From Lachnospiraceae bacterium (GTDB lineage Bacteria; Bacillota; Clostridia; Lachnospirales; Lachnospiraceae): a stretch of 46,220 nucleotides of DNA. Each line of letters opens with the position of its first letter. Positions within the stretch are counted from its first letter, which is position 1. The translations under genes and the position numbers were made by a program. Below the pieces are notes generated by a model that worked only from the letters and a program-made list of their open reading frames with translations, searched no databases and was not told the DNA's origin. This document shows positions 1 to 46,220 of the stretch, one piece after another. The stretch is taken from the NCBI GenBank assembly GCA_028706005.1, contig JAQWCI010000003.1:1-46220 (forward strand), given 5' to 3'.

Positions 1-153
1 CGGACGAGGAATCAAATCCGGTGGCACTTTAAATATTGTACCATTGCTCTTTAGCGAGCTGGACACCATCCACAAAAGTGGAATAACAAATATCACAGTT
101 ACAAGCACAGATACTATAAACCCTATAATTCCGTTGATTCTTTTCTTTTTCAT
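1..153 (-). CDS. Sugar ABC transporter permease, MalG type (partial, N-terminus only)
   Basis: This reading frame is too short for the ORF track and runs off the left edge. It starts at an ATG preceded by a GGGGG ribosome binding site (start at 153 on the minus strand). It reads MKKKRINGIIGFIVSVLVTVIFVIPLLWMVSSSLK and then KVPPDLIPRP at the edge. One hydrophobic segment (about residues 10-29) followed by the S-S-L-K pattern is typical of the N-terminus of CUT1-family inner-membrane permeases (MalG/AraQ/LacG). It lies 81 bases downstream of the MalF-type permease, completing the usual binding protein, MalF, MalG order. The EAA motif that contacts the ATPase lies outside the window. No ATPase gene is seen in this window, which is usual for CUT1 systems sharing an MsmX-type ATPase. 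Confidence 0.85.
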   Translation of the reverse strand, partial: MKKKRINGIIGFIVSVLVTVIFVIPLLWMVSSSLKSNGTIFKVPPDLIPRP

Positions 154-234
154 ATATACCCCCAAGTCGGAGTGCTCTATACGATGACACAAATCCTGAC
201 TAAACAATTCATGCAGCTTCAGCTCTTTCTTTAT

Positions 235-1179
235 TCAGTCAAACATGTCTGAGAACTTCAGAAGCAGCCACGTTGCAAACAATGAGATTATCAATAGTAT
301 CCATGCCATAGCGGAAGCATATCCCATTTTCAGGAATCCAAAGCCTTCCTGATACAAATAAAGTCCATAGAACAACGTGCAGTTATTTGATCCTCCAAGT
401 GAACCGCTTGTTGAAGCACTTGACATAACATATGCCTGAGCAAAGAACTGTAGCAAAGCAACCGCCTGCGTTATCACACAATAGAAAATGACGTTTCTTA
501 TCATCGGTATAGTCACATATATGAATATTTGAAAAGCGTTTGCCCCATCAAGACGTGCCGATTCCATAAGTGAATCAGGAACACCCTGAAGCGCCGCCAG
601 AAATATAACCATCTGCCCACCTGTTCCCCATAGCAGCATGAGCAGAATTCCCGGCTTAGCCCATGTCGGGTCTGCAAGCCATCCGGGAGGATTGCTGACT
701 CCCAAAGACCTCAACACTGAATTAAGAAGTCCATAATTGGGATTCAGGATCCAGGACCAAAGAAGCGCACAAGCTACTGTTGGAACAACAGATGGAATAT
801 ATATAAGGGCTCGAAATGCTTTTATCAGCGGTGTCCTCAAGTTAAGCAAGACCGCCAAAAGCAGAGCTGTAATTGTAAGCAATGGCACCCCTATAAGAGT
901 AAAATACAAGGTATTAAGTACTGACTTCCAGTACAACGGATCCATAAACATTTCAACGTAGTTGTCAATGCCTATCCATTCAGGCGCCCTCAATATACTG
1001 AAGTCTGTAAAACTGTAGTACAACGACATGATAATCGGATATAAGTCAAAACAGCAGAAGCCAATTATTATTGGTGAAATAAACAGAAGTCCAAGTCTCA
1101 GGTTTTTCATGTCTTTTTTTCTGTTTTCTTTTATTATATTTTTATTGGCTTCAGTTCTCATTATTCTTTGTCTGTTCAT
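235..1179 (-). CDS. Sugar ABC transporter permease, MalF/UgpA type
   Basis: Inner-membrane permease of a CUT1 sugar importer. The ORF is open to a GTG at 1230. I prefer the ATG at 1179 (MNRQRIMRTEANK) because GGAG lies six bases upstream of it; the earlier GTG and the ATG at 1191 have no good site. The protein (314 aa) has a charged N-terminus, then six hydrophobic segments beginning at LRLGLLFISPIIIGFCCFDLYPIIMSLYYSF. It carries the EAA loop near the C-terminal third (ESARLDGANAFQIFIYVTIPMI), which docks to the ATPase. It sits between a lipoprotein binding protein (upstream) and a MalG-type permease (downstream), so the three probably form one operon. The substrate cannot be told from the sequence. 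Confidence 0.93.
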   Translation of the reverse strand: MNRQRIMRTEANKNIIKENRKKDMKNLRLGLLFISPIIIGFCCFDLYPIIMSLYYSFTDFSILRAPEWIGIDNYVEMFMDPLYWKSVLNTLYFTLIGVPLLTITALLLAVLLNLRTPLIKAFRALIYIPSVVPTVACALLWSWILNPNYGLLNSVLRSLGVSNPPGWLADPTWAKPGILLMLLWGTGGQMVIFLAALQGVPDSLMESARLDGANAFQIFIYVTIPMIRNVIFYCVITQAVALLQFFAQAYVMSSASTSGSLGGSNNCTLFYGLYLYQEGFGFLKMGYASAMAWILLIISLFATWLLLKFSDMFD

Positions 1180-1256
1180 ATTTTTCTCCATTGCGGAGCT
1201 TAAGTTACTGCTAACCACAGCCGACGACACTCGCCTGACTTCTGTCTGATTAATTA

Positions 1257-1290
1257 TGAGGCCATGTCTGTGTTACTCGGAATGGCCTCA
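1257..1290 (-). terminator. Hairpin between binding-protein and permease genes (attenuator-like)
   Basis: A perfect 9-bp inverted repeat, TGAGGCCAT / ATGGCCTCA, with a 16-base loop lies just after the binding-protein stop codon. On the minus strand it is followed by TAATTAATC rather than a clean U-run, so it is more likely a partial terminator or a 3'-end stabiliser of the binding-protein message than a full stop. Equivalent hairpins occur at the same junction in the two other importer operons of this window. Confidence 0.6.
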
Positions 1291-1302
1291 CAAAACCAAT
1301 CA

Positions 1303-2661
1303 TCATTTGTTAAGCTTTGTGTTCAGATCATCCAACGCTGCTTTATAATCATATGTTTTATCAAGCATTGCTTTTCCCTCAATATCATTCAGGTTCGTAA
1401 CATATTCCGATCCATTGGCAATAGCCGGGAAGCTTCTGGCTTTATCACTGGCTGCCATATCCGCGAACAATTGCATACGGGAGTCTTCCTTTATGCTATC
1501 CAGTTCTACCGACTTAAGCTGGGATAAATTCTTTGCCATTTCAGCAAATGTTTTCGTTACCTCTTCATTTGTGGTCTCCCATGAAATGAACTTCCACGCC
1601 TCTTCAGGATGCGCAGCTCCCGCCGGAATGATCTGAGGATTGCAGTCCAGGTACGAAGTGCCATATAAGTCCGTGCAATCTGAACTCGTCGGTATATATG
1701 CCACTTTTATACTGTTGTCCATGTCAGGTGCATTTTCCTTTACATATTGAAGTGACCATGGACCATCGATAACCATTGCAAGTTTTCCTGATTCGAACAG
1801 ATCATCAGCTGTAAGATATGCTCCACCACTGGCCACGAAATTATTGATATCCTGTGGAGTCACCCCATCAATTTCATTGAAGAAACGCTGTTCAAATGCA
1901 AATGCATTTATTATCCCTGCATCATTTGCTGTTATCTTTTTGGTACTTTCATCATAGAAATTTGCCCCAAAATTGTAGCCAATTCCTTTTGTCATATTGG
2001 ATCCAGGCCATGTCGGCACAAATCCTAACTGAGTAATGTTTCCATTGGCATCAACCTTCGTGAGCTTCTTCGCATATTCGAGTAATTCATCAAAAGTCTT
2101 CGGCGGGCTTTCAGGATCAAGGCCTGCTTCTGTAAACATATCCGCGTTATATATAAGCGACGCATTGAACAATATAAATGGCATCCCATAAATACCGCCA
2201 TCATATGTAACTGTGTCAAAAGCTTTCGGAACAAATGCATCCTTATCAATGGCGTCTTTTTCTATATACGGAGTCAGATCCGTAAGTGCTCCCTGCGATG
2301 CCCATTCCCCTAATACTGAAGTATCCCAAAGCGATAGTATATCCGGCGGATTACCACCTGATATTGCTGTCAATATCTTCGACGAATCTGTAACGCAAGT
2401 AGCATCAATTGTAATGTTTGGATTCTCCTTCTCAAATTTATCTATGGTCTCCTGCATAACCTCAGCTTCATGGCCATTACCCCATTGCTGCCACATGGTC
2501 AGTGTTACCTTTTCACCTGAAGATGCCGCCGTTTCATCTGTTCCGGCAGTACTGTCAGTTTTACTTGCTCCAGTGCTGGAAGTTCCTGTGCTACCGCAGG
2601 CAACTAATGATAAAACCATTGCCGGAACCAATAATGCTGATAACATTTTTCTGTATTCCAT
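1303..2661 (-). CDS. Extracellular sugar-binding lipoprotein of ABC importer (SBP family 1)
   Basis: Binding protein (452 aa) that captures the sugar outside the cell and presents it to the two permeases encoded downstream. It has a lipoprotein signal peptide: MEYRKML, hydrophobic core, and lipobox LVAC with Cys 22 as the predicted lipidation site. A Gly/Ser/Thr-rich linker follows, then the bacterial SBP_1 fold beginning VTLTMWQQWG. Features of the family include the WDTSVLGEWASQGALTDLTPYI stretch and DGPWSLQYVKENAP in the second lobe. The start is firm: GGGAGG lies five bases before the ATG. The gene leads its operon and has a good promoter at 2730-2757. No regulator is adjacent, so the inducer and substrate remain unknown. 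Confidence 0.95.
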   Translation of the reverse strand: MEYRKMLSALLVPAMVLSLVACGSTGTSSTGASKTDSTAGTDETAASSGEKVTLTMWQQWGNGHEAEVMQETIDKFEKENPNITIDATCVTDSSKILTAISGGNPPDILSLWDTSVLGEWASQGALTDLTPYIEKDAIDKDAFVPKAFDTVTYDGGIYGMPFILFNASLIYNADMFTEAGLDPESPPKTFDELLEYAKKLTKVDANGNITQLGFVPTWPGSNMTKGIGYNFGANFYDESTKKITANDAGIINAFAFEQRFFNEIDGVTPQDINNFVASGGAYLTADDLFESGKLAMVIDGPWSLQYVKENAPDMDNSIKVAYIPTSSDCTDLYGTSYLDCNPQIIPAGAAHPEEAWKFISWETTNEEVTKTFAEMAKNLSQLKSVELDSIKEDSRMQLFADMAASDKARSFPAIANGSEYVTNLNDIEGKAMLDKTYDYKAALDDLNTKLNK

Positions 2662-2729
2662 ACTTGCCTCCCTTTTTTATTTTGAAATGAACTATGATGT
2701 GGTGTTTATTAGAACTGTTCCTGACTAGA

Positions 2730-2757
2730 ATCATAGTGTAATGAATTTAATTTTCAA
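2730..2757 (-). promoter_or_regulatory. Sigma-A-type promoter for the first importer operon
   Basis: On the minus strand TTGAAA (2757-2752) and TATGAT (2735-2730) are separated by 16 bases, placing the transcript start near 2722, about 60 bases before the ATG. Each hexamer matches the consensus at five of six positions. The rest of the 381-base gap (2662-3042) shows only this promoter and the hflC terminator; I see no ORF or RNA gene in it. Confidence 0.6.
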
Positions 2758-2918
2758 TATGCTGTGCTGTTTGTGTATGTACTTTCATTATCTTTGTCAA
2801 TTATTACCTGTTGTTGCATGATAATCTGATGCATGTATATGTATATTTCACACTTTCAAACCGAAGTCTCAACGAACTCTAATAGTTCTCAAATTCATCT
2901 TTCATGTTTATAAGGCAT

Positions 2919-2953
2919 CAAAAAAGGTGGGGATAATCATACCTCACCTTTAA
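2919..2953 (-). terminator. Rho-independent terminator after hflC
   Basis: Reading the minus strand, AAAGGTGAGG and CCCCACCTTT form a 10-base stem with one mismatch and a 9-base loop, followed directly by a run of T (TTTTTTGATG). It lies about 90 bases beyond the hflC stop and closes the hflKC operon. Confidence 0.8.
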
Positions 2954-3042
2954 TAATCAATTATTTGTGAAAACAAAGAATTGGCAATCGCCATTCTACA
3001 TTTCAGATTTCACGTCTGCTACAACACCTGAACTTGCTCTAT

Positions 3043-3915
3043 TCAATACGCCCCATAGAATAACTTCGCAATAGGGGATTCCTTGTCGAGAATTATTGTC
3101 TTGTTGCCGCCCTGGATCGAAGTTTTGAGAGCATCGAGGCTGCGGATAAAATTGTAGAAATCTGCCTTGTCCTCGCTGTCGTACGCTTCCTGGAGTTTCT
3201 GCATGTACGCGGTCTCGCCTTCAGCCTCGAGAATTGCCGCTTGTTTTTCCGCCTCAGCTTTCATGACAGTCACTTCACGGTCAGTTTCGTTCCTGATTTT
3301 CTGTGCCTCGGCCTTTCCCTCAGCCTCGTAAGATGCCGCGATATTGTTTCTCTCTGATATCATTCTCTCGTAGACGGCCTCTTTATTATCTTCCGGAAGG
3401 TCAAGCGATTTGATCTCAGCCTTTGTGATCTCTATTCCATAACCGCCTATAGATTCATTTGCATCACTCGTGATAAGGCTTGTCAGCTTCTCGCCCCTTG
3501 CCGCAATTATCTCATCCTGCGACATCGAACTTATAATATTCTTCGTCGCGTTGTAAACAGCGACACTTGTTCTGTCCTGAGCTCCTGTTATTGAACAGTT
3601 CAGGGTCTGCGCGAACTTAATGGGGTCAGTGACCTGCCACATGATATATGTGTCCGCGATCATAGACTTCTTGTCCTTCGTGATTACATCGGAAGGCGCT
3701 ATATCATACAACTGGACGGCCTTTGGCACAATTGTTCTGGTCTGAACAAACGGAACCTTTATCTTGAGTCCCGGTTCTGATTCCACCTTTGTTATTTTTC
3801 CGAACTGCATAACTACCGCATACTCATTTTCTTTAACTGTATAAAGTGAAGAAGCCATAATAACTACGGCTGCAGCCGCAATCAAAACAAGTATTGCTTT
3901 TATGAACTTTTTCAT
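3043..3915 (-). CDS. hflC: HflC-like SPFH/prohibitin membrane protein
   Basis: Membrane-anchored SPFH-domain protein (290 aa). HflC normally forms a large assembly with HflK that encloses and modulates the membrane protease FtsH. There is a single N-terminal membrane segment (about residues 5-24, AILVLIAAAAVVIMASSLY), then the HflC signature VKENEYAVVMQFGKITKVESEPGLKIKVPF. The coiled-coil region has the family's ERNNIAASYEAEGKAEAQKIRNETDREV pattern, where SERNNIAA resembles the SER-RIA motif of HflC. The ATG overlaps the hflK stop (ATGA), so the pair is translationally coupled. Typical length; no truncation. The function is inferred from the family; FtsH is not in this window. Confidence 0.9.
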   Translation of the reverse strand: MKKFIKAILVLIAAAAVVIMASSLYTVKENEYAVVMQFGKITKVESEPGLKIKVPFVQTRTIVPKAVQLYDIAPSDVITKDKKSMIADTYIMWQVTDPIKFAQTLNCSITGAQDRTSVAVYNATKNIISSMSQDEIIAARGEKLTSLITSDANESIGGYGIEITKAEIKSLDLPEDNKEAVYERMISERNNIAASYEAEGKAEAQKIRNETDREVTVMKAEAEKQAAILEAEGETAYMQKLQEAYDSEDKADFYNFIRSLDALKTSIQGGNKTIILDKESPIAKLFYGAY

Positions 3916-5102
3916 TCCGCGACCTCCTCTTTATCTGTGGCGTTCGTCGTACTGTCCGCCGGGCTTTCCGCACTTCCCGCTGATTCTGAGGTTGCAGATT
4001 CATCCGCAGTATCTTTATTATCTGATTCCAGCACGTTCTCACCGGCGTTCACAAAGCTTTCAATCGGAAGCATTGTCTGTGTGTTGCCATCATCGATAAT
4101 GAGCTTGACTCCGGGAAGCACCTCTTCCATCGTTTCATAGAACATACGCTGTTTGGTGATAAGAGGATTCTTGGAATACTCCGCATACAGCTGCACGAAT
4201 CTTTCTGCCTGTCCCTCTGCCTCATTTATGCGTGACTCCTTTGCAGCCTCTGCCGTCTGCGTTATCTTGTCGGCCTCAGCCTCTGCCTGTGGAAGTTTTT
4301 CATTCTGGTACTTCTTCGCATTGTTTATTGAAGTCTCCTTGCCCTGCTTGGCTGTCTCGACCTCCTTAAACGCCTGCATTACATCGCTTGTTGGCGGCTC
4401 TGCGTCCTGTACCGTCAGATTCACTATCTGAAGTCCAATATCGTTCTTCTCCATCTCGTCTACGAGTTTTTCTCTGACTTCTGCCTGTATCTGGTTCTTA
4501 CCGGTCGTTATTACATCATCGACTGTATAATTTACCACCGTCGAACGGATGCACGACTGCGCCGTGTTCCTTAGAATATCAACAGGGTTGGAAGCATTGA
4601 AGAGATATTTCTCCGGATCGCTCACTCTGTATTCCAGATAAAAGTCAATGTCCACAAAGTTGAAATCCGATGTGATCATTATCGATTCCTGCTCAACCGT
4701 TTCAGAGCTCTCATCCTCGACTGTTCCGCCTTCTTCAGTGCGGTATCCTATTGGCATCCCATGTGTCGTCGTATCGACAAAAGTAACATTCTGAATAAAC
4801 GGAATCCTTCCGTAAAGTCCTGCGCCCTTTATGGAAATCACCTTTCCGAACATGGTCACGACCGCCTGCTCCTGCTCGCTTACTTTGTAAAAACAATTGC
4901 CGGCAAGGAGTATTATCAGCACGACCACAATAATGTATGGCAGGAGTTTAAGAAACTTCTTCCCCTGTTCACCGTTAAAACCGCTTCCATTGTTGCTCCC
5001 ATTACCACTGCTGGTTCCATTCCCGTTTCCGGCATTTGTCCAGGTGCTGTTCTGGTAATTATTCTGACCGTTCCATTGTTGTTTGTTATTAAAAATACTC
5101 AA
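3912..5102 (-). CDS. hflK: HflK-like SPFH/prohibitin membrane protein
   Basis: Partner of HflC (396 aa). A Gly/Asn/Ser-rich cytoplasmic N-terminus (residues 1-45) precedes one membrane helix (about 51-68, LLPYIIVVVLIILLAGNCF). The SPFH domain then starts at VSEQEQAVVTMFGKVISIKGAGLYGRIPFIQ, and a coiled coil rich in Ala/Glu follows (PQAEAEADKITQTAEAAKESRINEAEGQAERF). The C-terminal 40 residues are a disordered Ser/Ala/Thr/Asp tail. The frame starts with TTG, supported by GAGGAG seven bases upstream; the nearby ATG is out of frame and hits TGA after two codons. The order hflK-hflC with ATGA overlap matches the classic operon. Confidence 0.9.
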   Translation of the reverse strand: MSIFNNKQQWNGQNNYQNSTWTNAGNGNGTSSGNGSNNGSGFNGEQGKKFLKLLPYIIVVVLIILLAGNCFYKVSEQEQAVVTMFGKVISIKGAGLYGRIPFIQNVTFVDTTTHGMPIGYRTEEGGTVEDESSETVEQESIMITSDFNFVDIDFYLEYRVSDPEKYLFNASNPVDILRNTAQSCIRSTVVNYTVDDVITTGKNQIQAEVREKLVDEMEKNDIGLQIVNLTVQDAEPPTSDVMQAFKEVETAKQGKETSINNAKKYQNEKLPQAEAEADKITQTAEAAKESRINEAEGQAERFVQLYAEYSKNPLITKQRMFYETMEEVLPGVKLIIDDGNTQTMLPIESFVNAGENVLESDNKDTADESATSESAGSAESPADSTTNATDKEEVAE

Positions 5103-5115
5103 ACCATTTCTCCTC
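5098..5115 (-). promoter_or_regulatory. TTG start of hflK with overlapping three-codon mini-ORF
   Basis: The minus strand reads GAGGAGAAATGGTTTGAGT. The ribosome binding site is ideally spaced (7) for TTG and poorly spaced (2) for ATG. The ATG opens ATG-GTT-TGA, whose stop overlaps the TTG start, so initiation at the ATG could couple to hflK or lower its yield. Confidence 0.55.
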
Positions 5116-5230
5116 TTTGCTGTTTTCTTTGTGCCTGAGATCAGCTAAGTAACGATCATATCATAGTTTCATGATCCGTCGCCACCCCGCACGATGGGCA
5201 GGTCTGAATTTTGTTCCGATGAGCCAAAGT

Positions 5231-5881
5231 TCATGTGATAACAGCGTTTAGATTTGCCCTTTCAAAATCTGGTTGCGCACTGATAAAGAACTTCTTTACA
5301 GTTTTCCAGGAATCATCTATAAAAGTGTGCGGTAAAATTTCGTTCTCGGCATCATCAAAGTATGTCAAGCTCATTATAATGTGGTTCATTCCAGTGTCCG
5401 GGAACTTTTTCCGCGCCGCATCTATAAGATCCTGGGGCAAAATACTTGCATATTTCATCATACAATATAGGTCAAAAAAATCCTTCTTTGCCCCTCTGCC
5501 ACCTATTGCTGCCAATTTCATGGCTCCGATATCCAGAACTGAGGCAATGTTCAGTTTGGGGAATTCTTCCCCGTTAACAAATGGGCTTACCATTTGTTTT
5601 GGGTAATAGAAAAAGCTGACCTGTACATCATTAACTGATAAGTCACAGGTGTCATCGGTGTTTTGCAAGATACAAACATGGGCGGAAATATCATGCAGTT
5701 TATCTATAATCATTTGGCTGCTAAAATGTTCCGGCACAAAGAAATCAAAATCCACGGACTGCCTGGTTCCTATCTGCAAAGCCAGGCCTGTTCCACCCGC
5801 CATATAATACTGAAAATCCATAGCATACGTGATCTTCTCCAATAAGCTGATCCGATCCGAATCCAACACTTCCAAATGCAT
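5231..5881 (-). CDS. AbiEii/AbiGii-type nucleotidyltransferase, putative toxin
   Basis: Protein of 216 aa with the core of the AbiEii nucleotidyltransferase family (DUF1814, DNA-polymerase-beta-like fold). It has GGTGLALQIGTRQSVDFDFF at residues 29-48, where the GG and the D-x-D pair are the nucleotide- and metal-binding motif. A later AAIGGRGAKKDFFDLY segment matches the conserved K-x-x-DxxDL region. Members modify tRNA or other targets with NTPs and act as toxins in abortive-infection or toxin-antitoxin systems (MenT/AbiEii); that activity is inferred here. The gene follows the RHH/DUF6922 gene by 11 bases, a common pairing for short members of this family. Length is normal for the short subgroup and no motif residue is missing. 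Confidence 0.8.
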   Translation of the reverse strand: MHLEVLDSDRISLLEKITYAMDFQYYMAGGTGLALQIGTRQSVDFDFFVPEHFSSQMIIDKLHDISAHVCILQNTDDTCDLSVNDVQVSFFYYPKQMVSPFVNGEEFPKLNIASVLDIGAMKLAAIGGRGAKKDFFDLYCMMKYASILPQDLIDAARKKFPDTGMNHIIMSLTYFDDAENEILPHTFIDDSWKTVKKFFISAQPDFERANLNAVIT

Positions 5882-5892
5882 ATCGACACCCC

Positions 5893-6411
5893 TTAACGCC
5901 TGAAAGAACTTCCCGTTTTTTCTTTGTTAATGTAATAGGCCATATCTTTCCTGTCTATACTGTACTTTTGAGACAGGTAATTAGCGCTTACGTCATCAAA
6001 GCCGCGACTTTTCCTGGCCACATCCATGATTTCTTTGTCTGAATATGTTTTATGTAACCAGTACATTTCTTTGGCGTCACCTAGCATATACAGTCTCGGG
6101 ATGATATACCGCGCATTCTCATGAATATCCAGTTTATCAAATGATGTGTCCCAAAAAAGGACCTTGAACTCCTGCGGAATCCTTAGATTTTCTTTGTAAT
6201 GAAGCAGGCGCCTCATTCTTTTCTGTTGTTCTTTATTGATCATATCAGTAAGAGCTGTTGTAATAACTGCATTCATGCTCTGGTTTTGCCTGGCTGCTAT
6301 GGCCTGTAATTCTCTTTTTGACCCCTTGGGCAGAATTAGCGAGAATCGGTCGTAATGTTCATTTGTATATGAATTTTTGTATGCGACCGCGTCAAAACTT
6401 TCAGGTTTCAT
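5893..6411 (-). CDS. RHH-like N-terminus plus DUF6922-like domain, putative antitoxin
   Basis: Protein of 172 aa upstream of the nucleotidyltransferase. Residues about 20-60 (DRFSLILPKGSKRELQAIAARQNQSMNAVITTALTDMI) look like a ribbon-helix-helix DNA-binding domain of the Arc/MetJ type. Residues about 85-160 (FWDTSFDKLDIHENARYIIPRLYMLG...) resemble the DUF6922 domain usually found as a separate small protein before AbiEii-type nucleotidyltransferases. I infer an antitoxin that also represses its own promoter, as palindromes cover the region just upstream. The ATG has AAGGGGGA upstream. The domain fusion is unusual in my experience. Pfam assignment of the C-terminal half is from memory and should be treated as probable. 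Confidence 0.7.
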   Translation of the reverse strand: MKPESFDAVAYKNSYTNEHYDRFSLILPKGSKRELQAIAARQNQSMNAVITTALTDMINKEQQKRMRRLLHYKENLRIPQEFKVLFWDTSFDKLDIHENARYIIPRLYMLGDAKEMYWLHKTYSDKEIMDVARKSRGFDDVSANYLSQKYSIDRKDMAYYINKEKTGSSFRR

Positions 6412-6435
6412 AAGTGTTGTCCCCCTTATATTGAA

Positions 6436-6468
6436 ATTATATCACATCTTGAGTAAGATGCGTCGCAT
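6436..6468 (-). promoter_or_regulatory. Toxin-antitoxin promoter with two palindromes
   Basis: On the minus strand an extended -10 element TGATATAAT (TATAAT at 6441-6436) lies 25 bases before the antitoxin ATG. Immediately upstream are CATCTT-GAGT-AAGATG (6445-6460) and ATGCG-T-CGCAT (6458-6468), two partly overlapping inverted repeats where a -35 would be. This fits an autoregulatory RHH operator. The gap 6469-6651 shows no gene I can support. Confidence 0.6.
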
Positions 6469-6651
6469 TACAGCCTTATGTTATCTCATTCATTGTCTGT
6501 TGAAGAGTTTCGCTGACATCAACGCCCTGGATATCCAGTCCTTCTGCCTTGTAATACTGAACATCAGCGATATTCCAGAAGCTCCTGGCCAATTCTCTGA
6601 TGTACAGACGAGTTCCAGATAAGAATGAAGTGCCGCCAGGATATGTCTTAC

Positions 6652-6669
6652 ATGTTGACATGTCAACAT
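6652..6669. promoter_or_regulatory. 18-bp perfect palindrome, probable MarR operator
   Basis: ATGTTGACATGTCAACAT is a perfect 18-bp palindrome about 100 bases before the marR-like gene. It contains TTGACA (6655-6660), which can act as a -35 with a weak TACTCT -10 seventeen bases later (6678-6683). A repressor bound here would block that promoter. MarR proteins typically bind palindromes of this size, so autoregulation is a reasonable inference. Confidence 0.6.
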
Positions 6670-6770
6670 ATTACTGGTACTCTTTCAAATGTTACACACA
6701 AAACACATTTGACTTGCGGTAATTCAGGCCAGGTTATCAACAAGGGTCTGCGAAGCAGGATCGGAGCGAC

Positions 6771-7220
6771 ATGAGCTGGCAATTTAAAGAGTTTTGCACC
6801 AGGGTCACAGAAATCAATTCTACGATCAATGAAATCAAGATAAAAGAGGCTCGAAAAATGGGGCTCAAAGGGTCGCATGTCATGCTGTTGCATGAACTTG
6901 ACAAGCACAGTGAGGGCATGACCGGAGCTGATATCGCTGCAATCCTGTGTCTGGACAAAGCTGCGGTATCACGATCGATCGCCGGGCTTGAAGAGAAGCA
7001 CCTGGTAAGCATTGATGATTCTCAATCGGGAAAGCGGTATCGTGCAGTTATCAAGTTGACACCTGAGGGAAGAAAAGCCGCAAAAATGCTGGAGAACAAG
7101 ATCGACAGTGCGGTCGGAGCAGGCGCAGTTGCTGAGTTTTCTGACGAGCAGAGACAAAAGTTCTACTATGTACTATCTCAGATTTCACAGAATCTGAAGG
7201 CATACTCTGAAAGTCTGTAG
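6771..7220 (+). CDS. MarR-family transcriptional regulator
   Basis: Small winged-helix regulator (149 aa). The DNA-binding core reads LKGSHVMLLHELDKHSEGMTGADIAAILCLDKAAVSRSIAGLEEKHLVSIDDSQSGKRYRAVIKLTPEGRKAA. That is the MarR helix-turn-helix (about residues 50-70) and wing (about 80-95, with the D-x-R-like wing replaced by SGKRYR). Flanking helices would form the dimer interface. A ribosome binding site (GGAGCGAC) precedes the ATG. The gene is followed at 36 bases by a DegV gene and then a membrane protein, probably one operon. The palindrome at 6652-6669 suggests autoregulation. The ligand is unknown. Confidence 0.9.
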   Translation: MSWQFKEFCTRVTEINSTINEIKIKEARKMGLKGSHVMLLHELDKHSEGMTGADIAAILCLDKAAVSRSIAGLEEKHLVSIDDSQSGKRYRAVIKLTPEGRKAAKMLENKIDSAVGAGAVAEFSDEQRQKFYYVLSQISQNLKAYSESL

Positions 7221-7256
7221 TTTAATTGCCGGAACGCCACGGCGCGAAAGGAAAAC

Positions 7257-8114
7257 ATGGAAGTAAGAATAATAACTGATTCAGCAAGTGACATAACACA
7301 GGAACAGGCAGCGAAGTGGAATATATGCGTCCTGCCGCTCACTATCAGGTTTGGTTATGAAGAGTTTTCAGATGGCGTGACCATAGACAACGATATGTTT
7401 TATAATAGGCTCATTGAGACCGATATTATCCCTAAAACGAGTCAGGTAACTCCATTTGCCTATGAGCAGGCTTTCCGCGAGGCCATTGACACGGGCGACG
7501 AAGTGGTCTGCATTACCATTTCATCAAAGCTTTCCGGGTGTTGGCAGAGCGCCTGCATCGCGGCTGATGAAATAAAGAGCAGCAGAATCCACATTATTGA
7601 CACGATGACGGTCTGTGTCGCGGAAATGATACTTGTCGAGAGAGCTGTGCAACTGCGCAACAAATGTTTTGACGCAGGAAAGATTGCAAGTGAGCTTGAA
7701 AAATTAAAGAATAAAGTGCAGGTCATCGCACTGTTTGACACGCTGGAATACCTGAAACTAGGCGGAAGAATAAATGCCGCGACGGCTATTGCCGGAAATA
7801 TTCTCTCAATCAAACCTGTACTCTCGGTGCGGGACGGAGAAGTCACTGTCATAGGAAAAGCACGCGGTTCAAAGAACGGGAATAATATGTTGATGCAATT
7901 TGTTGGTGCGCACGGTGGAATTGATTTCACAATGCCATATTGTATTTCATGGACCGGGCTCTCCGATGTGATGGTAAGAAAATACATTGCCGACAGCCGT
8001 GCCCTGTATGAAGTAGATCCCGAGGATCTCCCGGTAAGGCGTGTAGGTCCGACGATTGGTGTCTATGCCGGGCCCGGAGCTTTCGCACTCGCTTTCTTTC
8101 CGATCGAAAATTAA
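7257..8114 (+). CDS. DegV family fatty-acid-binding protein
   Basis: DegV/FakB-type protein (285 aa). In Firmicutes such proteins bind a fatty acid and present it to the kinase FakA for phosphorylation. The N-terminal signature VRIITDSASDITQEQAAKWNICVLPLTIRFG and the KTSQVTPFAYEQAF and TISSKLSGCWQSACIAA motifs are plain; the threonine/serine residues there contact the lipid carboxylate in known structures. The C-terminal lid contains LEYLKLGGRINAATAIAGNILSIKPVL and ends GPTIGVYAGPGAFALAFF. Length is standard. FakA is not nearby, as is usual. It sits between marR and a YczE-like gene and is likely co-transcribed, possibly linking lipid signals to that regulator, though this is speculative. Confidence 0.93.
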   Translation: MEVRIITDSASDITQEQAAKWNICVLPLTIRFGYEEFSDGVTIDNDMFYNRLIETDIIPKTSQVTPFAYEQAFREAIDTGDEVVCITISSKLSGCWQSACIAADEIKSSRIHIIDTMTVCVAEMILVERAVQLRNKCFDAGKIASELEKLKNKVQVIALFDTLEYLKLGGRINAATAIAGNILSIKPVLSVRDGEVTVIGKARGSKNGNNMLMQFVGAHGGIDFTMPYCISWTGLSDVMVRKYIADSRALYEVDPEDLPVRRVGPTIGVYAGPGAFALAFFPIEN

Positions 8115-8144
8115 TCCATCCTATTATGAGAGGTAATATAATCT

Positions 8145-8780
8145 ATGAACGAAATGTGCAGGCGTGTCCTGATGACAATATCAGGAGTCATAATTGTAGG
8201 AATATCTGTTGGAATCTTCAGTTTTTCCCGGATGGGGCTTGATCCATTCATGGTTTTCGCGCATGGGACATGGATGCTGACGAAGCTTGATTTTGGCACT
8301 TATTATGTAATTCTGAGTGCAGTGATGCTCGTTGTAATATTCTTTGTAAACAAGCACAAGATAGGTCTTGGCACACTGATAAACCTGTTCCTCATCGGCT
8401 ATGTGACCGAGTTCTCAGAATGGGTAATGAACAGGCTCATACCTGATCCAGGTTTTGCAACACGCTTTGTTCTGCTTATTATCGCGATCGTGATCATGTG
8501 TTTTGCCTCAGCCCTGTACTTCACAGCAGACATGGGCGTTTCGACTTACGATGCCATTGCGATAACTATTTCAGAGCGAAAATCCAAATGGAAATTCAAA
8601 TACATCCGCATAACTACTGATCTCATCTGCGTCCTGATTGGCTGGTCGCTCGGCGCAACAGTCGGCATCGGCACGATTGTCACGGCCTTCTTTATGGGGC
8701 CGCTCATCTCCTTCTTCAACAAAACAGTGGCGGAACCCATGCGATATGGGAAGAATGGTAAAGGCGATAAAGAGCATTAG
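8145..8780 (+). CDS. YczE/YyaS/YitT-family membrane protein
   Basis: Integral membrane protein (211 aa) with about five or six hydrophobic segments. The family pattern is RVLMTISGVIIVGISVGIFSFSRMGLDPFMVFAHGTW near the N-terminus and a second similar half, ASALYFTADMGVSTYDAIAITIS, showing the internal GxDP / GVSTYDA repeat. Related proteins (YczE) have been linked to lipopeptide or membrane functions, but the biochemical role is unknown. A GAGAGG site lies eleven bases before the ATG. The stop codon overlaps the stop of the convergent AlkZ-related gene by four bases, leaving no room for an intergenic terminator. Confidence 0.85.
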   Translation: MNEMCRRVLMTISGVIIVGISVGIFSFSRMGLDPFMVFAHGTWMLTKLDFGTYYVILSAVMLVVIFFVNKHKIGLGTLINLFLIGYVTEFSEWVMNRLIPDPGFATRFVLLIIAIVIMCFASALYFTADMGVSTYDAIAITISERKSKWKFKYIRITTDLICVLIGWSLGATVGIGTIVTAFFMGPLISFFNKTVAEPMRYGKNGKGDKEH

Positions 8781-9511
8781 CGCCCCGTGCCCGCCAGTGC
8801 TTTTCGTATCTTTGCATCCGGCAGATCAGGATATCTGTCGCGCATCTTCGCGGCGATATGTTCAAATGATTCTTCCGGCGATTCACTGTATGCTGATGTA
8901 ACAAGCTCTCTCCCGAAAATATGCTCCGGCGTTGAAAGTATGGTTATCGCCCAGCCATAATTTTCTCCGCGTTTGTTTTGCCTCTGACGGAAATCACAGT
9001 CCGTCAGATACATTTGCATCTCGAGTTCGGTGAGTATGCCGTCGAAATTCTTCTCCCCGTTTTTGCCGAAATCTGCCCTGTGTTTGGCCTCATTTGAATA
9101 GAGCTCGGTCTCATCATCAAAAAGATCCATGATCTTCTTCTGCCTGTTGCCCGCGAGTTCTTCGTCCCATCTTGCATCGAAGTCATAGCCGTCCCTTCGG
9201 TAGTTCACGAACCGTGGCAGCCACTCTCTGGAGATAAAGCCGGCCCTCTTCTCGAAGAATTTTCCATATGCGATATTCCCCCTGCCTGCAATTATCTTGC
9301 GCCACTCCCAGGGATCATTCATTTCATCTCCGCTCCACCAGTAGTCCGGCAGTGTGCGCTCCTCAACAGAAAAGTCTGGAATATTCCCTGAGAACAAAGG
9401 CAGAAACCCCACCTCATTAACGTATGCCTCAAGTTCCCCGACAGTATGGAGGCAACACGGGTCACTCTCCTCCACGCCATGCATTATCCATTCGCCATTT
9501 TCTACTGACAT
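8777..9511 (-). CDS. AlkZ-related protein (winged-helix DNA glycosylase-like)
   Basis: Cytoplasmic protein of 244 aa. It resembles the clostridial proteins annotated AlkZ-related: NEVGFLPLFSGNIPDFSVEERTL, then WWSGDEMNDPWEWRKIIAGRGNIAYGKFFEKRAGFISREWLPRFVNYRRDGYDFD, and a later LTELEMQMYLTDCDFRQRQNKRGENYGWAITIL. The last segment resembles the winged-helix part of AlkZ/YcaQ interstrand-crosslink glycosylases. Whether it has glycosylase activity is not known; the catalytic Q-x-Q motif of AlkZ is not evident to me. GGGAGG precedes the ATG by five bases. It is a lone gene upstream of the MATE stop and overlaps the yczE-like stop by four bases. Confidence 0.65.
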   Translation of the reverse strand: MSVENGEWIMHGVEESDPCCLHTVGELEAYVNEVGFLPLFSGNIPDFSVEERTLPDYWWSGDEMNDPWEWRKIIAGRGNIAYGKFFEKRAGFISREWLPRFVNYRRDGYDFDARWDEELAGNRQKKIMDLFDDETELYSNEAKHRADFGKNGEKNFDGILTELEMQMYLTDCDFRQRQNKRGENYGWAITILSTPEHIFGRELVTSAYSESPEESFEHIAAKMRDRYPDLPDAKIRKALAGTGR

Positions 9512-9550
9512 AAAGCCTCCCGGGATAGTCTGTTCCCAATGCTTTCCGAT

Positions 9551-10915
9551 TCATAATTGTGTCGGTTTCCACTTCCATCTGATGAAGAAATATGTGACTT
9601 CTATAACGCAGCAACTCATCCACCCGACAGGGTATCCAAAGCCGACTATTGCAGGCGTATTTACCACAAAGTGTGTAACATAGTAAAGATAAATCTGTCT
9701 TATCAAAACAAATCCGATCAGCATGATAATCATAGGACCGGTCGAATCGCCGCGCCCCCTGAGTGCCCCCGCAAGCACATGATTGACGCAGTTGAACAGC
9801 AGGAAATAGACGTTTATACGAAGGAACATTGTGCCGAATTCGAGAACTTTACTGTCAGAAGTGAAAAGTCCCACAGTTGCCCCCGCAAAGATCCAGAGTG
9901 CCGTGGCAATGACTACCGTGATTCCAAGTGTGATACCGACAGCAATTCTTGTGCCGTCATTTTCTCGCTTGATCTTTCCGGCGCCCATGTTTTGACTGAC
10001 AAATGTGGTCGCCGCCATCGCCATGCTGCTCATCGGCAGCATTATGAACTGGTCAATCTTGTTGTAGCATCCCCAGCCCGCCATGCATGCTGATCCGAAA
10101 TAGTTTATATATGACTGGACAAAAACATTTGAAAAGGCCGTGATGACGGACTGTATTCCATTTGGCAGGCCTATTGCAAAGATTCGTCCCAGCATATCTC
10201 TGTTTATGCTCAGTTCCCGCCACACAAGGCGATAGACTTCTTTTGTCATCATCAACAGCATAAGGATCAAAACACATGAAATGAACTGGGAGATAATCGT
10301 TGCGATTGCGACTCCAGCGATTCCCATATGAAACCCGAGGACGAAAAGAAGATCCAAGAAGATATTCAGGACGCTCGTCAGAACAAGGAAAAACAAGGGT
10401 CTTATCGAGTCTCCGACAGCCCGCAGAATCCCGCTCCCCATGTTGTAGATAAGGAGTCCCGCAATGCCCGCAAAGTAAATTCTAAGATAGACAGTCGCTT
10501 CATCCATGACTTCATCCGGCGTTGCCATGAACCTCAGCATCGGTTCAACGCCCATTATACCTGCAACAGTAAACACCGCGCAGAAAACAAATGTGACAGC
10601 CATGGTCGTTTCGACTGCTTTGTGCAGGTTATTCTTGTCACCGGCGCCAAAATAGCGGGCTATGACCACGCCTGCACCTACAGAAAAACCGTTGAAGAAA
10701 AAAACGGCCATATTTATTATCATGGTCGTTGATCCAACCGCTGCCAGCGCCTGCGTTCCGACAAAATTGCCGACGACTATCGAATCTACGGTATTGTACA
10801 GCATCTGGAAAATATTGCCGAGCATAAGCGGAAGAGCAAATTGCAGGATCAGCTTTGCAATGTTCCCTTCCGTCATATCTCTCGTTGTTGATTTTGCACG
10901 TGATTTCATTTGCAT
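9551..10915 (-). CDS. MATE-family multidrug/organic cation efflux protein
   Basis: Twelve-helix membrane exporter (454 aa) of the MATE superfamily, expected to expel organic cations or other small molecules by Na+ or H+ antiport. The N-terminal half contains LILQFALPLMLGNIFQMLYNTVDSIVVGNFVGTQALAAVGSTT, the MATE signature. The second half repeats it as IFAIGLPNGIQSVITAFSNVFVQSYINYFGSACMAGWGCYNKIDQFIMLP. The QNMGAGK motif is also present. Length is standard. The ribosome binding site is weak, but an extended -10 promoter lies directly upstream. The substrate is unknown; there is no neighbouring regulator, although the AlkZ-related gene downstream may share the transcript. Confidence 0.93.
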   Translation of the reverse strand: MQMKSRAKSTTRDMTEGNIAKLILQFALPLMLGNIFQMLYNTVDSIVVGNFVGTQALAAVGSTTMIINMAVFFFNGFSVGAGVVIARYFGAGDKNNLHKAVETTMAVTFVFCAVFTVAGIMGVEPMLRFMATPDEVMDEATVYLRIYFAGIAGLLIYNMGSGILRAVGDSIRPLFFLVLTSVLNIFLDLLFVLGFHMGIAGVAIATIISQFISCVLILMLLMMTKEVYRLVWRELSINRDMLGRIFAIGLPNGIQSVITAFSNVFVQSYINYFGSACMAGWGCYNKIDQFIMLPMSSMAMAATTFVSQNMGAGKIKRENDGTRIAVGITLGITVVIATALWIFAGATVGLFTSDSKVLEFGTMFLRINVYFLLFNCVNHVLAGALRGRGDSTGPMIIMLIGFVLIRQIYLYYVTHFVVNTPAIVGFGYPVGWMSCCVIEVTYFFIRWKWKPTQL

Positions 10916-10950
10916 TATTGTGGACTTTCTGACATTGCTTTTCCTGGCTG

Positions 10951-10959
10951 ATTATAACA
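10951..10959 (-). promoter_or_regulatory. Extended -10 promoter for the MATE gene
   Basis: The minus strand reads TGTTATAAT, a full TATAAT with a TGn extension, 36 bases before the MATE start. The -35 region is poor, as allowed for extended -10 promoters. Confidence 0.5.
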
Positions 10960-10976
10960 CCTGACGTCCTTGATTA

Positions 10977-11960
10977 TCACTCCATCAACCACTTATAATC
11001 TTCATCCTGAAATGGAATAGCCGGTGTTTGGCATGCGTCAATAATATGCTCTGGTTTTGATGAACCAAACAACGGCACACATGCAAAATCCTGATGGTAG
11101 AAAAAGCCCATGACGACCTGTGTCACAGAACAATTGTATTTCTCCATTATCTGTGGAATTCGCCTGGCAATTCTTATATTGCCTTCAGTATAATAGGGGC
11201 TGTTCTTTACCCCTGCCTCTCCCTTCAGAATACATTTTTGGAAAAAGCCGCCACAATTACCCATATACGGCATTTCCAGGTTGTTTCTGTTATTTGTATG
11301 GTAAGAGTATGCATCTCCCTGGGTACTTCTCAAGGTGTCATCGTCAAACCCCTTAAAACACTTCACTCCGATATTAAGCAGACTCTGGTCTGCTACAAAG
11401 CCTCTATAATTATGGATCTTGCAATAATCATCTGCCGCTGACATTCTGTCAGCATCCCAATTAGAGCATCCGTAATATCTGATTTTTCCCGACTTTACAA
11501 ATTCCTCCATGGTGTCTATTTCTTCTTCCACAGGGATACTTCTATCATCTCTGTGATAAAACAAGATATCTATATGATCGGTCCGCAATTGCTTAAGGGA
11601 TCCATTCAGATCATCTGTCATATCCCTGCGTGACATTCTGCTTATATGCAAATCAGCACAGGCACTCGTCAAATCCGGGTGACCGCCTTTAGTCATTATA
11701 ATAACTTCATTGCGTTTTCCACTTTGCTCAAGCCAATCGCCTACTACACGTTCTGATCTTGCCTTTTCCCCCGGGATCCAGTCTGAATACACATGTGCCG
11801 TGTCTATAAGATTTCCGCCACATGAAAGATATGCATCAAAGATTTCATTTGCCTTTTCTCCGTCCCAGTCAATTCCTGCATTAACTGTCCCAAGTCCGAT
11901 CGGATAAACTGACAATTCTGTTCCCGGAATTTGTATTCTGTTCACTCTTTTTGATACCAT
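10977..11960 (-). CDS. Aldo/keto reductase (yesMN-linked)
   Basis: NAD(P)H-dependent oxidoreductase with the aldo/keto reductase TIM barrel. The start at 11960 (MVSKRVNRIQIPGTELSV) is chosen over 12005 because GGAGG lies nine bases upstream of it and it leaves a 20-base gap to yesN. The catalytic tetrad is visible: Asp 53 and Tyr 58 (LIDTAHVYSDW), Lys 91 (IIMTKGGH), His 136 (ILFYHRDD). The C-terminal cofactor-binding region contains CVPLFGSSKPEHI. Being the last gene of a yesM-yesN operon divergent from a sugar importer, it may reduce or oxidise an imported sugar or a glycoside intermediate, similar to YccK/IolS-type dehydrogenases; this is inference. Confidence 0.9.
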   Translation of the reverse strand: MVSKRVNRIQIPGTELSVYPIGLGTVNAGIDWDGEKANEIFDAYLSCGGNLIDTAHVYSDWIPGEKARSERVVGDWLEQSGKRNEVIIMTKGGHPDLTSACADLHISRMSRRDMTDDLNGSLKQLRTDHIDILFYHRDDRSIPVEEEIDTMEEFVKSGKIRYYGCSNWDADRMSAADDYCKIHNYRGFVADQSLLNIGVKCFKGFDDDTLRSTQGDAYSYHTNNRNNLEMPYMGNCGGFFQKCILKGEAGVKNSPYYTEGNIRIARRIPQIMEKYNCSVTQVVMGFFYHQDFACVPLFGSSKPEHIIDACQTPAIPFQDEDYKWLME

Positions 11961-11980
11961 ATCGTTTTCCCTCCGGCGCT

Positions 11981-13477
11981 TCACCTGCATTCCTGTCTTC
12001 CCCATGCACTTGGTGATTTGCCAGTATATGAATGAAATACACGGCTGAAATAGAATTGATCCTCATAGCCCACCATTCTGGAAATGTCCTTCAGATACAA
12101 TTCCGGGTTTTCAAGTATGATTTGTTTTGCCCTCTCCATTCTCATTTTTGTGAGCACCTGAACAAACGACATGTCAGCGTGTTTTCTAAACAAACGACTC
12201 ATGTATGCCTGTGAAACTGCAAACTCTTTGCATATATCCTGTGTGCTGAGCGGTGTTTCAAGATGATTCTCCATGAATTTCAGAATCTTTTCGAAATACT
12301 CATGCGAATCAGTTGTTACCTGATTGATACCCACTCCCAACAGAATATCATATGTTTCAATCAAACTTTCAGCAAGATCTGCCGCCGTAGTCGCAGTATA
12401 AAAAATATCTGAAATGGTCAGGCTGCTGTCCGACAACCTTATTTCATCCTTGTTGCTATACCTGCTGATTATGGAAACAATCACGTTCACGCAATGTTCT
12501 ACCCAAAGCTGTGAGCGTTTTTCGATCAGCCATGAGTGATGACAGGAGCGAATGGTTTTATGAAAATCAGTATAACGACGGTTATCCAGAAGATAACTGC
12601 ATGTATTATTCAGGTTCGCTGTGTCTTCCCTTGTAAGATTTATATCAGGAAAAGCCCCGGATTCCGAAATATCAATAGTCTGCGACAGACCCACGACACT
12701 GCTCAGGTTCAAAGCATGATACATGCTCTGTATGGCTTCAGGGAGTTCCGAAGTTGAATATTTCTCCGTACTGTAAATAATTGTACGATATCCGCTCACT
12801 CCTGAAAAAGCCTTTCCCCCAAGTTTATTGATAAAGGTAATCAAATCTTCAGTTACAGACTCTTCAGGAATCAGATACAGCCCTTCCATTTCGTCACGCC
12901 CATAGAAAGATATGAGTTCCTCCGGTGCTGAATAAATATTATGCTGGTTTGGATGATTACTGAATCTGGTCGGGAGTCCGTTATACCGAATTAGTGCAAT
13001 GTAATAAGCTGAATATGGAAGAAACCTCGCAACAATTTCATTATCAGTGTCAGTTCCATTGCATAAATCAGTAAGAATCAGTTTCTGCTTTTGATAATTT
13101 CGTTCATCCACCTTCGTGACAACAGCCTTTATTGAGCAGAGAAGATTAGTCGGTGTTATTGGTTTTAGCAGATAATCACTGACGCCATATGCGATAGCGC
13201 TTCTGGCGTATTCAAAATCTCTGAAACCGCTTATGAGAATAAAAAAACTATCAGGTGATATCTGCCCGGTTTCTTTTGCCAGGGTGAGGCCGTCAATTAC
13301 CGGCATGCGGATATCACTGATAATGAGATCCGGTTTATACTGCCTTATCAGCTCCAGCGCATCTTCCCCGTTTTCTGCCGATCCCACGATCTGGAAATCA
13401 GATCTGTTCTTTTCAATTATCTTTTTCACCATGTTTATGGCGACAGGCTCATCATCTGCAATTATTACTGTGTACAT
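11981..13477 (-). CDS. Response regulator with AraC-type DNA-binding domain (YesN-like)
   Basis: Two-component response regulator (498 aa). An N-terminal receiver domain (residues 1-120) has VIIADDEP, the phospho-acceptor in DLIISDIRMPVIDG and the Lys in YLLKPITP. A long central region without recognised motifs follows, then a C-terminal AraC/XylS double helix-turn-helix (CKEFAVSQAYMSRLFRKHADMSFVQVLTKMRMERAKQIILE...ISRMVGYEDQFYFSRVFHSYTGKSPSAWG). This is the YesN architecture, which in Firmicutes activates genes for extracellular polysaccharide use. Its kinase partner lies just upstream and the likely target is the divergent importer at 15603-18800. Confidence 0.95.
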   Translation of the reverse strand: MYTVIIADDEPVAINMVKKIIEKNRSDFQIVGSAENGEDALELIRQYKPDLIISDIRMPVIDGLTLAKETGQISPDSFFILISGFRDFEYARSAIAYGVSDYLLKPITPTNLLCSIKAVVTKVDERNYQKQKLILTDLCNGTDTDNEIVARFLPYSAYYIALIRYNGLPTRFSNHPNQHNIYSAPEELISFYGRDEMEGLYLIPEESVTEDLITFINKLGGKAFSGVSGYRTIIYSTEKYSTSELPEAIQSMYHALNLSSVVGLSQTIDISESGAFPDINLTREDTANLNNTCSYLLDNRRYTDFHKTIRSCHHSWLIEKRSQLWVEHCVNVIVSIISRYSNKDEIRLSDSSLTISDIFYTATTAADLAESLIETYDILLGVGINQVTTDSHEYFEKILKFMENHLETPLSTQDICKEFAVSQAYMSRLFRKHADMSFVQVLTKMRMERAKQIILENPELYLKDISRMVGYEDQFYFSRVFHSYTGKSPSAWGRQECR

Positions 13478-13509
13478 AGTTACCTCTCATGCCTGAGCGT
13501 AGTTTGCTT

Positions 13510-13530
13510 ATGCGACAGCTCTTGTCGCAT
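13510..13530 (-). promoter_or_regulatory. Hairpin between yesM and yesN
   Basis: ATGCGACA-GCTCT-TGTCGCAT forms a perfect 8-bp stem with a 5-base loop in the 69-base gap between the kinase stop and the regulator start. No T-run follows, so it may tune the ratio of the two proteins or be an mRNA processing site. Confidence 0.45.
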
Positions 13531-13546
13531 TGCGCATGCCCTTTAT

Positions 13547-15364
13547 TCACTCATATATTTGAATCAGAACTTCTGCACCGTGTCCCGGTGATTCATTGTT
13601 GCCAACCCTGAAAATCAGTTTTTTACTGTACAAAAGGTATAATCGTGCAAAGGTATTGGTAATACCCATTCCGCCTATCTGTTCCTCCAGACCTGTGCCC
13701 ATCCTAAGCAGATTGACCTTCAGATTTTCAATTTCGTTTGTCAGTTTATCAATTGTTTCCTGACTGAAGCCCTCGCCATTATCTCTTACCACTATCATCC
13801 AGTATGAGCCTCTTTCATCTGATCCGGTCGATCCGACAATGTCGAGCCTTATTGGTCCGCTGCTGCTCCCGAAACCATGAATAATTGCATTCTCCGCAAT
13901 CTGCTGCAATGTCATTTTTGGAAGCAGCATTTCACTTATAGCTTTATCTACAGCGATGCCGGCCTGGAACCTGTCGCCCCATCGTCCCTTAATCAGTTTG
14001 AAGTAATTATTCAGATTATTTATTTCATCATTTACACTGGCATACCGCATTTTGTTATCTGTAGAGTATCGTAGAATATTGGCCAGGCTGTCACAATAAT
14101 CACAGACAAGATCATCATCATCCTCAACGCCTCTGGCTGAAATGGTATTGAGCACATTATACAGAAAATGCGGATTGACCTGAGCCTGCAGTGTATCGAA
14201 CTGTGCCTGCAGACGAAGGAGATCTGCGGCTCTTTCATTTCGTATCGACTCATCAAGACGTGCCATCATAGCTTTATATGAATTCGTAAAAGCCCTTAGT
14301 TCATCTGATCCCGGATCATATGTTCTGACATCGTTACCTGAATCAGACAGATTATTAAGCGTAGTCTGCTCCATCAGATTCTGAATTTGTGAGACAGATT
14401 TCAAAACATCGCTCATAAACAAGCGCATCACCAGCAATGAAACAGCAAGATAAATACCTGTCGTGATAAATGGATATGGATTTATCCACTTCTCCAGGGC
14501 AAGCGCAATTGAACTTTTTTCAATAACAAGTACTGATATCGGGTATTCGTCCGAAACAGAAAGCGATATTATTTCCTTACCGTTTCCAAAATCCTGTTTG
14601 CTCACCAGATTTGTTTTGCCACTTACAATATCCCGGTATAATGCCGTATCAATCGACGTATCACTTTGGTATAGTATGTCTTCGTCATTCATATAAACTA
14701 TAATCTCATAATCCGCAGCATCCGAATGAAGCTCTGACAGATCTGAAGTAAGGTTTTCGACCTCAATATATCCCATATTTCCACCACGGATTCCCTTAAC
14801 CATTGAGAACACCTGTGGGTTTTGTGAATGTCCCCATTGGTCAGTATGTGGAGCGATCAGAATGTTTCTGCCCTTTGCATCATCCGCTTCATCAAGATAA
14901 TCTATATCATCCGGGTCAAACGATGACACAACGGTTGAATTGGCGGAGTTAAAACTTGAATATAAAATACCGTCTCGATTGTAGTAAATAGTTCTGTATG
15001 TATACTGACCAAGGTAATTGGCATGCATTCCAGTTGAAAGCTCTGATTTTGCTTTACTGAGATAATCCGGATCAATACTATGCCTCGATGCAAGGCTCAA
15101 TGTTCTGATATCGCTAAGCATGGAAGGACTTGAAAGTATATATTCTATAGCCGCATCCATGGTCGAAAGTGAATCGTTCAACTGATTACATATGCGATCA
15201 GATGTCTCAGCAAGGTGTACATCAACCTGATCTTCGATACGGCGTTTTTCTGAAAATGATGTTGTGAACCCAATGACAGCTGCCGAAATAGCTGTAAGAA
15301 TTAAGTACAGCAACAGTAGTTTTGATCCAAATCTCGATTTTGTTACGGATAAGCGTCTGCTCAT
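13547..15364 (-). CDS. Sensor histidine kinase (YesM-like)
   Basis: Membrane sensor kinase (605 aa). Two membrane segments (about residues 14-35 and 300-320) flank an extracellular sensor region of roughly 260 residues of Cache type. A HAMP-like stretch and a kinase of the LytS/YesM class (His_kinase + HATPase_c) follow. The phospho-accepting His lies in QAQVNPHFLYNVLNTI; ATP-binding boxes are LQQIAENAIIHGFG, VVRDNGEGFS and GGMGITNTFARL. The start has GAGGGG upstream. It probably senses an extracellular saccharide or a substrate-loaded binding protein and phosphorylates the YesN-like regulator encoded next, controlling the divergent importer operon. Confidence 0.95.
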   Translation of the reverse strand: MSRRLSVTKSRFGSKLLLLYLILTAISAAVIGFTTSFSEKRRIEDQVDVHLAETSDRICNQLNDSLSTMDAAIEYILSSPSMLSDIRTLSLASRHSIDPDYLSKAKSELSTGMHANYLGQYTYRTIYYNRDGILYSSFNSANSTVVSSFDPDDIDYLDEADDAKGRNILIAPHTDQWGHSQNPQVFSMVKGIRGGNMGYIEVENLTSDLSELHSDAADYEIIVYMNDEDILYQSDTSIDTALYRDIVSGKTNLVSKQDFGNGKEIISLSVSDEYPISVLVIEKSSIALALEKWINPYPFITTGIYLAVSLLVMRLFMSDVLKSVSQIQNLMEQTTLNNLSDSGNDVRTYDPGSDELRAFTNSYKAMMARLDESIRNERAADLLRLQAQFDTLQAQVNPHFLYNVLNTISARGVEDDDDLVCDYCDSLANILRYSTDNKMRYASVNDEINNLNNYFKLIKGRWGDRFQAGIAVDKAISEMLLPKMTLQQIAENAIIHGFGSSSGPIRLDIVGSTGSDERGSYWMIVVRDNGEGFSQETIDKLTNEIENLKVNLLRMGTGLEEQIGGMGITNTFARLYLLYSKKLIFRVGNNESPGHGAEVLIQIYE

Positions 15365-15602
15365 AACCCCTCATAATAACGATATTGATGATGTGCGTAT
15401 TCCCTGAAAGCATAGTATGCCTCTGATTCTGATACCATAATATAGTAAGTTCCGGATTTAAGATATTGCTGAATCGAATTCAGACATATTTGTCCATATC
15501 TTTTAGGGGATTTTCCATGTAAGTCATAGCCTTGAAATGATAGCTTAATAATATAAAGCGTTGCGATTGTGCAATGCAGACACAATTCCAAGGAGGAAAT
15601 GT

Positions 15603-17036
15603 ATGAAAATGAAAAAGTTACTTGCAGTATCCGCAGCGGTAGCCATGTCGGCCACATTGTTTGTTGGATGCGGTTCGTCGGATTCAACAGCAGCATCAGC
15701 TGCTACATCTGTAGCCGCAGCAGCTGAAACTACGGCAGCCGAGGCAGCTACATCAGCAGCGGCGGAATCCTCAACAACTGAAGCATCCACAACTGAAACG
15801 GCTTCCACAGAAGCACTTGCAGCTCCCGAAGCAGACCTGAGCGGCACGACATTGACAGTGCTTGTGGACGCAGACACAGCAGCAGAAGGCTATGAAGCGG
15901 TATTTGCAGCTGCAACAGAAAAGTATGGCGTCAAATTTGATATTGAAACAAGAGTCGGTGGAAGCGACGGCGATAATCTCGTAAAAACAAGGCTGGCATC
16001 CGGCGATATTCCCGACCTCACGCTTTATAACTGCGGAGCAAAACTATTTGCACTTAACCCGACAGAATATTTCTACGATTTCAGTAATGATCCCATCGCG
16101 AATACATTCGATGACACGTTCAAATCTACCGTTACCTATGACGGAAAAGTCATGGGTGTTCCCGTTTATACCACTCAGGCAGGTGCTGTAATGTACTACA
16201 AGCCTGATTACGAAGAGCTCGGGCTTTCAGTACCCACAACATGGGACGAATTTCTTTCAAACTGTAAAGCTCTCAAGGATGCAGGCAAAACAGCCATAGC
16301 AGGTTCCTTTGGAACCAGCTGGACATCACAAGTCATTTACCTCGGCGACGAATACAATGTTCTGGCAGAAAACCCCACATTCCCTGCTGACTTTGAAGCG
16401 GGCACTGCAAAATATGCAACAACAGCTGCAGGTCTTGAAAGTTTCCAGAAGCTTGCTGATGTAATTCCTTACTATAATGAGGATTACACAGCGACGACCT
16501 ATGACGATGCCGTTGACATGCTTGCAAACGGAGAAGCTACTCATTGGATCAGTCTTACACAGGCTCTCGGCAATATGCAATCTCTTTATCCGGATGCAAT
16601 GGATGACATAGGAGTATTCGCCATCCCTGGCAATGATCCTGATAACTGTGGACTTACAGTCTGGTATCCTTCATGCTGGTACGTTAATAAAGACAGTGCC
16701 AATGTAGACGCAGCAGTAACATTTATGGAGTACTGGTGTTCTAAAGAAGGACTTGATATTTACAATGCCAACAGTGCAGCATACGGTCCCACTTGCATCA
16801 AGGGCTATTCTCTCCCTGACAATGTTCTTAAATGCGTAAAAGAAGACATGCAGTCGTATTTCGATGCAGGCAAGACAGCTCCGGCTCTTGAATTCGAAAC
16901 GTCTGTTAAAGGTGCTAACTGCGAACAGTTTACATCAGCTGTAGGAACAGGTCAGATGACAGCAGAAGAAGCGGCTTCTCAGTATGACGAAGACTGCAAG
17001 AAACAGGCTGTACAGCTTGGTCTGAATTGGAAGTGA
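15603..17036 (+). CDS. Extracellular sugar-binding lipoprotein of ABC importer (SBP family 1)
   Basis: Binding protein of the second importer. The ORF is open from 15561, but the ATG at 15603 has a perfect AGGAGG six bases upstream and begins a lipoprotein signal peptide (MKMKKLLAVSAAVAMSATLFVGC, lipobox FVGC). An unusually long Ala/Thr/Ser/Glu-rich linker (about residues 25-75) tethers the domain. The SBP fold follows (TLTVLVDADTAAEGYEAVFAAATEKYGVKFDIETRVGG). It is divergent from yesM-yesN, the expected activator, and followed by two permease genes. The neighbouring GH78 gene suggests a rhamnose-containing oligosaccharide, though this link is only contextual. I could not identify a convincing promoter in the 238-base gap 15365-15602. 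Confidence 0.94.
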   Translation: MKMKKLLAVSAAVAMSATLFVGCGSSDSTAASAATSVAAAAETTAAEAATSAAAESSTTEASTTETASTEALAAPEADLSGTTLTVLVDADTAAEGYEAVFAAATEKYGVKFDIETRVGGSDGDNLVKTRLASGDIPDLTLYNCGAKLFALNPTEYFYDFSNDPIANTFDDTFKSTVTYDGKVMGVPVYTTQAGAVMYYKPDYEELGLSVPTTWDEFLSNCKALKDAGKTAIAGSFGTSWTSQVIYLGDEYNVLAENPTFPADFEAGTAKYATTAAGLESFQKLADVIPYYNEDYTATTYDDAVDMLANGEATHWISLTQALGNMQSLYPDAMDDIGVFAIPGNDPDNCGLTVWYPSCWYVNKDSANVDAAVTFMEYWCSKEGLDIYNANSAAYGPTCIKGYSLPDNVLKCVKEDMQSYFDAGKTAPALEFETSVKGANCEQFTSAVGTGQMTAEEAASQYDEDCKKQAVQLGLNWK

Positions 17037-17050
17037 TGTGATTTACACAG

Positions 17051-17083
17051 TCAGCCGCAGGTCTGTTTCCTGCGGCTGATTTT
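17051..17083 (+). terminator. Strong hairpin with short T-run between binding-protein and permease genes
   Basis: TCAGCCGCAGG and CCTGCGGCTGA make a perfect 11-bp GC-rich stem with a 7-base loop (TCTGTTT), followed by TTTT. It lies 14 bases after the binding-protein stop and about 24 before the permease start. It looks like an intrinsic terminator with a short tract, expected to be leaky, giving more binding protein than permease. Confidence 0.8.
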
Positions 17084-17106
17084 ACGAAATGGAAAAGGTG
17101 GCGCCA

Positions 17107-17970
17107 ATGAAAAAAGAAAAAATATACTCGATATGGTTTTTGATGCCGGCATTTGTGATTTTCGCTGTATTCTTTCTGATTCCTGTACTGTCATCATTCT
17201 TTTACAGCCTGACTATATGGGACTTCAAAACATTCACTTTCTGTGGATTCGACAATTACGTGATGTTCTTTTCAGAACCATCACTTAACACTTCACTGAT
17301 CCATACACTGGTCTATGCATTCATGACGAGTGGTCTGAAAGTACTATTTGCTTTCTTTATCGCTCTGTTCCTGACCTCAAAGATAAGGACAAAAAGTTTT
17401 ATACGTTCAGCTGTTTTCTTTCCAAACCTCGTTTCAGCAATTGCAGTTGGTATAACATTTACAACATTGATGCACCCTACTAAAGGCATCATAAATATTA
17501 TTATCAAAGCTCTTGGTGGAAGTACTGTCAATTTCCTTGGTGACCCAAACATAGCATTATTCAGCGTCATAGCTGTAGACGTCTGGAAGGGTGTCAGTAT
17601 TGCAACCGTAATCTATATTGCGGGGATTCAGTCAATCGATTCCACATATTACGAAGCGGCACAGATCGATGGTGCTACATTCTGGCAGAGAGTGTGGAAT
17701 GTGACTCTCCCCATGTGTGCTCCAGCGATGGATTCCGTAATCATTCTGTCCCTGATCGGGGGTCTTCGCTGCTTTGATCTGATCTGGGCCATGACAGGCG
17801 GCGGACCCGGATTTGCAACTGATGTTATCGCATCTGTAGTCTACAAACAGTATGCTGCAGGATTCTACGGATTATCCACAGCCGGTAACGTTATAATGCT
17901 TGTTCTTATCTCAATAATTGCCTTCCCGTTGCAGCACTTCCTTATAAAGAGAGAGGAGGCACTGTCATGA
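17107..17970 (+). CDS. Sugar ABC transporter permease, MalF/UgpA type
   Basis: Inner-membrane permease of the second importer (287 aa from the chosen start). The ORF begins at 17089, but the ATG at 17107 has GGTGG five bases upstream, while the earlier ATG has none. Six membrane segments are visible, starting IYSIWFLMPAFVIFAVFFLIPVLSSFFYSL. The EAA loop reads YYEAAQIDGATFWQRVWNVTLPM and the AMTGGGPGFATDV segment is typical of the family. Its last codons overlap the start of the MalG-type gene (ATGA). Control is expected through the hairpin upstream and through YesN at the operon promoter. Confidence 0.94.
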   Translation: MKKEKIYSIWFLMPAFVIFAVFFLIPVLSSFFYSLTIWDFKTFTFCGFDNYVMFFSEPSLNTSLIHTLVYAFMTSGLKVLFAFFIALFLTSKIRTKSFIRSAVFFPNLVSAIAVGITFTTLMHPTKGIINIIIKALGGSTVNFLGDPNIALFSVIAVDVWKGVSIATVIYIAGIQSIDSTYYEAAQIDGATFWQRVWNVTLPMCAPAMDSVIILSLIGGLRCFDLIWAMTGGGPGFATDVIASVVYKQYAAGFYGLSTAGNVIMLVLISIIAFPLQHFLIKREEALS

Positions 17971-18800
17971 ATAAAAAGAAGAAAATTCAGATCCTGGTTG
18001 GCGATATCGTTGGCTGTGCTCTGGCAATTATAATTTTTATATTCCCTTTCTATTTCATGTTCATTAATTCCCTGAAAGACAGACGTGAAGCAAATAAGCT
18101 CTCGATTGCTTTTCCAACATCAATACACTGGGAAAACTATCTTGATGTCCTGAAGAACAATAACTATCAGGTTCTTATTGCATTCAAGAACAGCTTTCTT
18201 ATCATGCTTTTCGCTGTTGCAGTTCTTATCATTGTATGTTCCATGGCCGGGTATGTTGTACAAAGAAGAAACGATAAGGTCGTCAACATTATAAGCACCT
18301 TAGTTATGCTGGGGCTTATGTTGCCCCCCGCAATTCTTCCCACAATCAAACTGTTGCAGCAACTTCATATCTATAAAACCATGTTCGGAATTGTTATGAT
18401 AGAAATTGCACTGCAGACCCCCTTCACACTCATGCTGTACCGCGGGTTCGTAGCTTCTGTTCCGAAAGAGCTGGAAGAGGCAGGTTATATCGACGGTTGT
18501 ACAAACTTTCAGGTCTTTTTCAAAATTGTGTTTCCTCTCCTGAAACCTGTTTCAGCAACCGTGATCATTCTTGATGCCGTGACGATTTTTAATGATTTTC
18601 AGAATCCTCTTTATTTCTTCAACGGTTCCAAGAATGCGACCGTACAGCTTACGCTGTATAACTTTATGGGACAGTTTGCAAGTGAATACAATCTACTGTT
18701 CGCTGATGTAATAATCATTACCATACCAATGCTTATAATCTTCCTGATCTTCAACAGAAAAATCGTAGACGGTATGGTTGCCGGTGCAGTAAAAGGCTGA
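17967..18800 (+). CDS. Sugar ABC transporter permease, MalG type
   Basis: Second permease of the importer (277 aa), starting within the stop of the previous gene (ATGA overlap, with GAGAGAGGAGG just upstream). Six membrane helices begin DIVGCALAIIIFIFPFYFMFINSLKDRREANK. The EAA loop reads KELEEAGYIDGCTNFQVFFKIVFPLLKP and the C-terminus ends in the usual KIVDGMVAGAVKG. Together with the MalF-type protein it forms the channel. No ATPase is encoded nearby, so a shared MsmX/UgpC-type ATPase is presumed. Confidence 0.95.
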   Translation: MNKKKKIQILVGDIVGCALAIIIFIFPFYFMFINSLKDRREANKLSIAFPTSIHWENYLDVLKNNNYQVLIAFKNSFLIMLFAVAVLIIVCSMAGYVVQRRNDKVVNIISTLVMLGLMLPPAILPTIKLLQQLHIYKTMFGIVMIEIALQTPFTLMLYRGFVASVPKELEEAGYIDGCTNFQVFFKIVFPLLKPVSATVIILDAVTIFNDFQNPLYFFNGSKNATVQLTLYNFMGQFASEYNLLFADVIIITIPMLIIFLIFNRKIVDGMVAGAVKG

Positions 18801-18815
18801 TATACAAGGGCGCCT

Positions 18816-18907
18816 CGCTTTTCATTTTCAAAGCGTGGTTCCGGGTGAAGAGTAACACCCGGAAGATAACATAAGAGCGATCCTCCTTCCCGGGGGATCG
18901 CTCTTAT
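18816..18907. terminator. Three consecutive hairpins between importer and rhamnosidase genes
   Basis: Three inverted repeats follow the last permease gene: CGCTTT/AAAGCG (18816-18835), TTCCGGGTG/CACCCGGAA (18839-18864) and ATAAGAGCGATCC/GGATCGCTCTTAT (18871-18907, 13 bp). No long T-run follows on either strand. The genes on both sides converge here, so the array could serve as a two-way terminator or mRNA 3'-end protector. Confidence 0.65.
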
Positions 18908-18955
18908 CAATTACATGTAACCTCTTCACGTACGTCCGTCACATCATATAGAGAC

Positions 18956-21754
18956 TCACTTCTCACTCAGCTCAGTAAGCCTTGTGTTTATCTTTTCAAT
19001 TTCCTCATCATCAAGTCCGGGATGATATTTATTGAGCAGATCGCGCATTGATCTTCCCCTCATCTCAACCGGCAGATGATCGTGAGGCATGAACTCCGTC
19101 ATATACTTTTCTATTGCCGGATTCTGAATGAGACGAAGATTCGGGAGATCTATATTATATTCATTTCTCAGGGTGCCTGTGGTTTCATATATGACTGTAT
19201 AGCTGCCTGGCTCAAGACGGCATATTCCTCCTGAGACATTGGCAAACATAGGATTACTCTTGTCCTCAAATACAGAAGGTTCCGCTTTTTCAAGAATCAG
19301 ATCAGCGCTGCAGTCAAACGGCACCGTCACAGATACCTGGACGTGTTTTTCGTCAATGATCTTCCATGCACTCTTATATAACCCTGACGGCGAATCATAC
19401 TCAGCTGTAACTTCTTTCAGATTCCAGTTATAAAGAGGCTCCAGCAGTGCATGTTTGAAGCCGGCTTCATCAGGACATTCATTTATTCCGGCAACATGAC
19501 GATACATCCACTCCACTATAGAGCCATAAGAATAATGATTCATTGAATTCATTTCTGTTCCTGAAATCTTCCCGTCAGGCAGAAGGGCGTTCCATCGCTC
19601 CCACACTGTTGTCGCGCCAAGCTTTACCTCATAAAGCCACCCCGGGTAATCCTCATTTAGAAGCAACTCAAATGCAAGATCCGAAAACCCGTTCTCCGTC
19701 AAAACATTGCCCAGCAGCGGTGTTCCTGTAAACCCACTCCGCAATTTGTGATCAGAAGCATTGAAAAGAGCGCGTAGTGTATACTTTATCTCCTTTTCAT
19801 TATTTGAAAGATGGTACTTCAATGTGAGTATCATTGCAGTCTGAGTATGTATACAACATCTTCCTGTGGGAGAATAATACTCCTTTTTCACGGCTGCAAA
19901 CTCCTCGTCTGCCAGCCTGCGATACCTTTCCTCCTCTTGTGTTTTGCCCAGCACTTTCGCTGCACGGCTTACAAGATCGGCACTTGCAGCATAGTATACA
20001 TTTGAAATGAATCCTTCATCAGTGCCACCCATTGCATGCTCCGGATCGCCTTCCATATCGTCCAGTGCAAGCCAGTCACCGTAACTGAAGTGACGTCTCC
20101 ATGCATGATCTGAGCTGTCATATCTGTGGATCCAATCTACCCAGGCTTTCATACTGTCGAACTGATCTTCAAGAATCGCCTTATCACCATAAAATCTGTA
20201 AATTGTCCATGGAATTATACAAGCTGCGTCTCCCCACACAGATGAAGTTGTTTCAACGCCTGCTGCCGGAATAACATCGGGAACCATTCCATCATGCTCG
20301 TCCTGTTCAGTTTTCATATCATGCATATACTTTGCATAAAATGCATATGAATCTGTGAGGTATAGAGCCGTCCCTGTAAAGACCTGAGTATCCGCAGTCC
20401 AACCCATTCTCTCATCTCTCTGCGGACAGTCCGTCGGGACATCAAGAAAATTATCCTTAAGTCCCCATGTGACATTGGAAAGCAACTTATTTACCAGTTC
20501 ATTTCCTGTCTTCATAGTTGCCGTTGACGCAACATCACTGTACAGACAAAGACCGGCAAAATCCTCTGCCTTGAGGTCCGCTATTCCTTCTATCTTTACA
20601 TATTTGAATCCATAATATGTAAAATGCGGACGAAGTGTGACCTCACTGCCATTTGATATGTAAATATACTCAGACTTTGCAGATCTCAGGTTCGCATTAT
20701 AAAAGTTACCACCCTGAAGGATCTCACCTGTCTGAATGTGAATCCTGCTGCCTTTCGGCTGATTTACTTTGAGTTCGAACAGGCCGGTGATTTCCTGCCC
20801 CATATCCAAAACAAGTTCTCCAGCCGGTGTGTGTATTAATTTTTGTGGCTTCATTTCTTCATGGATCGTAAGGTATGGACTCAGACGATCTGTCAGTCTT
20901 CCCTTCGGCGCATCACAGACAATTGCTGAAGTCGATGGGAGTTCAGGCAACGTGTCATCAATGTGTTCACCGTCGTACAGGCTTGAATATGTGATATTAC
21001 TACGTCTGACTGACCAATCATCACCGGTTCCAATTATTTCCACTGAATTATCTGTGAATTCTATCCGAAGCTCTGCTATTGCCTTCCATTCACTGCCGTA
21101 ATAACCTTTTTCCTGTTTTGCAGTGAATCCAAAACGCCCTTTATACCAGCCGTTTCCAAGGAGAATGGAAATACGACCTGCCTCTGATGACTTCTGAAGC
21201 ATTTCTGTCATATCATATGTTTCGACTTGAATCCACGCATTGTAATTATTTGAAAACGGCGCAAGATACTCATTTCCTATCTTTTCTCCATTGTAATAAG
21301 CCTCGTAAAGACCGATTCCTGTTACATAAAGACGCGCACTTTTAACGCTACGCGTCCTGGCAGGAATTTCTCTTTCAAAATAAGGATGACGAGGTTCAGC
21401 GTTGTCACATGTAATCCATGTCGCTTTCCACTCTTCATTCATTTTGCCTGTCTCAAACCATTCAATGTCTGAAATAGCCTCTTCATCTGCATCTGAGCAC
21501 ACCGAAACCTGATAATAATACCTTGTGCGTGGTTGAAGCTCTATCGGCATGACAGTTCCCAGTGAATTCAAAGACGCATCATAACCTGTATCTATGATTT
21601 CACTGAGTAAATTCTGATCCTCAGCAATGACTATTCTGGCCGCCGTCTGTTTATTTCCGGCAGCATCTCCTACCTTCCAGGAGACGCTTACCCTGTTCAT
21701 CGCAAATCCCAATGGCTTAACAATATGATTAACTCTTACATCATAAATCCTCAT
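18956..21754 (-). CDS. Alpha-L-rhamnosidase, GH78 family
   Basis: Large glycoside hydrolase (932 aa) expected to release terminal alpha-L-rhamnose by an inverting mechanism. It shows the order of GH78: an N-terminal fibronectin-like domain (MRIYDVRVNHIVKPLGFAMNRVSVSWKVGD), beta-sandwich carbohydrate-binding domains (ATWITCDNAEPRHPYFEREI; VTGIGLYEAYYNGEKIG), and an (alpha/alpha)6 barrel. The barrel contains the signature TDCPQRDERMGWTADTQVFTG (about 441-461, acidic residues of the active site) and SSVWGDAACIIPWTIY. A C-terminal beta-sandwich follows. A terminal 60-residue tail (RGRSMRDLLNKYHPGLDDEEIEKI) is less usual. There is no signal peptide, so it acts inside the cell on imported oligosaccharides. 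GGAG precedes the ATG. Confidence 0.93.
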   Translation of the reverse strand: MRIYDVRVNHIVKPLGFAMNRVSVSWKVGDAAGNKQTAARIVIAEDQNLLSEIIDTGYDASLNSLGTVMPIELQPRTRYYYQVSVCSDADEEAISDIEWFETGKMNEEWKATWITCDNAEPRHPYFEREIPARTRSVKSARLYVTGIGLYEAYYNGEKIGNEYLAPFSNNYNAWIQVETYDMTEMLQKSSEAGRISILLGNGWYKGRFGFTAKQEKGYYGSEWKAIAELRIEFTDNSVEIIGTGDDWSVRRSNITYSSLYDGEHIDDTLPELPSTSAIVCDAPKGRLTDRLSPYLTIHEEMKPQKLIHTPAGELVLDMGQEITGLFELKVNQPKGSRIHIQTGEILQGGNFYNANLRSAKSEYIYISNGSEVTLRPHFTYYGFKYVKIEGIADLKAEDFAGLCLYSDVASTATMKTGNELVNKLLSNVTWGLKDNFLDVPTDCPQRDERMGWTADTQVFTGTALYLTDSYAFYAKYMHDMKTEQDEHDGMVPDVIPAAGVETTSSVWGDAACIIPWTIYRFYGDKAILEDQFDSMKAWVDWIHRYDSSDHAWRRHFSYGDWLALDDMEGDPEHAMGGTDEGFISNVYYAASADLVSRAAKVLGKTQEEERYRRLADEEFAAVKKEYYSPTGRCCIHTQTAMILTLKYHLSNNEKEIKYTLRALFNASDHKLRSGFTGTPLLGNVLTENGFSDLAFELLLNEDYPGWLYEVKLGATTVWERWNALLPDGKISGTEMNSMNHYSYGSIVEWMYRHVAGINECPDEAGFKHALLEPLYNWNLKEVTAEYDSPSGLYKSAWKIIDEKHVQVSVTVPFDCSADLILEKAEPSVFEDKSNPMFANVSGGICRLEPGSYTVIYETTGTLRNEYNIDLPNLRLIQNPAIEKYMTEFMPHDHLPVEMRGRSMRDLLNKYHPGLDDEEIEKINTRLTELSEK

Positions 21755-21766
21755 GTTTTCTCCATC

Positions 21767-21806
21767 CTGAAACGTTATTGGTTTTAGCGGATATGTGACG
21801 TTTCAG
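21767..21806. promoter_or_regulatory. Inverted repeat upstream of the rhamnosidase gene
   Basis: CTGAAACGT (21767-21775) and ACGTTTCAG (21798-21806) form perfect 9-bp arms 22 bases apart, beginning 13 bases before the rhamnosidase ATG. This could be a pair of operator half-sites or a leader hairpin. The rest of the gap to 22006 contains a 13-bp palindrome CATGGA-T-TCCATG (21896-21908) and a CTAAACG half-site (about 21911). Confidence 0.45.
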
Positions 21807-22006
21807 CACAGATCCAGATGTCATTGTCCTCTTGCATAGCACAGACAAAATCCGCCTGAATACAACTATACATATTGATATTACGAACATTTCATCATGG
21901 ATTCCATGGACTAAACGATATAGATATATGTAAAAAGAAATCAGAGTAATATGGTTGTCCTGAACGCAAAGATAAAGTAAAAAAGTGTTCCACGTCGTGT
22001 TTTTGC

Positions 22007-23029
22007 CTATATACTCCTGACCGTGTCCCGAATTATTAGCTGTGTTCCGATTCTTAACTTTACCGATCGTTCAGAATGACCCGATTTTCTTTTGCTTATG
22101 AGCGATATGAGAGAGTTTACAGCACACGTGCCAAATGAGGCTTTAGGAACATTGATAGTCGTTAGCGATGGAGATATCAACGCTGCATTAGGTCTGTCAT
22201 TAAAGCCTATTATTGATATATCGTCAGGAATACTGTATCCAGACTGGATAAATGCTCTGATTGCCCCTATCGCAATCGTATCATCGTCACATACAAAAGC
22301 TGTTGGAAGCTTGCGTTTTCTCTTTATGATCTGCAGAATATCCTGGTAACTTCCCTCCTCTGAAAACTGCACTTTATATGTATTCTCTCTGGAGAGAACC
22401 TTATTGAAATGCTGCATCGCATTTGCATACCCATCTCTTCTTTCACCAAAACTTGCGATATAGTCCTCGCTTTCCAGATACCCGATCTCATTGTGACCCC
22501 GAGAAATAAGATATTCAATTGCCTGAAACGTGCCAAGTTCATTGTTTATAGATACAGTATTCACGTCAATTGTCGGGAAATCGTTATCAAGAACAACGTA
22601 AGGAATCGAAAGCGAAATAAATGGTTCTATGTCTTCGTCAAGCATTTCAGTCGCGAAAATAATCATTCCTTCAGGCTTGATTCTTTCCAATGACCTACGC
22701 GATTCCTCAAGATCTGAACTTGCTTGTATCGTCAGCAAAGTCACACTATACCCATTTTCCCTGGCATGTAATTCTATACTCTCCATCAGCAGCAAAAAGA
22801 ACGGATGTTGATTCAATATCTTACCGTGTTTAACATAAACGACAAAACAAATGGTCTTCTCCTCATTTGTTGTAGCACCCGACTTGATCAGATTGCCATA
22901 CCCCATAGAAACAAGTTTTGACAGAACATCAGACCTGGTCTTATCAGAAACTCCGTGCTTATTATTCAAAATCAGTGAAAGAGCAGCTGGTGATATATGA
23001 AGTGATTTTGCAATTTCTCTGTTTGTCAT
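22007..23029 (-). CDS. LacI-family transcriptional regulator
   Basis: Sugar-responsive repressor (340 aa from the chosen start). The ATG at 23029 (MTNREIAKSLHISPAALSLILNN) is preferred over 23044 because GAGG lies nine bases before it and LacI helix-turn-helix domains begin at this point. The DNA-binding headpiece (residues 1-45) carries ISPAALSLILNNKHGVSDKTRSDV. The hinge and periplasmic-binding-protein-like sensor domain follow (TICFVVYVKHG...; MIIFATEMLDED; IPYVVLDNDFP; AFVCDDDTIAIGAIRAF; DDISIIGFNDRP). It lies between the rhamnosidase gene and the divergent SDR gene, and a perfect LacI-type operator covers the SDR promoter. The effector may be rhamnose or a derivative, by context only. 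Confidence 0.93.
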   Translation of the reverse strand: MTNREIAKSLHISPAALSLILNNKHGVSDKTRSDVLSKLVSMGYGNLIKSGATTNEEKTICFVVYVKHGKILNQHPFFLLLMESIELHARENGYSVTLLTIQASSDLEESRRSLERIKPEGMIIFATEMLDEDIEPFISLSIPYVVLDNDFPTIDVNTVSINNELGTFQAIEYLISRGHNEIGYLESEDYIASFGERRDGYANAMQHFNKVLSRENTYKVQFSEEGSYQDILQIIKRKRKLPTAFVCDDDTIAIGAIRAFIQSGYSIPDDISIIGFNDRPNAALISPSLTTINVPKASFGTCAVNSLISLISKRKSGHSERSVKLRIGTQLIIRDTVRSI

Positions 23030-23235
23030 GTCAGCAATCCTCATTTATAAATATATTAGCTTCCATATCTATTGACTGATAATCAAATTTTAATGTGTCA
23101 CTAAACATAAGTCAAGATTAACTAAACGCGTATAAACAACAACTATGAGCATCTATCTTGTATAGCTTGGGCTTCACCGCATATTCTATAATGCACTATG
23201 CACAGGTGACGGACCTTATGTTTAGTAAATATTTA

Positions 23236-23264
23236 TGTTTACAGCTAAACCGTTTAGCTATAAT
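23236..23264 (+). promoter_or_regulatory. Promoter with LacI-type operator for the SDR gene
   Basis: AGCTAAAC-C-GTTTAGCT (23243-23259) is a perfect 17-bp palindrome abutting TATAAT at 23259-23264. A TTTACA (23238-23243, 15-base spacer) may serve as -35. The palindrome fills the spacer, the classical place for repression. Further CTAAAC half-sites occur at 23101 and 23122, in the same divergent region. Confidence 0.75.
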
Positions 23265-23324
23265 ATTTGTTTATTAAGTTAATTTTCAACTATTCTCAAA
23301 TAGTGTTCAGGCATGGAGGACAAA

Positions 23325-24104
23325 ATGATCAATTATAGAACGGTTAATGGAAGTTTTGACTTGTCAGGTAAAACGGCGATCGTAATAGGCGGTGGTGGAG
23401 GAATTGGCGGGGCTACAGCAGAAATGTATGCCGGCAAGGGCGCAAATATTGCTGTTGTCGACTGCAAAGATAATGTAGAAGATGTGGCCATTGAATTAGC
23501 AGCAAAATATGGCGTAAAGACAATTGGTCTCAGGTGCGATGTAACAATACAGACCGAAGTGGAGAATATTGTCAGCAAGGTCGTTGACACTTTTGGCGAA
23601 ATAAATATCCTTGCAAATATGCCTGGTTATGTAGAACTAGAAAGAGCAAGTTCCATTGACATTGATGTTATCGAACGTCATATTGCAATAAACGCTGTCT
23701 GAGTATTCCGCATCTGTCAGGCTGTTGCAAATCAAATGATAAAACAAGGCAAAGGTGGGAAGATCGTTTGTGTTACATCACAGGCTGATTTTATAGCCAT
23801 CAATAAACATGTAGGCTACACGATGTCCAAAGCTGCGCTCGTCGGTATGATCAAAGTCTGCGCTTTGGAATGGGCCGAATATGGAAGAAACCTAAACGGT
23901 GTAGCTCCCACAGTAGTCAATACATATATGGGCGATAAAGCATGGCAGGGTAAGGTCAAGACTGACATGATTGAAGCCATCCCAGCGCACAGATTTGCCG
24001 AGCCAGATGAAATAGCAGCAGCGATACTGTTCCTGTCCTGCGATGAATCAAACATGATCACTGGCGAGGATCTTGTTGTAGATGGAGGTTTCACAATCAA
24101 ATAA
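23325..24104 (+). pseudogene. SDR-family oxidoreductase interrupted by an in-frame TGA
   Basis: Short-chain dehydrogenase/reductase gene of normal length (260 codons from the ATG at 23325, which has GGAGG five bases upstream). It is split only by TGA at 23700-23702, codon 126; the frame is the same on both sides, so the ORF track shows two pieces. The N-terminal part has the Rossmann motif IGGGGGIGGATAEMYAGKG and ANMPG in place of the usual NNAG. The second part has the catalytic Ser 152 (VTSQAD), Tyr 165 and Lys 169 (YTMSK), and ends SCDESNMITGEDLVVDGGF. The simplest reading is a recent nonsense change (for example GGA to TGA), or a sequencing error. It might have acted on a deoxy sugar or its acid, given the neighbours. 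Confidence 0.85.
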
Positions 24105-24124
24105 AATCCTGGTCTTGGATCTAT

Positions 24125-24180
24125 TTTGGAGCATGACGCAGACCAAACCTCTACATAAGGCAAGGCCGTCATGCTCCAAA
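24125..24180. terminator. 14-bp inverted repeat between convergent genes
   Basis: TTTGGAGCATGACG (24125-24138) and CGTCATGCTCCAAA (24167-24180) are perfectly complementary across a 28-base loop, between the stops of the SDR and aldo/keto reductase genes. Position and symmetry suggest a bidirectional terminator, although the loop is long and T-runs are short. Confidence 0.6.
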
Positions 24181-24198
24181 GCAGACGTACCAGATTAT

Positions 24199-25071
24199 CT
24201 ATATATCAAAAAATGGATATTTCCTAACGTCTTTGAGCGATTGTTTGAGTAATGTTATGTCCTTTTCATCAAGGGGATTTTCGAGGCATTCATCTATATG
24301 TTCCACTGCAAATGAAAAGTCATGAAAATTTCCCGGTGGTACCAACGTATCAGCGCCAAGCGAAAGAGCATACTTCATTGCAGCCACTCGCAATGGCGTA
24401 TTATCTGCATCTATAGGCTTGCACCATGACTTCGGAAACATGGATTTTTCTCTTTCTTCCTCGTTTATCCACGCTCTGTCTATAAGCGACTTCATCCCCA
24501 GTATGCCCATGCCACGTGCCTTTGCCGTCATTACAACTCGATTTCCAAAACTATACTCCATATTCATATGCCAGTTCAGCGGGAAAAGCACAGTATCAAA
24601 ATCATATAGTTCCATAGCGCGTAACGCAGCATCCTCATTGTGGCAGGTAATCCCGAGTTTACGCAGTACACCTTGCTCATGTAGAGGCATGATTACTTCC
24701 ATGGCTCCACCCTTGCCAAAAACAGTTTCAACTTCAGCTACACTAACAAGTCCGTGAAGTTGATAATTGTCAAAATAATCCGTGTGCAAAAGACGCATGG
24801 ATTCCTTTAGAGCTTCTTCTGCTCCCTTGGCTCCGCGTTGTTCCGTCTTACATGCCAGATAAACGTCATTTCGGTATGGCCTCAGTGAATTACCAAGTTT
24901 TTCCTGTGCATCTCCATATGTCGGTGCCACATCATAATAATTGATGCCATGATCCATGGCCCATTTCACATACCTGTCTGACTCTTTCTGCCCATCACTC
25001 ATTGACACAATTCCACCATATGCTACTGGTGATACCTGATACTCTGTATTTCCAAGTTTTCTCCTTACCAT
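24199..25071 (-). CDS. Aldo/keto reductase (fucoside operon)
   Basis: Aldo/keto reductase (290 aa), last gene of the long minus-strand glycan operon. The catalytic tetrad is complete: Asp 47 and Tyr 52 (NYYDVAPTYGD), Lys 75 (ACKTEQRG), His 106 (NYQLHGL). The start MVRRKLGNTEYQVSPVAYGG is typical and AAGGAG lies nine bases before the ATG. Position after a fucosidase and a second glycosidase suggests oxidation of the released sugar or an aldehyde intermediate; fucose dehydrogenases of this family are known, but specificity cannot be read here. It is divergent in sequence from the other aldo/keto reductase of this window. Confidence 0.9.
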   Translation of the reverse strand: MVRRKLGNTEYQVSPVAYGGIVSMSDGQKESDRYVKWAMDHGINYYDVAPTYGDAQEKLGNSLRPYRNDVYLACKTEQRGAKGAEEALKESMRLLHTDYFDNYQLHGLVSVAEVETVFGKGGAMEVIMPLHEQGVLRKLGITCHNEDAALRAMELYDFDTVLFPLNWHMNMEYSFGNRVVMTAKARGMGILGMKSLIDRAWINEEEREKSMFPKSWCKPIDADNTPLRVAAMKYALSLGADTLVPPGNFHDFSFAVEHIDECLENPLDEKDITLLKQSLKDVRKYPFFDI

Positions 25072-25121
25072 AGCTACATTCTCCTTCCTGCAGAACTATG
25101 GTCTGCCAAAACAAGAAGTAC

Positions 25122-27107
25122 TTATTTCATATAATCCAAGGAAACAAGTTGATGCATTGAAAACATGTCCACTGTAAAGTAAACATTTCCGTCTTTCTGA
25201 GTAAAGTCCAATGTTTTCCCCTGTGGCTGCATCGTGACAGTACTGATATCGTGCTTGACTGATGCTCTGACTTTCACTGGTCCGATATTAGGGAAATCCT
25301 CCAGTACACTTACATCTCCTCTTTGGACTGGTGAGCCGTATAATAAATGAAGAATATATCTATTCTCCTTCTTTTGTTCGACAAACCTCACCCTACCCTG
25401 AACAGGCATTGTCACTTCTACATTCCTATCAGGCACGAGCATTTCCACGAGCTGGCTGAAATATCTTCTGTGATACGCACACCCTTTGTTCAAATACATG
25501 GAAGCAATTTCGTGTGCAACATAAATCGTATTGCCATCACTTATTGCTGCAGGATATTCTGCACTTTCTTCTCTGTATGGCGTGTTTCCATGTGAGCAGT
25601 AATGTCCATAAGTACGGCTGAAATATGGTTCTCTGACTCCTGCGAGCACTTCTCCTTTTCCTTCGACAATATGTGCGCTGGTATAGCTAAGGATCGGTGA
25701 ATATATCATGTCAGTAAATTTATCGGGAATCACCTCAAGGTAATCAATATCATATGATGATCTTCCTTTATACCTGAGATTCGTGCTAATTGCAAATTCA
25801 TCAGCATCTTCTCTAAGTCCGCTGCCTCCGAGGAGAAGCAGTTTTCCGCCTTCCTTCTGATATTCAACCAGTGCTGTTTCGTATTCTTTCGTGACGCGAT
25901 ACCTGTCGGGAAGGATTATCAGCTCGTATTTCATGACGTCAGACGGAGCGCGTACAATGTCAAAATCAATGTGCGAATCCAACATAAGTTTTGCTATAGC
26001 CTCATTCATAATCGCATCTGTCCCGACCATCACGGCAATGCGCGACGTGACCTGAACGTCAAAACAATATTCTTCAATCTTCTCAACATACGAGAACGCA
26101 TACCCGATATTCTCGTATGTAGCTTTGTCAAGCATTCCGAGCGGATGCATCTGATCTCCGACGCTTATCCTTGCACCCCACGTCAGCAAAGACGCGCACT
26201 CATATCTAAGTGCCTCAGGCGTTTTATACCCGCCGAATTCTCCCCAGGATTCATGGAATTTGCCTGTCATTCCCAGGTAATCTTTACCTTTTCCGCCAAA
26301 GTACATAGCGCGGATCGGCATTTTATCATAGCCTCCCCATTTTGTCGGAAGATCCTCAAGCTCGAAATGCGTGCTCGCATAGTGCCATTGAGGCATGTGT
26401 ATCTCAGCTCCGCCTGAATTGAAGAAGATCGATCCATACGGATGGTATCTGAAAAATATCTCTCTTATACCATCGAGCGTTTTCTTCTTTTGCACCTGAT
26501 AGTATTCCTTTGCGTCCGCTTCGGTCTCAGGATTCAGTCCCATTTCCTTCATCCCGCGGATACAATCATCGCAATAGCAATAGTCTGTTACGAACACTAT
26601 GTCATAGAACAGGCCATCAAGATCCTTATACCTCTGGCATACTTCTTCTGTAAGTCTGTAAAGATAATCTCTATATCCACCTGCTGTGCAGAGATTAGCC
26701 CATGAGCAATATGGTTTTGGCATATCATCCAATGCTTCAAAATCATAATTAACTCCGCTGAAACTTCCGTCCCTGTTCCTTATAATCCATTCCGGATGCT
26801 CCTGCGCATCAAGCGCTGAGAATCCTACAGTAAGGTACAGCGGTGCTCTTACACCTATCTCATGACAGGCATCCATCATCTCTCCTGCCAGATCTCTGCC
26901 CTGTTCCATTCCGGGATGCTGCGTTCCGACTTTTGTCGGATAGTAGCAATATCCGTGATGTCCTTTGCCAAATACAGTTATGCTGTTTACATGGCCGACC
27001 TGCAGCATTTCCTGGAACTGTTCCTTATCAAACCTGCTGCCTATATCCTGTATGTCACCTGAAGTATGAAAATCAAGATGAACTTCTCTTGCCGGTAACC
27101 TGTTCAT
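25122..27107 (-). CDS. Glycoside hydrolase, probable GH151-like (putative alpha-L-fucosidase)
   Basis: Intracellular protein of 661 aa with a TIM-barrel N-terminal half (REVHLDFHTSGDIQDIGSRFDKEQFQEMLQVGHVNSITVFGKGHHGYCYYPTKVG...; DGLFYDIVFVTDYCYCDDCIRGMKEMG; KFHESWGEFGGYKTPEALRYECASLLTWGARISVGDQMHPLG). A flavodoxin-like segment of the beta-galactosidase-trimerisation type follows (YELIILPDRYRVTKEYETALVEYQKEGGKLLLLGGSG), then a beta-sandwich C-terminus. This resembles GH151 proteins, some of which are alpha-L-fucosidases; I recall the family from sequence pattern and am not certain. The ATG overlaps the stop of the LacI gene (ATGA), so it is translated from the same message as the GH29 fucosidase. 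Confidence 0.65.
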   Translation of the reverse strand: MNRLPAREVHLDFHTSGDIQDIGSRFDKEQFQEMLQVGHVNSITVFGKGHHGYCYYPTKVGTQHPGMEQGRDLAGEMMDACHEIGVRAPLYLTVGFSALDAQEHPEWIIRNRDGSFSGVNYDFEALDDMPKPYCSWANLCTAGGYRDYLYRLTEEVCQRYKDLDGLFYDIVFVTDYCYCDDCIRGMKEMGLNPETEADAKEYYQVQKKKTLDGIREIFFRYHPYGSIFFNSGGAEIHMPQWHYASTHFELEDLPTKWGGYDKMPIRAMYFGGKGKDYLGMTGKFHESWGEFGGYKTPEALRYECASLLTWGARISVGDQMHPLGMLDKATYENIGYAFSYVEKIEEYCFDVQVTSRIAVMVGTDAIMNEAIAKLMLDSHIDFDIVRAPSDVMKYELIILPDRYRVTKEYETALVEYQKEGGKLLLLGGSGLREDADEFAISTNLRYKGRSSYDIDYLEVIPDKFTDMIYSPILSYTSAHIVEGKGEVLAGVREPYFSRTYGHYCSHGNTPYREESAEYPAAISDGNTIYVAHEIASMYLNKGCAYHRRYFSQLVEMLVPDRNVEVTMPVQGRVRFVEQKKENRYILHLLYGSPVQRGDVSVLEDFPNIGPVKVRASVKHDISTVTMQPQGKTLDFTQKDGNVYFTVDMFSMHQLVSLDYMK

Positions 27108-28147
27108 TTTGGGTCTGTCTCCTTTTCAAGCAAGATGTTTCTGACTGAATCGCGGGAAATGAGTTCTGGCATCTCTCTTACTATGACAGTCCCCGATTCC
27201 CTTTCCTTAATTATCCTTCTTATGATCATATCAACGGCATCATATGCCATCTTTTTCGTATCCTGTTTTACAGCTGTAAGCTCCGGGCTTGCGATGCACG
27301 AATACAGCAGATCATCAAAAGTCACCACGGAAAGCTCTTCCGGCACTTTTATGTTCAGTTCGTGGATCGTAAGCATTGCGCCAAGGCACATATCATAATT
27401 TGCAATGAACAATGCCGTAGGGTGGTCTCCAACTGCCCATAATTTCTCCATGCAGTCACTGCCACTTTGAAACAGGTAATTTCCGTTTTCTACATAGTTA
27501 TCCGGTATCGTAATGTCGTAATCTTTTAGCGCCCTTAAAAAGCCCTCTGTTCTTTCTCTTGACTGATTCCAGCTGGATCTGTCTTTCGCATTGTCTGCAG
27601 TTATGATTGCAATTTTGCGATGTCCGAATTTGATCAGCTCCTCACAGCCCATATATCCGCCGAGAAAACCGTTTGTCATCACACAATCACAGGCTCCGAC
27701 AGGCGGTTTCTTATCTATCGCCACAAACGGGATTTCCTGGTATCTCATCAATTCAAGCGATTTATCCGCCCCTTCAACAGGCTCCAGAATAATTCCGTCA
27801 ACACCGCTTTCGATCATCAGTCTTATGGCATTATCCGCAGCTTCCGGGCTTCCGTTATGGCATGCATAAAGCAACTGGTAATGCTTCTCAATTGCCGCAT
27901 CTGTCAGATACATCACCAGTTGCGTTGCATACTCGTCCTGCATACTGTCAATAAGGCACCCGATAGTATTAGTCCTGGCTTTTCGCAGATTCTGCGCATA
28001 CCCATTAGGAACATAATCAAGCTTCTTTATTGCCCTCTCGATTTTCTCCCTGTTATCCTTTCTGACATTACCGCCGTTCAGAAATTTTGAGATCGTTGAC
28101 AGAGCCAGCCCTGTTTCGCGCGCGACATCCACTATCGTTGTCTTCAT
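27104..28147 (-). CDS. LacI-family transcriptional regulator (inside the fucoside operon)
   Basis: LacI-type regulator (347 aa). The headpiece TTIVDVARETGLALSTISKFLNGGNVRKDNREKIERAIKKLDYVPN is complete. The sensor domain carries NTIGCLIDSMQDEYATQ, SGVDGIILEPVEG, IPFVAIDKKPP, ALFIANYDMCLGA and LSVVTFDDLLYSCIASPELTAVKQD. GGGGGG precedes the ATG by four bases. It lies between the GH29 and GH151-like genes and has its own predicted promoter with a palindrome over the -10 (28184-28217). It could therefore autoregulate itself and the genes downstream, separately from the LacI protein that faces the whole operon. Confidence 0.93.
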   Translation of the reverse strand: MKTTIVDVARETGLALSTISKFLNGGNVRKDNREKIERAIKKLDYVPNGYAQNLRKARTNTIGCLIDSMQDEYATQLVMYLTDAAIEKHYQLLYACHNGSPEAADNAIRLMIESGVDGIILEPVEGADKSLELMRYQEIPFVAIDKKPPVGACDCVMTNGFLGGYMGCEELIKFGHRKIAIITADNAKDRSSWNQSRERTEGFLRALKDYDITIPDNYVENGNYLFQSGSDCMEKLWAVGDHPTALFIANYDMCLGAMLTIHELNIKVPEELSVVTFDDLLYSCIASPELTAVKQDTKKMAYDAVDMIIRRIIKERESGTVIVREMPELISRDSVRNILLEKETDPK

Positions 28148-28183
28148 GAGTCCCCCCTGTTTCTTCGTTGATACTTGATCCTA

Positions 28184-28217
28184 AATGTAATTTACATTCG
28201 GAGGCTCAGTAATTCAA
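28184..28217 (-). promoter_or_regulatory. Internal promoter with palindrome before the LacI gene
   Basis: On the minus strand TTGAAT (28217-28212) and TAAATT (28194-28189) are 17 bases apart. The -10 lies inside AATGTAA-T-TTACATT (28184-28198), a perfect 15-bp palindrome. This would allow the second half of the operon to be controlled by its own repressor. Confidence 0.55.
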
Positions 28218-28232
28218 TACTAAATGCAAATA

Positions 28233-29477
28233 CTACATTCTGATTGCTTCAAACTCAGGCGTTTCTTCCTCAATTTCAAAACAAACGCAGTAGTTTTTCG
28301 CATTCTTGTATTTTTCGGGCAGGAATACTGTTATCATATGAGGTCCTTCACACGTTGTCTCAAGATCAACTCTGACCTCTGTTCCGTCCTCAAGAATATA
28401 TGCTTTCTTTACCGTCATATTTATGTTAATGACTTCAAGAACAGTTTTAGGCGAGAGAACATGTATAAAGAACTTGTGGGGTTTTCCCGTGAATACGCAC
28501 CAGTCTACCTCATATGGATATTTCGGCAATGATCGTGTCGCAAATACAGCATCGGCATTGCGATGGACATATCCTCCTACTTCATCAAGTATCCTTATTG
28601 ATTCCTCGGGGATCTTGCCTGTTCCATCGGGGCCGATATTGAGAAGGTAGTTTCCACCACGTGAGTTTATCTTAAGCAGTAACTGCAGAATCTTATCCGG
28701 ATTCTTCCAGTTATCGTCCGACTTTTTGAATCCCCATGTATCATTCAGTGTCGCAGGCACTTCCCAGTCTCCAGGGAATGGATCGGCCGGTATAAAATTG
28801 TCACCGGTCGTCATATAGTCGCCAAGTCCGTTTCCGACTCTTCCGCTCACTATTACATTCGGGTTGATCGATTTTACAAGATCGATCATTTCTTTGCTTT
28901 CCTCAGCAGTAGTTCCCATAGGGGTATCAAACCAAAGCAGTGAAATATCAGGATACTGCGTCAGCAATTCTTTAAGCTGCGGGAAGCACTTGCCCTCGAG
29001 ATAATTCCTGTATGTCTTATGCGAATTATCATGTCTTGCCATATAACCGTCCGGATCATCCCAATCCTGAGCCTGAGAATAATACACTCCAAATTTTAAC
29101 CCGTTCTTTTTACAAGCTTCCTGCAATTCAGCCACAAAATCGCGGTGACACGGCGAAGCCTTTACTGATGTATAGTCACTGCATTTCGAGTCATACATCG
29201 CAAATCCTTCATGATGTTTTGACGTAAACACCAGGTACTTCATCCCCCAGCTTTTCGCCTTCTCGGCTATCCAATCAGCGTCAAAGTCCGTCGGATTGAA
29301 TTCTCTGGCTAATTTCCTATATTCAGTTTTAGGTATATCAAGCGTATTCATGATCCATTCCGCTATCGAAGGCGTAGTCTCGCCTTCATATTCTCCGGCA
29401 AGCTGCGAATAGAGACCAAAATGAATAAAAAGTCCAAACTTTGCGTCCTTGAACCATTGCTGTTTAGTGTCGTGCAT
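28233..29477 (-). CDS. Alpha-L-fucosidase, GH29 family
   Basis: Retaining alpha-L-fucosidase (414 aa). The GH29 barrel is plain: WFKDAKFGLFIHFGLYSQLAGEYEGE at the N-terminus, YLVFTSKHHEGFAMYDSK (substrate-binding histidines), GVYYSQAQDW, and the nucleophile Asp 184 in DISLLWFDTPMG. The barrel ends around RGGNYLLNIGPDGTGKIP, followed by a short beta-sandwich. There is no signal peptide, so it cleaves imported fucosylated oligosaccharides in the cytoplasm. GGAGGG is four bases before the ATG and the gene starts 15 bases after the MalG-type permease stop. The acid/base residue is variable in this family and I do not assign it. Confidence 0.95.
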   Translation of the reverse strand: MHDTKQQWFKDAKFGLFIHFGLYSQLAGEYEGETTPSIAEWIMNTLDIPKTEYRKLAREFNPTDFDADWIAEKAKSWGMKYLVFTSKHHEGFAMYDSKCSDYTSVKASPCHRDFVAELQEACKKNGLKFGVYYSQAQDWDDPDGYMARHDNSHKTYRNYLEGKCFPQLKELLTQYPDISLLWFDTPMGTTAEESKEMIDLVKSINPNVIVSGRVGNGLGDYMTTGDNFIPADPFPGDWEVPATLNDTWGFKKSDDNWKNPDKILQLLLKINSRGGNYLLNIGPDGTGKIPEESIRILDEVGGYVHRNADAVFATRSLPKYPYEVDWCVFTGKPHKFFIHVLSPKTVLEVININMTVKKAYILEDGTEVRVDLETTCEGPHMITVFLPEKYKNAKNYCVCFEIEEETPEFEAIRM

Positions 29478-29492
29478 AATACCCTCCAGATG

Positions 29493-30344
29493 TTATCCTT
29501 TGATTGCGCCTGATAACATTCCTTTTTCAATTTGATTGTGGAAAATTACATAGATTATTACCATGGGAATAAATGACATAACCACGAATGCAAACTGTGG
29601 TGCTATATCTTTGGAATGAACTGACGAGAAATTCAACATTGCTCTTGATACTGTAAAGTACTTGTCATCAGTCATCAGGATCATTGAGAATACCAGTTCA
29701 CTGTATGCCGCAATGAAGATAAATATTGCTTCTGTAGCAAGGATCGGTTTGCATATTGGGAACAGTACTCTCCACAACAGATTCCAGTCATTACATCCGT
29801 CTATAATTGCCGCTTCATCAATTTCCCTGCCGATACTGTCCATGTATCCAACATAGAGGAAAATTGCCTGAGACATATTGAATGCAACATATACGATCAC
29901 CAGAAATGCGAGATTGTTCTTGGCGTTCAGCGCAGTTGCAATGTTGTTTATCGGAACCAGTGTGCAATGGACCGGCACCATTACACCGACCATAAAGAAC
30001 AGATATATATAACGAAGGAACCCGTAACTCTTTCTGGAGAGAATATATGCCGCAAGGATTCCTACAACTGTATTTGCTATTGTTGTAAGGCATGCCACAA
30101 ACAGCGAATTTCCGATCGTCCTGAGTGCATTGGCTGTCTTATTTGCTGATGCGTAGTTAGAGAACAGCCACTCCTTAGGCATACTAAGCAGGTTCAGGTA
30201 AATTTCATTGTTGGATTTAAATGACGCAAGCACTGTTATAAAAACCGGAAAGAGCGTACAGAACGCCCAGACTATTGCAAATGCGTATAGGATAACTGTG
30301 CCTGTTTTTACTGTTTTCCTGTTCTTCTTTGTTTTCTCCGCCAT
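29493..30344 (-). CDS. Sugar ABC transporter permease, MalG type
   Basis: Inner-membrane permease of the third importer (283 aa). The first helix (VILYAFAIVWAFCTLFPVFITVLASFKSNNEIY) and five more hydrophobic segments are visible. The EAA loop reads GREIDEAAIIDGCNDWNLLWRVLFPICKP and the protein ends QIEKGMLSGAIKG. GGAG lies upstream and the start is 16 bases after the MalF-type gene. The neighbouring GH29 gene makes a fucosylated oligosaccharide the likely cargo; this is inferred from context. Confidence 0.95.
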   Translation of the reverse strand: MAEKTKKNRKTVKTGTVILYAFAIVWAFCTLFPVFITVLASFKSNNEIYLNLLSMPKEWLFSNYASANKTANALRTIGNSLFVACLTTIANTVVGILAAYILSRKSYGFLRYIYLFFMVGVMVPVHCTLVPINNIATALNAKNNLAFLVIVYVAFNMSQAIFLYVGYMDSIGREIDEAAIIDGCNDWNLLWRVLFPICKPILATEAIFIFIAAYSELVFSMILMTDDKYFTVSRAMLNFSSVHSKDIAPQFAFVVMSFIPMVIIYVIFHNQIEKGMLSGAIKG

Positions 30345-30360
30345 TGCATTTTCTCCTTTC

Positions 30361-31281
30361 TTACATCAGATCTTTGTCTTCACGGAAAAAATGATTTGTC
30401 AGAATACTGAGTGACACACCAAGTACCAGAAGAATTACACCATAGGCACTGCTCCGTCCGAACAGTTTGTAAGAAAATGCCTGTGTATACAACATTATCG
30501 ATGGCGTCGAGCTTACGTCGTTAGGGCCGCCTCTTGTCATAGCCCAAATAATATCGAAGACCTTGATACATCCTGTAATACATAAGATTGAGAATATCTT
30601 GAACGAATTCTTCATCAGCGGAATAGTGACATAGCGGATTCTCTGCCATCCGGTTGCCCCGTCGAGTGCCGCCGCTTCATTTACATCCTGTGGGATGGCG
30701 ACCAGTCCTGCTGCAAATATCAGCATATTGTAGCCTGCATACATCCATTCATTTACAAGTACGACGACCCAGACATTCAATGTCTTGGTATTCAAAACAT
30801 CAAGAATCGACGATGTATCTCCAGTCATGTTGTGGATCGTATGTACAAGACCATAATTGGGATTGAGCATAAATGTCCACATCAGTGCGACTGCTGTGGT
30901 TCCAAGCATGACCGGCAGGAAGTAACAGGTCTTGAAGAAACTGGTGCCTTTGATTTTTGACGTTATGAGCAATGCAAGTCCAAAAGCCAGCGGCATAAGT
31001 ATAACAAAACCACCGATCATAAAATAAAGACTGTTCAGCATTGCATTCCAGAAAAGCTTATCCTTGAATATTTTTATATAATTCTCCAGACCAATAAACT
31101 CTTTTGCCACTCCATACATCCCGTTCCATTTCCTGAATGACAAAAAAAATGTATCAGCGACCGGGTAGATGATAAATACTGTGCAGATTATTATTGCCGG
31201 AGCAAGAAACAGAATAGATATCGTCAGATCTCTGGGGTTTATTTTGTTCTTAACAACTGCTTTATTCTTTCCGCTTGCCAT
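30361..31281 (-). CDS. Sugar ABC transporter permease, MalF/UgpA type
   Basis: First permease of the third importer (306 aa). A basic N-terminus (MASGKNKAVVKNKINPRD) is followed by six membrane segments (LTISILFLAPAIIICTVFIIYPVADTFFLSF onward). The EAA loop reads VNEAAALDGATGWQRIRYVTIPLM and the family segment AMTRGGPNDVSSTPSIMLY is present. The ribosome binding site AGAGGGG lies inside the 3' arm of a hairpin formed by the leader (31290-31319), so translation may be lowered relative to the binding protein. Confidence 0.95.
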   Translation of the reverse strand: MASGKNKAVVKNKINPRDLTISILFLAPAIIICTVFIIYPVADTFFLSFRKWNGMYGVAKEFIGLENYIKIFKDKLFWNAMLNSLYFMIGGFVILMPLAFGLALLITSKIKGTSFFKTCYFLPVMLGTTAVALMWTFMLNPNYGLVHTIHNMTGDTSSILDVLNTKTLNVWVVVLVNEWMYAGYNMLIFAAGLVAIPQDVNEAAALDGATGWQRIRYVTIPLMKNSFKIFSILCITGCIKVFDIIWAMTRGGPNDVSSTPSIMLYTQAFSYKLFGRSSAYGVILLVLGVSLSILTNHFFREDKDLM

Positions 31282-31289
31282 GTTTTTAC

Positions 31290-31319
31290 CCCTCTGTAGA
31301 TTTTCCTGTGAACAGAGGG
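31290..31319 (-). promoter_or_regulatory. Hairpin that covers the permease ribosome binding site
   Basis: On the minus strand CCCTCTG and CAGAGGG (perfect 7-bp arms, 16-base loop) are followed by GTAAAAACATG. The second arm contains the AGGGG that should serve as ribosome binding site for the permease. It lies about 80 bases after the binding-protein stop. Confidence 0.6.
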
Positions 31320-31397
31320 AAGCTTTTTGTGCTCCCCCCTTATTCAGATTCTCATGTGAACATAATCACGACCCCGTTCTGAAAGCCGCGTCAGGTT

Positions 31398-32828
31398 TTA
31401 TTCGTATGCAGCCATCTTATCAACAATGTCACTTCCTACATCCTGAGCAGCAGAGCCGGTCGCAAGTGCCTGGAGAGAATTGCGGATCGTATCCATTGCC
31501 GCGGTATTTGATGAATAGTTGGGAAGTTCAAGTTTTGACCCCTGGTTCTCCGCCATGATCTTGTTGACTTCGTCAAGAAGATAGTTTCCTGTGTCTATAG
31601 TGACTTTTTCAGCATAGGTCGTAGGACTTGACTGGCACATTTCATTGATCGCATCGACTGTTGTGAGATACTTGATGAACTTTACAGTTGCAGCTATCTC
31701 TTCGTCCGACTTGTTGAGTGTTGTTATGTAATATGTATCTGAGCCGCCGCCCATTTCTGTATACTGATATGCTTCATCAATATAAGGAACTCTTGTAACG
31801 CCTATTGTCTGTGCATCAAAAAGTGATGTGTCAGAATCATTTATAAAGTTGCCGCAGTTCCATGTGCCATCAATGAAGAAAGCAGCCTGACCTGACTCGA
31901 ACATACTTCTCTCTGTGGCGACATCTGTGCTGAGGATCGCATCTCCCCAATATCCGGCATCGATCATGTCCTTCATTAACTGATAGATCTTCACCATCTT
32001 CTCGCCATCATATGTTTCTGTACCGTCAGCAAGGTTTCCTGCAATATCAGTGCCATATGCTTTCAGAGCCATTTCACTCATAAGATGTTCATAATGGTAA
32101 TTGTCTTTATCTGAATAGTTGAAAGGCTGTATTCCTGCTGCCTTCAGTTTTGCACATGCGTCTACAAGATCATCCCATGACTGAGGGACATCGACCCCTG
32201 CCTTATTCAGGAGATCTTTGTTGTAAAACATGTTGAGCTGGTATGAAGACCACGGAATTCCGTATGTTCCATCATATCCATCATACTTACATGTTTCCCA
32301 TGCAAATTCCTGAACACCGTCATACCAGTCCGGGTATTGATTGAAATACGGTGTGAGGTCAAGAAGATATCCTGCATCAAGATATTCCTTTACACGCGAT
32401 CCGCCATACTGAAGAAATGCGTTGGGAGCATCGCCTGATGCAAAGTCCGTTGTAAGCTTCTCTTCATAATCAGATTCTGTGGAAATGCTTTCGTCTGTTA
32501 CATGGATCTTGCCTTCATTTTCTTTGTTAAACTGATCGAGCCTGTTATAATACCATGTGCTCTGTCCATCGGTGTCTTTTCCTGTATAACGGAATTCAAC
32601 TCTGAGTTCAACATTGTTGAATGTCATGTTGTCGACATCGTAGTCACCTGTTGCTTGTGTTGTCTCTGCCGCACCTGCTGCTTCAGATGTAGCTGTGGTC
32701 GCAGCTGCATCTCCTGATGTTGCTGTCGAAGCGTCCGTTCCTGATGCAGCTGTTGAAGAACTTCCACAACCAGACAGGAGACCCACTACCATTGCTGATG
32801 AAAGAGCTATCGCTAATACCTTTTTCAT
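31398..32828 (-). CDS. Extracellular sugar-binding lipoprotein of ABC importer (SBP family 1)
   Basis: Binding protein (476 aa) leading the fucoside operon. Lipoprotein signal peptide MKKVLAIALSSAMVVGLLSGC with lipobox LSGC, then a Ser/Thr/Ala-rich linker to about residue 60, then the SBP_1 fold (NVELRVEFRYTGKDTDGQSTWYYNRLDQFNKENEGKIHV). The binding-site region YDGYDGTYGIPWSSYQLNMFYNKDLLNKAGVDVPQSWDDLVDACAKLKAAGIQPF is typical, as is FESGQAAFFIDGTWNCGNF. AGGAGG precedes the ATG. A LacI gene is divergent and a LacI-type operator lies at the expected transcript start. The ligand is probably a fucosylated oligosaccharide, from operon context. Confidence 0.95.
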   Translation of the reverse strand: MKKVLAIALSSAMVVGLLSGCGSSSTAASGTDASTATSGDAAATTATSEAAGAAETTQATGDYDVDNMTFNNVELRVEFRYTGKDTDGQSTWYYNRLDQFNKENEGKIHVTDESISTESDYEEKLTTDFASGDAPNAFLQYGGSRVKEYLDAGYLLDLTPYFNQYPDWYDGVQEFAWETCKYDGYDGTYGIPWSSYQLNMFYNKDLLNKAGVDVPQSWDDLVDACAKLKAAGIQPFNYSDKDNYHYEHLMSEMALKAYGTDIAGNLADGTETYDGEKMVKIYQLMKDMIDAGYWGDAILSTDVATERSMFESGQAAFFIDGTWNCGNFINDSDTSLFDAQTIGVTRVPYIDEAYQYTEMGGGSDTYYITTLNKSDEEIAATVKFIKYLTTVDAINEMCQSSPTTYAEKVTIDTGNYLLDEVNKIMAENQGSKLELPNYSSNTAAMDTIRNSLQALATGSAAQDVGSDIVDKMAAYE

Positions 32829-32904
32829 TTATTTCCTCCTTTTAGGAATGTTGTTGCTTATTATGATTATCTTCTGCAGAGATAATTATTAACTTATCCT
32901 TGGG

Positions 32905-32957
32905 TAAAACGTTTCGTTTTATGAATACAATATATCTCTAGCATATTTGAAATACAA
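32905..32957 (-). promoter_or_regulatory. Promoter and LacI operator of the fucoside operon
   Basis: On the minus strand TTGTAT (32957-32952) and TATATT (32934-32929) are 17 bases apart; transcription would start near 32922. The palindrome TAAAACG-TTT-CGTTTTA (32905-32921) lies directly at and after that point, with the central CG steps typical of LacI-family operators. It probably binds the product of the divergent LacI gene. Confidence 0.65.
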
Positions 32958-33066
32958 TATGGTAAAACTAACAATATTAACCATAATTATTTGTAAAAGT
33001 TGCATAAGTAGTGCAATATGACGGCTGCCTGTGGTTATTGAGTTCGTTATTATGTAAATAATTACA

Positions 33067-33110
33067 TTAAACGTTTCGCTGTTTATCTTTTTGTCTTAAC
33101 TTGTTATAAT
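33067..33110 (+). promoter_or_regulatory. Promoter and second LacI-type site for the divergent regulator
   Basis: TTAAACGTTTCG (33067-33078) shares AAACGTTTCG with the operator at 32905-32921 and contains the palindrome AAACGTTT. It is followed by TTTATC (33082-33087) and TATAAT (33105-33110) with 17 bases between them. Two sites about 160 bases apart could allow looping and autoregulation. Confidence 0.55.
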
Positions 33111-33272
33111 ACTTTTATCTAGGCTGCTTGTGAATTTACAAAGGTCAGACTTTAGACTTGAGCATTCACAGCTTACTCTCCGGCACAAACCTGTGAATCA
33201 CAGCCAGAAAACCGCATCCGCGGATTTTCTGACGTGGGACTCCGCAAAATATGCTCCGTCATGGTAGAAAAA

Positions 33273-34268
33273 ATGCGTGTAACAATCAAAGACATAGCTT
33301 CTGATACTGGTCTGTCGCTTGCCACAATATCTAAATTCATAAACAACAAAACTGTCAGCGCCGAGAATTCCGCCATTATCAGCGAAAGTATTGACCGCCT
33401 GCATTATATACAGAACCATTCCGCCAAACTGCTGCGTTCCTCTCATTCGAAGACAATATGCATGATAACCGGAAGTATCTCAGATGTTTTCTGGGCTTAC
33501 CTCTTCGATGAATTATCTATACAATTTCAGAAAGAGGGATACTCCTTTTTACTCATATCAATCAGAAATAAGAATGATAAAGCTGAAGCTCTAGGCCTCT
33601 TGAGCCGTGAGTATCCTGACGGCATTCTTATCCTGTGTGACGGTGAAGAAGCATCAGAATTCACACCGGACAGTTTCAGGCCAGGTGTTCCTGTTATTTT
33701 TCTTGATAACGGCATACCTTCCTGTCCTCTTGTCACGAGCTCTGGCTATATTTCCACATATGAAGGCACTGAATACCTGATACGGAATGGACATACTGAT
33801 ATCTGTTTTCTTGTCTCAACATGCGCCCTCGAAACTCTGAAAGATCGATTGCGCGGGTGTCTTGACGCATGCAAAGATAATGGAATAACCGTAAAGCCGG
33901 AACATTTGATACAGTCTGATACGCACGACCTCGATTACTCTATGCTACGTGGTATCCTTAATGCCCCCACCAGGCCTACAGCCGTGTTTTCTCTCTCATA
34001 TGTGTCTTCAATATCCCTATTGCGTTTCTTTAATCAGAACCACAACCTGAGCAAACAGTTCTCACTGCTGTTCTTCGATGACAGCCCATTATTCAGGACA
34101 ATCTCTCCTGCAATCACGGTAATAAGTCAGGACATGAACGCAATGGCACAGACATGCGTCAAAGAAATGATAAAAAGAATAGAAAACCCTGAAATCAAAG
34201 ATCAGGTTACATTCTATGTTCCTACAAAATTTGAGAAGAGAAAATCCGTATCTCCTGTGAACAAGTAA
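33273..34268 (+). CDS. LacI-family transcriptional regulator (divergent from fucoside operon)
   Basis: LacI-type repressor (331 aa from the chosen start). The ORF is open from a GTG at 33234. I place the start at the ATG of MRVTIKDIASDTGLSLATISKFINNKTVSAENSAIISESIDRLHYIQN, which is where LacI headpieces begin; an ATG at 33261 is also possible, and neither has a strong ribosome binding site. The sensor domain contains KTICMITGSISDVFWAYLFDEL, PDGILILCDGEEA, VPVIFLDNGIP and FSLLFFDDSPLFRTISPAITVISQD. It probably senses fucose or a fucosyl product and controls the divergent operon through two AAACGTTTCG sites. Confidence 0.92.
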   Translation: MRVTIKDIASDTGLSLATISKFINNKTVSAENSAIISESIDRLHYIQNHSAKLLRSSHSKTICMITGSISDVFWAYLFDELSIQFQKEGYSFLLISIRNKNDKAEALGLLSREYPDGILILCDGEEASEFTPDSFRPGVPVIFLDNGIPSCPLVTSSGYISTYEGTEYLIRNGHTDICFLVSTCALETLKDRLRGCLDACKDNGITVKPEHLIQSDTHDLDYSMLRGILNAPTRPTAVFSLSYVSSISLLRFFNQNHNLSKQFSLLFFDDSPLFRTISPAITVISQDMNAMAQTCVKEMIKRIENPEIKDQVTFYVPTKFEKRKSVSPVNK

Positions 34269-34275
34269 AATCAGT

Positions 34276-34307
34276 GCAATTTTATGCTACGACAGTGCAA
34301 AAATTGC
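34276..34307 (+). terminator. Possible terminator after the LacI gene
   Basis: GCAATTTT and AAAATTGC (8-bp arms, 16-base loop) lie seven bases past the LacI stop, followed by TACTCTGTTTTTC. The stem is AT-rich and therefore weak. Confidence 0.4.
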
Positions 34308-34321
34308 TACTCTGTTTTTCT

Positions 34322-34426
34322 TTATTTCCTGTATCTTTCAATCCAGTCCACTGCGAAGTCGACGATATCACGCTGTTTCATATAGGTGAGCATGGCGGTA
34401 TCAAAGCACTCAGCGCAGTGGCAAGT
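34322..34426 (-). pseudogene. C-terminal scrap of an unidentified gene
   Basis: In the 202-base gap, the minus strand encodes, between a stop at 34427-34429 and a TAA at 34322, TCHCAECFDTAMLTYMKQRDIVDFAVDWIERYRK. The composition looks coding and the end is natural, but there is no start codon with a ribosome binding site. I read it as the tail of a lost gene and cannot name the family. Confidence 0.25.
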
Positions 34427-34470
34427 TTAGATCGGAACCGGTAGACTGTGACTCTTTCCCGATATACACA

Positions 34471-35532
34471 TCAATCCAGTTTTACGCTCAGGCTTACCGG
34501 GTTGTGATCCGAGTATTCAAAACCGGCATCAATTGTTTTGACAGAAGTCACTTCCACGTTTGGAGAAATAATGAATCCATCGATAACGTAGTATTGATTT
34601 GTCTGATTCTCGGAGTCATATGGTTTATTCAGCAGGCGGCAGGATGGCGTCTCGATGTCAGATGCAAATGACCACCCCTCTGGAAGCGCGCTGTCATCAA
34701 GGACTCCCGGCATCCATGTTTCATCATCAATAATGGGCCATGCATCAAGAGACCCCGGAAAACTCTGGTTGAAATCTCCGCCTGCAATCACATAATTGCC
34801 TTTGTCGTATTCTTCCGCAAGCAGATCAATAAGTTCAGCAGTCTGAGCTGCTTTTCCTTCACCATCATCATAGGCTTCAAGATGAAGATTTACAATTACA
34901 AGTTCCTTATCTGTGTCCTCCAGCTTTATGCGGCTGACCAGCAGGCAGCGCTTAAGATTTGCAATACGCAGCGGCCATTTAAAAGGGCATGGCAATGAAA
35001 TTCTTTCCGCCTCATCTACCTCGTAGTCGGAAAGTGTAAGTATCCCGCAGTTTACTTTACCCATCGGAGGCCATGGATACGGTACGAACCTGCAAGAATA
35101 ATTAAGCGCATATGCACTGTCTGGCGCATCAAGATCGTTTTGCAGCGATGACACTTCGTTCAGGTTATAACTTCTGTATGAGTCCGAGTCGACCTCCTGA
35201 AGAATACATATGTCTGCATTCTGCGCGGCCAGTGTCTTCTCAATGCCATCATAATATGATGTCATGACTTCGCGGCTTTGCGGCTTACCGCTGCCACTCC
35301 CTCCGTCCATGACAAAACTTTCATTCTTTCCGAGGCCGCAATATCCGATGTTCCAGGATACTATGTTGATCGAATCCTGCGAGACAGCTTTTGTTTTGCC
35401 CTGGCTGATTACGGATACTTCTTCAGTTTCCCCGGGCTTGTATTCAGTAACAGTAAGCCAGGCAAGAAATGCTCCTGCTGCTATTACCAATACCAGCAAA
35501 ACAATCAGGACTGCTCTTATTACTTTTTTCAT
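34471..35532 (-). CDS. Membrane-anchored endonuclease/exonuclease/phosphatase-family protein
   Basis: Protein of 353 aa with an N-terminal membrane anchor (VIRAVLIVLLVLVIAAGAFLAWLTV, residues 4-28) and an extracytoplasmic DNase-I-like fold. Motifs of the superfamily are SINIVSWNIGYCG (Asn), ADICILQEVDSDSYRSYN (catalytic Glu), VIVNLHLEAYDDG, YVIAGGDFNQSFPG (Asp, Asn) and FEYSDHNPVSLSV (terminal Asp-His). Members cleave phosphodiesters in nucleic acids, phosphoinositides or sphingolipids; the substrate is not predictable here. It follows the GH112 gene by 74 bases on the same strand and may be co-transcribed, an odd partner for a phosphorylase. GGGGGTG precedes the ATG. Confidence 0.88.
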   Translation of the reverse strand: MKKVIRAVLIVLLVLVIAAGAFLAWLTVTEYKPGETEEVSVISQGKTKAVSQDSINIVSWNIGYCGLGKNESFVMDGGSGSGKPQSREVMTSYYDGIEKTLAAQNADICILQEVDSDSYRSYNLNEVSSLQNDLDAPDSAYALNYSCRFVPYPWPPMGKVNCGILTLSDYEVDEAERISLPCPFKWPLRIANLKRCLLVSRIKLEDTDKELVIVNLHLEAYDDGEGKAAQTAELIDLLAEEYDKGNYVIAGGDFNQSFPGSLDAWPIIDDETWMPGVLDDSALPEGWSFASDIETPSCRLLNKPYDSENQTNQYYVIDGFIISPNVEVTSVKTIDAGFEYSDHNPVSLSVKLD

Positions 35533-35606
35533 ATCACCCCCGCTGATTTCTCTGCATCAATTACCTTATAGATACATACGAATCACAAATGAAAAAGGAT
35601 GGCATT

Positions 35607-37760
35607 TTAAACTTCATGCCATATTATCTGATTAGCCTCCAGATCTACATCGAATGATGACCCGTCACCTTTGTAAACTCTTGTGTGCTGGCTCTCATAT
35701 GTATTATTTACTACACAGTACTTGCCACTTTCAGGATAAGCGTGCACTTCAACATTGTAATTGTCGGAGAACCATTTATGTATATCGCCTTCTGCACCCG
35801 CGCTCCAGAGGATCGCGCGATAGAGCATTCTGCTGTTCTCAAAACTGTAGGGAAGTCCGCTTATATAAACTGCCCTGCCATCTCCGAAGTCATTTACGGC
35901 AAGCTGTACATTCTTGTTGTCCTGGACCAGGATCTCTGTCCCTTCGAGAGCATAGATATTCTTCTTGCCTTCTCCGAAATCAACATCTCCGCTGACATCT
36001 TCCGTTATGAAATGATCGTGCTCTTCCCAGTTGTATTTATCGTATCCCAGCGTGAAATCTCGTTCTTCATCAACACCGAATACATTGGACAGCTGGAAGA
36101 AATGTCCCTCTGACTGGTGAGCTGTGGGTTCACCTACACCGATGATTCCGCCACCTTCGTACACAAATCTGCTGATCGGCCCGATTATATCCGGCTCACA
36201 CCACCACTGTCCGCCGGATTGCGCCGTATCAGCATCTCCGACGTTTATTATCACATCGATTTTCCTGAGGATATCCGGATCATTTCTTATGTCGTCAAAA
36301 CTTATAAATGATACATCAAAGGGTGCACCGGAAAGTGCTTCTATAACTCCGAAATATGAGTAATTCTGAGGGTAATATATCGCATGGTGTACCATGTGAT
36401 TTCCCCATGAGCGCATCTTGCCCCAGCAGTTGAGCACTGCCACCCTTCTGATACAATACGGTTTTGTGCCCTTTACATTTGCATACAATTCACGAAACTC
36501 ATTGCACACTGATTCCACATAGTCGACAAATTCAGGAAATTCTACCGCCAGCTTAAGATAGCCGCCGTAGCCTATGCGGTCTATGGGTTTCCTGAGTATT
36601 GCCCTTCTTGCCGTAACCCAGTTGACCTTGGCTTCTTTTACAGGATCTCCTCCTTCATGGAATGTGTCCGGGAAGAAATATGGCAGGAACCTGCCTTCCG
36701 TATACTTGACACCCTCAATGTCACTTATGAGTCTCAGGGTTGCACCATTGCCGACACTGCCGACAACAGCATCCAGGCCCATTGTTTTGAACTCATCCAT
36801 ATATGGCTCAGTCCCAATCCAGTGATCTCCCAGGAACATCATTGCTTCTTTACCATATGAATGTGTGATATCCACCATTTCACGGACGATCTTTGTGACC
36901 TCACGGTTCTGAAATTTCACGAAATCCATATATTCTTTTGTCGGTATTCTGTATTGGTTATTGTAGAAACCCTGATCTGTTATGTATTCCGGTCTGAATT
37001 TATATCCTGACTCTTTTTCGAACTTGTCAAGAATATATGGGCTTACCGACGTCGAATATCCGAACCAGTCCACATATTTCTCTCTCGCCTTTTCATCAAA
37101 TATCAGCGTGAACTGATGGAAGAATGTGGTGAATCTCAGGACATCGACATAAGGATGCTCCTCAATGAACCTGCGGAGCCTCTTCAGTGTATACGCATGT
37201 GTTTTGGGCTGCCTCACATCGAACGTCATCTGATGCTCAACGTCTTTCCAGTCATTTATGACAGCGTTATACATATGTACCGGATCCCAGAGAATATAAG
37301 CCAGGAAACTCACCGTATACTCATGAAATGCCACGCTACCAAGCTCCACTGTAGTGGTATCCTCATCGTATGACCACTGATCCGCAGGAACGATCCTTCC
37401 TGTTGTTCTGTCTATGACTTCCCACCATCTTTTTATATCATCGTAGTTGTTGGGCCTTAGCATGTCCGGATAAAGGCCCTTCATGAGATTTATCTGAAGT
37501 TTGTCAGAAACAGCCGTGACATGCGGTGTAATGATATACATCTGCTGGATCTCATCAGGATTTTGTTTTGCCCACTCGTTATCCTTCCTTGTTGTGTAAT
37601 AAGTCGAATAAACCTTGAGTCCGGAATCCTTGAGTTCCTGTGGAAAATCGGTTCCATCGCAGTCGCGCAACGCGTCTGCTCCCCACTTTGCTGCAATCTC
37701 CTTAGTCTGCTCTATTACATCTATATCTGTAGGAATGGTCACTCTTCCTTTACTGTTCAT
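35607..37760 (-). CDS. GH112 beta-galactoside phosphorylase (galacto/lacto-N-biose or galactosyl-rhamnose type)
   Basis: Cytoplasmic phosphorylase (717 aa) that splits a beta-galactosyl disaccharide with phosphate to give alpha-galactose 1-phosphate and the second sugar. The N-terminus KGRVTIPTDIDVIEQTKEIAAKWGADALRDCDGTDFP and YSTYYTTRKDNEWAKQNPDEIQQMYI is characteristic of GH112. The general acid Asp 312 is in MMFLGDHWIGTEPY, almost the same position as in the characterised bifidobacterial enzyme. A Rossmann-like domain (VAVLNCWGKMRSWGNHMVHH; EGGGIIGVGEP) and a C-terminal beta domain follow. Family members act on galacto-N-biose/lacto-N-biose or on galactosyl-1,4-rhamnose; I cannot decide between them by eye. 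It is divergent from an AraC regulator. Confidence 0.9.
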   Translation of the reverse strand: MNSKGRVTIPTDIDVIEQTKEIAAKWGADALRDCDGTDFPQELKDSGLKVYSTYYTTRKDNEWAKQNPDEIQQMYIITPHVTAVSDKLQINLMKGLYPDMLRPNNYDDIKRWWEVIDRTTGRIVPADQWSYDEDTTTVELGSVAFHEYTVSFLAYILWDPVHMYNAVINDWKDVEHQMTFDVRQPKTHAYTLKRLRRFIEEHPYVDVLRFTTFFHQFTLIFDEKAREKYVDWFGYSTSVSPYILDKFEKESGYKFRPEYITDQGFYNNQYRIPTKEYMDFVKFQNREVTKIVREMVDITHSYGKEAMMFLGDHWIGTEPYMDEFKTMGLDAVVGSVGNGATLRLISDIEGVKYTEGRFLPYFFPDTFHEGGDPVKEAKVNWVTARRAILRKPIDRIGYGGYLKLAVEFPEFVDYVESVCNEFRELYANVKGTKPYCIRRVAVLNCWGKMRSWGNHMVHHAIYYPQNYSYFGVIEALSGAPFDVSFISFDDIRNDPDILRKIDVIINVGDADTAQSGGQWWCEPDIIGPISRFVYEGGGIIGVGEPTAHQSEGHFFQLSNVFGVDEERDFTLGYDKYNWEEHDHFITEDVSGDVDFGEGKKNIYALEGTEILVQDNKNVQLAVNDFGDGRAVYISGLPYSFENSRMLYRAILWSAGAEGDIHKWFSDNYNVEVHAYPESGKYCVVNNTYESQHTRVYKGDGSSFDVDLEANQIIWHEV

Positions 37761-37786
37761 CAGGTTGTTCTCCTTTTCTTCTTTTA

Positions 37787-37816
37787 CTTATAGTGTATCA
37801 AGAGATGGCTGCTCAA
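37787..37816 (-). promoter_or_regulatory. Promoter of the GH112 gene
   Basis: On the minus strand TTGAGC (37816-37811) and TATAAG (37792-37787) are 18 bases apart, with the start near 37780, 20 bases before the ATG. AAGGAG lies nine bases before the ATG. The divergent AraC protein would bind in the remaining 110 bases of the gap. Confidence 0.55.
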
Positions 37817-37925
37817 AATACGGCTTTGTTGCTTCCGGTTTTAGTTTTATTGCTTTAGTGATTTTTTCCTGCTATTGTAATCTTATCAACGATTCAGCCA
37901 GCTATTTCTGTAGAGAGGCATTCTG

Positions 37926-38744
37926 ATGTCAAACGAAAGATATGAAATGAAGAATCCCGGCAACACTGCTCTGGACAGTAAGCTGCTGTATGTCACTTAT
38001 TCAAAATTTGAAAATGACTGGTCAAGCCTTCTTCATATTCATCAATTTACTGAGCTTTTCTACGTAATCGGCGGAAGCGGATTATTCCAGGTGGACAATG
38101 TAGAGTACCCAATAGGCAGGAATGATTTCGTCATTGTAAATTCCGGCACAGCCCACACAGAAAAATCGACGGGCAATGTGCCTCTTGAGTACATAAGCGT
38201 CGGCGTGGAGAATATTTCATTTTCATTTGAGGGTAATAAAGAACATCTGATATTCCACTGCGACAGCAAACAGCAGGATCTTCTTTTCTACATGAACACC
38301 ATGCTGCTTGAACTTGAGAACAATGAAAAAGAATCCGACAGGATATGTCAGGACTTGCTTGAGGTATTAATAATAAAACTGATCAGAAGGACAAATTTTG
38401 CTTTTGAAGTGTCACCTGCCACCAGGATAAACAGAGAGTGTGTCAAGCTTAAAAGATACATGGATTCTAATTACACCACGGAAATAACGCTTGATAAACT
38501 TGCCGACATATCTCACCTCAACAAGTATTATCTTGTTCACGTTTTCAACAAATACTGCGGCTGCTCGCCCATCAACTATCTGTGCAAAGTACGCATCAAA
38601 GCCAGCCAGGAGTTACTGCGAAGCACCGATTACAGCATTTCAGACATTGCGCAGTGCACCGGTTTTTCATCTCAAAGCTACTTCGCGCAGTGCTTTCTTA
38701 AGTATGCCGGCGTCTCAGCGAGCGAATACCGCAAAACTCAGTAG
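37926..38744 (+). CDS. AraC-family transcriptional regulator
   Basis: Regulator of 272 aa. The N-terminal cupin-like ligand domain reads SSLLHIHQFTELFYVIGGSGLFQVDNVEYPIGRNDFVIVNSGTAHTEKS (residues about 35-85, with a typical H-x-H and G-x-G pattern). The C-terminal AraC/XylS double helix-turn-helix reads LKRYMDSNYTTEITLDKLADISHLNKYYLVHVFNKYCGCSPINYLCKVRIKASQELLRSTDYSISDIAQCTGFSSQSYFAQCFLKYAGVSASEYR. It starts seven bases after a GAGAGG site and faces the GH112 gene, the probable target. The ligand is likely a galactoside or its product. Confidence 0.93.
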   Translation: MSNERYEMKNPGNTALDSKLLYVTYSKFENDWSSLLHIHQFTELFYVIGGSGLFQVDNVEYPIGRNDFVIVNSGTAHTEKSTGNVPLEYISVGVENISFSFEGNKEHLIFHCDSKQQDLLFYMNTMLLELENNEKESDRICQDLLEVLIIKLIRRTNFAFEVSPATRINRECVKLKRYMDSNYTTEITLDKLADISHLNKYYLVHVFNKYCGCSPINYLCKVRIKASQELLRSTDYSISDIAQCTGFSSQSYFAQCFLKYAGVSASEYRKTQ

Positions 38745-38783
38745 TAGAGCCCCTGTGATTCCTTAATAACCTGTGTTGCTATA

Positions 38784-38852
38784 AAGTATAAACGAGTATA
38801 AAACAATCTAAGAAGTATAAACGAGTATAAAAATTATCCAAAAGTATAAACG
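38784..38852 (+). repeat. 29-bp direct repeats before the decayed ATPase gene
   Basis: AAGTATAAACGAGTATAAAA occurs at 38784-38803 and 38813-38832, and its first 11 bases (AAGTATAAACG) again at 38842-38852, giving an exact 29-base period. Within each full unit the GTATAAA motif is itself doubled. The array ends just before AAGGAGG and the ATG of the pseudogene. It looks like a multi-site operator or promoter array rather than a CRISPR. Confidence 0.75.
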
Positions 38853-38869
38853 CAAGGAGGTAGTTCACC

Positions 38870-39229
38870 ATGAGAACAGGCAATCCTTTTACCCTGTCTT
38901 TCGGAAAAAGCCCGGAGGAATATGTTTCCCGCATTCCACAGACTGATGACACAAATTGCCGATGAACTTGGCAGTGATTCAGACTGGATTGTGCTTAACC
39001 TGAATCCCGAACGTGATCTTCTTAATGCAATGGCATCGAAATTAGATCCTTGATGAATACGACCAGCGACTGTCTGAATATGTTTACAGCAAAATATGGT
39101 CAGAGCTTTCCCCAAAGGACAAATCAATAGTTGAGCAGATTGCTGAAAAAAGGAATTATCATAGCTCCTGAACGAGGAGCGCTCTCAATCGTCCTGCCCA
39201 GATTCGATAGATTTGTTCAGCTGCAATAA
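38870..39229 (+). pseudogene. Decayed AAA-type ATP-binding protein gene
   Basis: After a good ribosome binding site (AAGGAGG) the ATG opens MRTGNPFTLSFGKSPEEYVSRIPQ and soon stops. Other frames continue the same kind of protein: LMTQIADELGSDSDWIVLNLNPERDLLNAMASKL, then DEYDQRLSEYVYSKIWSELSPKDKSIVEQIAEK, then ERGALSIVLPRFDRFVQLQ and TAA. These pieces match, in order, the start, middle and end of Orc1/Cdc6-like ATP-binding proteins common in Clostridia (NPFTPxFG start, LPRFxxF end). The Walker A and B segments are gone, so several deletions and frameshifts have reduced a gene of about 400 codons to 120. It cannot be functional as an ATPase. Confidence 0.75.
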
Positions 39230-39333
39230 CTTATTTTTCTTCTTATGATTGAAGTCCTGAAATGTCATAGACCTCTTCAACAGACATGGCTGGGAAATTA
39301 AATTCTCTATCACATGATATAAGGGTCCCACAC

Positions 39334-39990
39334 TCACTCCAATATATATTGCATCATATTGTGAAGTATGATCCTGTAGGCATTCGCATACATGTGTATA
39401 CCCTCCAGGGTGTACTCTTTCCTGAGTTTTCCGTTCTCGTCGCTCAACCCTTCATTGACATTTATAAATCTGAGTCCAAGCTCTTCAGACATTTTTTCAA
39501 GACGCATATTAGCCTTATGAATGTTGGCGTTGTTGCGATTCAGGAATGCCTTTGCACGCCTGATGGGATTATCCATTTTCTCCGTCTCATTGACCGGATA
39601 ATATGCCATCACATATATAACGGCTTCAGGCAGCCGATATTTGATCTCAGTCAGTATTTCCCTGTAGTTCCTGATAAGTCTGTCCTCGGAATAATCCTTC
39701 GCTCCGATATCGTTCGTCCCAATATTGATGAAAATCTTTGAAGGTTTACAGCCAAAGACCATCTCTTCCATATTGGTCAGCATATCTTCTGTAGTGAATC
39801 CCGATACTCCCCTGTTATAAATACAGATGTCGATCTGTTCATCACGAAGAAGCTCCTCCACAGGAAACTGCTCCATGAGCGATGACCCCGTGAACAGGAT
39901 CTGGCCCTCTCTTGCATATTGATTGAGGATCCTGAGTTTATCAACCCTCTCCGCCTGCTGTGATTTGAAATAATCAGCCACATCCGACAT
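39334..39990 (-). CDS. SGNH/GDSL-type hydrolase
   Basis: Serine esterase/lipase-like hydrolase (218 aa from the ATG at 39990, which has GGAG seven bases upstream; the ORF opens earlier at 40029). The SGNH blocks are present: catalytic Ser in QILFTGSSLMEQFP, Gly in YNRGVSGFTTEDML, Asn in INIGTNDIGAKDYS, and the terminal His in LEGIHMYANAY, where Glu replaces the usual Asp of DGxH. There is no signal peptide. Possible substrates include acetylated sugars or lysophospholipid; carbohydrate acetyl-esterase activity would suit the glycan neighbourhood. It is the last gene of the minus-strand run that begins with the metallophosphoesterase. Confidence 0.85.
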   Translation of the reverse strand: MSDVADYFKSQQAERVDKLRILNQYAREGQILFTGSSLMEQFPVEELLRDEQIDICIYNRGVSGFTTEDMLTNMEEMVFGCKPSKIFINIGTNDIGAKDYSEDRLIRNYREILTEIKYRLPEAVIYVMAYYPVNETEKMDNPIRRAKAFLNRNNANIHKANMRLEKMSEELGLRFINVNEGLSDENGKLRKEYTLEGIHMYANAYRIILHNMMQYILE

Positions 39991-40051
39991 AATCAGTCTC
40001 CTTCTTCCTTCTACATTTTCCAGTAACACTAGTTGCTATAAATCAAAAGTT

Positions 40052-40372
40052 TTATAACTTGTCGTACTTTATTGCGTTACCTTTTGATTTATTTACCGGA
40101 TACTTTGCTTCGTTCTGATCCATCTTGCTGTTCACTATTGAATCAGCATCCAATCCCAATTTATCCAGCATGTTCTGACAATAGACAAGTACGTCAGCCA
40201 GTTCTTCCTTCACCTGAGGCAGGTCATATTCAGTATCACTCCACTGAAAGCACTCCAGAAGTTCATTAGCTTCTATAGAAATCGATTTTGCAAGATTTGC
40301 CGGAGAATGGAACTGATCCCAGTCCCGGTCTTCTGAAAATTTTCTGATGCGATCAACTGTATCCGGTCTCAC
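40052..40372 (-). CDS. MazG-like nucleotide pyrophosphohydrolase
   Basis: All-alpha NTP pyrophosphatase (106 aa). The frame opens at an ATG at 40384 without a ribosome binding site; a GTG at 40372 has GGAGG five bases upstream and is preferred. The family motif is clear: LAKSISIEANELLECFQWSD with the E-x-x-E pair, then VKEELADVLVYCQNMLDKLG with the second E-x-x-D metal-binding pair. Such enzymes hydrolyse (d)NTPs to the monophosphate and have been linked to nucleotide-pool cleansing, stringent response and phage response. It follows the GIY-YIG/DUF2075 gene by 90 bases; this pairing suggests a joint role in nucleic-acid or nucleotide defence, as inference. Confidence 0.85.
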   Translation of the reverse strand: MRPDTVDRIRKFSEDRDWDQFHSPANLAKSISIEANELLECFQWSDTEYDLPQVKEELADVLVYCQNMLDKLGLDADSIVNSKMDQNEAKYPVNKSKGNAIKYDKL

Positions 40373-40462
40373 TATTGCCTCCATATTGGAGCGTCTTTAT
40401 GTGGCTCCACTTGTCATACTTTTATATCTGTGCCTGGAAATCACGAATGCTCAAAAATGTTT

Positions 40463-42274
40463 CTACATAGTTGCTTTCTTAAGTGCCTCGCGCAGTTCGT
40501 CGTCACATGCATATATATACATTCCGTTGACACCGCGTGTCATAAGAACACGCACCTCGTGTTTAACCAGAGATTCCCCAAACTTCTGCTTTGTTCCGTC
40601 TGATAAAGTTCTGTACCTCGTTGCCTTCTCATTGCGGCTTTCCGATGGATCATATATTATCCTTCCATTCCTGTATTTCACCGATGGTCCAAGGATGACC
40701 CCTGCATAGTTCAGGTCAAAACCCTGAATAGTAAATGTTGATCCCACTTCTTCCACTGTTTTCTTCTGCTCGGCCCAGGACAGTTTTTTCGTTTCTTTTT
40801 TTTCTTCCTTGTTCAATTCTTGCACCAATTCCCTGTTCCAGGGTTTTGTCCATTTCTTATTTTTTTTCTTAATACAAACACACCAGTAGTATTCCTCAAG
40901 GCGTTTATCTGGCCTTCTTTTAGAGCTATAATCCCAATCATATGTGGCTATCAATCTGGAAAGCGATGTGTCCGCTGATTCAGCTCTCTTTTTTATCTCA
41001 TCATCCATAAGCCATGGATCATCGAATATTCTTATGGAATATCCTCCTGCTGGCTTAGGTATTTTTTTCAGAACGCCCTGTTTAGTAAATGAATCGATCC
41101 AATCATTTGTAGCTTTGTCCGCACGCATTCTAAGTTGTTCATCCAAAACAATATAATTATTGACTTTCTTTGCCATATTTCTGTATTTCTCAAGGCTTTT
41201 GGCTTCCCAGTATTGTTCCGTCGTCAGAATCTGATTCTCGTCAAACATGACCACTGTCACTCTTGCGCGATCTATTATGTCCTGTAGTTGATTGTTCCCT
41301 CTGTATGATTGTTTGCCCTGAGTCAGGAGCAGGTGAGCTTCATCAACAAAAGCAACATCTATCGGGTCATCCGGAGTATGAAGATTAATAAATCTTGTCG
41401 GCTTACATACGACCTCTCCGTATTTTTCAGTAAGCCCCAACTTATCAGCAATCTGCTCATATACTGTAAGCTGTTCATCATGGTTAACTATAAGGGAGCA
41501 TCGTATTCCTCTTTTGGCATGATTATCAGCAAGATCATCTGAATCATCTGTTCTGTTCCCTGGCTCCTCTGCCTGACAATATAATTCATAAAACGTGCTG
41601 CTGTTAAGCACTGTCTTGCCAGTACCAGCCTCTCCCTCAACAAATATCAGTTGGTTCTTCTCATTGTATTTCATTGCCTCATGTACTTTTTCAATTATCA
41701 GGTCTCTTGCTTTGACCTGTTCTTTTGTGAGCTTATGTAAAGGCGATGCTTTATAGATAGCCGAATCCTTTATCTCGGCCTCTGATGGAAACAGTTCTTT
41801 GTTATCTCTTCTCAATCGGTTCCAAATTTTCCTGAATATATCATCAAGCTCTTCAACAGGATAATAGCTTGTCTGTGGATTATTTCTGAGGTTACAAACA
41901 TGTTTTACTTTATCAACACTCATTATGTAATGCATCAATCGATTCTCTATATCAAGTGTCATTGATTTGTTGAAATGCTCATGCCCGATTATATAAAGGA
42001 CTGCTTTTTTCTCAATCAATTCATGCTGCCAGTTTCTACTGTCAATTGCCGCATCATAATGCTGTTTTGTTCTTTTTATAATATCGTTTGATTCACCAAC
42101 ATAAACTTCATAATCATCAGAATCTTTCCAATTGTGGATGTATACAGTCGGAAAATCCAGCAAAATTTTCCTGGTCTTTCCTCCTGTACTTGTCATTGCT
42201 GTCCCAAACTGATCTAAGGCATTTACGTTATCATCTATTTTTTCAATAATAGGTTCTGCCACTGTTTTTTTCAT
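40463..42274 (-). CDS. GIY-YIG nuclease domain fused to DUF2075 (Schlafen-group-3-like) helicase
   Basis: Two-part protein of 603 aa. Residues about 40-135 form a GIY-YIG-like nuclease: VYIHNWKDSDDYEVYVGESNDIIKRTKQH (the YVG and Arg 68 of the active site), Glu 110 in LDIENRLMHYI (metal ligand), and NLRNNPQTSY. Residues about 180-600 form a DUF2075 superfamily-1-like helicase with Walker A GEAGTGKT (214-221), DEAH (311-314), MFDENQIL, and the C-terminal FTIQGFDLNYAGVILGP and VLMTRGVNGMYIYACDDELREAL. DNA or RNA unwinding plus nicking is expected. The ATG directly follows the phosphoesterase stop (TAA-ATG), indicating strong coupling. The protein seems intact. Confidence 0.9.
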   Translation of the reverse strand: MKKTVAEPIIEKIDDNVNALDQFGTAMTSTGGKTRKILLDFPTVYIHNWKDSDDYEVYVGESNDIIKRTKQHYDAAIDSRNWQHELIEKKAVLYIIGHEHFNKSMTLDIENRLMHYIMSVDKVKHVCNLRNNPQTSYYPVEELDDIFRKIWNRLRRDNKELFPSEAEIKDSAIYKASPLHKLTKEQVKARDLIIEKVHEAMKYNEKNQLIFVEGEAGTGKTVLNSSTFYELYCQAEEPGNRTDDSDDLADNHAKRGIRCSLIVNHDEQLTVYEQIADKLGLTEKYGEVVCKPTRFINLHTPDDPIDVAFVDEAHLLLTQGKQSYRGNNQLQDIIDRARVTVVMFDENQILTTEQYWEAKSLEKYRNMAKKVNNYIVLDEQLRMRADKATNDWIDSFTKQGVLKKIPKPAGGYSIRIFDDPWLMDDEIKKRAESADTSLSRLIATYDWDYSSKRRPDKRLEEYYWCVCIKKKNKKWTKPWNRELVQELNKEEKKETKKLSWAEQKKTVEEVGSTFTIQGFDLNYAGVILGPSVKYRNGRIIYDPSESRNEKATRYRTLSDGTKQKFGESLVKHEVRVLMTRGVNGMYIYACDDELREALKKATM

Positions 42275-42928
42275 TTATGACCTTCTTTTTGCAATCGCAT
42301 CCTCTGATGTCAGTTGTAATGATTTATTTATCCACTCATTCAGCGTCAGCGGCTTGTATTCCGAGTATCCGCACCAGCAGTTGATGAGGTTGCAGACCAT
42401 TGGTTCGACACCGTCGTGCGCTGTCTCGAATGAGCGGCCGGCTGCCATTTCTTCCATCTCATACAGGAGTTTTGCCTCAGGTGAGTCGTGAACGTGGCCG
42501 TGCAGCATGAACTTTTTCAGACCGCCGTCAGGCGACTTTGTATGGTTCTTGCCAAAGAACAGTATAGGATAATGATTCAGCAGGACTTCTTTTTTCTTAT
42601 CGCCCATCTCTATCTGTGTCTCGATCTTTTCAAAACGCTCAAGGTCTATGTCCTTCTTCTTAAGCCAGATATCATGATTGCCTTTCAGCAAAACAATTCT
42701 TCCTTTGAGTTTATGCAGGACCTTGTTGATAGGTAGTGCCGAGCCTGCGCCCTTCCAGTCAAACATATCTCCCAGCACGTAAACATCATCGCCGCCCCTG
42801 ACCACGCTGTTCCACTGATCTATCATGTAGCTGTTCATTTCCTCGCAGTTATCAAACGGGCGCTTATCCATTTTTACACGCACATCATCATCAAAGAAAT
42901 GCTGATCCGCGATATACCTCTTGCTCAT
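42275..42928 (-). CDS. Metallophosphoesterase
   Basis: Calcineurin-like phosphoesterase (217 aa from the ATG at 42928, which has GGGAG upstream; the frame opens at 42946). The two-metal motifs are complete and in order: YIADQHFFDD (D-x-H), VYVLGDMFDW (GD), VLLKGNHDIW (GNHD), LLNHYPILFF (H) and FMLHGHVHDS (GHxH). It may act on a nucleic-acid end, cyclic nucleotide or nucleotide. Its stop abuts the start of the GIY-YIG/DUF2075 gene, and it heads the operon, so a shared pathway is likely. Single-domain, cytoplasmic, normal length. Confidence 0.92.
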   Translation of the reverse strand: MSKRYIADQHFFDDDVRVKMDKRPFDNCEEMNSYMIDQWNSVVRGGDDVYVLGDMFDWKGAGSALPINKVLHKLKGRIVLLKGNHDIWLKKKDIDLERFEKIETQIEMGDKKKEVLLNHYPILFFGKNHTKSPDGGLKKFMLHGHVHDSPEAKLLYEMEEMAAGRSFETAHDGVEPMVCNLINCWCGYSEYKPLTLNEWINKSLQLTSEDAIAKRRS

Positions 42929-43064
42929 ACTTCTTTTCTCCCGCACATTTTCGATAGCAGACCAATGTACAATCTTCTTTCCTGCTGTTAATGTGGTATT
43001 GTAAATGCAAACAAATCATTTGCCGGTGTTTTACCACAGCAAAACAAACGAGGCTGTTATTCTT

Positions 43065-43949
43065 ATGAAAATCATTCTGTCATCCCGTAAAATCTGCTGG
43101 TCAGTTGCTGCCTTACTAATGGTCATGATGGTGATCGGATCGATCTGGGATTACCCGATCTCATGCTCACTTTATGACAAGTCCAACTGGTTCGGAATAA
43201 TCTTTGCTGCTTTCGGAGAATACCCTTCAACCCTGGGTCTCGTTGTTGTCGGAAGCATGCTGCTTGCCGGTCACAACAAAGAAAAACAATCATCCGCGGC
43301 GATACAATGTGTCGGCGGCATTCTTCTTACAATACTCGGGGCAGCGCTGTCCATGCTGCTTCCGCCTCATTATGCAGAAGTACCATTATACTTTTCATGC
43401 TTCGTTGGCATCATATGCAGCGCTGTTATTTTTTTTGTCACGCTTCTTCTCTGCCGTGGCGCAGAGCAAAAGAAGGTCATTCAGGTAGCACTTGCAATAT
43501 TTGTTACCATACTTGCTACGACAATCATCGTAAATCTGATTAAAATCCCCTGGGGCCGCGCCAGGATGCGTTTAGTTGCATCCAATCCACGCGCATACTT
43601 TATGCCCTGGTGGCAAGCCGGAGATGGGCTGAAGAACATATTGACCGCTGCAGGTGTGGGCGCTGATGAATTCAAGTCATTCCCTTCAGGCCATGTGGCA
43701 GGTGCTTCTGCCCTGATGCTCCTCTGCCTCCTGCCGCAGATTCAGCCAAAACTTGCCACGCAACAATCATTGTTGTTCGCCATAGGTTTTTGCTGGACCT
43801 GCCTTACAGCACTATCTCGTATTATCATCGGCGCACATTACCTGACAGATGTCACCGTTGCTTTTGCTATTGGATTTCTCGTTATGAATATCGTCTGCCG
43901 GAGAGTATTCCCTGAGTATACTAACGCCCCAGTCTCCAAGCGGGATTGA
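43065..43949 (+). CDS. PAP2-family membrane phosphatase
   Basis: Integral-membrane phosphatase (294 aa from the ATG at 43065; the ORF track starts at 43005). There are about six hydrophobic segments. The three PAP2 motifs are visible: KIPWGRARM (variant of K-x6-RP, with Met in place of Pro), FPSGHVAGA (PSGH) and SRIIIGAHYLTDV (SR-x5-H-x3-D). Possible substrates are phosphatidic acid, undecaprenyl pyrophosphate or phosphatidylglycerol phosphate. The 3' end overlaps the C-terminal coding region of the convergent GH42 gene by 138 bases. The ribosome binding site (GAGG, 11 bases off) is weak. Confidence 0.88.
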   Translation: MKIILSSRKICWSVAALLMVMMVIGSIWDYPISCSLYDKSNWFGIIFAAFGEYPSTLGLVVVGSMLLAGHNKEKQSSAAIQCVGGILLTILGAALSMLLPPHYAEVPLYFSCFVGIICSAVIFFVTLLLCRGAEQKKVIQVALAIFVTILATTIIVNLIKIPWGRARMRLVASNPRAYFMPWWQAGDGLKNILTAAGVGADEFKSFPSGHVAGASALMLLCLLPQIQPKLATQQSLLFAIGFCWTCLTALSRIIIGAHYLTDVTVAFAIGFLVMNIVCRRVFPEYTNAPVSKRD

Positions 43950-45932
43950 ATCTCCTCTATTATACTCTTTGCCGGAGATGAGCTCTGTGACTCTATCATA
44001 CGGACATGATAAGTTCTCTGCACTCTCACTGTAGTGCAGTACATAGTGTAGTTTTGCCCCATCTTCAAGAACGCCGCTCCGTATTATGACCGGCCACTGC
44101 TCCTTAGGAACAATATGTTCAAGTTTTGCCGACTTGCGTGCGTCTGCATATACTTTCTTTATCATATCCTTGTTGCAGAGGCAGGCAATATAGTAAGCAC
44201 AGCCGTCTTTGTAATCATGTTTTGTTATTCCGGCGTACTTTCCCCAGTAGCGATGAGAATACGCTTCCATCGTCTCAGCTCCATCTGTGATGACGAGTTC
44301 TGCAAATGCACGAACCGGAGTCCCTTGAAGTGTCATTTTGCCTGGATCTGTGAACTGATCGTAGTGCATTCCAAATACATCATTAAGCCCGTGTGGCAGT
44401 CTGTCATGATAAACTGTAAGTTCTCTGTCAGATACAAATGATCTGAACGATGAAACAAGTACTCCGCCCTGCGCCGTAAACTCCTTAATAAGTTTTACCG
44501 TGTCATCAGAAACGCAATACAGCATCGGTGTAACCATCATGTCATAATTCCATTTGCCATCATCTGACCGCAGTTTAGCTGGCAGAGCGTTGACATCCAG
44601 GACATCGCACTCAATATTCATTTCATAAAGCGCATCATAATATAGATGCAAAACATCGTTGTAGTCGATGTTCTTATCGATTGGAAATGATTTTATTGCA
44701 TCCATGGAGACCGTATCTATCACCAGACAAACTCTGTTTTGCTTCCTGAACGTTGATATCAGAGGAGAAAGCTCCTCAAATTCACGTCCTATACGGGAGA
44801 CTTCATCGTAGACCGTTCCAGGCTCAAGGTCGTGCGAAAGCACGCCCTTCCAATATGTCTCTGCACTGTTGTGAATAGAATGCCAGTTCCAGTACATTAC
44901 ACCGCAGGCACCGCTCGCAAGATGGCTATATGCCTGGAGCCTGAGCTGTCCCGGGTACGGCGTCCATGATTTGAATCCCTGTGTCTCCGTTTCCAGCACA
45001 AGATATGGCGCATTCTTAAGTGCCCTTATCTCATCACCGCCATATGCGATTTCCGCGCCTGTCAGGGCATCCTGTGACGGATGATATATGTCACATCCTG
45101 CAAGTGTCACTGCTTCTGATGACTCGTAATGATTTATACTCTGCTGCATGCCGTGAGAATACGGGGCATCCTGCTGTTTATCGCTCAGTTTATCAACATC
45201 CCAGTTGAAATCAAAATTATGAGTGATGAACTGATCATCTCTTTTGTATTCACTTACGATCTTCGACTGCCACTTAAGGTAATCAGCTGCCATGCTTCGG
45301 CGGAACCTGTCGAACTCAGAATTAAGACCGGCATGAATGCAGCCCCTCATATCAGGAAAATCTTCCCATTTACCTATGGAGTTGCTCCAGTATGCCAGAC
45401 CGAATGTCCTGTTAAGATTTTCAACTGTGCCGAACTTGCTTTGCATATATACACAGAACATCTTCTGCATTATCGGGGTGCAGGAATCGTAATACTTGGT
45501 CTCGTTGTCAAGCTGGAAACCTGTTACGTTCCTGTATGGGCGCACTGCTTCCATCATTTTCCTTATGATTCGTTCTGCGTGGAATCTGAATGTCGGGTTC
45601 ACTATATCCATGATCTGACGTGAGCCGTAGAACCTCTGTCCATTATGATCCACGACAAGCACTGAAGGGTCCTTTTTCTCAAGCCATGAAGGGATGGCAT
45701 ATGTCGGCGTTCCGACGATCACATTTATCCCTGTAGCACTTGTGGCTTCAAGTGTTTTGATAAGGATAGAGAAATCGAATTCTCCCTCGTTCGGCTCCCA
45801 TGTGCTCCATGTTGACTCTGCGATGCGGACTGTGTTGATTCCAGCCCTCTTCATGAGCGACAGATCCGTGCCCATCCGCTCATAAGGCATATACTCAGGA
45901 TAATATGCTGCTCCGAAAATCAGGTTTTCCAT
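43812..45932 (-). CDS. Beta-galactosidase, GH42 family
   Basis: Intracellular beta-galactosidase (706 aa from the ATG at 45932, chosen because GGAGG lies five bases upstream). The GH42 barrel begins IFGAAYYPEYMPYERMGTDLSLMKRAGINTVRIAESTWSTWEPNEGEFDF. The acid/base Glu 144 is in FQLDNETKYYDS and the probable nucleophile Glu 314 in YLVLETETQGFKSW. A trimerisation domain (NYDMMVTPMLYCVSDDTVKLIKEFTAQGGVLVSSF) and a small C-terminal beta domain follow. The expected end (GDWGVSILREYS) is followed by about 30 extra residues encoded antisense to the PAP2 gene, apparently after loss of the original stop. GH42 enzymes often cleave beta-1,3/1,4-galactosides and complement GH112 and fucosidases. Confidence 0.94.
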   Translation of the reverse strand: MENLIFGAAYYPEYMPYERMGTDLSLMKRAGINTVRIAESTWSTWEPNEGEFDFSILIKTLEATSATGINVIVGTPTYAIPSWLEKKDPSVLVVDHNGQRFYGSRQIMDIVNPTFRFHAERIIRKMMEAVRPYRNVTGFQLDNETKYYDSCTPIMQKMFCVYMQSKFGTVENLNRTFGLAYWSNSIGKWEDFPDMRGCIHAGLNSEFDRFRRSMAADYLKWQSKIVSEYKRDDQFITHNFDFNWDVDKLSDKQQDAPYSHGMQQSINHYESSEAVTLAGCDIYHPSQDALTGAEIAYGGDEIRALKNAPYLVLETETQGFKSWTPYPGQLRLQAYSHLASGACGVMYWNWHSIHNSAETYWKGVLSHDLEPGTVYDEVSRIGREFEELSPLISTFRKQNRVCLVIDTVSMDAIKSFPIDKNIDYNDVLHLYYDALYEMNIECDVLDVNALPAKLRSDDGKWNYDMMVTPMLYCVSDDTVKLIKEFTAQGGVLVSSFRSFVSDRELTVYHDRLPHGLNDVFGMHYDQFTDPGKMTLQGTPVRAFAELVITDGAETMEAYSHRYWGKYAGITKHDYKDGCAYYIACLCNKDMIKKVYADARKSAKLEHIVPKEQWPVIIRSGVLEDGAKLHYVLHYSESAENLSCPYDRVTELISGKEYNRGDSIPLGDWGVSILREYSPADDIHNEKSNSKSNGDICQVMCADDNTR

Positions 45933-45986
45933 TCTTGCCTCCATGCATGTACACTCGTGAAACTGTTTGAATTATTGTATATTGAT

Positions 45987-46015
45987 AGTATAGAGTAATC
46001 GGTAAATTTCGTGAA
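45987..46015 (-). promoter_or_regulatory. Promoter of the GH42 gene
   Basis: On the minus strand TTCACG (46015-46010) and TATACT (45992-45987) are 17 bases apart, placing the start near 45980, about 48 bases before the ATG. The -10 matches the consensus at five positions and the -35 at four. Confidence 0.6.
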
Positions 46016-46018
46016 TAC

Positions 46019-46076
46019 GCAAATTGCAACCCGCAGTTGCGCAATTGCAAGGCCTGGTTGGTGGCGCGCAACCGGG
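46019..46076. repeat. Clustered short repeats and hairpin before the XRE gene
   Basis: GCAAATTGCAA (46019-46029) and GCAATTGCAA (46041-46050) are near-identical direct repeats 22 bases apart, about two helix turns, with the palindromes TTGCGCAA and GCAATTGC overlapping the second copy. A hairpin CCTGGTTG/CAACCGGG (46053-46076, one G-T pair) follows. This is a plausible operator for the XRE regulator and lies just upstream of the GH42 promoter. Confidence 0.45.
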
Positions 46077-46148
46077 CTTCGGCAGTAATCTGATCTCGCA
46101 GACAAACATACGCATGGGGCACGGAGCGCTCAGGCAGGAGATGAAATA

Positions 46149-46220
46149 ATGATACTTGCAGACAAAATAATTGAATTGAGAAAAAAGGAAGGCTGGTCAC
46201 AGGAACAGCTTGCCGGAGAA
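46149..46220 (+). CDS. XRE-family helix-turn-helix regulator (partial, N-terminus only)
   Basis: The frame runs off the right edge. After AGGAG, eight bases upstream, the ATG opens MILADKIIELRKKEGWSQEQLAGE. This is the first helix and the start of the second in the Cro/CI (XRE) helix-turn-helix (the IxxLRKxxGxSQExLA pattern). It is divergent from the GH42 gene. Its targets and full architecture lie beyond the window. Confidence 0.8.
   Translation, partial: MILADKIIELRKKEGWSQEQLAGE

What the first reader, a model, noticed from the sequence alone, without database searches (positions are those of the whole stretch)
5231..6468. AbiEii-type toxin paired with a putative RHH-DUF6922 fusion antitoxin
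Seen: an 11-base gap joins a nucleotidyltransferase with the GGT...DFDFF motif to an upstream 172-aa protein whose N-terminus looks like a ribbon-helix-helix domain and whose C-terminus resembles DUF6922. Known: AbiEii partners are usually wHTH (AbiEi) proteins, and short nucleotidyltransferases are often preceded by a stand-alone DUF6922 protein. Inference: a DNA-binding domain has been added, making the antitoxin an autorepressor, consistent with the palindromes on its promoter.
Basis: partly seen in the sequence, partly recalled or inferred. Interest (0 to 1): 0.6.

Follow-up and report, generated by a model that had tools for sequence, protein, structure and literature searches.

The report
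NTase toxin with RHH-headed DUF6922 antitoxin
A two-gene, probably toxin-antitoxin unit in a clostridial genome in which a usually free-standing antitoxin (DUF6922) has acquired a phage-repressor-type DNA-binding head, so that it can probably also switch off its own promoter; it is a rare new variant of a widespread but little-described module.

Summary
A 172-aa protein (5893-6411, -) sits 11 nt upstream of an AbiEii/DUF1814 nucleotidyltransferase (5231-5881, -). Its C-terminal half is DUF6922 (E 1e-14). Its N-terminal half is an Arc/Mnt-type ribbon-helix-helix (RHH) domain: sub-threshold in Pfam, but 29.2 bits against an Mnt-type profile, where 20,000 shuffles reach at most 9.9. Both halves are under purifying selection (dN/dS 0.13, 0.11) against one sister species with the same locus. 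I read 129 loci with DUF6922-like frames: in Bacillota nearly all are free-standing ~100-aa proteins beside an NTase; many Bacteroidota ones carry an XRE/HigA-type head; only the window and its sister carry RHH. In the NTase tree the RHH pair is nested (100/99) among pairs with free-standing DUF6922, so the head was most likely gained. Two palindromes (6445-6468), centres one helical turn apart, abut an extended -10 box and are kept in the sister. Most likely: a MenT/AbiEii-like NTase toxin neutralised by DUF6922, with RHH giving autorepression. Toxicity, binding and interaction are untested; structure predictions settled neither the RHH fold nor the interface. New variant of a known kind.

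The parts
5231..5881 (-). Nucleotidyltransferase, 216 aa, AbiEii/DUF1814 family; predicted toxin
   Evidence: Pfam AbiEii E 3.8e-14; PADLOC AbiEii E 9e-7; dN/dS 0.10 against the sister species
5744..5764 (-). R40-Q-S42-V-D44-F-D46: NTase motif 2 with the Arg and Ser that correspond to R76 and S78 (phosphorylation site) of TglT/MenT3
   Evidence: R, S, D, D invariant in alignment A6; TglT residues from PMC7205606
5471..5518 (-). K122 and KKDFFD (132-137): motifs 3 and 4 of DUF1814 NTases
   Evidence: K122, K132, K133, D134, D137 invariant in A6
5893..6411 (-). Predicted antitoxin, 172 aa, RHH-DUF6922 fusion
   Evidence: 95% identical copy in L003/G021
6232..6354 (-). RHH core (residues about 20-60, YDRFSLILPKGSKRELQAIAARQNQSMNAVITTALTDMIN)
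   Evidence: Mnt-type profile 29.2 bits vs 9.9 best of 20,000 shuffles; RHH homologues L238-L255
6019..6165 (-). DUF6922 domain (residues 83-131); predicted neutralising half
   Evidence: Pfam PF21956 E 1.2e-14
5882..5903 (-). 11-nt intergenic gap and TAAGGGG ribosome-binding site overlapping the antitoxin stop codon: the toxin is probably translationally coupled
   Evidence: sequence
6436..6444 (-). Extended -10 box TGaTATAAT of the operon
   Evidence: sequence; no good -35 hexamer at 16-18 nt
6445..6468 (-). Composite operator candidate: ATGCGaCGCAT (6458-6468) and CATCTTactcAAGATG (6445-6460), centres 10.5 bp apart, directly upstream of the -10 box
   Evidence: only exact site in the 2.4-Mb genome

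Best explanation
A two-gene toxin-antitoxin operon. The downstream gene makes a DUF1814/AbiEii-type nucleotidyltransferase toxin that, by analogy with MenT, adds nucleotides to tRNA or another RNA and stops translation (inferred). The upstream gene makes the antitoxin. Its C-terminal DUF6922 domain neutralises the NTase by contact, perhaps by driving phosphorylation of the conserved Ser42 as MenA does with MenT (inferred). Its N-terminal Arc/Mnt-type RHH domain dimerises and binds the two palindromes next to the -10 box, so that the antitoxin represses its own operon (inferred from anatomy). The RHH head was added in this lineage to an antitoxin that is free-standing in nearly all Bacillota relatives (supported by the tree); Bacteroidota carry an XRE/HigA-type head at the same place.
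For: Domains. Gene order, gap and overlapping ribosome-binding site. Conserved association: most loci with DUF6922-like frames have an AbiEii-like NTase beside them (the tree holds 44 free-standing upstream, 25 free-standing downstream, 7 XRE-headed, 2 with an unknown head and 2 RHH-headed pairs). RHH present only in the window and its sister. Nesting of the RHH pair among free-standing pairs. Free-standing versions of each half in the same bacterial family: L237 DUF6922 39% identical with an NTase 42% identical, and L238 etc. for RHH. XRE heads over the Pfam cut-off (HTH_3), HigA as structural match of that head and MenT1/MenAT1 as match of the NTase. Palindromes kept in the sister, with the centre base changed without loss of symmetry. 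Purifying selection on both halves. Precedents: AbiEi has a DNA-binding N-domain and an antitoxic C-domain and autorepresses through inverted repeats (PMC3985639; PMC7319586); HicB is fused to RHH or to XRE heads (PMC2701414).
Against: RHH is below all Pfam cut-offs, and the AlphaFold model of the antitoxin has low confidence and no strand, although RHH strands form only in the dimer. No complex could be predicted for the window pair; the tethered homologous pair had pTM 0.56, so the interface is undecided. The palindromes alone are only mildly unlikely (1.5% of shuffles). The third carboxylate (motif 2a) is Ser89 here, as in many Bacillota relatives; in TglT the E146Q change at this site only weakened toxicity (PMC7205606). 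No toxicity or binding data were found for any DUF6922 pair (no paper in the held library).
Confidence: 0.72

Rival explanations
1. The pair is a TA system, but the RHH head does not autorepress: it serves only to dimerise the antitoxin (raising its affinity for the toxin), or it binds a host or element promoter elsewhere.
For: Binding at the palindromes is not shown; palindromes of this size are not very rare in one promoter. Free-standing RHH relatives in the family have no known target.
Against: Symmetric, conserved, helically phased palindromes lie exactly at the promoter of its own operon, and the composite site has no other exact copy in the genome. RHH and XRE antitoxins generally autorepress (established knowledge).
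Confidence: 0.15
2. The NTase is not a toxin but an RNA- or protein-modifying enzyme, and the DUF6922 protein is its regulatory or substrate-binding subunit.
For: No toxicity test of any DUF6922-linked NTase was found. The motif 2a acid is Ser in the window and many Bacillota relatives. The partner can be on either side of the NTase. The pair sits at the same chromosomal place in two species.
Against: Patchy distribution (2 of 61 genomes in the genus; 3 of 391 in the class), DUF6922 pairs on plasmids, tandem modules (L009) and HigA-like heads all fit TA systems. TglT tolerated loss of the motif 2a acid (PMC7205606).
Confidence: 0.12
3. The fusion is an assembly or annotation artefact, or a decaying chance read-through.
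For: The RHH half is below curated cut-offs; only two genomes have it.
Against: Two separately assembled genomes, 92% identical at this locus, keep one continuous frame and a dN/dS of about 0.12 in both halves.
Confidence: 0.01

Closest known systems
AbiEi/AbiEii (type IV TA, Streptococcus agalactiae; PMC3985639)
   Same: Bicistronic, antitoxin first; NTase toxin of the same Pfam family; antitoxin with an N-terminal DNA-binding and a C-terminal antitoxic domain; inverted repeats in the promoter
   Different: AbiEi is COG5340 with a winged-helix head; here RHH + DUF6922, no AbiEi Pfam match
MenAT1/MenAT3 (TakA-TglT) of Mycobacterium tuberculosis (PMC10435456, PMC7205606, PMC11375011)
   Same: NTase fold (best PDB match of the homologous NTase model is MenT1) and RxSxDxD, K and KD motifs, including the Ser phosphorylated in the presence of MenA
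   Different: No detected relation of DUF6922 to MenA antitoxins; motif 2a acid is Ser
XRE(HTH_3)-DUF6922 + AbiEii pairs of Bacteroidota (L005, L015 and others; no name found in the literature held here)
   Same: DUF6922 half, DNA-binding N-terminal head, NTase directly downstream
   Different: Head is a HigA-like XRE domain; separate clade in the NTase tree
HicB antitoxins (PMC2701414)
   Same: One non-DNA-binding neutralising domain carrying either an RHH or an XRE head in different lineages
   Different: Unrelated neutralising domain and toxin (HicA RNase)
Arc/Mnt RHH repressors of phages
   Same: Sequence of the N-terminal half
   Different: Here fused to DUF6922 beside an NTase

Membership tests
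AbiEii / DUF1814 nucleotidyltransferase | Pfam PF08843 match above cut-off | tested here: met
   53.6 vs 22.5 bits
AbiEii / DUF1814 nucleotidyltransferase | Motifs 1, 2, 3, 4 (GGT; DxD; K; KDxxD) | tested here: met
   Invariant in A6
AbiEii / DUF1814 nucleotidyltransferase | Acidic residue of motif 2a (h[DE]h); conserved but not invariant in the family (PMC7205606) | tested here: not met
   VQVS89FF; Ser also in many Bacillota relatives, Asp in Bacteroidota ones. E146Q of TglT stayed toxic, attenuated (PMC7205606), so it is not decisive for membership
AbiE type IV TA system | AbiEi (COG5340) winged-helix antitoxin as partner | tested here: not met
   Pfam and NCBIfam give DUF6922 and weak RHH matches, no AbiEi
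AbiE type IV TA system | Toxin and antitoxin do not bind each other | not testable with these tools
   needs co-purification
MenAT | MenA-family antitoxin | tested here: not met
   DUF6922 profile finds no PDB antitoxin by sequence; no Pfam match other than DUF6922 and weak RHH
MenAT | Arg and Ser/Thr before the DxD motif (RxSxDxD) | tested here: met
   R40-Q-S42-V-D44-F-D46; invariant in A6
DUF6922 (PF21956) | Pfam match above cut-off | tested here: met
   53.9 vs 27 bits
Arc/Mnt RHH fold | Sequence profile | tested here: met
   Mnt-type HMM 29.2 bits vs 9.9 best shuffle; but Pfam Arc sub-threshold (13.7 vs 20.4 bits)
Arc/Mnt RHH fold | Strand-helix-helix in the structure | tested here: inconclusive
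   Helices at 32-41 and 46-75, strand region below pLDDT 50, monomer only
Autoregulated TA operon | Operator palindromes at the promoter | tested here: met
Autoregulated TA operon | Toxicity, neutralisation, repression | not testable with these tools
   bench assays needed

The most novel reading that the evidence does not exclude
DUF6922 defines a large, so far undescribed class of antitoxin for AbiEii/MenT-type nucleotidyltransferase toxins, which works as a bare neutraliser in most bacteria and has gained different DNA-binding heads independently (XRE in Bacteroidota, RHH here, perhaps an unknown third head in L042/L043), turning an unregulated pair into an autoregulated one; neutralisation may act through phosphorylation of the conserved Ser in RxSxDxD.
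Probability: 0.5. Interest if true: 0.55.

Novelty: new variant of a known kind. Interest (0 to 1): 0.42.

Why it matters
It offers a natural before-and-after pair (L237: bare DUF6922; window: RHH-DUF6922, with NTases 42% identical) for asking what a DNA-binding head adds to an antitoxin. It also points to DUF6922 as a widespread, apparently uncharacterised antitoxin family: 63 of 399 sampled Bacillota genomes and 14 of 148 Bacteroidota-side genomes carry it.

Tried and rejected
AlphaFold of the antitoxin with 12 sequences: mean pLDDT 58, so its Foldseek matches are meaningless. AlphaFold of a tethered homologous pair (L015, its two stop codons read through as a linker; the window's genes are in different frames, so its own pair could not be done this way): domains confident, pTM 0.56, so no claim about the interface. 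Search for further RHH-DUF6922 fusions in viral contigs, phages, plasmids, genome contigs and nearly 2,000 genomes: none besides the sister. The long open frames of some other DUF6922 genes (L065, L077, L092, L112, L124) show no RHH match and are probably upstream-start artefacts. An RHH gene split from a free-standing DUF6922 gene was sought upstream of ten close relatives and not found. Weak PDB sequence matches of DUF6922 (PdaC, histone H4) look like chance. No paper on DUF6922 in the library. The 61-aa ORF upstream of the promoter (6476-6661) is not a third operon gene but a remnant of a flavodoxin-like gene.

Full report
What is there. The window lies on contig C56 of a 2.4-Mb clostridial genome. 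Two genes on the - strand, 5893-6411 (172 aa) and 5231-5881 (216 aa), are separated by 11 nt; the toxin's ribosome-binding site TAAGGGG overlaps the antitoxin's stop codon. The second gene is an AbiEii/DUF1814 nucleotidyltransferase (PADLOC). The first has DUF6922 at residues 83-131.

Is the N-terminus RHH? Pfam gives only sub-threshold RHH families. Other support is stronger. tblastn of the single protein against phages returns Mnt-like regulators over residues 14-65 at E 4e-3. A profile made of phage Mnt-type proteins (loci found with an alignment that included the window, so not wholly independent) scores the window at 29.2 bits, the best of 20,000 shuffles 9.9. And 397 genomes of the same family hold many free-standing 62-66-aa RHH-type proteins about 30-40% identical to residues 2-68. 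The structure prediction did not help: low confidence, helices where RHH helices belong, no strand. I take RHH as very likely on sequence, not shown by structure.

How common is the fusion? DUF6922 is over its cut-off in 63 of 399 Bacillota genomes and 14 of 148 genomes drawn from the phylum of a Flavobacteriaceae locus, but only 3 of 391 in the window's class and 2 of 392 in its order. I read the loci. In Bacillota the protein is free-standing, about 90-120 aa, directly before or after an AbiEii-like NTase. In Bacteroidota it is free-standing, or carries an XRE head (HTH_3 over cut-off), or an unknown 70-residue head (L042, L043). Of 129 loci with a DUF6922-like frame (some of them overlapping copies of one place), an RHH profile hits that frame only in the window and in its sister copy. 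No RHH-DUF6922 was found in plasmids or viral contigs. The only other carrier is G021 = L003 (95% identical), at the same chromosomal place between marR and hflK.

Direction of change. In a tree of 80 NTases the window and its sister group with L237, whose partner is a bare DUF6922 of 95 aa (support 100/99), and these three lie in a set of 14 with 12 bare partners (100/99). XRE-headed pairs form one separate clade (100/99). No RHH gene lies just upstream of ten bare relatives. So the simplest history is one gain of RHH here and one gain of XRE in Bacteroidota; gain rather than repeated loss is inferred by parsimony.

Promoter. An extended -10 box TGaTATAAT (6436-6444) is preceded by two palindromes that overlap by 3 nt, ATGCGaCGCAT and CATCTTactcAAGATG, with centres 10.5 bp apart (one helical turn), a geometry that would suit two RHH dimers side by side (inference from known RHH repressors). 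Both are kept in the sister species; the one change in the first hits its central base (A to G) and keeps the symmetry. The 24-nt composite site has no other exact copy in the genome; the next best have 3 mismatches. Shuffles of the promoter yield two such palindromes in 1.5% of cases.

Function. Both halves of the antitoxin evolve under constraint (dN/dS 0.13 and 0.11), as does the NTase (0.10). The NTase keeps motifs 1-4 and the RxSxDxD string (R40, S42, D44, D46), whose Ser corresponds to S78 of TglT/MenT3, phosphorylated in the presence of its antitoxin (PMC7205606; auto-phosphorylation in PMC11375011). The motif 2a acid is Ser89, as in many Bacillota relatives; in TglT, E146Q only weakened toxicity (PMC7205606). 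A model of a homologous pair finds MenT1 and the MenAT1 complex as best solved matches of the NTase, and HigA as those of the XRE head. So an RNA-modifying toxin neutralised by DUF6922 is the best reading. Toxicity, neutralisation, contact and repression are inferred, not shown.

Compared with what is known. The plan, a DNA-binding head plus an antitoxic C-domain encoded before an NTase, is that of AbiEi-AbiEii, which autorepresses through inverted repeats (PMC3985639; PMC7319586), but the parts are not AbiEi. A neutralising domain with RHH in some lineages and XRE in others has a precedent in HicB (PMC2701414). It works like AbiE/MenAT; by its antitoxin it is a member of neither. This is a new variant of a known kind; what is fresh is the RHH head on DUF6922 and the recognition of DUF6922 as a general partner of these NTases.

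Noticed in passing
window 6485-6592 (-); L003 2634-2936 (+): Remnant of a flavodoxin_2/azoreductase-like gene upstream of the TA operon; relatives in the genus have about 190-200-aa open frames (L262 and others). The sister keeps a longer remnant.
   Followed up: partly
window 6653-6668: Perfect 16-nt palindrome TGTTGACATGTCAACA between the marR gene (6771-7220) and the remnant, identical in the sister: probably the MarR operator of a former marR-reductase pair.
   Followed up: no
window 5893-6580 vs L003: Synonymous divergence from the sister is far lower in the antitoxin (0.19) than in the NTase (0.53) or HflC (0.91), and the promoter is nearly identical: local recombination or extra constraint.
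   Followed up: no
L046 1450-2034: DUF6922 fused to a C-terminal UPF0175 domain (both over Pfam cut-off) with no NTase detected nearby.
   Followed up: no
L042 1276-1779; L043 1378-1881: DUF6922 with an unrecognised 70-residue N-terminal head (VVHWKRF...NNYLSKKK), possibly a third DNA-binding head.
   Followed up: no
L009 2692-5064: Two DUF6922-NTase modules in tandem, one XRE-headed and one bare.
   Followed up: no
L033 921-1145 (-): On the Aquifex plasmid ece1 a CopG-like RHH gene lies divergently beside a DUF6922-like/NTase pair: a possible unfused counterpart.
   Followed up: no
L237, about 120 nt upstream of the bare antitoxin: Strongly structured stretch with several short hairpins just before the bare DUF6922 gene: a repeat element or an RNA-level control.
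   Followed up: no
NTases of many Bacillota DUF6922 pairs: The motif 2a acidic residue of the NTase is Ser in the window and many Bacillota relatives but Asp in the Bacteroidota XRE-headed clade.
   Followed up: partly
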